From assembly GCF_029873635.1 (NCBI RefSeq), contig NC_080423.1, forward strand, positions 100,874,991-100,938,990: a stretch of 64,000 bases of DNA, written 5' to 3'. Made by a program: the position numbers and the translations under genes. This document shows, in pieces, positions 1 to 64,000 of the stretch; position 1 is the first letter of the stretch, and the number at the start of each line of letters is the position of its first letter. The notes below the pieces were generated by a model. It saw nothing but the letters and a program-made list of their open reading frames with translations. It was not told the origin of the DNA and did not search any database. This stretch comes from Malania oleifera (lineage: Eukaryota > Streptophyta > Magnoliopsida > Santalales > Ximeniaceae).

Positions 1-1953
1 GAGTGAACTTCCTGTAAAATAATAAATAGATAAGGAGATAGAGGATCTCCTTAGCGAAGCTCTTGAGAAGGTTTAAAGAAACCTTTATAAGTGCCATTCA
101 TCATAATGGAGAACCAAGGAGAGGAAACACATTCCGCCACTAAACCACAGAATCTTCGTGAGAAACCAAAGCTTTTTAGAACCAAGTTTAAAAAATCCCA
201 ATCGACCCTATCATATGCCTTAGCCATATCCACTTTGATCATTACATTTCCACCATTAGACTTCTTATGCAGAGAATGAACCATTTCTTGTGCCAAATAA
301 ATATTTTCAAATATACTTCTACTAGGAATAAAAACTCCCTGTTCCGGAGAAATCAATGCAGACAGTAAACCTGTCATCCTTGCAACAATAATTTTTGAAA
401 AAAATTTGTAGATAACACTACAAAGACTAATAGACCTAAACTTGTCAAAACTCTGAGGATTCTGAACTTTTGGGATTAGAACAATGTAAGATGCAGAATA
501 AAATCTAGGAAGAGGAGACCCAGCAAAAAAATCTCTAGCTACATCAATCACGTCTTCTTTTACAATATCCCAACAATCCTGGAAAAAAGCCGAACCAAAA
601 CCATCCGGACCTGGGCTACTATTTCTTAGGATAGAAAGAATAGCATCCCTTACCTCCTCCTCAGACGGTTCACGACAAAGATCAATATTCTCCTCTTCAG
701 AAACCATAGGAGATATTATATCTACAATGTTAGCTGTTCGATTGGGGCCTACACCTGTTAAGAAAGTTCGAAAATACCTTACTGCACCCTTGTGAATAGC
801 TTCCATAGAATTCAACACTTCTCCATTTGGAAGTTTCAATGAATGAATCATAGTCTTCTTCCTCCTTTGGTTCACAAATGCATGAAAGAACTTTGTATTG
901 TTATCCCCTGCCTCCAACCATTTCTTTTTAGCTAGCTAAATAATATGAATCTCCTCCCTCTTTTCTTATGCTTCTAACTCGAGTTTAGTAAGGAAAAAAT
1001 CTTTCTCCATTTCTGGCGAACACCCTTCCTGAAGCTGAGCCTCTAGAGCTTCCATACTTTTCTCCAATTTTTTAATGTTCTGTTGTACATGTCCAGTTCC
1101 AGTTTCGAATTGCAACTTTCGTATGTTTCAATTTACCAGCAAGTCTAAATAAACCCGAACCATGAGATTCCTCCCTCCAGGCTTCCTCCACGCAAGACTT
1201 AAAAGATTGGTGCGTGCTCCAAATATTCTGATACCTGAAAGGAGAAGGACCATACCGATGCAGATTTCTATGAAATCGAATAATCAATGGGTTATGATCT
1301 GAAGTCCTCCTCTTTCCATACTCAAAATAAATATTTGGCAAAACTTGGAGAAGATTCGAATTATAGAGCACCCTATCCAGTTTTACCCAATTTCGAGAAT
1401 TACCACTGTGACCATTACACCAAGACATGTTGCTGCTAGTACCAACCAAATCCATAAGACCACAGTTGTCCAAACAATTATTAAATTCCTCTATAGCCGA
1501 TAACGGCCTCATATGACCACCAATACGTTTCGAATATGAATGGATGATATTGAAATCTACCGCTACTAATCAAGGGAAATCATCCCTCTTTACAAACTCC
1601 AAATCATTCTACAGTTTCCGGTGATCTGTTTGACGACATTTAGCATAAACAAAAGAAGCCAAGAAAACTTGGTTTACAGAACTAAAAATACCCGAAATAA
1701 CTTGATCAGACATATGTTGTAACTCAAAGTGCACTTCCTCTTCCCAAAACATCCAAATTTTACCCCTCACTGAAGCATTCGCACAAAAATTTGAAAAATT
1801 TAGAAAGTCAGCCCATTGCGACATCAGACTTTCATCAAAAAATGGCTTTGAAAGAACCAAAATAGAAGGCGAAAAATTCCTCATTAACTTATGTAAACGA
1901 TTTTTCGACGTGCCTAAACCCTGCACGTTCCACACTAGAATTGTATTAATCAT
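1..1953 (-). pseudogene. LINE ORF2: endonuclease and reverse transcriptase, truncated by window edge
   Basis: ORF2 opens at 1953 with MINTILVWNVQGLG, the usual start of the plant L1 endonuclease. The catalytic-side SDHNPL motif lies in the second segment (1072-1512). The RT segment (51-917) has SSPGPDGF, IPKVQNPQSFDKFRSISLC, PEQGVFIPSRS and KVDMAKAYDRVDW. The FADD box and the RNase H and C-terminal parts are beyond the left edge. The frame is broken between segments and the GDPLSP motif at about 20-40 is preceded by an in-frame stop, so it cannot make full-length protein. Confidence 0.85.
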
Positions 1954-1969
1954 AAATCAAATTTCTTTG

Positions 1970-3376
1970 GACGGGTAATAACCCGTTGAGACTTCTTCTC
2001 ACTTTGCCCATTAATATCCTTCAACTTAACAATCGGAATATGTAAATCATCATCCGAACAAAATCCTTTTTCCAATGGGAGTTTCTCTAAAGAATTTGTC
2101 TCCCCCTCCCTATCCGATTCACAATTATCTGGGACACACCTGGCCATGAAGATACACTCTTGTTCCCAAATTTCTACAACCATATTACTAGACGTCATCA
2201 ACTGATCACACACCACTATGCCATCTTCCACTATCAGAATATCAGTGTCAGGAGCACCCAAGACTGGTTCAACACTCTCCTCCCTCTGCACAATCTCATA
2301 CTGATTTGTATTTCGCTGCAAAGTTTCCACTTCAGGCCTCGGATTTTCAGGAACAAACTCCCCCTCTTCCATCTCACGTTGCGGAACTGTCTCAACCACT
2401 GGAAAAATTTGTGATGTCGTTGCACCCTTTTGCCTAAGTCCCCTCTACAGGTTCTTCAACACTGCATGAATCTATCAATTCTCTTTGAACTTCCTTCCCT
2501 TTATCCAATTTCTTCACATGCCAAACTTCTTGTCGATTTTCTTGTCTACCATATTCTGTATCCTTACATCTATCCCCAATTTTCTGTTTCATTTCACCCC
2601 CTCGGCATACCACCTTTGAATGCCCCTGTCTATGACATTCTCACAATAAAATCCTTACTTTTCGTACCTCACTTCTTGCCAAATTTTCTGATTTGCGGAA
2701 ACAACAATCGGGAAAGCATCCACTTGATTTGCCAATAAATCCACCTCCACGCACATTCTCGCACTGGTAGCCCTAGTTCAATTAAGCATACCACTGTCAG
2801 TTCCCAGGTATCGACCAAACCTTGTGGCTAGAACTTGTAAGCAATCAGGCCTGTACATGTGCATCGGAAGACCAGGGAGAAATAACCATTGAGGGGCCAA
2901 GGATGGTTCCTGCATCAGGTTGAAATCCTTTGTCGATCGAAAAAGACGAAACGGAAATCCAACCAAAATCCTTCCTTCACGAGACCATCCATGAAGAAAA
3001 TCTCATTCATTCTTCATCTGAACAAGTATGTGAAAATCATCCATGAAACTAACAGAAGGGATCTCCGAAAGACCCCACGACTTATGATATTCAAACGGAT
3101 AACGTCAATGGATGGTCTAGATCGCAAAAATTTCAAAACCAGCGCAAACCGAAAATCTTTTGTCACTTTATTCATCTCGGCCTTCGAGAATATAAAACCA
3201 ATTTCTCCATCAACATCAACTGGATATCTCATGGCTAGTTTGAAAGAGGAAGACGACGGGTTAACAACATTAGCATTAGAACGTACTACATGAGCATACA
3301 ACAGAGGTCCTGAACCACCTTTCGAAAGAGGCCCCACTAGTGGAGGATCCCCCAGAGGGCCGGAAGGCGCCGCCAT
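1970..3376 (-). pseudogene. LINE ORF1: RNA-binding protein (DUF4283 type, zinc knuckle)
   Basis: The N-terminal piece (3014-3376) starts MAAPSGPLGD and contains the conserved KFLRSRPSIDVIR-type segment seen in plant LINE ORF1 (DUF4283). A second piece (2778-2966) carries LPGLPMHMY, matching the end of that domain. Around 2608-2650 the minus strand encodes CHRQGHSKVVC, the remains of a CCHC zinc knuckle. An acidic C-terminal tail (1950-2399) ends in a lysine-rich segment and a TGA that overlaps the ORF2 ATG. The reading frame shifts between these pieces, so it is a pseudogene. In the family this protein binds the element's RNA. Confidence 0.75.
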
Positions 3377-3379
3377 CTA

Positions 3380-4225
3380 CTCCTACACAGTAGGCGTCTT
3401 ACTTCAACGAGAATGGAAGAGAGACAATACCTGATTTAGAATGATTCAGAGTACCGGTATAAGAAAGCTTGCTGAAATTCAAAGTTCTGGAAAACCAACA
3501 GGTGGCGAAGTGGGCGACCGTAGTTGCAGCTAATGACTCTTCTATCTGGCGAAATTCTCAAAGTAGGAGGCTGGGGATTTCACCTTTGCAAATCCCAGAA
3601 ATGGCACCGTCTGACTCTCCTCTACGAAACCCCGAACAACACCTAGTCGCCGTAGTTGCAAAGGCTGAGGGTCCCATCGTCATCGTCACGAGATTTCCCG
3701 AACTTGCCGTCGTCCCGCCACAGTTGTCGCAAACCTGCTCTGCAAATCCTGGTGGCACAGGTGAGGGTAGCGACGCGGCTTTTGTGGAGCGGCCGTAGCG
3801 TGGCCAGTGGTGGATGTGCGCATGACGTCTCGCGCAGGAGTGCAGTGGGGCGGTGAACACGAATACGCGTGAGGGAGAGAGCATGAGGTTGGTGGTGGTG
3901 CACCGCTACAGAGTTGGTCATGAATCATGACGAGGGAGGGCCAGGGGAGGGAGGCGTTGTGCGTGCGACGGCGCGAGGGTTATCGCCGCCGTTGCAGATC
4001 TGAATTGCGAGAGCTAGGGCTTGTTTCGCTTGCGCTGTGCACGCGATGGCGCGAGGGTCGTCGTCGCCATTGCAACTCTGAATCTCGAGAGCTAGGGCTT
4101 CGGCTCCTATTGGGTTTTATGTCCCACCACCGTCGTCGCAAACCTCCTCTGCAAATCCCGGTGGCATAGGTTCAACTCCTGGCGCGAGGGTCGTCGCCAT
4201 CGTTGCAGCTCTGAGTCGCGAACCT
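3380..4225 (-). repeat. GC-rich LINE 5' leader with internal repeats
   Basis: About 0.85 kb of strikingly GC- and CpG-rich sequence in an AT-rich window. A GCGCGAGGGT-containing unit starts near 3971, 4049 and 4182, each followed by a TTGCAGATCTGAAT-like block. A second unit (CGCAAACCTNCTCTGCAAATCC) occurs near 3728 and 4134. Its position just upstream of the ORF1 ATG and its end at the junction with Copia fit a LINE 5' UTR and internal promoter. I see no independent gene; open frames on both strands are by-products of the low stop density. Confidence 0.6.
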
Positions 4226-7200
4226 CCTTCCATTTGTTCAAATAAAACGTCTTCTAATTTTCAATGTGAAAATTGTGAATTTGTAAAACACCAGCGTAAC
4301 TCCTTTCCAAAGTCCACATACAAACCATCCCTTCCATTTACTATGATTCACAATGATTTATGGGGCCCCTCACGCTCTCTTAATCGCACTCATACGAAAT
4401 GGTTTGTTACTTTTATTAATGATCATACTCATGTTTGTTGGGTTACTTGTTGAAAGATAAAACTAAAATCCGTTCTATTTTTGTCAGTTTCTACTCCATG
4501 ATTCAAACAGAATTCCAAACTCATCCAAATTTTACGTACTGATAATGGTATGAAACATTTCAATGATATCTTGGGATTTTGTCTTCAAGAAAATGGAATT
4601 GTTCATCAAAGTTCCTGTGTGGATACTCCTCAACAAAATGGGGTTGTTGGATGTAAAAATAGGCATATACTTGAAGTAGCTCGGGCATTGATGTTCACTA
4701 CAAATATGAAAAAATATTTTTGGGGCGATGCCATTTTAACAACTACACATCTCATTAATTAAATGTTGAGTCGAGTTCTTTCTTTTGCTACTCCTCTCCA
4801 GAAATTCTAGGAATGTTTTCCTAACTCTCGACTCCACTCCAATATTTCTCTGAAAATCTTTGGATGCACTGCATTTGTTCATGTTCATGCTCACAATTGG
4901 GATAAATTGGAACCTCGTGCCATTAAATGCGTCTTTATTGGTTATTCTCCTACTCAGAAAGGTTACAAATGTTATGACCCTGTCACCAAAAAAATGTTTG
5001 TTAGCCTTGATGTCATGTTCTTTGAAACGACTCCTTATTTCCAAAAGCCCTCTCTTCAGGGGGAGAAGTGGAGTGAAGATCGATTCTTTGATTTGTCTAC
5101 TTATGAATCTGTGCTATCTACCGAGTCTCCCATTACATCATTTCCTAACCTGTCATGTGCAAATGATCACTTAAACTCAGGGGGAGATGCAGAATAACAA
5201 AATAATAAGGAAATACTTGTTTACTCAAGAAAGCCAAAAACAAAGAACAAGGAGAATCTTATACCTGAGGCACCAAGAGAGTTGGAATCGGTGATGGCTC
5301 CGAGCAACCATGAGTCCACACCTAATCCTGGTCAGGTAATAAATGGCCATGAGCTTCCTTCTGATAAGTCTGCACCTGATGACGTCAATTTATCCATTGC
5401 AGTAAGAAAACAAACAAGGTTATGTACTCTATATCCCTGGTCAAAATACATGTCTTATAAAAATTTGTCTATAGGGTATCGTGCTTTTACCTCTAACATT
5501 GTCAGGATAAAAATTCCAAAGAATATTTAGGAAACCCTGGAAATTCTTGAATGGAGGGAAGTTGTCATGGAAGAAATGTTGGCCCTGGAAAAAAATGGAA
5601 CTTGGGACGTCACGAATTTGTCGAGAGGAAAGAAGCCAGTAGGCTGAAAATGGGTCGTCACAGTGAAATGTAGAGCTGATGGGATAGTTGAACGATATAA
5701 AGTCAGACTCGTTGCAAAATGGTTTACATAGACCTATGGCATTGATTGCATGGAGACATTTGCACCAGTGGCAAAATTGAATACAATTCGGGTCCTCCTA
5801 TCCTTGCCAGCTAACTTAGATTGGCCACTACAACAACTCGACATTAAAAATGCATTTCTAAATGGTGAGTTAAAAGAAGTCTACATGACGATACCACCAG
5901 GTTTCAGTAAGAAAGGTGAAAAAAACAGAGTATGTAAACTCAAGAAGTCCTTGTATGGACTCAAGCAATCTCCCACAACATGGTTCGACAAATTTGCAAA
6001 AGTGATAAAGAATCAAGGATATCGACAAGGGCAATTGGATCACACTATGTTCTTCCAACAGTTTGAAAGTGGTAAGAAAACAATTATGATAGTGTATGTT
6101 GATGATATAATCCTAACTGGAGATGATATAGTGGAGATGGAAAGATTAAAGAAAGTGCTAACTACTGAATTTGAAGTTAAAGACTTAAGACAAATGTGGT
6201 ACTTCTTGGGAATGGAAGTTGCTAGATCAAAAAAGGGTATTAGTGTCTCTCAGCTAAAGTATATCCTTGATCTCCTAACCAAAATTGGCATTCTTGGATG
6301 CAAACCTAGTGAAACCCCGATTAAAGTCGTAAAGAGGATTGAAGACTGCGGAATACTAGTTGAAAAGGAGAGGTATCAAAGATTGGTTGGTAAACTAATT
6401 TACCTATCGCATACCAAACTCGACATTGCATTTGCCGTAAGTGTGGTAAGTCAACACATGCATTCACCGAAAAAGACTCACCTACATGTAGTGTATAAGA
6501 TCCTCAGGTACCTCAAGGGTTCTCTGGGCAAAGGACTTTTTTCAAGAAATTTGAAAGCAAGGAAGTAGAAATTTTCACATATGCAGATTGGGCAGGATCA
6601 GCGGAAGATAGAAGGTCAACCACCGGATATTGCACCTTTGTATGGAGATTGGTTGGTGAACTAATTTACTTATCGCATACCAAACCCGACATTGCATTTG
6701 CGGTAAGTGTGGTAAGTCAACATATGCATTCACCGAAAAAGACTCACCTAGATGTAGTGTATAAGATCCTCAGGTACCTCAAGGGTTCTCCGAGCAAATG
6801 ATTCTTTTTCAAGAAATGTGAAAGCAAGGAAGTAGATATTTTCACAGATGCGGATTGGGCTGGATCAGCGGAAGATAGAAGGTCAACCACCGAATATTGC
6901 ACCTTTGTATGGGGAAATTTGGTAACTTGGAGGAGCAAAAAATAGAATGTAGTGGCTCAAAGCAGTGTTGAAGCTGAATTCATGGCAGTTGCACAAGGGA
7001 TATGTGAATGACTATAGTTATAGAAACTCTTGGAAGAATTACAAATCCCAGTTAAATTTCCTATCAAACTCTATTGTGACAACAAAGCAGCCATCGGTAT
7101 CTCTCTCAATCCAGTTCAACATGACAGGACTAAGCATGTAGAAGTGGACCGACATTTTATCAAAGAGAAGGTTGAAGAAGGAACCATCCGTACGACTTAT

Positions 7201-7502
7201 GTACCTACCAAGGAACAAACTGCAGATATCTTTACTAAAGGGTTAGCTTGACAGAGTTTTGATGATTTCATTTGCAAGTTGGATATGATCAATATTTATG
7301 ATCTAACTTGAGGGGGAGTGTAGAAATCTTGAGTATCTTAGAATATTTTGGAGTACTTTAGGGAAGTATATATTGTATATTATTGAGAGAGATTTGTTTA
7401 GCAGATTATTTTCATATTTAGATCTTCCGATTGTATTATAAATATTGTATAGTGGTCTATACAAATTTATTCAAGAAATATAGAAATTCCATTCTGTTTT
7501 CA
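4225..7502 (+). mobile_element. Copia LTR retrotransposon, 3' part (integrase to 3' LTR), broken
   Basis: Order is integrase (about 4300-5000), reverse transcriptase (about 5560-6570, with YVDDIILTGDD), RNase H (about 6571-7250, with CDNKAAIGI and TKHVEVDRHFI), polypurine tract (about 7310-7318) and a short 3' LTR (7319-7502). The order integrase before RT identifies Copia. It carries a short internal segment duplication in the RT-RNase H region. Its 5' half is not in the window, because a LINE interrupts it at about 4225. It is broken, with roughly five to ten breaks. It is itself inserted in an older plus-strand LINE whose ORF2 starts immediately after the LTR. Confidence 0.88.
7319..7502 (+). 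repeat. Copia 3' LTR (about 184 bp)
   Basis: The segment begins TGTAGAAATC right after a GAGGGGGAG polypurine tract and ends TTTTCA. It contains a TATTATAAATA-like promoter stretch around 7435-7450. The 5' LTR is off the window, so divergence cannot be measured here. The next bases, GGTTT (7503-7507), are the predicted target-site duplication. Confidence 0.7.
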
Positions 7503-10500
7503 GGTTTAAATGATCCCATTAAACAAAAAAGAAGTTAATAGATTCATTGATGTGCATAACATTCATATGACGTGGTTAAATGAGACAAAGATTAGACCAA
7601 AAAATTTAAAAAGGCTGTCAAAGTTGTTCAAAAGAATTGGGTTTTTTCTTTGCACAACTATATGATTGATACACTTTCTAGAGTTATGGTTGGCTTTAAA
7701 TCCAAACATCTACAATACTAGGAATATCAGAAAGCATGCAAAAGCAATTACAGCAAGTTATTTGATTGATCAAGTACTGAATTGGCTTACTTTTTTACAT
7801 TCTTCTAATGACATGTTGAAAAGTAGAAAGCTCTCCACTCAATTGTTAGAGCTAAACAATATTATTGGAGAAAGCCCTTGGGTTGTAATGGGAGATTTTA
7901 ATACCTTAAAGGATCCCTCTGAGAGGTGTAATGGCATTCAAGCTACGGGAATGGAAGAAAACTAATTTCATATTTTTGAATTGTTTGGACAAATAATTAC
8001 TGAATTGAGGAAGATAGTCGTAGACCTCTGGGAATGTTGTGATCAATGGCACTCCTATGTTCACATCCTAAAAGAAGTTGCCATATTTGAAAATAAATAT
8101 GAAAACTTTTTATAAGAGGCACTATCCAAATATTGAGGGTAGAGCTAGAGCTGCTAAACAGGAAGACAAACTCCATTCACGCTATAGTTCCATAAAGGAA
8201 ATTAATGGGAAAATGCAGATTTATATAGAAATTATGATATGCTGCAGCAAATGGCAAAAGCATCATGGCTGCGATTCAGTGAGAAAATTAATAAATTTTT
8301 CTCAAGAATGTTGGGTGACAAAAGAGTTAAGTCTCAGATAAAATCACGTTAATCACAGTTGAGATAACTGCTCCGATCCATAAACAATCCAGTCTGTTGG
8401 GGAAAAAGATGAGGAAATATAACTTTGCAGTACTGAATTCTTAAAGGAGCTTATTTCGTTCCTCTGGTCAGAAGAGTAAAAAAATTCCTCTCAGCAAACA
8501 AGTTGATGAAGAAATTAAGAAGGCTATATTTTCTTTTGTTGTTGGACGCCTGGTCCTGATGGGTACCATTGCAAGCTTTTTAAAATTTTTTGGTAGATTG
8601 TTCTTCAAAGACTAAAAAATTTTCAAGCAGGTAAATACCACACTCACAAACTAGTCTCTAAAGTAAAAACCCTTCACATCTAAAGTATTTTAGATGTATT
8701 GTCTGATGCAATTTGGTCTATAAATACAATGCAAAATTAATGTCAAATAAGCTGCAAAAGTTTCTTGAATATTTCATTAAGTCCAAATCAGACTGCATTT
8801 ATACAAGGGGGAAGTATACAAGATAATATTTTATTAGTTCAAGCGCTGTTACGGGGGTACCATTTGCATACTAAATCACCAAGATTAGCCCTTACAATTG
8901 ACATGATGAAGGAATTTGACTCAGCTGATCATTGGGGCTTCTTAGTTCAGCTATTGGAGTGTATTGAAACTCCTGCAGACTTTGTTGGTCGGATAAAAGA
9001 GTGTATTTCTACACCTTCATATTCTGTCATTGTTAATGGTTTAGTTGAAGGTTTTTTCCAAGGAACAATAGGAATAGGACAAAATGATCCGATTTCACCT
9101 TGTCTCTTGTATTCACACTATATGTCAGAAGACCAATTTAGTAAATCTGTGCTTTTCTAATGGATTACTTATACTGTCCAAAGGAGACTCTGATTCTTAA
9201 GCAGACTGAACTGAAGCAATCGCATGGAATCTGAGGTATTTTTTCCTGGTCTAACTAATGAGAAGGTGCATGAAATTTCTTTCATGCTTCAAATACCAAA
9301 AGGTGATCACTTCTTGTCAAATCCTGGGATTGCCATTGGTTACCAAGAACATAAAAATAGTGAAAAAGCAGAGAAGAATATCAAACAGAATATGCACATG
9401 GACGCATAAATACGTATCTTATGTGAAGGCTCCAGTTAATAGAGTCCATGCTTCAAAGTATCTTTGGGTATTGGGCTAGAGTCCATTTGGGTATTGGGCA
9501 TCTGCTATACTTCTGGCTAAACCTGTTATAATTGAGTTGGGAAGGAAGTTTAAGGCTTTTTCTGTGGAGGGGAAATGATGGAACAGAGAGTGCTGCAAAA
9601 TAAAATGGAAGGGTATTTGCAAGTCTTTAAAAGATAGTGGTTTGAACATCAAGTGACTTACAAAATGGATGACAACATTTGCTATAAAGCTGTTATGGTT
9701 TATTTATACCTCTAAGCCATTTTTATGGGTGGCATGGATATATACTTACAAGTTAAAAGGCAAAAGCATTTGGGCAGTCCAGGATAATTCAAATTGCTGT
9801 TGGACTTGGAAAAGGATTTTATAAGAGAATAAGCTTACCCAAACATAAGGTGCAGAGTAGGAGATGGTGAATCAACACTTTTGTTTGTTCATAATTGGCA
9901 TCAAAACCACCTTTGTTGTAGTACGATGGGGCTCAATTTCCTACAGAATTGGAGTTAATATTAATGTTGGTGTGGTTTTCAATCTTAACAGAGAAACTAA
10001 AGACGGTGCTGGGAATTTTCCCACTGGAAAATTCTATTTTTACTCTGCAAGGGAAACATTAGAGATAAAAGACAACTTGTTACATGGTCATCAATCCTAT
10101 GGTCTAAACATAGTGTGCCTGAACATTGTTTTGTGGAATGGCTTGCCAGCCATATGAAACAGAATTAGCACAATAGATAAAATTGCTAAATGGGAAAGAA
10201 GTGTGAATTGTATTTGTAAGATCAGTGGTTTATATATTGAAATCAAAGAGTATTTGTTCTTTGATTGTCAAAGTTTGAGGCAAGCATATTTGGCAGTACA
10301 AACCTAAATCTAAAAATGATACCTTCTATTGGAATGACAACTTAAATTTCTTTACTGGTATGGGAAATAATGTTTGAGGGGAGAAATACAAGTTTTTTTG
10401 GGGGCAGCTATATTACTGATGGAGGGCCAGCCGGCTGACCAGGAATGAACTATTTTTTGAAGAAAACGGATTTTTTGATAACATATTCTTAGCTGGACAG

Positions 10501-10700
10501 ATTACATGTTCAGTTAAAACCAATTTGGAATAAGCAATAGGCTGCTGCTTTTGGTCTAGATTGATCTGTTGGGCTATTTTTTATGAAGTTTGGAACTACA
10601 TGCTGCCTTTGATGTGTTTAGCATACTAAACACCTCTTTAAGGCAAAATTACCATTTTCCAGCTTGGTTAATATATGAGCTTATTTCTTACTAAAAAAAA
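7503..10700 (+). mobile_element. Older L1-type LINE, ORF2 relic to poly(A) tail
   Basis: The plus-strand sequence starts inside ORF2 at GLNDPIKQKE, typical of the first residues of the plant LINE endonuclease. It continues with PWVVMGDFNTL (about 7870-7910). RT follows: PGPDGY near 8550, then 8765-9160 with LSPNQTAFIQGGSIQDNILL and a decayed FDSAD for the usual YDxVxW motif. A C-terminal zinc-binding RT-associated region lies near 9845-10000. The 3' UTR ends in an A-run at 10693-10700. Stops and frameshifts occur throughout, so it is old. Its start coincides exactly with the Copia LTR end, so the Copia most likely inserted into it and the LINE's 5' part lies left of the window. Confidence 0.82.
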
Positions 10701-11048
10701 TAACTAGAGGAATAATAAAATTTTTAATCTTCGTAGTATTAAACCATTCCTCAAAGGAACTAATTGCAAAGGCTTATGAGGATTTGTCAAAAAAGAATTT
10801 ATCTAACGTTTAAGTGTAAGGGAGACCTTTGCGTTGACAATTAGGACTTTTCAACTTTACCATGACATATATAGGAAGGAGAAGAAGCTTTGGTAGATGG
10901 TTTAATATAAGAATTAACCATTAGAGAAGTAAGAATCCCGCTCTTCACAAGAGAATGCTACTTTTTCGTTGAGATAGTAAAAATTCTGCACTGAGTGACA
11001 AACCACAACTAAAAAATGACACAAGATTTGAAAAGTGCACAGAAAACT
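10701..11048. other. Unassigned intergenic DNA
   Basis: About 350 bp between the LINE tail and the first solo LTR. I see no open frame or recognisable motif. It continues, after removal of the two solo LTRs, into the sequence at 13298-13312 and 15203 onward. Confidence 0.5.
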
Positions 11049-11128
11049 TGTAACGATTTGAAGAATAATGGTATTTAAATAATAAAAAGAAAGGGAAATA
11101 GAAATAGAAACAGAAGGAGGTAGTAGGC

Positions 11129-11373
11129 TTCGTCGACGACATTATACTTTGAATATAATAACTCGAAAATTTTTACACAGGGCCTCGTCGATGAACACAG
11201 AGAGTTCGTCGACGAGCGCATAAGTAGGCCTCGTCGACAAAACTATGTCTCGTTGACGAGAAAATACCGAGAGAGTTTTTGGGGGTAGTTTGAAATTCGT
11301 CGACGAGAGAGGAAGATTCGTTGACGAAATTCCTTAAAGACTCGTCGACGAGATGACGTGTCTTGTCGACGAA
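11129..11373 (+). promoter_or_regulatory. Array of about nine TCGTCGACGA palindromes upstream of LTR A TATA box
   Basis: Variants of YTCGTCGACGAR begin near 11129, 11184, 11205, 11229, 11249, 11295, 11317, 11341 and 11362. Most departures are C-to-T or G-to-A at CpG sites, as expected from methylated-cytosine decay. The array stops just before the TATA box at 11382. The palindromic unit suits a dimeric factor or short hairpins; which, if either, is not known. Confidence 0.65.
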
Positions 11374-12619
11374 TCCAGGGCTATAAATTGCCAAAATACG
11401 GATTTTTCAGCAGAATTCTGGCACAAAAAGGCTCTTTCTCTCTCTAAAAATGCCTCTCCCTCCTCTCTTCGATCCCGGCCCGTTTCACGCCGGATCGATG
11501 ATCTGAAGCTACCACGACACTCCTGACGAAATTCTCTACAAATCCGCAGGAGCGGATCGTCGGTGGAAGAGGTTTGAAATTCGTCCCAAATTTAGGGTAA
11601 GGTGTTTTGTTCAGAATATGCTTCCCCTACAGTTATAAGAAATGTTGTAGGCAAGAAAATACTGATATTTTGTTCTGAAAAATGTCGTTTTCAGGATGTT
11701 GAGTGGAGAACCCTGCAGCTATAGGGTTAGAGTACAGTAGGGACTTTTCAGATTTAAAGTAAGGGAAATATGCTATGTTAGGAATTTTTATAATGTTATT
11801 AGAGATTTTACACATATGTATATACCATCTTATTACCCAGTTTTATAGAATATGAGTTTTAAATGCTTGTGTGGCCTAAGTAGATATTTATGTGATGAAG
11901 AACTTATATAGTTTTAACAGTATATCATACTATACTGAATACACAGATATAGATATTATATTATAGATATTTATTCAGAACAGTATATTATAGTTTTACT
12001 TAGATTAGTATGTTATAGTTTTATACAGATCAGTATATCACAGATATTTATCCAGAATAGTATATTACAGTTTTACTCAGATCAGTATATTACAACTTTA
12101 TTTAGAACAATATATACAATATTTATAATATGTCATGTTTCCTATTACCATAACATACAGAGTATACAGACAGAGTATGTAGACAGAGTATACAGATAGA
12201 TATACAGAGATAGCATCAAGATGCTACAGATACAACATACAAAGATTACAGTATTTACAGTACAAAAGATAGCGTTATGGTAATTTTGGAAACATGATGA
12301 AAACAGTAAAAGAGTATATATCTATATATAGTATCAGATGCCTAAGGAATAATTGTAGACATATACAGATAAAGAATATAGAGCACGGTACCGTTGCTAT
12401 ATACAGATAGAATGCAACCACATATCTCAGATAGTGTGTGGGTACCGTCAACCGTGCTCAGAGAGTATGCAACTCCTCAATTCGCTAGGTTGAGGGGGGC
12501 CGGTTTGGCGAGGTAGCAGCCAGTCCCGCGCCTAGGAGAGTATGCAGTTTGGCCGGGTTGAGGTAGTGTAAAGTATGATGACTTACCTAGAGGGCTAACG
12601 AGGTTAAGTCCTGCCTACA

Positions 12620-12656
12620 GGCCGCACAACCCTGTCATGAGGGGTCAAATCATGAC
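12620..12656 (+). promoter_or_regulatory. Conserved GCCGCACAACC + hairpin block, LTR A
   Basis: GGCCGCACAACCC is followed by the inverted repeat GTCATGA (12634-12640) and TCATGAC (12650-12656) around a GGGG-starting loop. The same block recurs in the other gypsy-like LTRs of this window. Its position downstream of the TATA box puts it in transcribed LTR sequence. Confidence 0.6.
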
Positions 12657-12684
12657 ATATAGAGTTCCAGGGATAAAACACAGT

Positions 12685-12687
<3 letters not shown>

Positions 12688-12736
<49 letters not shown>
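12688..12736. repeat. (TA)n microsatellite inside LTR A
   Basis: About 48 bp of perfect TA dinucleotides. Confidence 0.9.
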
Positions 12737-12740
<4 letters not shown>

Positions 12741-13312
12741 TTTACAGTTTTTGTTGTATGTAGTATGATATTAGCAGTATGAATGATAGAAAGTTCAGAT
12801 GATACATGCATTTTAAGCTACTATACATGTGATATATGTGATTTACAGATTTACCAGATCATGCAGTTTTATATGCTATTATAGTTTTATGACTCGGTCG
12901 CCACACACTAATAATAACATATTTCCACTTACTGAGCTTTGTCTCACCCCATTACTTTATCATTTTTCAAGTGAGTCAGCTAGGTGAGCAGATCAGGCTC
13001 GCGGATAAGGAGTTTATTTGATTACCCTAATTGTAGGGTGAGTTTTTGACAGAATTTTGTATCTTTGGGGTAGATGATATTGGAGGGAATTATTTTGTAT
13101 GACTATGGTTTGTATATACTGGATTCTAGTATTGTATAGTATATGTGGTTATATGATTTATGTTTTCGCTGTGTAGATATGTTAATTGTATACAGGAATA
13201 CCCCAGTGTCCTTTGGGGTATGAGATTTCATAGCAGGGGTATCAAAGCAATTTATGTGAAAAAAAAAATATCTTAATTTTGAGGTCGTTACAAAACTGCT
13301 CCATACAAATGG

Positions 13313-15197
13313 TGTAACGACCTGAAGAATAATGTTATTTAAATAATAAAGAGGGAGAGAAGTGGAAACAGGAAAAGAAGGAGGTAGCAGACTTCGTTGA
13401 TGAACGCTATAACCTCAGAAATTTTCCAAGCATTCGTCCATGAACACAAGGGTTTCGTCAACGAAGTTTCTTTAGGATCTTGTCGACGAGGTCCCGTCTT
13501 GTCGACGAGAAGATACCGAGAGAGGATTATTGGGAAGTCTGAAATTTGTTGACGAGGTGATGTGGCTCGTTGACGAATCCTGCAGTATAAATAGTGCAAA
13601 ACCTCGGTTAAACGCAGAAATTCAGCGTCGCGTTTCCCTCTTTCTCTCTCCTACGGTTCTCCTTCCAACTTTCTTCGATTTTGGCCTCGTCAGTCGCCGG
13701 ATCGAGGATTTGAGGCCACCACAACACTCCTGGCGGAGTTCTCTTCACGTCTGTTGGGGCGGATCGTCGGTGGGATTGAGTCGAATTTCTCCCCAGAATT
13801 AGGGTAAGGCCTTTTATTCAATTTTTGACCTTATGGCAGTTGTAGGAAATGATGTAGGCCAAGAAATATTGATATTCTGTTCTGACAAATGTGATTTTTA
13901 GGGTGTGGAATAGGAAGCCCTGCGGGTGTAAGATCAGTATACGATAGGGACTTTTCGACAGTTTGGTAAGGGAAACATGTTATGTTAGGAAAACCTAGTA
14001 TGATTTCAGTATGAAGTTTATGTTTTTACCAGATTATTATTTAGAGCAGAAATTTATGCAATTTATTATTGAGGTTAAAGTGTTTTAAATTATTGTGTGT
14101 CATGAGAGTATGAATACAGTATAGAAACATGTTTATAGATTATTTTTAGGAATATGTTTTACAGAATATACAGACAGTGAAATGCGTTTACAATATCTTT
14201 CAGAATACCATGATTTTACAGTTTTACAGCACCATAACAGGTAGATTTACAGTTATCTCAGAAAAATACAGTTGATATAGTTACAGATTATTACAGCATC
14301 ATGGTTTATATAGTTATTACAGAATCATGGTAAAACAGTTAATTGTATATAGAAACGTATTATATAGTTTCAGACCCTGATGGATCAGACAGCAGAGCAC
14401 GGTACCGTAGCTACAGATATACAGATATTCAGTTCAAAGTGCAACCACTTAACTCAGATAGTAAGTGGTATGAGGTCGATCGTGCCTAGTTGTGGATAGG
14501 CTCCCCATCAGATATGGGTTGAGGAGGGCCGATTTGACCGAGGAGTAGAGTGGTTTACCCTGGTAAGCCAACCAGGATAGATCTAGCCTTTGGGCCGCAC
14601 AACCCCGTCATGAGGGGTTAAATCATGACATACAACCATCCAAGGAAATATTCTCAGATATTATGGTATTATCAGATTTTCCAAAATAGTAGTATTATTA
14701 TGAAAAGTAATTTCATACAATTTTACGTGTTAAATTATGTAGTTAAAGGTTTTATAATATGTTATGTAGTATCAGCATTTTCAGTTTTAGTTATTTGTAC
14801 TACTTTTAACTCGGATTAATTTTTACAAATCCACATCTCAGTAGCCACACACTAGTGATAGCATGTTTCATCTTACTGAGCTTTGACTCATTCCAATGTT
14901 GAATTATTTTTCAGGTGAGCTAGTTGGGCGAGCGGAGCAGACTCGCAGATAGAGGAGCTGTTAGTCTGTCCTTTTTGAGGGTGAGTGTTTTTGGGGTACA
15001 ATTTTGTTAGCCCTGGTATTAGTAGGAGTAGTTCTTGAGAGTATAGTGAAATATGTAATATTTGTGGAATATTAGACACTTTGGTATTGTATATATATAA
15101 GGTTATATTTTATGTTATTTGCTTTCCGCTGTGTAGGAATTTGTTTTAATTTAAAACAGTAGAGAATTTATTTAAATTTTATAGGGAGGTTGTTACA
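13313..15197 (+). mobile_element. Solo LTR B (related family, 1885 bp) with perfect target duplication
   Basis: It begins TGTAACGACC and ends TTGTTACA. Flanks 13308-13312 and 15198-15202 are both AATGG, a perfect 5-bp target duplication, so this is a second solo LTR. It is clearly related to LTR A along its whole length but not a recent duplicate. It has its own palindrome set (13392-13577), TATA box TATAAATA (13586-13593), hairpin block (14593-14629) and TTACTGAG block (about 14872-14897). It lies only 20 bp after LTR A. Confidence 0.88.
13392..13577 (+). promoter_or_regulatory. Degenerate palindrome array upstream of LTR B TATA box
   Basis: About seven TCGTCGACGA-like units (near 13392, 13432, 13453, 13479, 13498, 13545 and 13567) end just before TATAAATA at 13586. 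They are more decayed than in LTR A but in the same place relative to the TATA box. Confidence 0.55.
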
Positions 15198-15690
15198 AAT
15201 GGTCTTATCTACTCAACTAACTAGAGCTAGTGTGCTACTAACTATTGAATTTCAACGTCGTTTTATTAGTAGCTATGAGGTATAGGAAAAAAAAATACAT
15301 ATAGATGAATTAATTTAGAAACTAGTACATATAAATGGTATAGCACAGGAAAACACCTTATCCTATGTGGAAAAGTATAATAGATTAATAATATATTTTT
15401 ACTTAGGCGGGAAAATTTGCTTTTAAAATACAAAAAAAAAAAAGATCTTCTACTTAAAAACAATGAGACATTAGGATGATTGCTTATTCTGATGGCATTA
15501 CACACCCAATTTGTTATTTATTTTCGTAATTTATCAAGTTCTAAAATACATGTTTAAAAAAAATCAATGAAATTTTACAAGGGAAAATTTATGCATTCAA
15601 CCGTGATTAGAAATTGCTCAACTGGAGTAAGATGGAGAAAAATGAAAAGCAACATACATTATGATTGAGACTCATTGAGGACTTGAAGAG
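15198..15690. other. Unassigned AT-rich intergenic DNA
   Basis: Nothing recognisable. Short open frames here are AT-rich and without motifs. Confidence 0.4.
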
Positions 15691-15692
15691 TT

Positions 15693-16253
15693 AATGTGGA
15701 TTGGAAAATTGGAAAGAATATAGCAAATCCATTAGGAGCTATTGGACTCTTCCAAATTAGTCATATATTTTATCATTCATGAAAGCAGAAGAAGATTGGT
15801 TTTGAGAAAATCCATAACTTGATGATAATGGACTGATACCATATAAGTCACTTGAAACTTATGTTCTATATTGCTAGAGAACCTGATCTTTGTCCCTTGG
15901 GGACATTCTAAAAGTTCTGAACTTTTGTATTGGAGGTTTTAGGTTTATATTTTGGGAGGGATAGAAGATAATGTGGATTGGAAAATTGGAAAGAATATAG
16001 AAAATCCATTTGGAGCTATTGGACTCTTCCAAATTAGTCCTATATTTTATCATTCATGAAAGAAGAAGAAGAAGAAGAAGATTGGTTTTGAGAGAATCCA
16101 ACTTGATGATAATGGACTGATACCATATAAGTCACTTGAAACTTATGTTCTATATTGCTAGAGAACCTGATCTTTGTCCCTTGGGGACGTTCTAAAAGTT
16201 CTGAACTTTTGTATTGAAGATTTTAGGTTTATATTTTGGGAGGGATAGAAGAT
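15693..16253. repeat. Tandem duplication, unit about 277 bp
   Basis: AATGTGGATTGGAAAATTGG starts at 15693 and again at 15970, and the two units are nearly identical through GGGAGGGATAGAAGATAA. The second copy differs mainly by an expanded GAA run (about 16060-16080). No coding potential is seen. Confidence 0.85.
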
Positions 16254-16446
16254 AACTGTTCCTAAGTGTCGTGGGTTTAAATCTTGCAATAGAAAACATA
16301 AAGATGGATTTCAAGATGGAGGAGAAGAAGATGGAAGATAACTATTGGAGGTTTTAGGTTTATATTTTGGGAAGGATAGAAGATAACTATTCATAAGTGT
16401 TTTGGGTTCAAGTCTTCCAATACAAAACATGAAGATGGATTTCTAA
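16252..16446. repeat. Second, shorter tandem duplication, unit about 124 bp
   Basis: GATAACTGTTCCTAAGTGT...ATGAAGATGGATTT-type sequence at about 16252-16322 recurs at about 16376-16446. Part of the 277-bp unit's end (TATTGGAGGTTTTAGG) is reused near 16343. It lies a few hundred bases beyond the stop codon of the minus-strand host gene, so it may overlap its 3' UTR or terminator region. Confidence 0.7.
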
Positions 16447-16867
16447 ATGGATTTGGGGCACATCTTGTGTGATAGAAAGCATGCCCAATATGGACTATTT
16501 CAAAATGAAGAGCTCATGGTGAAGTGAGAAAAACAAAGCATACAAGTGAAATGCAGTGACCCCTAAGGACAAAATTAATCAAATGCATGCAGATATGGAT
16601 TAGATTTTTCATAACATCATTATCACATAGAAAGAAAAGTCCTCCTTTAAACATCAAGTATCACAATTCCCACCAACAAAAACTTTAGGTGAGCCTCCAT
16701 TATTTCAGTATCATAACCGTGATATTTTCCAAGTTGTAACAAGAAGCAGAAACCAAAAGGAGGCAAACCAAGGGTTTGAATCCCACCCCACCCCCCGCCC
16801 CCCCTTTTTTCACCACCAAAATTGCATTAAAAGAACAAATCACGCATCAAGTGTCTACCATGCATGT

Positions 16868-19800
16868 TCAATTCTTCTCTTCTGGTTCACGGGCTAAATG
16901 GTTCTCTGGCAGTGCCTTCAAAGCTAGCCTTGTCTTTGCTGCCTTATTGACATTTACATCTTCAGTTCTGTGGCTTACAGTAATCTGCAATTTTTCTTTG
17001 AACATCTTTCTCAGCTGCCTCAGGCTTGTGTCATTCAGTGCCTTCAGCATTGCATCTTCTGCCATGTCCTCGATATTCTTCTTTTTCTCCTTTTTAAGCT
17101 CTACGTTCTTCCTTCCACTCTTGCCAATATTCTCCTTGTTGCCATCCAAAACATGGATCATCTTTTGAGGTGCCTTGCTATCCAAAACATGGATCATCTT
17201 TTGAGGTGCCTTGCTCGAAGATTTCCTGCCACTATTGTCAATGTTCTCCTTGTTGACATCCAAAACATTGTTCATCTTGTTGCCATCCAAAACATGGATC
17301 ATCTTTTGAGGTGCCTTGCTTGAAGATTTCCTGCCACTATTGTCGATGTTCTCCTTGTTGACATCCAAAACATCGTTCATCCTTCGAATTGGTGTCTTGC
17401 TTGAAGATTTCCTCCCACTATTGTCAATGTTCTCCTTATTGTCATCCAAAACATGGAAACTCCTTTGAACTGAAACTGGGGTCTTGCTAACTGATTTCCT
17501 CAGCGTCAAATGGGATGCCAAAGTCGAGAATGGGGTGTCAGCCATGATTACCCCACTGGGAGTTTGATTTCTGGTATCAAGCATTGGATGATTCTCAGTT
17601 CCTATCTCTGAAACCTGGCACAAATTTGATGATAGAGACTGATCGTGAAATAAAGTTTTACCCATGAGTTCACCTTCAGAAAGTTTCTGACAATTAGGAC
17701 TCACTTGCTCTTGTGCATTTGGCAACTCCTCCGACAACGGATGGCATTCATTGGCTGTCATGGCATGTTCTTCTGCCACAAAATGAACACCGGTCCATTC
17801 TTCAGAATTGCCATTCTCTACCTCAGGCAGCGGGTGTTCTCCATGGCGGGGAGCCATGAGATTGTTGAATTCAATGACTTGTCTGGAAAAATCGACTGCA
17901 AATTGTGTTTCTGACTCATCGTTCATCGAATTTTCAGAGTTTGATCCATTGTCAACTGCCAGTTGACCATCCGCAAATACCTCAGTGGCAGTAAACAACC
18001 CAATGAGAGGTTCATATGAATCTTCTTCATAATTCTCAGAGTCGTTGATGTCTAGAATTCCATCTTCTTTTCCGCTGTCCACTTGCTCCAAACGAGACAC
18101 CAGGCCTTCCCAAGTATCTGGAGAAAAACTTGAATCCTTTTGAGTTATTTGTGCATCATCACTATAATTTTCTTGAAATTCAGATGGATTTTCATCTGAT
18201 GCGTTGCCATTGGAGGCAGTAATAGGCTCCCAGACAAGTTCATTCATTTCTTCTTTAAAATTTTCACCTCCAGCAACGTCTAGAATTCCATCTTTTCCAT
18301 TTTCCGGTTTCTCTTTGCAAGACACCTGCTCAGTATCATCTGATGGATCATCATATGGTGAAGCCGTAAAATCCTTTTTGTCTGCTTCTGCATCATTATA
18401 GTTGTAGTTCCCTTCAATAGCGTTGTCAATTTCGAGATAGCAACCTTCTGGAACATTCATGTCAGTGCCTTCACTAACCATATTTTGACATAGGATTTCT
18501 GGATTCTGGTCCTGATCAATGAAGGCTGTCAAATTTGATGAACTGAGGATATCTCCTGTAACGATATCCTGATTGGCATCTAATTCTTTCTTGTTATCAG
18601 ATATTAGGAACCCATCTGAATCCTCAGTGTCAGGCATGGTAGCAGAGACTTCACTATGGCCTACAAACCAGAGAATATTAGAACATGAAACTATGGATCT
18701 ATGAGTATGAACACCAAATGAATCAATCTACGTACACAGTTAATGAAAAGAGAAAGTTGTAAACATGAGACTTACCAATCTCATCTGAGGTTTGAACTGC
18801 TTCACCATCTACTGCCTTCTCCGAGTCTACACCTGGAATGACAAGGCATTCTTCAGGTCTATTGCACGCTTCAGATTTTGTGTGCAGCTCAGCTCCTGCA
18901 TATTTATTGTAAAAGAAAAAGTTAATAGGTTGTATAGAAGATCAAATGAATGGGTCCAAAATTGGAACGATATACTATAAAAACTTACCCTTATTCTCAT
19001 ATTGAGCTTCATCATCTATTACATCTTCCACTTTTTCCTTCAGAACATTGACCCCGTTATAATTACCCTTCTCATTCTCTTGAGCTTCCTCTTTGCAATC
19101 TCTTTCAATCTCTGCTAATGCACTGAGTTTTAGATTTGAAATAATTTCAGAATCATCAATCCTCTCTGACCCCTCTTCTGACGATGTCTTCAAATCAGTA
19201 ACTGTACCATGATTCATGTCAGAATCACCCAACTAATAGCATATTATAAAAACACAAGTAGAAACACGGAGATGTTCATTTGTGCAATTATGCAAACACA
19301 TACCAGACACGCTCTTCACATCTGTTTCTTCTTCGGATAACTCTGTGATCTTTATGACATCTATTTTTCCCTTTTCCTTCGGACTCAACCCGGCCATCTT
19401 CTCCAACAGCCTTGTAGATCGCCGCGTGCTATGCACTCGCTGCACAAAATTCTCCTCCTTCACACTGGTCTCTGCTTTCCGCCGAGTTGAAGCCCCTCTT
19501 CTCCGGGTACTTGAAGCAGTTGGGGTCTCCGGCACCTCCTTCTCTTCCCCTGCTTCTCTGCCTCCCCTGCTGGTTTTGTAACGAGTGCGAGTCATTGGCT
19601 GCTCACTTTCCGGATCTCCTTTCACAGGCTTTCTTCTGGTTGATGTTCGGGGAGGCTCCGGTGATCCAAATCCCATCTTCTCTTGAACTTCCAGGCCCTT
19701 CTCCGAGTCGGGTCTTGTGAAATCTTCTAGTCCTTCAACCTGGAACACCGTGATTTCAATGAAATTAAATCAAGATACATAAAAAGAAAGGAAAAATACA

Positions 19801-19943
19801 TGATTTTTCAAATGTGAACGGGTGATTACGATTTGCAGAGCTTTGAGGGCATCGGCCATGGCGACATTGGTCATGTTGGCTGCGATCTTGTTCTTCTTGC
19901 AGAGGGCTTGGAGCTCTCTCCTGCTGAGGCTATGAAAATCCAT
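16868..19943 (-). CDS. KEN-box-rich acidic nuclear protein, putative mitotic factor (5 exons, 891 aa)
   Basis: Exons are 19830-19943, 19304-19739, 18989-19201, 18776-18895 and 16868-18660. All introns are GT-AG and the phases sum to 892 codons. Residues 1-38 begin MDFHSLSRRELQALCKKN and resemble a short SAP-like helical motif. Residues 69-148 hold basic S/T-R-R clusters (STRRK, STRRRGASTRRK, STRRSTR). A long acidic low-complexity middle follows. Residues 695-813 are an imperfect repeat with KEN boxes at 703, 730, 765 and 803 plus a full CDK site (TPIR at 717). A charged helical tail comes last. From memory, Arabidopsis has unnamed acidic proteins with the same N-terminus; I know no settled function. 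KEN boxes are APC/C degrons in known cell-cycle proteins. With the MSA element upstream this suggests a G2/M protein, by inference. The exon 3 acceptor (19201 rather than 19232) was chosen because only it keeps frame. Confidence 0.9.
17105..17455 (-). repeat. Coding tandem repeat encoding the KEN-box array
   Basis: Within the last exon, a unit coding roughly VLDxNKENIDNSGRKSSSK recurs four times, in two places with an added KAPQKMIHVLD piece. A 35-bp stretch containing AACATGGATCATCTTTTGAG occurs twice in direct succession near 17153-17215 and again near 17290. The nucleotide similarity is high, so the expansion looks recent. Confidence 0.85.
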
Positions 19944-20116
19944 TGCTATGAAGGGAGATCTTGTTGTCTGATGGAGGAAGGATGTTGGTGTTAAGAGGAC
20001 GATTGGAGCGGCCGTAAAGAGATAATACGAAGATATGTCATTCGGACAAGGATGCGACGATGAATGAAATTTATACAGGATATCAGAAGAGACGTTAAGG
20101 AAACCCTAATGAAATG

Positions 20117-20127
20117 TGACCGTTGGA
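20117..20127 (-). promoter_or_regulatory. MSA (mitosis-specific activator) element
   Basis: On the minus strand, in the gene's own direction, the sequence is TCCAACGGTCA. This matches every position of the MSA consensus YCYAACGGYYA bound by three-repeat MYB (MYB3R) factors at plant G2/M promoters. It lies 174-184 bp upstream of the ATG at 19943. I found only one clear copy. Confidence 0.7.
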
Positions 20128-20129
20128 GC

Positions 20130-22973
20130 GGGTGCTTTCAGATTTGAATTTGAATTTTGTGGAAAGTAGCAAGATTTACAGCATTGTCTTTCTTTGGAAA
20201 TTTTTTAGTTTAAAAACTTCTGCCCTTTCATGGAAATTACAATTAAGTCCTTCAATAGGCTGACTTGTTTTTGGGGGGCAATAATGCAAAGTTATTTTTA
20301 AGAATTTTATTTTTAAAAAAATGAGATGTACATTAATTAGGGGGCCAAGATATTATTAATTATAGTTTTGAATTATTCTAACTATGTACTTGAAGTTATA
20401 ATCGCTTCATGAATAATATTTCTTGAGATTTTCTTTTAAATTCTATTCTCCTAAAAAATAGTAGCAATAAATGTGTAATTTCAATTAACAATGTTTTATA
20501 GATGTAAAGGAAATTCATAATATGTTTACATATAATTAGGATAATATAAATAATTACAAAAAATTAGGAAGCATAATTTGTAAATATACTAATTAAAAAT
20601 ATAAGGACTAAATTAGATTTTACTTAATAGTATAATACTAAATTATGGTTTTATTATTTTGAAATATATAGGACATTTATTGTAATGACATTTTTAAGAA
20701 GTATATTTTTTGAAATTTTGTCTTGTAAAAATATTTCTTATTTGATCAACTTTATATGGTTCTCATTGATATACACAAATGTATGGTTAGTAAAACACGA
20801 GAATTATATCGCATTTTTGTAGAATTATTTGACCTGTATAAAAATGGTCTTTTTTTTTTTTTTTATAATATATGAAGATATTTATTTTCACATTTAATAT
20901 GGTATTTTAGTATTATGTATTATAATATTTTAATAAATGATATTATAGTTCATCATATTACAATCACGTTGTTATTATTGCTAGTAAATATGTTGCGTGC
21001 CGTGAATGTGATATATGTGAACACTATTGTGTAAATATTTTTATAATTTTTTATAAATTAAATTTATTGAAAAATAAATTCATAATAAATTTTCATAATT
21101 TAGTTTACAAATATTAAGTATAAATATTCAAAATACAAACATCGATATTAGATACTATTATAAATGACGCCAAATAAATATATATAGGAAAATGAATGAT
21201 ACAAATATTCTAATTAAAATTATGAGAAATATTTAATTTTAATACTTGCATAACATTTTGGATAAAAGGTTAATAGGTTGTTTTTTTTTCATTATTTTAA
21301 TTTCATAAAAATCTTAATATGTGACTTCTTTGCATGAAAATATTAATGACTTTATTACAATTTCTAAATTGTGATTTGCTACCTCAAATCTTAATTATTC
21401 TTATTTTTTGTTTACTTAATGATCAATTAACGAGTTTTTAAAATTTTAAATATTTTAATTTTTTTGAAGGGTACTTCTAGGTTTATAGTTTAATTTTTAA
21501 AAATTATATTTTTAGAAATTATATTTTTTATATATCAAAATGATGTTAGACACTTCACATTAATAAATGAATTAATTAAGAAGACAATAAATAAAGTACT
21601 AATATTTTGAAACAGTCATAAATAAAATTATTGTACCTTATAATCCTCATAAAGATTTATAATTTAATTTTTGATACTCACAAATAGTAATTTAATTAAA
21701 ATTTTTGTAATAGCTAAGAATAATTGAGTTAATAATTTTCATAAATGCTAGTAGCTATTGAATTACCTTATAGATAATAAATATAATAATTAATTTTTAA
21801 AATTCTTGTTATAAATTAACTAATTACTATTAAAAACCTCCTTATAATTTTATAATTTTTAATTTTTTAATTGGTAATAATATTTGAGGTAATATTTTTT
21901 ATGATTGCCATTAATAATCAAATTACTAAATTACTTAATAAAATTTTTAATGAATTCTAATGATTTATGTTATGTAAAAATAAATAAATATATTAATTAT
22001 TGAAAAAATTTGTCAACATAATCCTCAAGCAAATATTATTAATGTCATTTCATAACTATTTTAAATATTCATAGAACCTACATTTAATTTTATACTTAAT
22101 ATTAAATTATGTTTTATGTTTAAAATACAAAAAAAATTAAATTTACACATAGCACAGGGTTTCATTGAAAAAGTTAATAAAATAAAAATAAAAATTTAAG
22201 TCAAATTAATCAAAACATAAAAAAAATCAAACAAATGAATATTAAATGAAATTAAATAACCTAAAAATAAATTAAATAATAAAACATGTGATGCAATAAT
22301 AATAGCATCCTTGTCGAGAAGTAGAATAAAATGGCTTACAAAACTGAAGTTACAATAAATTAATGACTTCTTTGGCAGTAATATCAATTATGCTCCATCA
22401 TATATATATGCTGCGTAGTGGCTTAGCGTCAAATAATAAAATGCTTTCATATTCAATATTTTTTCAATCTTTTTGCTCAAAAAGCATCAACAATACTTCG
22501 CATTTCCTTCAGTTTATTACAAGGTATTGCAACAATTCCGATTCCACTCCTCTGCAATATAATTCCACGAGTAAAAATACTTATAGTCATATAATAATTT
22601 TATAAAAGGTTGTCAATTAAATTAACAAAAATCAAATGTAATATTATAGAAAAAATAAAAAATATATATTTTAACTAGTTTCTATCAACAATGACTAAAA
22701 ATGGGGAGAGGGGATTATGGTTTTATGATCAAAACCCAAAAGCTATTATTCAAAATCTCTATTTCAGGCATTGAAGCACAAATAAATTATGAAGGTCAGA
22801 AAGAAGATTATGATTGAATTTATAATTAAAATATAAAAAATAAATTTAAAAAAAAAAAGAGAAAACCAATATGTTGAAACTGTGGAAACTCCTCTTTGGG
22901 GAGTTTAATTCATGACAATTACACCAAGATAACCAAAAAATCATGGAAAGGAAAAAATAAAGAAGGAGAAAAT
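20130..22973. other. Long AT-rich intergenic region
   Basis: About 2.8 kb of A/T-dominated sequence with many short stops in all frames. No conserved coding, RNA or transposon motif is visible. A T-run lies near 20847-20864. The part nearest 20130 is presumably upstream regulatory DNA of the minus-strand gene. Confidence 0.6.
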
Positions 22974-23223
22974 TATTGAGCTGTGCATAGTATGTAGAGA
23001 CGACAACACCATTTCCAGCAGTTTACGTTGAAATGGAGACCTGCAGTAAATGGAGACCAACAGCCTTCCACCAACCTTGCCCACCATGGCCGACATTAAG
23101 CCACTAACCTTTGATTTTACCCCCTATCTCAGGCTATATAAATGTGATGGGTGCTGTGTTGTATTTGTGGGTGGAAGTGTGTGCAGAATGTGTAGAGCTA
23201 TGTGTGGAGAGTAGAGAGTTGTG

Positions 23224-23296
<73 letters not shown>

Positions 23297-23350
23297 GTTG
23301 AGCAATGTGGCTCCTTCTCCTTGTATTATTCTCTCGGTTACCATCACATT
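22974..23350 (+). repeat. Copia 5' LTR (right boundary unclear)
   Basis: It matches 29107 onward through GTATTATTCTCYCGGTTA. It holds a TATATAA box (23135-23141) and a GA tract (about 23236-23292). The similarity to the other LTR stops near 23345, so the right boundary is approximate. Confidence 0.7.
23236..23292. repeat. (GA)n microsatellite in Copia 5' LTR
   Basis: About 56 bp of GA, in register with about 44 bp at 29323-29366 in the 3' LTR. Confidence 0.9.
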
Positions 23351-26300
23351 CCTCTCATTGAGATGAAGCCAACGGTGGTAACCGGGGCTCAAACAGAGCT
23401 CAGACGACAACGCACGTGCCTGCATGCGCCACCGACAGTCGGACGACACTGCCACGCGCCCCCACACGCCAACACATGCCCCCGAAGTTCGGTGAGTACA
23501 CGCACGCGTCCGCACGCACTGACGAATCCCTGTGAGCTGAAGGAAGAAGACGACGTGACGTTAGTGCCATGTCACCTGTCCACGTCAGTGTTGAGTTAGA
23601 GCCCCATCAGTATCCACGTTAGGTCTGTTAGTGCCATGTTAGCCTCGGGTCCATGGTCACGTTTGTGCTGATTTAGCAAGCCACGCTAGTAGGGACCCAT
23701 GCCACATCAATAGTTGGTCCACAGTGGGCCCCATAGGACATGTAAGTAGATGGCCCCCACAGTGCCGTGTTAGCAAACGACGTTAGTAATGGCATCAGTG
23801 ACTGTTAACAACGTCAGGTATATTCTGTTAATGGAGGGAATATTCCATTAAAGTTGATCGAAGTTTGACCAAGTTTGACTAGGCTTTTCAAAGCCATTTT
23901 AGGTCCGTTTTTCAAACGACTTGAACCATTTCTAAGGTTTTTGGCCATTTTGGATCCAAATGTGCTGTCAGTTTGAGCTAATTGTATCACTAGATTAGTG
24001 AATTAAGATGTCAAATAAAAAGAGCTCACAGATCGAGATGTTTGACTACACCAACTTCAGTTTATGAAAAATGTAGATTGAGGACTACTTGTTTGGTAAG
24101 GAGTTGCATTTACCATTAAAGGAGAAGTCATAATCCATGAAAGAAAGTGAGTGGGAGTTACTTGACTGAAAAGCTCTCAGAGCTATCAGAAAAACATTGG
24201 CAAAGTTTGTTGCCTTCAATATTAAGCACTTGACAACCACCAAGTCCCTTATGGATGCGCTATCCAATATGTACGAGCAACCATCAGTCACGAATAAAGT
24301 ACACTTGATGAAAAGATTGTTTACCATGAATATGTCTGCAGGTGAAAGTTTTAACAAATACCTGAATAATTTCAACTCGCATTTAGATCAACTCGCCTCC
24401 GTTAGAATTACATTTGACAGTGAGATCCATGCCCTACTGATTCTTAGTCAGGTGCCTGAGGGTTGGAAAGGTATTGTTATTGTGATCAGTAGCTTCACAG
24501 GAAAATCAAAGATGAAGTATGACAAGGTCATCAACATGATTTTGACGAAAGAGATCATAATGCAGTTGAACAATGCCTCCACTTCAAGTTTAGCCTTGAA
24601 TGTGGAAAGCCAAGGAAAAGGAAGTGGGCATGGATGATCAAACAATCACAAAAAATCTAGGACCTGGCCATCTAGATCTAGAAATCCCAGAGGTTTCCAG
24701 AGCACAAAGAACGTTGAGTGCTGGAATTGTGGAAAGGCTAGACATTTCAGCAACTAGTGCAAAGGTTCGAGAAAGGAATCTAAGGTGACGACGGAAACAA
24801 ATATCGCCTCCTTCTCAGGATAAAAAGATGCACTAATATGTTCTTTGGATAGCAAACATGAGTCTTGGGTCTTAGACTCCAGAGCCTCATTTCATGTCAC
24901 TTGTAGCAGAGATAGCCTAGAGGAGTACACACTAGGTAATTTTGGCAAGGTGTACCTTGGCAGCGATCATTCTTGCGACATAGTTGGCAAGAGAGTTGTG
25001 AAGATCAAGATAAATGAGTCAGTATGGAAGCAGAAGGATGTCATATATATTCTAGACCTGAGAAAAAAATTTGATCTCAGTTGGTCAACTGGCAAATGAA
25101 GGATACACGACGACATTTATTGGTGATGAATTGAAGGTTTCAAAGTGTGTACTAATGATTGCACGAGGTAAGAAAAACGGAACACTTTATCTAACCTCTA
25201 ATGCTTCTATGTCTATTTCAGTTACTGTAGGAAATGACGATAGCAACATCTAGCACCAACGATTCGGTCACATGAGCGAGAAAGGACTCAGGGTGATGCA
25301 CTTAAAGGGACAATTGAGTGGTCTACGGTCGGTCAAGATTGACATGTGGGAGGATTGCATATTCGGGAAATAAAAGAGGGTTAGTTTCTAGACAAACACC
25401 CGTACCCTAAAGAAGGAGAGACTAGAACTAGTCCACTCAGATGTATGGGGACCAACGCCCGTATCATCCATAGGCAGAAGGAATTACCTCGTCACATTCA
25501 TTGACGATCATTTTCAGAAGGTATGAGTTTACTTTCTAAAGTATAAGTCGGAAGTCTTTGATGCTTTCAGGGTATGGAAAGCTATGGTTGAAAATGAAAC
25601 TGGTTTGAGAATCAAAAAGTTGAGAATATACAATGGTGGTGAGTATGAAGACACTAGGTTCAAGAAATTTTGCTATAAGCACGGTATCAAGATGGAAAAA
25701 ACTGTGTCAGGTATGCCTCAACACAACGGCGTAGCTGAGCGGATGAACCGAACGTTATCTGAAAGAGTCAGAAGCATATGTATAGAGTTAGACTTACCAT
25801 TGCAGTTCTGGGTAGAAGCAGTTGGCACAACAACGTACTTAATTAACAGGGGTCCATCAATACCATTGGACCACCGTATACTAGAAGAGGTATGGAGCGA
25901 AAAAGAGATGAGACTTTCACATTTGAAAGTTTTTGGTTGTGTTGCATATGTATATATTAGTGACCATGTCAGAAACAAGCTTTGCAATGTCCCTCAATTT
26001 CTTAACATAAAATATCACATAATAAATAAAATGGTCAACCCGAACTCGTGGGTAGCGGGGACACCTGTCAAACACAGCGGAAAACCTAACAGCAGTAAAC
26101 ATAAAATCTCAAACATCCAATCATAAAACATAATACCAGAGCATTCTATACATCCTCACATACATTAAAATATCTCTAGGGTCAAACACAAAATAACTCT
26201 GATGCTATTACAAAATCTTACCCTTCTCACAGGATAATCTCACTAGCTCAACAGCGGCCTTGACCCGCTGGTCTCTCAGGGACTCCTGAAAAATTAATTA

Positions 26301-26535
26301 AGTTTGGGGGTGAGACACTTCTTAGTAAGGGAAAATAAACTAAATACAGCTGTGTGCCAACATGAATATTTAATGCATTTGTACGTATACAGTACATTTC
26401 GTAATTCTATAAACATCATCATATCATAGTGGGTAAACATATATTTTCACATCTGTTAATAAATCATAACATACATAAAATCATCTGTTATAACTGTAGT
26501 ACTAAAAACAAACCCAGGATGACTAGCTAGCTGGT

Positions 26536-26570
26536 GTCATGTATTACCCCCCATGACGGGTTGTGCAGCC
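26536..26570 (-). promoter_or_regulatory. Conserved GCACAACC + hairpin block, LTR C
   Basis: On the minus strand, GGGCTGCACAACCC is followed by GTCATG, a G-rich loop and CATGAC (plus-strand arms 26536-26541 and 26552-26557). Confidence 0.55.
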
Positions 26571-26859
26571 CGAAGGTGGGACCCTACAATGGCTGGCCGA
26601 CCACTACCGAATCAAATATGTCTGTAAGTATGATGAGCCCGCCACACCCTGGTCCAGACTGCCAGGTGAACGTCCACACTCTACTGAAAGCCACATCGAC
26701 TATCCATCTCTCATCCCCTCGTGGGATGGTTAGCACTAGTTTGTTGTAGATATCTGATCTACACATATAGCTATGGTACCAAGCCCATGAACTGAATTAA
26801 ACTAACATCCTGGTGGTGATAACATATAATACATGATCATATATATAAAATCATTACGG

Positions 26860-27000
26860 CATCGTGCCGAAAACATAAATACGTGGCCTCGCGCCAATAA
26901 CATAAATACGGCCTCGTGCCGATAACATAAATACATGGCCTCGCGCCAATAACATAAATACGGCCTCGTGCCGATAACATAAATATATGGCCTCACGCCA
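26860..27000. repeat. 52-bp minisatellite inside solo LTR C
   Basis: TGGCCTCGCGCC starts at 26884 and 26936, and a variant at 26988. Each 52-bp unit is built of two half-units of about 26 bp (GGCCTCGYGCC + RATAACATAAATA). Confidence 0.85.
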
Positions 27001-29106
27001 AAATTGTTTCAGGTATATATATTCTGAAAATACATCATTTATCATATAATCGTCAAAACCATCACAACATAACTCATATTTTCATAATACCTGAAATCAT
27101 GCTTTGTTCGTAAAATCTTTCACATCATAATACATTTCATACAAAATAATATTCATGCCATACATATGCTGTTAAAAGTCATACTTCATATTCTAAAATC
27201 GTGAATTACTTACATCTCATACATACATATACATTTTAATCATCATAGCAGTATTTTCCCAATCGTTCATTTCATTTGTAGTACACAATATAACATATGT
27301 TTTTCTAAAAATAAATTTACTCATAATCAATAATAATTTGTATGAAAAATTACTGCTTTAGTTTATTCCCTTACCTGACTACTGAGAAATTCCTTAGGAC
27401 CCAAATCCTATGCTCTTAGCGCCCGAAATTCAACTCCTGAAATTTACATTTTCCCCAGATTAATTAATCTATTTCTCCAAAATAATACTCATCTAATCTT
27501 CTCTAGGCTCCATATATCTCAAATTAATATTTAAACTATTATTTAATATTCCTAATTAATTTTCCAAAATTTACCTACGAGTCCCAAAATTACCCCCGCG
27601 GCGCTCACCCGGGCCCTAAATTTCAGAAATCCTACTTCAGTCCTAGATGTTTAATATTTTAGCATTTTTAAATTAATGCTAATTAATTAAAAATAAGCCT
27701 CTTAATAATCGCCGCACCCCAAATTTGGGGTTTTGGCTCGATACCCCCCACGAGAATTTCGTCCCACTAGACTTGTAGAGAATCATCCCTAGATTCTCGT
27801 GGTAGTGTCCGTTCGTCAATTGGGCTTATATTTTGCAAGAAATTAAAGAAAAAGGAAAAATGGCTTACCCCAGGGAATACGCTTATGCCGCTCCTACCAC
27901 CGATCCGCTTAGGTAGAAATGACGGCAGCAGCGAATGGAGTCCAGTGGTATCTTCGGATTTTTGATCGGGTGAAAATCCGTCATGATCGAGGAGAGAGGG
28001 AGAGAGAACGTGAGGAGAGAGAGAGAGAGAGAGTTCACGTTGCAGAAGAATAAGAAAAGAAAAGAAAAGAATGAAGAAGAAGAAGAAGATAGGGGTGCAG
28101 AGAACTTTTAATAAAAAATTTCATAATAATAATAATAATAATAATAATATATTTAATTAATATAATAATAATATATTTTATTAATAAAAATAAAAATAAA
28201 TTTTAATTAATTAATTATTTTTATTTTTCTTTTAAATCCGATTAATTAATTAGTTAATTAATTAAAAATTAATTAATTAATTATTATTTATTTATTTATT
28301 TATTTTTTTGGAAATCAATCCACTAATTTTTTTTTTTTTTTTATATCTCTGTTTTTGAGGTTTTTACAAGCTTGATCCTAAGTACCAAAAATGCACCTTT
28401 GTCAGTTATGGTGAAGATGAATATGAGTATTGCATTTTGGGATGATGAAAACAAGAAATTAATCAGAAGCAGAGACGTGATTTTTAACAAAAAGGTGATG
28501 TATAAAGACAGGCACACAACAGAATCCACCGAACCAGTTCAGAGAGAGTCAACTTATGTAGATATGGATGATGTCTTAGAAGGTGTTGGGACGTAACAAC
28601 AGAGTGTTGAGAATCCTCAAACAGAGGAACCATTGGAGCAAATTATCGCACCACCGCCTCCTACTCTAGCTCCGAAGCTTAGGAGATCTTCTTGGCCCCA
28701 TGTACCAAATAGAAGGTATATAGATTACTTACTTTTTACAAATGGAGGAGAGCCTGAATGCTATGATGAAACATGTCAAATGGCAGATGCGAGCAAGTGG
28801 GAGCTTGCAATGAAGGACGATATGAAGTCCCTCACCTCCAATAGAATGTGGGAACTAGCTAAGTTGCCTAAAGGTAAGTAGGTTCTTCACAACAAATGAG
28901 TGTATAGGATCAAAGAAGAGCATGATAGATCCAGGAGGTACAAGACCCGATTGGTAGTTAAAGGCTTCGAGCAGACGAATGTGGTGACTACAGAGAAGCT
29001 GAAGTTGTGCTTAGCTTCAGTTGATCTTCATGCTTGAAAATAGATATGAGCACATCATTTGTCTATACACTGGTTGAGATGGTGTCTCCGTATCCAAGTG
29101 GGAGAA

Positions 29107-29320
29107 TGTTGAGCTACGCACAGTATGTGGAGACGGCAACACCACCCTCTGTAGCTTACGTTGAAATGAAGACCTGTAGTAAATGGAGACCAGTAGCCCT
29201 CCACCAACCTTGCCTACCATGGCTGACATTAAGCCACCAACCTTTGAATTTTACCCCTATCTCAGGTTATATAAATGTGACGGGTGTTGTGTTTTATTTG
29301 TGGGTGGAAGTGTGTGCAAA

Positions 29321-29368
<48 letters not shown>

Positions 29369-29529
29369 GAGTTGAGCAGCGTGACTCATTCTCCTTGTAT
29401 TATTCTCCCGGTTATAGTGAATTGGTGTGTGCTCTGTGGACGTAGGTCGATTCGGCCGAACCACGTAAATCTGATATTTTGTTTTTGTTATTTATTTTTA
29501 CCTATGTGTGATTGTTACTTCTAGATCCA
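29107..29529 (+). repeat. Copia 3' LTR
   Basis: It starts TGTTGAGCTACGCACAG after GGGAGAA and ends near CTAGATCCA. It has a TATATAA box (29268-29274) and a GA tract (about 29323-29366), both in register with the other LTR. I could not confirm a target-site duplication. Confidence 0.7.
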
Positions 29530-30116
29530 CCCCAAGAAAAATAACTTTCATAAAAGATAAAAAATGATGATGAAATGAGAAAATACTTCGTCATCATGAA
29601 TAAAATCTTTTTTAGGCTATTGAAATGAAAACTTTGAAAAACTAGCAGCAAATTCATTCTAGAATGTTGACTATTTTATTAATTATTTGTTGCTTACCAT
29701 TAATGATAAATCATGTTCATGATTATCAACATTGTAAAACAGACCAACACATATATTCCATTCCCACCTTTCTTGAACATTATAATATTCCATGCTGCTT
29801 ATTATAGCTAGTGTGTATACTACAAAGTTCTTCTAAAAAAAGCAAACTTAATTAGACCTTCAACTCTTACCTTCTAAGAGCTTAAAAAATGTTCTTATTT
29901 TGTCTATCTTATTGAATGATTTTTAGAGTTAGAAGTGGGTAGCAGCCACTCCTTGGAACCAGCACCATGTTCTAAAATATATTAAATTTTAGTTATACAG
30001 GAAAGTACTATTAGCATGGATGATATATTTCCAATGAAATAATTTGTATTATTCATGTTTTTATATAAAAAATTTTAGTGCCATATAAAATTTAAATTCT
30101 CCATATAATAAGATAG
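29530..30116. other. Unassigned AT-rich intergenic DNA
   Basis: No gene or repeat recognised. Confidence 0.4.
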
Positions 30117-30370
30117 GAATAGTAAAAAGAAATAAAGGTAGGTGATGACACTTTCTTAGAAGTTGCATAATGAATTCTAAAATATATCTATTACTTTTAG
30201 TGCTCTAGAGTCATAGGGTTGCTTAACTTTTAAGATTATTTTGCCTTTATATGTATACACACACTATCCCTACCTAGAGTCTATGCACATATGAATACAC
30301 CATTTTGTTTTTTTGTTATGGGTCAATATAAGTCTTGTTACCTTTAACTCGATAGAAGTTCATATTCCTT
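30117..30370 (+). pseudogene. Relic copy of the CYP89A promoter and leader (copy 1)
   Basis: It shares TAGAAGTTGCATAATGA..., AATACATCTA-like and TTTAGTGCT-like blocks with 35955-36060. Near 30330 it has GTCAATATAAGTCTTGTTA, close to the leader GTCAATCCATATAAGCCTTG at 36302 just before the functional ATG. No P450 coding sequence follows. Confidence 0.55.
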
Positions 30371-31229
30371 TACTTATTGTCTTTGATCAATTAAAGCATG
30401 CTACGAATTTTTTAAAACAAATTTAATAATCGTTTGAGAATACTTATAGAAAAAATGTTTTTTTTTTTCCAAAAAAAGACACTAAATTAGAAAATTACTA
30501 AAAATAAAAACTAAGTTGTGTCAGTAGTCATAAGCATTGTTTATTGTGTTTAAAAATAAATACTGATTAAAATAACATTTGGAACTAAAGTTTTCTATTT
30601 AACATTTTAAGTATTTTCTAATTAATAGTTTAATTTATATTTATTTTAATTAAAAAAATTTAGTTAATATTTTAATATTTCCATTAAAAAGATATTATGT
30701 GATTATAAGTTTCTAGTTAACAATAATAATGTTATCAATTGGTTTTCATAATATTATTAGATTTATAATTTTCATATAGCTTACAATTAATTCCAAATTA
30801 ATAATATCAAAATTCAATAATAATAATAATTATTATTATTATTATGTTAATTTAGACCCTTTCGGGAACATGACTAATTCACAAGAATATATAGCAGACA
30901 TTCCTTTAACAAAAACATAATAGGTATATCAGGTGTATACACTTTAACAAAATTAGGCAATTATATGTATTTTTTTTTTTTTGAACACATGATAAAATTA
31001 TGTTAGTTCTAGTGTATACAACCGGTATATCTAATATTTTCTCTCTTTCAACCTTTACTTGTCACATTAAATATTAATTTTAATTAAAAAACTATAATTC
31101 TTATGACCTTAACACTTAATTAGAAAAGTTTTTGATAAGTTAGTCGACCTTTTAATTGTCTAATTGAGTGTCATGCCTATTTAGTCTACTAACCTCTTTT
31201 TAAATAGATAGGCGATAAAAAGGATAGGA
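30371..31229. other. Unassigned AT-rich intergenic DNA
   Basis: A/T-dominated, with (AAT)/(ATT) runs around 30815-30845. Nothing else recognised. Confidence 0.4.
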
Positions 31230-31664
31230 AAATTGGATGGTAAAAAAAAAGTAGGTAGGAGCATTTTTTTAGAAGTTGCATGATGAATTCTAAAATATTT
31301 TTAATTTTAAGGGTGTTTCGTATATATATACTATTTATATTTTACTATAATAAATTTAAAATGCAATATAGAATTTAAATTTAAAATTTTAAGTTCTACT
31401 AACCTCAATGCACATGATGCTTCATTTACTCTCATCAATTTCCTTTTTAGTCTAGTTCACTTTATCAATCGTAGTTGATAAAAAGGATGGAGACCTTTTC
31501 TCATCTCCAAATTCCAGTATTAACCATGGAAAAGTCAAAGCTAAGCTTCCTCCGAACCCTTCATTCATTCTGAGTCTCCGTCATAGAACTATTTCTGACC
31601 TTGAGCCCATCCTTCGAAACCTCCACGCCAAGTATGGCCTTGTTGTCACCCTCCCCCTTGGCGT
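31230..31664 (+). pseudogene. CYP89A pseudogene: promoter and first codons, cut by a CACTA end
   Basis: 31230-31470 aligns with the promoter of the intact P450 (AGAAGTTGCATGATGAATTCTAAAATA and following). From about 31525 it encodes a degraded proline-rich hinge, then SDLEPILRNLHAKYG and VVTLPLGV, matching residues 61-83 of the intact protein, with the hinge partly missing. It stops exactly at 31664, where CACTATAAAA begins. It is therefore a truncated, non-functional paralogue in the same orientation as the intact gene about 5 kb downstream. Confidence 0.8.
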
Positions 31665-32590
31665 CACTATAAAAAAAAAATGTATTTTTTGGTGGTGGAA
31701 GTATTAGTAACCAATTAATAGTTATCACAAATAATGCATTTATAATGAAGAAATTATAATTCGTCACTAATATATCAATGATGAAAATAATGTCTACCAC
31801 TAGTAAAAACTCAGTAGTGACGAATTTAGATCCATCACTAATATATTCGTTACTAAAAAAGTTGTTTTCCACGACGCCAATATATTAGTAACATTTTTTT
31901 GGTGAATAGAGACGAAAGCAATGCATCACTATTACCCTTTTAGTGACCCATTTATGACGCATCACTATTAATATCTTTAGCAACGATTTGCCTTCGTCAC
32001 TAATAGTTTTAAGTATGTTACATTAATTATAATTTAGTGGCTATGTTTAGTGACGGTACTAAATTGTCACTAAAACCATCTATAGTGATGAAATCCATGT
32101 TCTTCAGCATTAGTTTTTCCCATAGTATTTTGTAAGAGCCTGGTGAGAGTTCTTAGTGACGGTTTCGAAAACTATCACTAATAGTTTAAACTATTTTCCC
32201 ATTGAATTGCTGTTATTTACACTCTATAGTGATGGATTTCAAGCTGGTACTAATAGTAGACTCATAGTGACCGTTTCAAAACTGTGACTATTGCCCTTCA
32301 ATTAAATTGAAGGATATGTAGACTTTATAGTGACAAAATCAGAGTGGTCACTAATAGTTTACTTTTAGTAACAGTTTTAGAACCGTCACTAATGGTTTGA
32401 GTACTGATTATTAGTGACGGTTTCTAAGTGGTCACTATTTCCCCCTTCTATTTAATTGAAAGATATATACAAACTTTGTAATGACGAAATCATAGTGGTC
32501 ACTATTGTCTACTTTTAGTGATGATTTTTAAATTGTCACTAATGGTTTGCATGTTGATTAGTAGTGATGATTTTTAAATCGTAAATTCAA
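31665..32590 (+). mobile_element. CACTA-type DNA transposon terminus with subterminal repeats
   Basis: It begins CACTATAAAAAAAA and is followed by many TTAGTGACGRWTT and CGTCACTAATAG units in both orientations (for example near 31755, 31817, 32000, 32043, 32155, 32330, 32390 and 32415). This is the subterminal pattern of plant CACTA (En/Spm) elements. No transposase frame is seen and the opposite terminus is not adjacent. A run of 20 A at about 32587-32607 ends the recognisable part. Confidence 0.7.
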
Positions 32591-34217
32591 AAAAAAAAAA
32601 AAAAAAAACAAAAAGTAGCAGCTGCTACGTTAGTGATGCGTGTCAAACTCCCAACGCCCATCACGTCCTACCACGTGGCAGATGATGTCATGTTGACGTC
32701 ACCTGTTACAATAAATTCAAAAAAATAAAAATAATAAATCTTATGCACCATGTGTTGCCACCATCGATTGACACATGACAACCCTTTTCTGATCGAGTCA
32801 ACCTGATTTAACTTGAGTCAACACAAGTTGACCCATTGACTGGTTCAAACTAGTTGAACTGGCTTTAAACCGTCCATTTCACTTTTTAATTTAAAAATTA
32901 ATTTTAGTTAATTTTAAATTTTTAAAAAATTGGAAAAATAGTAAAAAATTATGAAAAAAAATCAGGAAAAGATAAATAAAAATGATTTGAGTCATTTTTG
33001 ACTCAGATAACCAAAAAATTGAAAAAAAATAAATAAAAATATTGCAAAATTCCTCAAAGCCCTGAAAAATTGTAGAAAAAAACTAAAAATTTTGAAAAAT
33101 CTAGGAATGTTTTAAGGAATCTTTTTACTTAAATTTTATGAATTTGATTGATCATTTCGTATATTTATTATTTACATATATTTTATTTTGTATGTGCCTC
33201 AATGATTAAAAAAAAAAGGTAAAAAAGTGTTTTACACCTCACCTATATTTGTTATGAGAGAGGGTTTATCTAAAAATATCCCATCCGTCCGAAGTCTTAT
33301 TAGACATTCCTAAAGCCCAACTTATTATTATTATTATTATTATTATTATTTAAAAGTGTAGCATTTATTTTGTTTATTAAGGAGTTAATTAAATACCATT
33401 CGATTCAATTTTATGATAATTCATAATTAATTAGGCAATGTTAGTATAACGAATGTGTAGGTGCGTATATCTTTCTCTCGCATAATTGTACTTTCAATCT
33501 CAGTTTTGATAAAAGCAAACCGAGATTATTGATTCCTTGACCTAAAATTAGTTTAGGAATCAATTAATGAGTAGTAATTAGAAAAATTAATCCTATTCGA
33601 AAAAAAATAGGGTAATGATGATTCCATTAAATTTTCGATTTGTTATTGTACCCACCATTCCTCAGTGCATATAAGACATTGACCTCCATAAATAAGAAAT
33701 AGAATGTGAAAATAGATTCTCGAGATTAGATGACAATATGGTAATCAATGTTTGAGAAGAGTAGGGGTTAGAGTAATGAATGCAAATCTTCAATCCAGAG
33801 AAAAATCTACAAATGCAATAATTGCAATGGCATCAACAGCTATTTCTAATGACCAAGACCCTCTACTACCCAGTTTATGGCTATCTAAACTGTTGTTGCT
33901 TTGTTGATCTGTTGAAAATCTCCTTGCCCTTTGACCTTTGCAATGTGGCTAGGGTTTCTTCTCTCTATTTGGAGAAGCCCTCAAAAGCTAATTACATCTG
34001 GGAATTTAATTAGGAAAAACTTTATGCATATATAAGTCTATATATATACATAATGCTCTAGAACATCTAGCTCTGTACAATAGAAGAAAAATGCTCAACA
34101 TCATAGACTTGTGATCATCATGCATGGCCTATGCCCTACAACTTTCATTTCTATCTGTAATGCTGAAAAATGTTGAAGTAATAACTGGTATTTGATTGTG
34201 CATAAAAATAAGTGCTG

Positions 34218-34256
<39 letters not shown>

Positions 34257-34751
34257 TACTACTTAGCATCAACTTAAAATACTATTATATATAACAATAT
34301 ATTATTAGATTATGTTCATAATTAATAATAATAATTTTAAAATTAACAAACACTGTTAATTAAAATTTCCAGTTTAATATTTTTATTTAACATTTTATGT
34401 ATTTTCTATTTAAAAATTTATTTAATATTTAAGTATTTTCTATTAGATAAACTAACATACAATTTCTATTTTTTAAATAGCAATAGTATTATTACATATT
34501 TAACTTCATAATGTTATTTTTTATAATTTATTTTATACATTATCATTGTTCCTAATTAATAAAATAAAAGTTCAATAATGAGACAGGAAAAGAGGGAGAG
34601 ATGGGGATTTGGTGGAGCAACACTAGGTCAAGTGAAGAACCACCAAACCTAATGGTGGAGTGAGAAGGGGAGCAGTGAGAGAGGGGGATGACATCCCCTA
34701 GATGGAGGAGGAGGGCACAAGAGAGGAGAACAATCAAGGCGGAGGATAGGC
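32591..34751. other. Non-coding region, possibly CACTA interior then intergenic
   Basis: It starts with CG-containing sequence and a cluster of GAGTCAAC/GTTGAC motifs (about 32785-32850), perhaps still transposon. It then becomes AT-rich with (ATT)n at about 33325-33350 and (AAT)n at about 34217-34255. No supported gene was found. Confidence 0.4.
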
Positions 34752-34955
34752 TTTTTTTTGGATTACGCACCGAGTTTTCACGTGTCCATTTTACGGTCCA
34801 CGTGACTAATCCTACGACCCTTAAAGCCGACCCCACAACTCCAAAGGGAGTTAAATTTCAAGAATCCAGAAGCAGAAACGAACCCAAGAGGGTTTGAACA
34901 CCCGACCTCGTGAGAGGTACTCCCGAAGCCCGCATTACCACCTGAACCACACCCC

Positions 34956-34957
<2 letters not shown>
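34752..34957 (-). mobile_element. tRNA-derived SINE
   Basis: On the minus strand the head is GGGGTGTGGTTCAGGTGG, containing an A-box-like TGGTTCAGGTGG. About 45 bp later comes GGTGTTCAAACC, a good B box. A body of about 130 bp follows and ends in AAAAAAAA (plus-strand T-run 34752-34759). The total of about 205 bp fits plant SINEs. Target duplications are not visible; the 5' flank is a GA microsatellite, which may have overwritten one. Confidence 0.6.

Positions 34958-35008
<51 letters not shown>
34957..35008. repeat. (GA)n microsatellite
   Basis: About 50 bp of GA dinucleotides abutting the SINE head. Confidence 0.9.
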
Positions 35009-35011
<3 letters not shown>

Positions 35012-35236
35012 TAAAATTTATAAGTTTGCCATCACCTACGCATGGAAATACTCCTAAGTAGCCAAATGCAATTATACTCGATCACTATGGTGGGAGCATG
35101 GTGGGAGGGCTTTGGATCGTGGTGGGCCAATGATTCCTACAAATCTAGCACTGGAAGGTTGTGGTGGTGCGGGGTGATCATGGGAGGGGAAGCATTACTG
35201 GTGAAAGCAGAACCATGGAAGAAACAGGGACAATTA

Positions 35237-35273
<37 letters not shown>

Positions 35274-35437
35274 GGGGGGGGGGGGATATAGGATAACATA
35301 GGAGTAACGAATGTGCATGAAAAGGAGTGAAGTATAGAGGGTTATAGAGGGCGTTGTCATTTTGTCCTTTTTCTTTTTTTTTGGGGGGGTGATGGGGAAT
35401 AGTCAAAAGATTAATAAAATACAGTGATGCTATATAG
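35009..35437. other. Unassigned intergenic DNA with GA and G runs
   Basis: It contains (GA)n at about 35239-35268 followed by a G-run to about 35285. The open frame across it is driven by these repeats; no gene is supported. Confidence 0.5.
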
Positions 35438-35806
35438 AATTCAAGTTAACAATTCCAAGGTTAGTAATAGTTTAGCATTTATGTAGAGACTATTAAATGC
35501 AAATAAATTTCTTAATTTTGAAATTTAGAATCACGAGCTTTGACACGAGAGCCTTGAAATGATCAAATTTTGAATATCTTAATCAGGTATTACACTTTTT
35601 AATCTACCATTTTAGAATTCAAGCAAACAACTCCAATTCATTGAAGGTTGGATCAGTAATTGTCTAGCATTTTTGTAAAGACTATTAAGTGCAAATGAGT
35701 GTCGTATTTTTGAAATTTAGAATCATAGGCTTTGACACCAAAGCATTGAAATGATCAAATTTTGAATATCTTAACCAGGTATTACACTTTTTAGTCTATC
35801 ATTTTA
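35438..35806. repeat. Tandem duplication upstream of CYP89A, unit about 180-190 bp
   Basis: GAATTCAAG starts at 35438 and 35615. Both units run through GAAATGATCAAATTTTGAATATCTTAA to TTTAATCTACCATTTTA-like ends. A shorter duplication of about 51 bp (TTTATG, T-run, ATTGGTAT...AAATAAAGCA) follows at about 35805-35905. The block is 530-900 bp upstream of the P450 start codon. Confidence 0.8.
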
Positions 35807-36277
35807 TGTTTTTTTATTGGTATGAGTTGAGAAGGACAAAAGAAATAAAGCATCTTTATGTTTTTTTTTATTGGTATTTGGAATGATGTAAGAAATAAAG
35901 CAAATTGTGAAAAGTAACAGAAATAAATAGCAAAAATGACAAAGGTGAGGAATTAAATGATGAATTGGGGATGGTAAAGGTAGGAAAATATTTTTTCAAA
36001 AGTTGCAAGATGACTAGTAAAATACATCTAGTGCTTTTACCACGTTAAAATTTTAAGGATGTTTTGTCTTATATATATATATATATATATATATAGTTAA
36101 AATTTAGGGATAGTTTAATTAATTCATAAGATAATTTATATTATTCATATTCCATTATAATAATTTAAAATATAATATAAAATTTTAATTCATGAATACA
36201 TATTTATTTAAATATTTGTTCTCACATTGAAATTCAATGCCCATATCTATCTCTCTGCCTCTCACACAAACTATCTC

Positions 36278-36286
36278 TATATATAA
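36278..36286 (+). promoter_or_regulatory. TATA box of CYP89A gene
   Basis: TATATATAA, about 50 bp before the ATG at 36337. This leaves room for a start site near 36310 and a very short leader. Confidence 0.6.
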
Positions 36287-36336
36287 GCATAGGAATACAT
36301 CGTCAATCCATATAAGCCTTGTTATTGATTACAAAG

Positions 36337-37860
36337 ATGGGGACCTGGTTTATCATCATCACATCCCTTTGCATCCCTGCGCTTCTCAAGCTCCTCTTTG
36401 ACCTTCTCTCAACTCCAGACTCCAATCTTAAACACACTAAAATCAAAGGTAAGCTCCCTCCGGGGCCATTCACTTTTCCCATCATAGGCAACTTCTTATG
36501 GCTTCGCAAAACCTTCTCCGACCTCGAGCCCATCCTTCGAAACCTCCACGCCAAGTACGGCCCCGTCGTCACCCTCCCCATCGGCCTTCGTCCTGCCATC
36601 TTCGTTCGTAGCCACTCCCTCGCCCACCAAGCCTTGGTCCAAAATGGAGCCGTCTTTACTGACCGCCCCGCCGCTCTCCCCACTGAAAACTTAGTTAGTA
36701 GCAACCAACACAACATCAACACGGCCGCGTATGGCCCCACCTGGCGTGTCCTCCGCCGCAACCTCGCTTACGAAATGCTCCATCCTTCGCGCTTGAAGTC
36801 CTTCTCTCATGCCCGCTCGCGGGCCTTGCACATCCTCGTCAGCTTCCTTAAGTCCCATTCTCAGTGTGGAGATTGTCAACTCGCGAACCATTTCCAATAC
36901 TCCATGTTCTGCGTGTTGGTTTTCATGTGTTTCGGCGACAATGTCGACGAGAAGAAGATTAGGGAGATTGAAATGGTGGTTCGCGAACTGTTGGTATCCT
37001 TGGAGGGATTTGGTATTCTTGATTTCTGGCCGAGATTGGGGAAAATCCTATTTTGGAATCGTTGGAAGGAGCTCAAGAGGCTTTGGAAGGCTCAAGAAGA
37101 CTTGTTGGTCCCTTTAATAAGAGCCATAACAACGAAAGATAACCAACATCAGCAAGCACCTACATACGTGGAAACCTTGATAGATCTTGAACTCCCAGAG
37201 GAGAAGAGAAAGCTTAAAGAAGGAGAAATGGTGACTTTGTGCTCGGAGTTTTTGGCCGCCGGCACAGACACCACGTGGACGGCGCTGGAGTGGATCATGG
37301 CCAATTTGGTGAAACACCCACATGTTCAAGAAAAGCTCTTTGCAGAGATTAAAGAGGTTGCGGGTGGCGCAGAAGTGATAAAAGAAGAGGAGCTAGAGAG
37401 GATGCCATATCTGAAAGCGGTGGTGTTGGAAGGGCTACGGCGGCACCCGCCAGCTCACTTCGTGTTGCCTCACGCCGTGACGGAAGAGACGACATTAGGG
37501 GGCTATGTTGTGCCCAGAAACGCGACGGTGAATTTCTTGGTGGCGGAGATGGGGTGGGATCCGGAGGTGTGGGAGGATCCGATGGGTTTCAAGCCGGAGA
37601 GGTTTGTGGAGGATGGGAAAGTGGTGTTTGATATCGCTGGGAGCAAGGAGATAAAGGCGATGCCGTTTGGGGTGGGGCGGAGAATGTGTCCTGGGTCAGG
37701 ATTGGCCATGCTCCATTTGGAGTACTTTGTAGCCAATTTGGTTTGGAATTTCGAATGGGCGAGTGTGGAGGGAGATGGGGTTGATCTGTCTGAGAAGTAT
37801 GAGTTTACAACTATGATGAAGTATCCATTAAGGGCCTCCTTGTCCTCTAGGCACAAATGA
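36337..37860 (+). CDS. CYP89A: Cytochrome P450, CYP89A family (intact, intronless, 507 aa)
   Basis: A haem-thiolate monooxygenase anchored in the endoplasmic reticulum, using NADPH-P450 reductase as partner. It has an N-terminal membrane helix (residues 4-24) and a proline hinge KLPPGP (39-44). The I-helix oxygen-binding motif is AAGTDTT (307-313), the K-helix ExxR is E365-R368, and PERF is at 420-423. The haem loop FGVGRRMCPG is at 444-453 with ligand Cys451. Length and lack of introns fit CYP89A. One Arabidopsis member, CYP89A9, oxidises chlorophyll catabolites, but substrates vary and I cannot assign one here. I chose the ATG at 36337 because the upstream in-frame codons have no ATG and the membrane anchor starts here. 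A polyadenylation-like AATAAA lies at 37949. Two relic upstream copies and one pseudogene show local tandem duplication. Confidence 0.95.
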   Translation: MGTWFIIITSLCIPALLKLLFDLLSTPDSNLKHTKIKGKLPPGPFTFPIIGNFLWLRKTFSDLEPILRNLHAKYGPVVTLPIGLRPAIFVRSHSLAHQALVQNGAVFTDRPAALPTENLVSSNQHNINTAAYGPTWRVLRRNLAYEMLHPSRLKSFSHARSRALHILVSFLKSHSQCGDCQLANHFQYSMFCVLVFMCFGDNVDEKKIREIEMVVRELLVSLEGFGILDFWPRLGKILFWNRWKELKRLWKAQEDLLVPLIRAITTKDNQHQQAPTYVETLIDLELPEEKRKLKEGEMVTLCSEFLAAGTDTTWTALEWIMANLVKHPHVQEKLFAEIKEVAGGAEVIKEEELERMPYLKAVVLEGLRRHPPAHFVLPHAVTEETTLGGYVVPRNATVNFLVAEMGWDPEVWEDPMGFKPERFVEDGKVVFDIAGSKEIKAMPFGVGRRMCPGSGLAMLHLEYFVANLVWNFEWASVEGDGVDLSEKYEFTTMMKYPLRASLSSRHK

Positions 37861-37948
37861 GAGTAATTGTTGTGAAGTTGGCCAATTAAGCGATAGCTAA
37901 TTGAAGAAAAATATTTACTTGGCTTTTCGACGTTTTCATTCCAAGAAA

Positions 37949-37954
37949 AATAAA
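37949..37954 (+). terminator. Poly(A) signal AATAAA of the P450 gene
   Basis: AATAAA 89 bp after the stop codon, a typical distance for a plant 3' UTR. Confidence 0.5.
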
Positions 37955-38917
37955 GGGTAGGGATGGAGCTAGTAATCTTTAATTTCATATGACATCTTTG
38001 TAATTAGATCAGTAGATTTCAAATTTTAGGTAAAGATTTGGCTTATTATTTCTCTATTTTAAATGGTCAAATGGTCCATTTCTTTGCATATTTAGCATCA
38101 TTTAGCACATGCGAATTAAGCACAATGCATGAGACTCTATATATAGCATAACAATTCAGTCGAACAAAACTATTCTCGTGTTTGGAGAGGCCTTCGATTT
38201 GGAGCTGTATTGGATTTGGATAAGATGATGTATGAAAATATATTGTCATTTGTCCAAATCCAAAGTATGATATCTATGCTTCCAAACACTACCAAAATGG
38301 AAGTAAAATACTTAATTAGGCATACAAAAATTGAAATTGATTTTCATTCAGTTCATTAGTAAAAGTATATTTGTAGCTTTTTTCATCAATACAAAATATA
38401 ATTTGATCATCAAAGTATTGCTTAATATTTACAGTAGAATATGCAATCAATTTAAATTTACTTAAAGACTACATGTGCATAAAGAGTTTATAGACAAGAG
38501 TAGCGTGCATTTTGATTTAAAGGACTAAATTGCTCTTTTGATTTTGGGAAAAAAAGTTTCTTTATCAATATGCTACTTCTTCTACACATTCATCTCTATT
38601 CCATTACAGAATGAAGAATAGTTTAATCGATTTCAATTTAGGATGAACATAGGTAATATTTTTGAAGAAATTCAGAGTCTAGAAATTCATGATTTAAAGG
38701 ACGAAATTAAAATTGAACCCATTAATTCATTTCGTTAGAATAACAAATTGAATTTGTTTACCTATGATATAACATACTAAAGAGACTCCAATAGTATGCA
38801 TATATGTGTATATGTGTGCATATACACTCAATCACCAAATTATGCATACACAAAATGACAACATATGATTAAATTCGAATAAATTCTTCCATATAACACA
38901 CTCAAAAGATTTTAGTA

Positions 38918-38948
<31 letters not shown>

Positions 38949-39833
38949 CACGCGCACACACGCAAACAAAGGCTAGGGCATCCAATCATGGAATAATGCC
39001 CACATCTATATTAATATAATAATAAATTACCTTAAAAATGAACTTGAATTTCAAGGAAAAAATAAAATTAAATCCTTCAAACAAATTTGTATGGTAAACA
39101 ATATAATAATGAATTTAAACTTATGCTTAGCATAGCTCAATGTTAACCGAAACATCAAGATCGACCTTATCATGTTTCATACCCAAATCTACATATGGCT
39201 AAACAAGTTTTTGTTTCAACCTTTTATTTATTTATTTATTTTGCCTACAACAGTATATATTTTGAACAAAGTTTTCTAATTTAAAAAAGCATATTGAAAT
39301 TGGAAGACAGAAACATCCAATGACGCACAATCGTAGACCTCGAAAGTCAAAAGAAAATAGGAAAAGAACAAAAAGACAACATTAACATTGATTCCAAATG
39401 TAAAGGGTACAAATTAAAATTAAATCTTTGTAAAATTTGGATGGAGGACAGGCAAACCAATGTTAACTAGAAGGTGGACGGTTTTGGTTTGTGGAGTGGG
39501 AATGGGATCATGGTACAACACATGCTCCAAAACATGAAATATTAGGGGTATACTTGATAAGATATCTTGGCGAAAAAAGTGTAACGACATGTGTATATTT
39601 TGGGGAGGATGTTTAGTTATTTCTAAATCAAGAAGAGATTGAATAGATTAACAATGAAAGAAAAATGAGTTAGAATGTGATGATTCCCCACTTTTAACCT
39701 AATAAAAAGTTACGTGTAATTTTGGATCCTTAGATTTAACATTTTGAAATGAAAATATACCACATTTTGAAACATTCATACCAATACGTGGTTAACTAGG
39801 GTGTTTAGTGTTTTTTGGTAACTATGGGCAAAA
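37955..39833. other. Intergenic AT-rich DNA
   Basis: About 1.9 kb without a supported gene. It holds a (TA)n tract followed by an alternating CG/CA stretch at about 38922-38965. Confidence 0.5.
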
Positions 39834-41465
39834 TGTTGTGCAAATTAATGCACATCATGCGGAAATAATGATCATGCAATGCAGCAACTACTGATGAATA
39901 ATACAAAACACAATCACTGCATAGATAATAAAGAAAGCGATAAAATCAGAACATAAGGAATTTAACATGGTTAAGTAGAATGCCTACGTCCACGGGAGCA
40001 AGCGGCGGCTAAAATTCACAATTTGTCCAAAATATGGGTTACAACATTGTATATATATATATATTCTAACTCTACACATATAGAGGGATTAGAAAGTTCC
40101 CTAATTACCCCTATATCAATTCTCGAAGGATTTTCCCCGAACCTCAACCTTTGATTTTCTCAATTCAAAATTTAAAAAATGACATTGAACATAATGGTTG
40201 AAGGTTTGATGAAACCATTTACGGTTTCCATCTAACTTGGCCTCTGGAAAATACCGTCGATGTAACCATTGATTCACTCTACAAATTCCGTCGATGGTTT
40301 TCTTCCTGTATTGGCCTTTGGAAAATACTGTTGATGTAATCGTTGACTCACTCTACAAACCGTTGACAGTTTTCTCCTACAGACCAACTTCCTTATTTTT
40401 CCTTAGCATGCTTTCTTTGTACATTTGTTCCACTCAATATGAGCTACATACTACAATAATCTCCACCTTGGTGAATATTCACACCTTAGTAGAAAACAAA
40501 AATAGAACCCACAACTCCATCTAGGACAATAGGTTAGGATGCCTCCCATCTAGCATTTGGAGATGTTAATCAAGTCCAAGCAATGCTTGAAATTGTCCTT
40601 GGTAATAGGTTTTTGTCAACATGTCTGTTGCATTCTCAAAAGTATGAACTTTCTCAAGCATTAGGTCATGACCAGAAGAAACCAATTCCCCAATCCTGTG
40701 AAATCTGACATCTATGTGTTTGGTCTTTGCATGATACACCTGGATCTTTGCCAAATAAATGACACTCTTACTATCAAAATGCATCTTAACTCCACATTCC
40801 TAAATACCCAACTCCTTGACCTCCTGTAAGCCACAATGTTTCGTTGGCAGCCTCAGCCATTGCCATATACTTTGACTCAGTTGTAGATAGTGCAACTAGA
40901 GAATGAACCATGGACCTCCAACAAATAGCGCCCCCCCGCCCCCCCAACAAGAGTGAATACATGCCTTGTGATAGACCACCTGTCATCAAAGTCTTTTGCA
41001 TAGTCAGCATCCACGTATCCCACAACTGAAGGATCAACCTATTGCCTACCAAACATGATGTCATAGTCTGCAGTACGTCTTAGGTATATGAAAATCCACT
41101 TGACTACATCCCGAATTTGAAAGAAACTTGCTCACCACACTTACAACTTGTGCCATATCCAGTCTTGTACAAACCATAGCTTACATTAAGCACCCCATTG
41201 CACTCGCATATGAAATCTTTGACATGACTTGAATTTCATCATCTGTCTTCGGGCACTGGGCGGTAGACAATCTAAAATGATTCTCCAACGGTGTACACAT
41301 TGGTTTTGCATTCTCCATGCTGAATCTCTCCAACACCCTCTTCACATAGCTACGCGGAGATAACCATAATCTACTAGGCTCTGTTCCTGTGAATCTCCAT
41401 CCCGAGAATTTTCTTGGCCGCACCAAAATCATTCATGTCAAATTCTTTGCTTAAGAGGGTTTTTA
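39834..41465 (-). mobile_element. Copia retrotransposon 3' part (RT end, RNase H, LTR), broken
   Basis: The minus strand reads RT C-terminal sequence (about 41465-41180, with DFGAAKKILGMEI and SPRSYVKRVL), RNase H (about 41064-40566, with ALSTTESKYMAMAEA and KHIDVRFH), a polypurine tract near 40460-40470, and a 3' LTR from 40455 down to about 39834. The upstream part is absent where CACTA-like repeats begin. It is broken, with several breaks. The LTR left boundary is estimated from TG...CA ends only. Confidence 0.75.
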
Positions 41466-41771
41466 ATCTTTCACTAATACCGTACGATTAGTGACGAATT
41501 TTAATCCTTCACTAATACAGTACTATTAGTGACGAATTTGAGTTGAGCCGATGTAGAATTTATTGTGACGGTATTAAGGTTTTAGTGACGGTTATAATCT
41601 GTCACTAATACTTCATTATTAGTGACGAATTTAGAATTCGTCATTAATAGCTAGTAGTAACAGTAGATATAACAGCTAATTTGAAACTGTTACTAATACT
41701 TATAAATTCGTCACTAATAGTATTAGTGACTGATTTGATCCTTCACTAATAGCATGATTTTTTGTAGTGTG
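41466..41771 (-). mobile_element. CACTA-type transposon terminus (second end)
   Basis: On the minus strand it begins CACTACAAAAAATCATG at 41771. It is filled with TTAGTGACGAATTT and CCTTCACTAATA subterminal units, the same vocabulary as 31665-32590. The inner side joins a Copia fragment. The opposite end of this element is not certain. Confidence 0.65.
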
Positions 41772-41900
41772 ATGTCAAAAAGGGGGAGAAGTTTTGAGTG
41801 AAAAAATTGAAAAAATGAGCTTGGTATTGAAAAATTGAAATTTTGTAGCAAAAGAGGGAGAAGTATTTGACAAAGGGGGAGAAATATTTGACATTGAATG
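41772..41900 (+). other. Fragment resembling a Copia GGGGGAGA spacer
   Basis: It has three AAAAGNGGGAGAAG-like units (41780, 41855 and 41875), reminiscent of the purine-rich spacers of Maximus/SIRE-type Copia elements. It is too short to assign firmly. Confidence 0.3.
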
Positions 41901-42058
41901 TGTAATAACCCCAAAAAGGGATATAGAAGATTAATGGAATGATTCAAAAAAAAAAAAAAAATAATCGGATTTAAAAAAAAGAAAGAAAAAATAATAATAA
42001 TTTAAATTAATTTTTATTTTAATTAATAAAATATATTATTATTATTATTAATTAAATA

Positions 42059-42102
<44 letters not shown>

Positions 42103-44635
42103 TCTTGAAGCTTCTAGCTTCAGGAGATTTAATGTTTCATTTAATTTCTTCTTCTTCTTCTTCTCTTTTCCTGCGTGCAGGAACTCTCTCTCTCTCTCTC
42201 TCTCCTCTTATTCTCTCTCCCACTCTTCTCGATTTCATGGTGGATTTTTGCCCAATCGAAAATCCGAAGATACCATTGGACTCCATTCTCCATTGCCGTC
42301 ATTTCTATCGGAGCGGATCGATAGTAGGAGCGGCGTAGGTGTATTCCCTGGGGTAAGTTATTTTCCCCGTTTTCTTTTATTTCTTGCAAATTATAAGCCC
42401 AATTGACGAACAGACACAACCACGAGAATTTAGGGATGATTCTACAAGTCTAGCTAAATGGAATTTTCGGGCGGTGTCGGGCCAAAACCCCAAATTTGGG
42501 GTGCGGGGGTTATTAAAGGGCTTATTTTTAATTAATTAGAATTAATTTATAATTTCTAAAATATTGGGCATCTGGGGCTGAAGTAGGATTTCTGAAATTT
42601 AGGGTCCGGGTGAGCGCCGCAGGTGTAATTTTAGGACCCGCAGGCAAAATTTAGAAAATTAAGTGGGGCTGTTAAATGTTAGTCTAAATATTAATTTGAG
42701 GTATATGGAGCCTAGGGAAGGTTAGATGAGTATTATTTTGGAGAAATAGATTAATTAATTTGGAAAAAATGCAAATTGTAGGAGTTGAATTTTGGACGCT
42801 AAGGGCGTGAGATTTTGGGATTCTAGCAAGACTCTCAGTAAGTCAGGTAAGGCGAATAAATTATAACAGTCTTTTTATAAAAATTATGGGTTGAGAAATA
42901 TGTGAAAATGGCGTATGTTATTTTACTTGAAATTTATTATGATATAAATATCAAATGAAATTTGTGTGGCATATGATTTATATTGAGAAACGTTTAAACT
43001 TAGTTAGATGATTTACCCTGTGAAATATGTGCTACTGAAATGTGTTTTAATATGAGAATTGAAATGTAGCAAAATGATGAAAGTGAAATGTGCAAGAAAT
43101 GTATTCTCTGAGAAAATGAAGAAAGGTGAAATATGGAAATGTGTTTTGAGAAATATTAAGTAATTGTGAAATAAGATATGTATATAATAGTATGAGATGA
43201 GATGAATTATGAACTGAGAAAATATCATTTAAATAATGAAATGTGTTGAGAATATTGATATTGAAATGTGAATATGTGAAATGAAAATATTGCAAAGTTA
43301 ATTCTGCAATATGAAAATGAGAAATGTGGAAATACGTGAAATATGAATGATAAAATGCCAATACCGCATAATGATTGCGGGTATGTAGTGGTAAACCCTG
43401 TTGGATGGTTATGATATTGAGCACGGTACCGTTGCTAGTGGTGTTAGTGCAACCACACGGACTCTTGGAGCGTGTGGCGTGACAGTCAACTGTGCCATTT
43501 TGTAGGGTTGTTGGCCCTCTTGAGTCCGGATCAAGGTTATAGGCATGCCAGTCGTATTACAGACGCAATATGTGATATGATATTTGATCTAACTGGGTCG
43601 GCCAACCGCGGTTAGATCCAGCCTTCGGGCCGCACAACCTTGACCATGAGGGGAAGCATGACGTGGATAGAAAGATCCTCAGGGTGGCCATGAGTTACAG
43701 ACGCAATGTTGGTATTTGATACCGAGGATACTCATGAGCCGGAAAGTAAAATGGAAACCAAAATTAAAAAAAAAAATGATATCATTGGCTAAAATGAGAA
43801 ATGAAAGAAAGAATGGAAATTGAGAAATAAAGAATGTTAAATATGAGAAATGAACTGTGTGAGTTAAAGACATACATAATTAAGGCGAAGTGAAACTCTC
43901 CGCCTGAGGGCTTACTGAGTAAGGTGAGTGCCCTGATAGGTATCAGATGTGGCCATACCCGACTGCATAACGTGTTAGGGCAGAGGGAAGCTACCTGTAT
44001 GGGCGGGTAATCTTCCTTATTCTTAGGAACTTCGCAGGTAAAAATGTGTTGGAATGATTGATTTTGAGAAATGATTTTTAATGCTTATAAAAGCTTGTGT
44101 TGTATATCTATATGATTATGAGAATGTGTATATTAGTGTATTTTCTCAAATGAAACGATGATTTGAAAAGTAAAGGGTATTATAATTGAACTCATATGAC
44201 CACACACTGTAAATAATTTATTCCTTCTTACTGAAAAGTGTCTCACCCAAATTATCTAAATTTTTCAAGGAACAGAGATAGACCAGGTGATAGAGCTCTA
44301 TGATCATAGGGAGCTAGGACCCTGATATACAGGGTGAGTTTGGATTAGGGAGGTGTGATTCCCTAGGGTTGTGGTGTTTTTGGATATGAGATAGTATTGT
44401 GTATTTATGTGTGTATTAATACTCTGGGTATTGTATTCTGATTGATATGTATATACTGTCTTCCGCTGTTAGGTTGTATAATAAAATAACTTTTTACCCG
44501 GTACCCAATGCGGGTCAGGTTGTATGAATGATAGTAAAAGCGTTGACGTGGCCGATTTGTGAATGTTGTGGATTTATGACGAGTGATTATTTATTTATTA
44601 TAGAAAAAAAATTGTACAAAAATTAGGGCGTCACA
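41901..44635 (+). repeat. 5' LTR of the gypsy element (2735 bp)
   Basis: It begins TGTAATAACCCC and ends GGCGTCACA, directly followed by TTT and the primer-binding site. It contains (ATT)n runs, a CT tract, the GCACGGTACCGTTGC block (about 43420-43436), the GGGCCGCACAACC hairpin block (43628-43662) and TTACTGA...TCTCACCC near 44228-44250. Confidence 0.9.
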
Positions 44636-44638
44636 TTT

Positions 44639-44650
44639 TGGTATCAGAGC
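44639..44650 (+). other. Primer-binding site, initiator-Met tRNA type
   Basis: TGGTATCAGAGC, the standard plant iMet primer-binding sequence, 3 bases after the LTR end. Confidence 0.9.
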
Positions 44651-47600
44651 CTAGGTTGCTAGGTTCTGTAGACTTTATTAGACAGCGAAATACAATATTA
44701 GAGTATAGGAGTGGATTTTGGGGAAAATAGGTGATGAGTAGACTGAAATGTGAGTTAGTGGTTGTTTAAGGATGAGGTGAGAATTTAGGGTTCAATCTTG
44801 CGGCCTAGAGATAGGGGTATCAGGGTTGTTTTTGTGTTTTTCTTGAGGTGATAATTTTAGGAAAACTACGTATACTACCGTTAGGTCTTGTTTTTGAGTG
44901 GTTGGACTGAATCTTAAATAGGGATTAAGGTGTGGATAGAGGAATAATTTATGAGTTATTGTAGTGTATAAGTTGCGTGATAGTGATTGTATGCTGAGAT
45001 TAGCTGTTTCCTTTGCAAGATGGATCTGGGAAATAGTAACACGACTGCGGGAGGTGATGGAGTAGGACCTTCCAGTATAGGTGGTGCAGACCCTGACGCG
45101 GTATTGCTTAGCATCACTCAGCAGGTGATGGCTGAAATGGCCAGGAGCTCGGGGGAGTGGTGTTGCACGATTGAGCAGTTCATGCGTATGCGACCCTTAT
45201 TTTTTGCTGGAGGAGCGGACCCATTGGTAGCCGAGAACTGGGTTCAGGACATAGAGGACATACTGGAAGTCCTCTCATGTATAGACGAGCAGAAGGTATT
45301 ATTTGCTACCTTTAAATTGACTGGGGAGGTAAAGCACTGGTGGAGATCAGTGAGAGTATTGGAGGAGTAGAGGCCGGATCCTATAGCGATGATATGGAGT
45401 CGCTTTGGGGAAATTTTCTTCGAGCGGTACTTTCCCACTACGGTCAGGAGTGCGAAGGCGTCAGAGTTTCTATATCTGACACAGGGGTCTATGACGGTGC
45501 AGCAGTACGCATCGAGGTTTGTTCAGCTGTCTCGCTTCGCCCCGTATATGGTGCCAGATCAGGAGAGGAAGGCGAGGAAGTTTGAGGAGGGCTTGAGGCA
45601 GAACCTGTATGAGTAGGTGGTAGGTTTTCGAGCTCAGACCTTCTCGGAGATAGTAAACAGAGCTTCAGTGATTAAGAATAGCATACAGAGAGGCGCAGTA
45701 GCCCAGAGCTAGAGGAAGAGGCCCGCACCTTCTGACTTCCAGGCAGGGCCTAGTCGAGGGCCATGGAGGAGATATGATATCGATGGAGGACGACGACAGG
45801 GAGGAGGAGAGCGAACAGTATAGGGTAGACAGATGCTCCCTCTATGTCCTAGATATTTGAGGAGGCACCTAGAAGAGTGCCGAGTAAGAGAGGTTGTTTG
45901 CTATCAGTGCCACCAGCCTGGATATATCGCGAGAAATTTCTAGGCACCACCAACGGTGGCGGCTACTTCTCGACCGTACAGAGGAGGCTATCAGGTATGT
46001 CAGGGTGGACAGCAGAGGAATACTGCGCTGGCGCGAGTGTATGCACTAACGCTGGGAGATGCTGAGGCAGCAGGAGATGTGGTGACAGGTACTGTTTTTA
46101 TACTGTCATTTAAAGCTACTGTTTTGTTTGATTCTGGGTCGACGCATTCATTTATCGTTCGGGATTATGTTAAATTGTTTGGGTTTGAGCCTCAATAGTT
46201 AGATGTTAGTTTGTCTGTTGCTACGCCGACTGGGGCTTTAGGGGTATGTAGAAAGGTAATCAGGGACTGTCCAGTGGGTATTCAGGGGAGGTCTTTGTTG
46301 GCTAATCTAGTGGTTTTAGACATGTATGGGTTCAAGGTAATCTTGGGTATGGATTGGCTAGCTACCCACTATGCTAGCATTGATTGCCATCAGTGAGTGG
46401 TAGCATTTATATTTCTAGAGGGAGAGGAGTACAGATTCGTGGGATCACGTGTGTGCACCCCACCTCAGTTATTGCTCTTCAGGGGCATAGATTGCTATCA
46501 GAAGGCTGTCAGGGATATTTAGCCTGGGTGAAGGCAGTATCAGGAGGGGAGCTGAGGGTGGAGCATATCCCAGTGGTGAGGGATTTTCCTGATGTATTCC
46601 TAGATGATTTTCTGGGACTACCTCCTGATCGTGAGGTAGAGTTTGTTATTGATATGGTTTCGGGGACAGCGTCGATTTCAAAGGCTCCGTATAGAATGGC
46701 ATTGGCAGAGCTGAAAGAATTGAAAGAGCAGTTACAGGAACTGTTGGATAAGGGGTTTATTCAGCCCAGTGTGTCGCCCTGGGGAGCACCGGTTTTGTTT
46801 GTGAGGAAGAAAGATAGCTCGATGAGGTTGTGCATCGACTACCGAGAAATAAATAAGTAACTATCAAGAATAAATACCCGCTCCCGAGTATTGTTGATTT
46901 GTTTGACTAGTTATAAGGGACACAGATCTTTTCAAAGATAGACTTACGCTTCGGGTACCATCAGGTGAAAGTCAGGGCGGAAGATGTTCCGAAGACGGCA
47001 TTCAGAACACGGTATGGTCATTATAAATTTCTAGTTATGCCGTTTGGGTTGACGAATGCTCCTGCAGTGTTTACAGGTTTGATGAACATGGTTTTTCACT
47101 AGTATTTGGATCAGTTCGTGGTGGTATTTATTGATGATATACTGGTGTATTCGAAGAGCCCAAAGGAGCATGAGGAGCATATGAGTATAGTGCTTTAGGT
47201 ATTGCAAGAGAATAAGCTTTATGCGAAGCTCAAGAAGTATGAGTTCTGGCTGGAACAGGTTATCTTCCTTAGACACGTTATATCCACGGGTGGTATTTTT
47301 GTTGATCCGAGTAAGATTGAGGTGGTAGTAGACTGGGTACGATCAAAGAACGTGCATGAGATCAGGAGTTTCCTGGGATTGGCTAGGTACTACCGCAGGT
47401 TTGTTGAGGGCTTCTCTAGATTGTCAGGCCCACTTACTCAATTGACCAGGAAAGGAGTGAAGTTTGAGTGGTCTGATGAATGTGAACAGAGCTTCCAAGA
47501 ATTGAAGCAGCGACTCATCACTGCGCCTGTATTAATGATTCTTTCAGGAGAAGAGGGGTTCGTAATTTATAGTGATGCGTCCCACAAAGGGTTCGGATGC

Positions 47601-49718
47601 GTGTTGATGTAGCGAGGGAGAGTGATAGCCTATGCCTCACGACAGTAGAAAGAATATGAGAAAAACTACCCTACCCATGATTTGGAGTTGGCGGCGGTTG
47701 TTTATGCGTTGAAGATTTGGAGGCACTATCTATATGGGGATAGGTGTGAGATATTTACTAACCATAAGAGGTTAAAGTATTTCTTCATGCAGAAGGAATT
47801 GAATATAAGGCAGAAGAGATGGCTGGAGCTAATAAAGGATTACGACTGCACTATCAGCTACCACCCAGGAAAGGCTAATGTGGTCGCTAATGCTTTGAGC
47901 TGGAAATCAGTGGATTCATCTGTATTTGCAGTGGAGATTCAGCATCGGATCCAGATAGATCTGGAGAGGCTCGGTGTGGAGCTGGTAGAGGGTGATCACT
48001 AGGCGTTCATTGCTGACTTGGTTTTGCAGCCGACTCTACATGAGAGGATTAAAGCAGCTTAGAGGAATGACGTAGAACTAGTAGAGCTTATGGGAAAGGT
48101 ACAGGATGGTCAGGAACCAGAGTTCAGCATTTCAGATGATTGAGCCTTGAGGTTCCGTACCAGGTTATGCGTTTTTGCCGATCATGAGATCAAGAGGGTC
48201 ATTCTGGAGGAAGCGTATAAGTCCCTATATACTGTACATCCAGGTAGCACTAAAATGTACAGGGATCTTCGAGAGTCCTTCTGGTGGAGAAATATGAAGA
48301 GGGAGATAGCCCAGTATATGGATCAGTGTTTGACATGCCAACAAGTGAAGACTGAGCACCAGAGACCGACGGGATCATTGCAGCTACTTCACATTCCTGA
48401 GTGGAAGTGGGAGCATATAGTGATGGATTTCGTCTCAGGATTATCGCCGGCATTGCATGGACAGGATGCTATTTGGGTAGTGGTGGATCGACTGATGAAG
48501 ATTGTCCACTTTTTTCCAATCAGAGTTAGCTACTTCATGGACAGCTTGGCCGAGTTATACATCCAGGAGATAGTTAGGCTCCACGGCGTACGAGTGTCCA
48601 TAATTTCAAATAGAGACCCACGGTTCACATCTCGTTTTTGGAAGAGTTTGCAAGGGGCCATGGGTTCTCAGTTGTCGTTCAGCACAGTTTTTCATCCTTA
48701 GACAGATGGACAGACGGAGAGAACGATACAAATTCTGAAGGATATGCTGTGAGCATGTGTGTTGGACGTTGGAGGTTGTTGGATGCAGTATCTGCCACTG
48801 GTTGGGTTTGCGTATAACAACAGCTACCGGGCCAGCATTGGGATGACACTATATGAGGCACTTTACGGCAGGAGGTGCCGATCCCCATTATACTGGGATG
48901 AGGTTGGAGAGAGACAGGTATTGGGGCCAGAGCTGATATAGCAGACTCATCAGAGACAGGATCAGGATAGCGCAGAGCCGGCATAAGAGTTATGCTGATA
49001 CTCGTCGGTGAGAATTGGAGTTTGATACAGGAGATCACGTATTCTTGAAAGTGGCACCCCTGAAAGGTGTTATGAGATTCGGGAGGAAGGGTAAGCTGAG
49101 CCCTAGGTATATTGGACCATTCGAGATTCTTAAGAAAGTGGGTCCAATTGCCTATCGTTTGGCATTACCACTGGTCCTATCTAGGATCCATGACGTATTC
49201 CACATTTATATGCTGAGGAAATACGTCCTAGACCCCTCCTATGTGATCAGATATGAAGCACTGGAGTTGGGTGATACTTTAGCTTATGAGGAAGTGCCAG
49301 TGCAGATTCTTTATTGGAAGGAATAGGAGCTACGCACAAAGAAGATTCCACTGGTGAAAGTTTTGTGGCGCAATCATGCCATTGAGGAGGCTTCCTAGGA
49401 ACTAGAGGATCAGATGGATTAGAGATATCCACACTTATTCAATGGAGTTTAGAGTTGAGCCAGTCAGAGTAAAAAGAATAATATTGTGTAGTTTTTATTT
49501 GTATAGTGTAACATAGGACAGATAGGGTTTTTAATTTTGAAATATGAATGTCCTTGAGAGAATTTTGGAAAAGTTGTAATCTCTCAGAACCCTCATTGTA
49601 ACAACGGTATTCCTCCGCCATAAGTGATGGTAGTTAATAAAAATTGGAAGTATTTTCGCTAAGGAAGGGAAACAGGGGAATAAGAAATTTTGAGGACGAA
49701 ATTTTTATGAGGGGAGAA

Positions 49719-49873
49719 TGTAATAACCCCAAAAAGGTATATAGAAGATTAGTGCAATGATTCCAAAAAAAAAAAAAATTAAAATTAAATTAAATAATTA
49801 AATAATTTATTAATTAATCGGATTTAAAAAAAAGAAAGAAAAAATAATAAAATATATTATTATTAATTAAATA

Positions 49874-49920
<47 letters not shown>

Positions 49921-50007
49921 TCCTGAAGCTTCTAGCTTCGGGAGATTTAATGTTTCATTTAATTTCTTCTTCCTCTTCTTCTTCTCTTTTCCTGCGTGCA
50001 GAACTCT

Positions 50008-50067
<60 letters not shown>

Positions 50068-51516
50068 TGATTTCGTGGCGGATTTTCGCCCAATCGAAAA
50101 TCTGTAGATACCACTGGACTCCATTCTCCGCTGCCATTATTTTTACCAGAGCGGATTGGTGGTAGGAGCGGTGTAGGTGTATTCCCCGGGGTAAGCCATT
50201 TTCCCATTTTTCTTTAATTTCTTCTTTCAATTAAGACCCAATTGACGAACTGACACCAACCACTAGAAATCTAGGATTATTCTCTACAGTCTAGTGGGAA
50301 CGGAATTCTCGTGGGGGTAGTAAGGCCAATCCCCAAATTATGGGATGTGCAGGGTTATTAAGGGGCTTATTTTTAATTAATTAACATTAATTTTAAGAAA
50401 TGTTAAAATATTGAGCATCTGGAACTGAGTGGATTTTTTGGAATTTAGGGCTGGTGGCGCCGCATGTGAATTTTGGTTACCCGTGGTAAAATTTGAAAAT
50501 AATTGGGGGGGCTGTTAAATGTAGTCCGAATATTGATTTTGGGTTATGGAGTTAGTGAAGTTCGATAGTATTATTTTGAGAAATAAATAAAATATCTGGG
50601 AAAATGCAAATTGCAAATTTGAATTTCGATGCCATGGGCGTGAGTTTTGGGATTCTAGTGACTCTCAGTAAAGTCCAGTTAAGGCAATAAATTTACAATC
50701 CTTTATGAAAATTAATGGGTTGATAAATGTGAATGATGTTGTCTATTTAACTTGAATTTTTATTCTGCTTAAATATCAATGAAATTTGTGTGGCAATGAT
50801 TTCTATTGAATACAATGTTTAAACTGGAGTTAGAATGATTTACCCGTAAATAGTGATACGGCAATTGTTTTTTAATATGAGAATGAAATGTTGGTAAATG
50901 ATGAAGTTGAAATGTGCAGAATGTATTGCTTTGAGAAAATGAAGAAAGGTGAATCTGGAATGTGTTTTGAGAATATTGAGTAATTGTGATAGAATATGTC
51001 TATAATATTATGAGATGAGATGAATTATGAACTGAGAAAATTCATTTAAAGTAGACATGGTGTTGAGAATACTGATATTGAAATGTGAATATGTGAAATG
51101 AAAATATTGTAAAATGTTAAGTCTGCAATATGAAAATGATAATGAGAAATTGTGGACATCGTGAAATATTGAATGATAAATGCCAAATATAAACCGCATA
51201 AGTATACGGGTATGTGGTGGTAAACCCGTGGATTATATGATATTGAGCACGGGTAACCGTTGCTAGTGGCGTTAGTGCACCCACAACGGATTTTGGAGCT
51301 TGTGACATTACAGTCGATTGTGCCATTTGTTAGGGTTGTTGGACCCCCTACGTCGGCTCAGGATTATAGGCTGCCATCGTTACCTACAGACGTGAATATG
51401 TGATTGATATTTTGATCTAACCGTGTCGGCCAACCGCGGTTGATCTAGCTTCAGGCCGCACAACCTTGACCATGGGGGGACGCATAGCGTGGATAGAAAG
51501 ATCCTCGTGGTGGCCA
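49719..51516 (+). repeat. 3' LTR of the gypsy element, first assembled copy (error-rich from about 50225)
   Basis: It starts after GAGGGGAGAA. It is clean to about 50223, then has frequent small insertions and deletions relative to the second copy at 56620-57925. It is interrupted at 51517 by the nested solo LTR. Confidence 0.75.
49859..50073. repeat. (ATT)n and (CT)n microsatellites in gypsy 3' LTR
   Basis: (ATT)n at about 49859-49919 and a CT tract at about 50004-50073. The same pair sits at about 42040-42103 and 42182-42206 in the 5' LTR, shorter. Confidence 0.85.
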
Positions 51517-53432
51517 TGTAATAACCCAAAAAAAAAATGAATAATAAAATAATAGTTAGTATTAAAAAAGAAATTGGTTTCTCTGTTAGGATATCCTTGA
51601 TTCCATGTTTGATGCCTAAAAAGCCTTGTCTAAGCGAGTGCTCATATACCCTTGCGGCTCCGTCTCTCCTGAGGTCGCCTGGTCAAATGAATTTCTAGGA
51701 TCAACAGGGTAGACACGGTTTATACGTAAATAAGTACATAAAATAATGTTTTGACTGACAATAATTTGTAGAAATATATGATACATAATAATATATAAGT
51801 ATCATATGGGGCCCACAATACTGTTGGGCCCCCATGAGTCCCCAAAACCGTAATGGAGGTTTACGACGAGTCTCAAAGCTATGTAGTTTGCATAAAGTCG
51901 TATAAGTTATTAGAGTTGTAGGATTCTCTCGGGTCCTCGAAGTTGTGTGGGCCCACAAGACCAGTGGGGCCCACAGAATTTTTCAAATTTAATTTTCACT
52001 TCTTATGCAAAAATAAATAATAAAATAATAAATACTAAAAATAGGTTTAAAAGTATACCATGATAATAATAAGAACATAAGATTAAGAAAATAATAAAAT
52101 AATAAAATAAATTAATTCACTAATGATTACCTTAATTAGGCGTAATAGTTAATTAAAAATTTATTTAATGGGAATTGTGGCAACACTCCCACATGCCTCC
52201 ATCCCCATCCCATACTCAACCATACTTGCCCATCCCTTTGCCCATTCTTTAATTTAAAAAAAAAAAAAAAATAATAATTCACTCACACACCCTCTCCCCA
52301 AACTTTTTATAAATTCTATTCTTCCTTCTTCTCCCCAAAATTTTCCTATAAATCGGGAGCCCTCCAGCTCTCAACCTTCATTTTTTCACACACAATTTTC
52401 TGGAAGAGAAGATTAGGAGTGAAAGATTGTGGTGGGAGAGAATTTTTTGAATAATTCTCATCACCCCTTTTTTCCGATCTCATTTTCTTTAAAGATAATT
52501 ATTGTGTTTCGTAGCACCGATAAAGAAGAGGTAAGTAAATTTTGATTATGGTTAGTTTCTTTTTATTTAAATTCATACCCGATTTATTTGTACGTAAATT
52601 TTAATTATGTTTACTTATTTTTCCACAAAATTTCTATGAGTTTATTTTTACCATTTTTCATTATACTCAAGTTCTATCTTTTAATATACTTGCATCTATT
52701 TTGGGTTTAAGAAAGTCTAATCCCCTAGGGGTATCAGCATGTATTTCTAGTCAAAAATAAATATATATATTTTAACACAAAAATGTGTGGCGAGAGTTTA
52801 ATTTTTACGTTACATTTTTATGAATATGAGTAAAGATTGAGATTTTTACGATATTTATTTTAAATTGCCTAATTATAATAGATGATTTTTAAAACCCCTA
52901 CCCTGATGCAACGAAAGTTCCAAGTACAGATTCTCGGTACCCGCAGTTTTTAAAGTTGATACGGATCAGAGTGCACCCACACTGTTTAGCCGAGTGGTTA
53001 TTTATGTTATGGATTTCCTTCCTGATTGCACACCCTGGTTCCGGATCAGGACTAAATAAGGAAAATCATCACTTAACGTTTACGTACGTTGATTTAGTTG
53101 GTCGGCCTAGCCATCTAAGTCCAGTCTCGCCGCACACCCATCATGGGGTAACCATGACTTACGGCAAACGGCCCTAAGGGTGGTTTTTACAATATATGTT
53201 TATACATATTTAATTACGTGTCCAAAGTTACTGATAATTTGTGAAGTGAACAGTGTAAAGTTTACGAGTGACAAGGACATTTTGGTTCTTATATGACGAT
53301 CTAAGGAACGTATAGGAAAAGTATATGTAATGTTTTATCATTAAATATTTTTTTAACGTTTTAAAGTTAGAAGTTTAATTTCGCATTTAATAATAGCATA
53401 TGATTAAAATTACTTTTGAAATTGCAATGACA
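51517..53432 (+). mobile_element. Solo LTR D, first (error-rich, incomplete) assembled copy
   Basis: Same sequence and same insertion point (after GGTGGCCA) as 57926 onward, but with many scattered small errors, ending at the N gap. It is best read as the same insertion seen twice. Confidence 0.7.
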
Positions 53433-53532
53433 NNNNNNNNNNNNNNNNNNNNNNNNNNNNNNNNNNNNNNNNNNNNNNNNNNNNNNNNNNNNNNNNNNNN
53501 NNNNNNNNNNNNNNNNNNNNNNNNNNNNNNNN
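53433..53532. other. Assembly gap (exactly 100 N)
   Basis: A round 100-N run is the usual placeholder for a gap of unknown length. Confidence 0.98.
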
Positions 53533-53817
53533 TATCCCCAAGCCAATCCTCGCGCAAATCCTACCGTAGGACTAACAATCCCCAAAAAAACAATGGTCAA
53601 CAGCAGCACACATGGTGGGACGGCGTGCTGGTAATACATTATGGCTGTTGGTGTCACGCGGGCGAAGCAATGTGTCACTTCATCGGTTAATAGGTGCAGG
53701 GGTACAAAAATCAGGAACATATCAGCATCAAGTAGAACAACAGACAGGGACAAAGTGAAAATCTGGGAGAAAAAAGAGGTCTCGTCTAGAACAGAAACTG
53801 GGTGACTGCGAGAGAGG
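53533..53817. other. Unassigned, low-quality sequence after the gap
   Basis: No clear match to anything else in the window, and no gene. It is probably poorly base-called contig end. Confidence 0.5.
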
Positions 53818-55564
53818 GGATCACTAGGCCGTTCATTGCTGCCTTGGTTTTGCAAGCCGACTCTACATGAGAGTAGTAAAGCAGCTTGAGGAATGACGTA
53901 GAACTATAGAGCTTAATTGGAAAGTTTACAAGGGATGGTCATGAACATAGTTCACACATTTCAGATGATTGAGCCTGGAGGTCCGACCAGGTTATATGCG
54001 TTTTTGCCTGATCATGAGATCCAGAGGGTCATTCTGGAGAAGCGTATAAGTCCCTAATTACTGTACAGCCAGGTACACTAAACTGTACAAGGGACATTTC
54101 GGAGTCCTTTCTGTGAGCATATAAGGGGAGATAGCCCCGTTATGATCAGTGTATTACTGCCATGCCAACAATGGAGACTAGCACCAGAGCCGACGGGATC
54201 ATTGGCAGCTACTTCCATTCCTGCGTGGAATTGGAGCATATAGTGATGGATTTCGTCTCGGATTATCGCAGGCATTGCATTTGCGGAGCTATTTGGGTAG
54301 TGTTGGGATCGACTGATGAAGATTGTCCACTTTTTTTCCAATCAGAGTTAGCTACTTCAATGGACAGCTTGGCCGGTTATACATCCAGGAGATAGTTAGG
54401 CCCTCCACGGCGTACGATGGTCCATAATTTCAAATAGAGACCCACGGTTCACATCTCGTTTGTTGGAAGAGTTTTGCAAGGGGCCATGGGTCTCATTTGT
54501 CGTTCACAAAGTTTTTCATCCTTAGACAGAGGGACAAACGGAGAGAACCGATACCAATTCTGAAGGAATATGCTGTGAGCATGTGTGTTTGACGTTGGAG
54601 GTTGTTGGATGCTATCTGCCACTGGTTGGGTTTTTCGTATAACAACAGCTAGGCTACCATACCTACCCCCCCAACCACCTACCGGCCAGCATTGGGATGC
54701 ACTATATGAGCACTTTACGGCCAGGAGTTGCCGATCCCCATTTAACTGGGATGATGTTGGAGAGAGACGGTTATTGGGGCCGAGCTGATATAGCGACTCA
54801 TCAAGACAAAGTGATTCAGGAAGCGCGAGCCGGCATAAGAGTTATGCTGATACTCGTCGGTGAGAATGAGTTTTGAATACGGAGATCATCTATTCTTGAA
54901 GTGGCACCCCTGAAAGGTGTTATGAGATTCGGAGGAAGGGTACGCTGAGCCCTAGGTATAATTGGACATTCGAGATTTCTTAAGAAATGGGTCCAATGCC
55001 TATCGTTTGTCCTTACCCACTTGTCCTAATCTAGGATCCATGACGTATGCCCACATTTTTATGCTGAGGAAATACTTCCTAGACCCCTCCTATTGTGATC
55101 ACGATATGAAGCACTGGAGTTGGGTGATACTTTAGCTATGAGGAAGTGCCAGTGTCCGTTCGTTATTGGAAGGAATAGGGCTACGACACAAGAAGATCCA
55201 CTGGTGAAATGTTGTGGCGCATCATGCCATTGAGGAGGCTTCCTAAACTAGAGTATCAGATGATTAGAGAATATCCACACTTATTCAATGGAGTTTATAG
55301 TTGAGCCAGTCAGCGTAAAAGAATAATATGGTGTAGTTTTTATTTGTATATGTAACTAGGAAACAGATATGGTTTTTTATTAATTTTGAATATGAAATGT
55401 CCTTGAGAGACTTTTGGAAACTTTTGTATCTCTCAGAACCTCATTGTAACAACGGTAGGCCTCCGCCAAAGTGATGTAGTTTAATAAAAATTGCAGGATT
55501 TTCGCTAAGGAAGGGAACCAGGGGAATAGAACCTTTTGAGGACGAAATTTTTATTAGGGGAGAA
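53818..55564 (+). repeat. Error-rich second copy of the gypsy pol 3' end
   Basis: It parallels 47996-49718 from GATCACTAGG through the polypurine tract, with scattered small length differences throughout. The pattern is of uncorrected reads, not ordinary decay. Confidence 0.75.
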
Positions 55565-57925
55565 TGTAAAAACCCAAAAGGTATATAGAGATGAGTGCAA
55601 TGAGTCCAAAAAAAAAAAATTAAAAATTCATTAAATATTAAATACTTTTATTAATTAAAATCGGATTTAAAAAAAAGAAGAAAAATAATAAATATATTCT
55701 TTTATTAAATAATTATTATTAGTATTATTTTATTATTTTATTTATTATTAGTATTCTCCTGAAGCTTCTAGCGTCGAGAGATTTTAATGTTCTTTAATTC
55801 TTCTTCCTCTTCTCTTCTCTTTCCTGCGGCAGAACTCCCCCCCCTCTCTCTCCTCTCTCTCTCTCTCCTCTCTCCACACTCCTCTCATCCCTCTCTTGCT
55901 CGCATCTTCTTCCCTCTCTCTCCTCTCTCCCTCCTCTCCTCTCCTCTCTGCGTCATCTCTCCCCTTAAACATTCATTATTCTCTTCTCGCTCATCACATC
56001 TCCTCTCACTCACTCTCTATCAGGTATCCATCATTCGGGCTCGCCCCTTCTCGTCGTTCATCCTTCTCCCTCTCTCCTCGTCTCCTCCTCTCAGAAATAC
56101 TCTCTTCATCAGGGCTGGTCAATCCCTCCACATTCATCTCGATCTCCGCACTCCACCTCACGCCGTCTAAATTCTCCTCTCTATCCGACTCTCAACAGAC
56201 ATCGGCCCGGGCTGCCCTGACTCTTCCGTCTCCCTCCCTCTCCCAGGGTCTACCACGGCTGACCTCTCGCTCCTCTCTTCTCTCTCTCTCTCCGGTCGTT
56301 CAACCGAATCCACATGCACCGGTCACTCCTAAGGGGAAACTCTCTAATCGTAATCCTCCTTCTCCACGAAACTCCCTCACTCCTCTCTCCACTATCCTTC
56401 TCACAATCTAGTCATCCTCTCCCGCCCCATCGTCAACACATCTGATCAGTCTCTCTCTCCTTGATTTCGTGGCGGATTTTCGCCCAATCGAAAATCTGTA
56501 GATACCACTGGACTCCATTCTCCGCTGCCATTATTTTTACCAGAGCGGATTGGTGGTAGGAGCGGTGTAGGTGTATTCCCCGGGGTAAGCCATTTTCCCA
56601 TTTTTCTTTAATTTCTTGCAAATTATAAGCCCAATTGACGAACGGACACCACCACGAGAATCTAGGGATGATTCTCTACAAGTCTAGTGGGACGGAATTC
56701 TCGTGGGGGTGTAGGGCCAAATCCCCAAATTTGGGATGCAGGGGTTATTAAGGGGCTTATTTTTAATTAATTAACATTAATTTAGAAATGTTAAAATATT
56801 GAGCATCTGGAACTGAAGTAGGATTTTTGGAATTTAGGGACTGGGTGAGCGCCGCATGTGTAATTTTGGGACCCGTAGGTAAAATTTAGAAAAATAAGTG
56901 GGGCTGTTAAATGTTAGTCTAAATATTAATTTGAGGTATATGGAGTTTAGGGAAGGTTAGATGAGTATTATTTTGGAGAAATAAATAAATTAATCTGGGA
57001 AAAATGCAAATTGCAAGAGTTGAATTTCGAATGCCATGGGCGTGAGATTTTGGGATTCTAGTGAGACTCTCAGTAAGTCAGGTAAGGCGAATAAATTATA
57101 ACAGTCCTTTTATGAAAATTATGGGTTGAGAAATATGTGAAAATGATGTATGTTATTTTACTTGAAATTTATTATGATATAAATATCAGATGAAATTTGT
57201 GTGGCATATGATTTATATTGAGAAATGTTTAAACTGAGTTAGATGATTTACCCTGTAAAATATGTGATACTGCAATGTGTTTTAATATGAGAATTGAAAT
57301 GTGGGAAAATGATGAAAGTGAAATGTGCAAGAAATGTATTCTCTGAGAAAATGAAGAAAGGTGAAATATGGAAATGTGTTTTGAGAAATATTGAGTAATT
57401 GTGAAATAAGATATGTATATAATAGTATGAGATGAGATGAATTATGAACTGAGAAAATATCATTTAAAGGATGAAATGTGTTGAGAATACTGATATTGAA
57501 ATGTGAATATGTGAAATGAAAATATTGTAATGTTAATTCTGCAATATGAAAATGAGAAATGTGGAAATACGTGAAATATGAATGATAAAATGCCAATACC
57601 GCATAATGATTACGGGTATGTGGTGGTAAACCCTGTTGGATGATTATGATATTGAGCACGGTACCGTTGCTAGTGGTGTTAGTGCAACCACACGGACTTT
57701 TGGAGCTTGTGACATGACAGTCGATTGTGCCATTTGGTAGGGTTGTTGGACCCCCTAAGTCCGGATCAGGATTATAGGCTGGCCAGTCGTACTACAGACG
57801 TGATATGTGATATGATATTTGATCTAACCGGGTCGGCCAACCGCGGTTAGATCTAGCCTTCAGGCCGCACAACCTTGACCATGGGGGGAAGCATAGCGTG
57901 GATAGAAAGATCCTCAGGGTGGCCA
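55565..57925 (+). repeat. 3' LTR, second assembled copy, part before the nested LTR
   Basis: It starts TGTAAAAACCC. It is error-rich to about 56457, including a CT-rich tract (about 55835-56455) far longer than the CT run at 50004-50073, and clean afterwards. The segment 56458-56620 matches 50065-50223 essentially base for base. The hairpin-type block is at about 57862-57895. Confidence 0.75.
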
Positions 57926-58225
57926 TGTAATAACCCAAAAAAAAAAATGAATAATAATAATAATAGTTAGTATTAAAAAAGAAAGTGTTTCTCTGTTAGG
58001 ATCCTTGATTCCATGTTTGATGCCTAAGAAAGACCTTGTCTAAGCGAGTGCTCAGAGACCATTGCGGCTCAGTCGCTCCCTGGAGGTCGGCCTGGTCAAA
58101 ATGGAATTTCATAGGATAAACAGGGTAGACACTGTTTATATACGTAAATAAGTACATAAAATAATGTTTTGACTGACATAATTTGTAGAAATATATGATA
58201 AAATAATAATAATATAAGTATCATA

Positions 58226-58405
58226 TGCGGGGCCCACAAGACTGTGTGGGGCCCACATGAGTCCCAAAACCGTATGGAGGTTTACACGAGTCTCAAAGCT
58301 ATGTAGGTTGCATAAAATCGTATAAGAGTTATTCGAGTTACGTAGGATTCATTCGGGTCTCGAAGTTGTGTGGGGCCCACAAGACCATGTGGGGCCCACA
58401 TGAGT
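58226..58405 (+). promoter_or_regulatory. Duplicated GTGGGGCCCAC module in U3 of solo LTR D
   Basis: Four GGGCCCAC sites (58230, 58249, 58373 and 58392) occur as two pairs in a repeated module of about 35 bp, 142 bp apart, some 360-540 bp before the TATA box. GGNCCCAC is the known class I TCP factor site; binding here is inference. Confidence 0.5.
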
Positions 58406-59542
58406 TTTCAAAATTTAAATTTAATTCTTATTCAAAAATAAATAATAAAATAAATAAATACTAAAAATAGTTTAAAAGTAATAACAATGATAATAATAAT
58501 GACAATAATGATTAAGAAAAATAATAAAATAATAAAATAATTAATTAACTAATTGATTAATTAATTAGGTAAGTAGTTAATTAAAAATTTATTTAATGGG
58601 AATGGTGGCAAGCACTCCCACATGGCCTCCATCCCCATCCCATACTCAACCCATACCTTGCCCATCCCTTGCCCATTCTTTAATTTAAAAAAAAAAAAAA
58701 AATTATAATTTCACCCATCTCCCCAAACTTTTATAAATTCTATTTCTTCCCCAAAATTTTCCTATAAATAGGGAGCTCTCAACCTTCATTTTTCACAACA
58801 ATTTTCTAAGGAAGAGAAGGATTAGTGAGTGAAAGAATTTGTGGTGGAGAGAGAATTTTTGAATAAATTCTCAATCACCCACTTTTTCCGATCTCATTTC
58901 TTAAAGATAATTATTGTGTTCGTAGCACACGATAAAAGAAGAAGGTAAGTAAATTTTGATTATGTTAGTTTCTTTTTATTTTAAATTCATACCCGAGTTT
59001 ATTTTGTACGTAAATTTTAATTATGTTACTTAGTTCCACAAAATTTCTATGAGTTTATTTTTACGCATATTTAATTATACCAGTTCTATCTTTAATATAC
59101 TTGCATCTATATTTGGGTTAAGAAATGTTCTAATCCCCTCGGGTAAATTTTCAGCATTTATTTCTATTCAAAAATAAAATTATATATATTTTTAACACAA
59201 AAATTGTGTGGCATGAGTTTATTTTTACGTTACATTTTTTATGAAAATATGAGTAAAGATGAGATTTTTACGATATTATTTTAAATTGCATAAATTATAA
59301 TAAGATGATTTTAAAACCCCTTATGGCAACGAAAGTTCAAAGTTACAGATGCTCGGTACCGCAGTTTAAAGTTTATACGGATCAGAGTGCACCCACACTG
59401 TTTACAGAGTGGTTATTTATGTTAGTGGATTTCTCCTGAGTGCACACCTGGTTCCGGATCAGGACTTAATAAGGAAAATCTCACTTAAAGTTTACGTACG
59501 TTGATTTAGTTTGGTCGGCCAGCCAGCTAAGTCCAGTCTTCG

Positions 59543-59576
59543 GACCGCACAACCCAGTCATGGGGGTAAACATGAC
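59543..59576 (+). promoter_or_regulatory. Conserved CCGCACAACCC + hairpin block, LTR D
   Basis: ACCGCACAACCC is followed by arms GTCATG (59557-59562) and CATGAC (59571-59576) around GGGGTAAA. Confidence 0.55.
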
Positions 59577-60264
59577 TTACGGCAAACAGGCCTAGGGTGG
59601 TTTTTACAATATATGTTTATACATATTTAATTACGTGTACAAAGTTACTGATAATTTGAAGGAAAAGTGTAAGTTTACGTGAAAAGGATCATTTTGGTGC
59701 TTATATGACGATCTAAGGAAAACGTATAAGGAAAAGTATATGTATGTTTATCATTAAATATTTTTACAGTTTTAAAGTTAAAAGTTTAATTTAGCAGTTA
59801 TAGTATATGATTTAAAAATTTACTTTTGAAATTGATGACAAAAGTTTTATGCAGAAATTGTTAAATTTATGTTTATTCTAAAAGCAATCTTGAAGTTATA
59901 GTATTCATTATTGTTTTACGAAATTCTTTAAAAACTCATTTTGGCCACATACTAATAATAATCTTATTTACTTACTGAGCGTCGTCTCATCCCAATCATA
60001 TTTTATTTCAGATAACTCTGAAGGACATGTCGGGAATCAGGCTTAGCAAGCATGCGGGTGGGGATTAGAAAAATAAAGATTGATTAGAAATATTAGTATG
60101 GTTTCAGATATTTATGTTTGTGTAATTTTCCTTCTTTTGAAATAAATGATTGTAATATGGATAATTAGCGCTTTGGTTTAATACAAATTGAGTTTATTTT
60201 GCTTCCGCTGTAAATTAGTAGCAAAAAGTTAATATCTCAGACCCCTCGGGGTCGGGGTGTTACA

Positions 60265-61215
60265 GGCCATAAGTTACAAACGCGATGTTGGTATTTGATA
60301 CCAAGGATACTCATGAGCCGGAAAATAAAGTGGAAATGAAAAGTGAAAGAATGATATAATTGGCTAAAATGAGAAATGAAAGAAAGAATGGAAATTGAGA
60401 AATAAAGAATGATAAAATTGAGAAATGGAACCGCGTGAGTTAATAATATAAATAATTGAGGCGAAGTGAAACTCTCCGTCCAAGGGCTGACTGAGTAAGG
60501 TGAGTGCCCTGATAGGTATCAAATGTGGCCATACCTGGCCGCATAACGTGTTAGGGCAGAGGGAAGCTACTTGTATGGGCGGGTAATCTTTCCTATTCTC
60601 AGGAACTTCGTGGGTAAATATGTGTTGGAAATCATTGAATTTGATAAATGATTTTAAAGCTTACAAAAGAAAAGCTTGTGTTGTATATCTATACGATTAT
60701 GTGAATGTGAATATCAGTGTATTTTCTCAGATGAAACGATGATTTGAAAAGTAAAGTGTATTATAATTGTACTCATATGGCCACACACTGTAAATAATTT
60801 ATTCCTTCTTACTGAGATGTGTTTCATCCAAATTATCTAAATTTTTTAGGGGACAGGGATAGACCAAGTGATAGAGCTCCGTGATCATAGGGAGCTGGGA
60901 GCCTGATATACAGGGTGAGTTTGGACTAGGGAGGTGTGATTCCCTAGGGTTGTGCTGTTTTTCGATATGAGATAGTATTGTGTATTTATGTGTATATTAA
61001 TGCTCTGGGTATTGTATTCTAAATGATATGTGTATATTGTCTTCTGCCGTTAGGTTGTAAAATAAAATAACTTTTTACCCGATACCTAATGCGGGTCGGG
61101 TCGTATGAATGATAGTAGGATCATTGACGTGGCCGATTTGTGAATGTTGTGGATGACGTGTAATTATTTATTATTATTGGAGAAAAAATATATGTACGAA
61201 AATCAGGGCGTTACA
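60265..61215 (+). repeat. 3' LTR of the gypsy element, part after the nested LTR
   Basis: It resumes with GGCCATAAGTTACA and parallels the 5' LTR from about 43684 to its end (44635), finishing GGCGTTACA at 61215. The block TTACTGAGATGTG...TCATCC is near 60809. Confidence 0.85.
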
Positions 61216-64000
61216 TGTTATGCTACGTAGTGTGGTTCAGCAAGTTATGACTAAGATAGTGCGGAGCTCTAGAGAGTAGGGAGGTCCATCTCCAACTCAG
61301 GGATGTACCATAGAGAAATTTATAAAGATGAATCCGCCAGCCTTTCTTGGAACGACTGACCCTGCAGTTGCTAAGATTTGGGTGCAGAAGGTAGAGAAAA
61401 TCCTGACAGTACTTCACTGCACCGACGAGCAGAGTGTCTTATATGCCACGTATAGATTGGCGGGGGAGGCCGAGAGATGGTGGGCAGCCACCAGATTGTT
61501 GGAGGAGCAGAGGGCGATTCTAGTACCCATGACTTGGGCTCGATTTAAGGATGTGTTCTTTGGTAGATATTATCTTGCCTTAGTTAGAGAGGCTTGGGTA
61601 CATGAGTTTCTGTGTCTGTCCCAAAGGTCATTGACTGTCTAGCAGTACACAGTGAGATTTATCGAGCTCTCGCGTTTCTGCTTCTATATTGTTCCAAATG
61701 AAGTGAAGAAGGCCAAAATATTTGAGAGAGATTTAAGGCGAGATATTTTCAGGCAGATGGCAGTATTGAGGATCCAAGATTTTGCAGAGTTGGTTGATAG
61801 GGCTATTATAGCAGAGAAAAGTCTACCGAGGGCGACTGAAGTATAGAGTCAGAAGAAGAGGGCTACACCCTCGAGTTTTCAGGTGGGTCCTAGCCAAGGC
61901 CCTTGGAGAGGAGGTAGATCTAGCTAAGGCCATAGACAGATGATAGAGTATGGTGTATTTCAGGGCGGACAACTTCCTGCCATTTGTCCTAGATGCGGAC
62001 AGAGACATCCAGGTGAGTGCCGACTAGGGGAGAATGTTTGTTATCATTGTGGGAGGCCCGGTCATATGGCTAGATCGTGTCAGATGCCGTCGAATTATGC
62101 ACCGGCTCCTAGACCGTTTCGAGGTGGATATCAGGCGCCCCACAGAGGTCAGTAGAGAAATACTGCGCCGGCGAAGGTCTATGCGTTGACGCCAGGTGAC
62201 GCTGAGATGGTCGGGGACGTAGTTACAGGTATCCTTACTGCTTCACCATATACAATTATTGTTTTGTTTGGTACAGGTGCCACCCATTCCTTTATATCGG
62301 CGGGATATGTGAAAATAGCAAGAAAGGAGACACAGTCATTAGGTATAGAACTGTCTGTGCGTACGCCGATGGGTCTGTGGTGAGATGTAGGAGGATACTT
62401 TGAAATTTTTCAATAAGTATTCAAGAGAGGGTATTATCAGCTGATCTAGTGGTCCTAGATATGCAGGGCTTTGATATAATATTGGGTATGGACTGACTAG
62501 CTACTCATCATGCCAGTATAAATTGCCATAAGAAAGAAGTGATTTTCAGACCCCCGGGTGAGCAAGAATACAGATTCATGGGTTCATGTGTACGTGCCTC
62601 ACCATAGCTGGTGTCGACTATTTAGGTGAGGAGGTTGCTACAGGATGGTTGCCAGGGGTATGTCGCATACATAAAAGAATTTCCGAAAGAAGAATTGAGA
62701 CAAGTTGACATACCAGTAGTTAGAGAATTTCCAAACGTTTTTCCAGAGGAATTGCCTGGCTTACCACCATACCATGAGATTGAGTTTATTGTAGATCTGT
62801 TGTCGGGGTCTGCACCAGTATCTAAAGCACCATACTGTATGGCTCCATTCAAGTTGAAAGAATTAAAAGATCAGTTACAGGAATTGCTGGACAAAGGTTT
62901 CATTAGGCCCAATGTATCGCCCTGGGGAGCGCCAATTTTGTTCGTGAAAAAGAAAGATGGAATCATGAGATTGTGCATCGATTATAGGAAAATAAACAAA
63001 CTGAAAATAAATATCCTCTCCCTAGGATCGACAATTTATTTGATAAACTTCAGGGGACTCAAGTTTATTCTAAAATTGACCTGCTGTCAAGTTACCATCA
63101 GGTGAAAGTTAAAGCAGAAGATATATCGAAGACCGCATTCCCTACCAAATATGGGCATTGCGAGTTTTTAGTGATGCAATTTGGATTGACTAATGCACCA
63201 GCAGTATTTATGAATTTAATGAATTGAGTGTTCCATCAATATTTAGATCAGTTTGTGGTTGTGTTCATTGGTGATATACTGGTATATTCGAGGAGTTTTG
63301 AGGAGCACGAGCATCATTTGAGGTTGGTGTTGCAAATATTGAGAGAAAAGAAATTGTATACAAAATTGAAGAAATGTGAGTTCTGGCTAAGACAAGTTAC
63401 CTTTCGCGGCTATGTGATCTCTGAAGCAGGTGTATCAGTTGATTCGAGTAAAATAAAGGTAGTGGTGAGTTGGGAAAGGTCAGCCAGCGTTTAGGAGGTC
63501 AGGAGTTTTCTAGGATTAGCAAGCTATTATCGGCGCTTTGTAGATGGCTTCTCTAGACTATCAAGTCTATTAACACGAATTAAGAGGAAAACGTAAAGTT
63601 TTATTGGATCGACGACTGTGAGCAGAGTTTTCAGGAGTTAAAGTGGTGATTAGTTTTAGCTCCGGTTCTGGCTATTCCTTCAGGAGAGTATGGGTTTGTG
63701 ATATACAATGATGCATCTCTGAAGGTACTTGGGTGCTTATTGATGCAGCACGGTAGAGTCATTGCATATGCTTTTAGACAGCTTAAAGAGCGTGAGAAGA
63801 ATTATCCTGTGCATGACTTGGAGTTAGCTGTTGTTGTATACGCTCTTAAGATCTGGAGGCATTATTTATATGATAGGAAGTGCAAGATTTTTACAGATCA
63901 CAAGAGTCTGAAATATTTCTTTATCCAGAAAGAACTGAATATGAGACAAAGAAGATAACTTGAACTCATTAAATATTATGACTACACCATTAGTTATCAC
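61216..64000 (+). mobile_element. Second Ty3/gypsy element, gag-pol part, runs off the right edge, broken
   Basis: It begins within gag, directly after the preceding LTR. It has gag (about 61216-61850), a CCHC knuckle (about 62037-62080, CYHCGRPGHMARSC), protease (about 62250-62540), RT (about 62690-63300, with a [12 protein letters not shown] segment) and RNase H (from about 63690, with [20 protein letters not shown]). It is closely related in domain order and sequence to the element at 41901, but a distinct family member. It is broken, with roughly half a dozen or more breaks in the visible part. Its own 5' LTR is not seen next to it. Confidence 0.85.

Follow-up and report, generated by a model that had tools for sequence, protein, structure and literature searches.

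Organization of the locus

The window, that is, the whole 64-kb stretch of DNA analysed, carries on its minus strand a gene that was rebuilt as five exons and four introns, all of them GT-AG, and that encodes an uninterrupted protein of 891 aa (Table 1). Besides the reading frames of this gene, four ORFs were scanned, one of which encodes a cytochrome P450, and the other three are pieces of retroelements. Past the 3' end of the gene, at about 15690-16255, two long and near-identical direct copies were noticed by eye. On the 5' side, inspection by eye also pointed to an ATG at 20041 (-98), which could open an upstream ORF of 16 codons ending before the main start; this ORF is uncertain, as the position may be that of the transcription start.

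Table 1. Coordinates of the features discussed, numbered along the window; negative numbers give the distance from the ATG.
Feature	Position	Strand	Remarks
Exon 1	19830..19943	-	38-aa SAP-like module; phase-0 intron directly 3'
Exon 2	19304..19739	-	TRR-rich stretch
Exon 3	18989..19201	-	acidic
Exon 4	18776..18895	-	acidic
Exon 5	16868..18660	-	acidic middle, KEN repeat array, basic tail; stop included
RRSTRLLEK	19398..19424	-	begins at residue 144; RRSKRNLEK in the C8 paralogue
KEN 1	17429..17437	-	residue 703
KEN 2	17348..17356	-	residue 730
KEN 3	17243..17251	-	residue 765
KEN 4	17129..17137	-	residue 803
Tandem repeat array with KEN boxes	17139..17454	-	overlapping rows with periods of 27, 36, 81 and 105 bp
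TPIR, CDK-type site	17384..17395	-	residue 717; sole [ST]P.[KR] in the protein
D-box-like RLALKALPEN	16901..16930	-	residue 872; matches RQALKDLQAN at the C8 C-terminus
MSA element TCCAACGGTCA	20117..20127	-	-184
TATA-like TATAAAT	20069..20075	-	-132
Telo-box AAACCCTA	20101..20108	+	-165; antisense to the gene
Two adjoining TTCAAA	20143..20154	.	-211 and -205; CHR-like TTYGAA on the opposite strand
Single-exon cytochrome P450 ORF	36316-37860		PF00067, E = 5.5e-91
Retroelement fragment, RVT_2	5732-6565
Retroelement fragment, SH3_retrovirus and rve_3	25527-26123
Retroelement fragment, Integrase_H2C2	48144-48698

The predicted protein

The net charge of the protein per 100 residues is +4 and then -1 at the N-terminal end; the middle of the protein is negative and its tail is positive. 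At full length it matched no Pfam family, the only entry returned being DUF6889 at E = 1.6, and the sub-cut-off matches of its pieces (Flexi_CP_N, DUF6889, FAM177, Peptidase_M15_3, Chromo_shadow, LMBR1, Abhydrolase_8 and DUF5580_M) were set aside as chance. A sequence search of the PDB with the whole protein gave a single chance-level match (LytB, E = 0.39), and the first 98 residues, compared with viral contigs, gave eight pattern-matching stretches and no relative. The last 95 residues, modelled by AlphaFold2 from the single sequence, came out mostly as one helix (pLDDT 74, pTM 0.33), which is not informative. In the literature, approached through motif names and through Arabidopsis identifiers with no shown link to the window gene, nothing on this family or an assigned function for it appeared among the matches listed; this is weak evidence of absence, there being no family name by which to search.

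When the window protein was compared with the translated genome (E up to 1), it matched its own five exons and one further place, on contig C8 (E = 1.1e-4), from which the reverse search reached the window gene at E = 5.0e-8. The C8 paralogue (G000:C8 from 15503931, L015) was modelled as 10 exons encoding 2,052 aa. Its 38-aa first exon is homologous to that of the window gene (64% over 36 aa, with none of 20,000 shuffles as good), and in both genes this exon is followed by a phase-0 intron at the same position. The two proteins also have in common the motif RRSxRxLEK, a pattern that occurred in none of 3,000 shuffles of C8, and a similar course of charge, C8 having +2 to +10 per 100 residues over the first 500, then a negative middle and a positive tail. 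The paralogues share exon 1, its intron, RRSxRxLEK, the acidic middle and the basic tail, to which a KEN in the tail and the C-terminal pattern RxxLxxLxxN are to be added. C8 differs from the window gene in its much longer middle, in having a single tail KEN and in lacking the repeat.

The C8 module matched Pfam SAP (PF02037) at E = 0.0015, with 18.6 of the 23.9 bits of the cut-off, and SAP_new25 at E = 0.0055. A third and weaker relative, found on contig C3 (E = 0.37 in the search from C8), has a module that matched PF02037 at E = 0.0031 (17.5 bits) and SAP_new25 at E = 0.014. The module of the window gene matched SAP_new25 at E = 0.12 and had no PF02037 match, while the unrelated coat-protein family Flexi_CP_N scored slightly better (E = 0.089). 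Because all of these matches lie under the curated Pfam cut-offs, the module is called here SAP-like and not SAP. In the alignment of the three modules D, F, S, R, ELQ, LCKK and AN are constant, and none of 20,000 shuffles equalled the window-C3 alignment or the C8-C3 alignment. The C3 gene (L039:1471-1611 and L041) thereby has an exon for a module close in sequence to that of the window gene, and a still weaker match was seen on contig C12 (L040, E = 3.3). AlphaFold2, run without an alignment on the 38-aa N-terminus, predicted one long helix (pLDDT 82, pTM 0.40) and no helix-loop-helix; this model is not informative and counts neither for nor against a SAP fold. A PDB search with the two-row profile of the N-terminus gave no match. 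The module may resemble the SAP of NuSAP1 itself.

The MSA element and its genomic context

The sequence-only reading of this locus had reported a perfect-consensus MSA element about 180 bp before the ATG, and TCCAACGGTCA is indeed found at -184. It is the sole MSA of the 64-kb window, by the exact as well as by the degenerate search. According to a Markov model of the window, 500 bp of both strands should contain 0.0013 degenerate and 0.00009 exact elements; taken with the genome-wide count given below, this puts the chance of meeting one in any single stretch of 500 bp at about 0.001 or lower. The starts of the element and of the TATA-like box downstream of it are 52 bp apart, and the 457 bp before the ATG are unique in the genome at E <= 0.001, in a search that skips very common words. 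MSA elements are described in the part of PMC10905365 available as lying mostly near the transcription start, and their number and orientation differ between MYB3R-regulated genes.

Two other promoter words were noted. On the opposite strand lies a telo-box, AAACCCTA. Further upstream are the two adjoining TTCAAA words, which are CHR-like. At this pair the 13-mer ATTCAAATTCAAA, a low-complexity word, is common to the upstream regions of the window gene and C8; the pair is weak evidence, since TTCAAA is met with often in the window, at 2.0 per kb.

Across the 1.494-Gb genome the exact MSA 11-mer occurs 1,251 times, as against 160 times for the reversed control pattern. Among the first 8 of the 1,251 matches, which were inspected, six have flanks in common with another of the eight, and they form two repeat-like groups (L002, L003, L006 and L007; L005 and L008). 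Some of the repeat-borne 11-mers have TATA-like words shortly downstream, and dispersed repeats of this genome may carry promoters of the G2/M type.

The element was calibrated on the cyclins of the same genome. The 22 Cyclin_C matches were reduced to 17 loci by merging neighbours, about 6 kb before each was taken, and types (from short translations) and starts were assigned by eye, giving 9 B-type loci and 8 others. In four of the nine B-type loci an MSA, degenerate or exact, precedes the likely start by 210-351 bp, and two of these four (L020 and L022) have an exact 11-mer identical to that of the window gene; a fifth B-type match (L024) is apparently inside the gene and was left out of the promoter count. 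The stretches taken before the other cyclin loci gave 0 of 8, a count in which distant promoters could be missed. By eye, two or three MSA cores were counted within 120 bp in these four cyclin promoters, as against one in the promoter of the window gene.

Upstream of the C8 paralogue the picture is different. No MSA was found in the 1,431 bp that precede its ATG, where the nearest approach is a single reversed core, CCGTT, at -44, and where there are also an E2F-like GCGGGAAA and several words of CHR-like type, TTCAAA or TTTGAA. C8, the sole relative modelled, has a KEN motif and no MSA in this stretch. In Arabidopsis, E2Fs and MYB3Rs are described as binding common cell-cycle genes and as regulating those that have their own motif (PMC10477330, from the part available).

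These observations could be taken to mean that the MSA is incidental, and that the gene, with its telo-box promoter, encodes a general proliferation or housekeeping nuclear protein whose paralogue is driven by E2F- and CHR-like words instead of an MSA. The telo-box at -165, the promoter words of C8 and the occurrence of the exact MSA in repeats would fit such an explanation. It is nevertheless considered improbable, given that the element is so rarely expected by chance and that it adjoins a TATA-like box in DNA that is unique in the genome. As judged from the sequence, the claim of G2/M transcription through the MSA is well supported, the element being improbable by chance, promoter-proximal and located in single-copy DNA.

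KEN boxes, the tandem repeat and the C-terminal motif

All four KEN boxes previously assigned to residues 703, 730, 765 and 803 are present. They lie in a tandem DNA repeat, the rows of which have 83-97% matches, and for this reason the idea of four independent degrons was ruled out: one unit was copied by the repeat. Identity between units 2 and 3 reaches 96% across 26 codons, so the last duplication was probably recent. A partial extra copy has KMN instead of KEN. The 19-codon core of units 1 and 2 has three synonymous changes at about 10 sites and two replacement changes at about 47, a pattern that is mildly conservative, although the numbers are small. The four copies come from local repeat expansion, and they might raise avidity rather than add function.

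The chance occurrence of the motifs was estimated from 20,000 shuffles of the whole window protein, which is rich in K, E and N. At least one KEN was present in 46% of the shuffles and at least four in 0.34%; the latter figure is not applicable here because the KENs are copies of one unit. The CDK consensus site that had been claimed at residue 717 exists and is the only one of its kind in the protein, but at least one [ST]P.[KR] occurred in 50% of the shuffles, and the site was dismissed as evidence. In the part of PMC5717348 available, the KEN consensus is given as [DNE]KENxxP, usually alongside a D box, and the D box as RxxLx[DE]-hydrophobic. All four KENs of the window protein have an N directly before them and an acidic residue close upstream; unlike the consensus, none has a proline in the residues shortly after.

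A D-box-like motif of the form RxxLxxLxxN, which had been overlooked, lies close to the C-terminus of the window protein. In the C8 tail a KEN begins 32 residues from the end and is followed by TP, and the protein terminates in RQALKDLQAN; a second KEN lies at residue 38. Both RLALKALPEN and RQALKDLQAN are D-box-like with the N at position 10, not 9. When the last 60 residues were shuffled, the pattern occurred in 2.0% (window) and 0.4% (C8) of the cases, as against 8.7% and 16.9% when the whole proteins were shuffled. Likewise, at least one KEN was found in 60% of the whole-protein shuffles of C8 and in 1.2% of those of its 60-aa tail. Aligned over their full length, the two tails show no significant similarity (P = 0.24), and in a MAFFT alignment the KENs of the window protein and C8 are not brought together.

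Two explanations of the tail have to be weighed. One accepts the G2/M transcription as real and regards the KENs as the by-product of a minisatellite in a tail rich in K, E and N, so that they would not be degrons and the protein would be stable or regulated otherwise. That a single KEN is at chance level for the composition of either protein speaks for it, as do the origin of the copies in a tandem repeat with two nearly identical units and the KMN of the partial copy. Against it stands the matching tail of C8, which has a KEN and a D-box-like end without any repeat and in which a KEN is rare among the tail shuffles; the mildly conservative pattern of changes in the repeat core points the same way, on small numbers. 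On balance, this explanation would seem somewhat unlikely. The other explanation is destruction by the APC/C, as had been claimed. It is plausible, though not on the original argument: the array, made of repeat copies, and the CDK site, at chance level, lend it no support, and what does speak for degrons at the level of sequence is that the paralogue combines a KEN and a D-box-like end in its own basic tail, which matches that of the window protein.

Proposed function

The most economical reading of the locus combines MYB3R-driven synthesis, chromatin association and removal by the APC/C, and we infer every functional step of it, as well as the disorder of the protein; what is shown is the gene with its motifs, the paralogue and the layout common to the two. 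The window gene would encode a G2/M-expressed, SAP-like chromatin protein that is cleared by the APC/C and has a NuSAP1-like layout, a reading to which we assign a probability of about 0.55. MYB3R factors would switch the gene on in G2/M via the MSA element, giving a nuclear protein predicted to be largely unstructured. The SAP-like N-terminal module, together with the adjoining arginine-rich stretch, would hold this protein on DNA or chromatin, and partners may bind to the long acidic middle. On exit from mitosis, the APC/C with Cdh1/CCS52 would recognize the KEN and the D-box-like C-terminal motif, leading to destruction, and the protein would be present mainly in mitosis.

A bolder proposal is that the window gene represents a plant family that has gone unrecognised, with two and perhaps three members in this genome. 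Its products would be mitotic chromosome proteins of SAP-like type with a NuSAP1-like role, which would be present mainly in mitosis, link chromatin to spindle microtubules and be cleared through KEN and D-box motifs. As it stands, this proposal is speculative and quite unlikely. If it were true, a family that is unassigned in Pfam would join the plant mitotic chromosome proteins, with predicted timing of both synthesis and destruction, and the repeat array would be an evolutionary dial for the speed of destruction. Plant spindles are built without centrosomes, and a chromatin-bound protein confined to mitosis would therefore be a promising candidate for a component specific to plants. With the natural KEN repeat, the number of degron copies could also be tested against the timing of destruction.

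Comparison with NuSAP1 and B-type cyclins

Animal NUSAP1 is described as having an N-terminal SAP, a charged domain and a KEN nearer the C-terminus, phosphorylation by CDK1 and degradation by APC/C-Cdh1 (PMC12173916 and PMC10650578, from the parts available). On that description, the window gene resembles it in the SAP-like N-terminus, the charged linker, the KEN towards the C-terminus and the predicted presence in mitosis, and differs from it in the missing PF16006 match, the long acidic middle and the repeated KEN. A genome search with PF16006 (NUSAP) gave nothing at the window gene or C8, and two sub-cut-off matches elsewhere (E = 0.33 and 0.89). Membership in NuSAP by Pfam was consequently dismissed, and the window gene is not filed under NuSAP because the NUSAP model fails to match it.

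A special case of the preferred reading, that of a SAP-like chromatin protein made in G2/M and cleared by the APC/C, would make the gene the plant counterpart of NuSAP1 by descent, with SAP, charged linker, CDK sites, KEN and contact with microtubules. The order of the parts is that described for NUSAP1 in the same two sources, and exon 1 encodes a SAP-like module. Against this, both SAP domains and KEN boxes are common parts, and PF16006 recognizes neither paralogue. This special case is considered very unlikely.

The second comparison is with the B-type cyclins and other MSA-driven plant mitotic proteins degraded by the APC/C. The window gene differs from the B-type cyclins in lacking a cyclin box, in the KEN type of its motifs, in the C-terminal position of these motifs and in its single MSA core; what it has in common with this group is an MSA near the start and degron-like motifs in the product.
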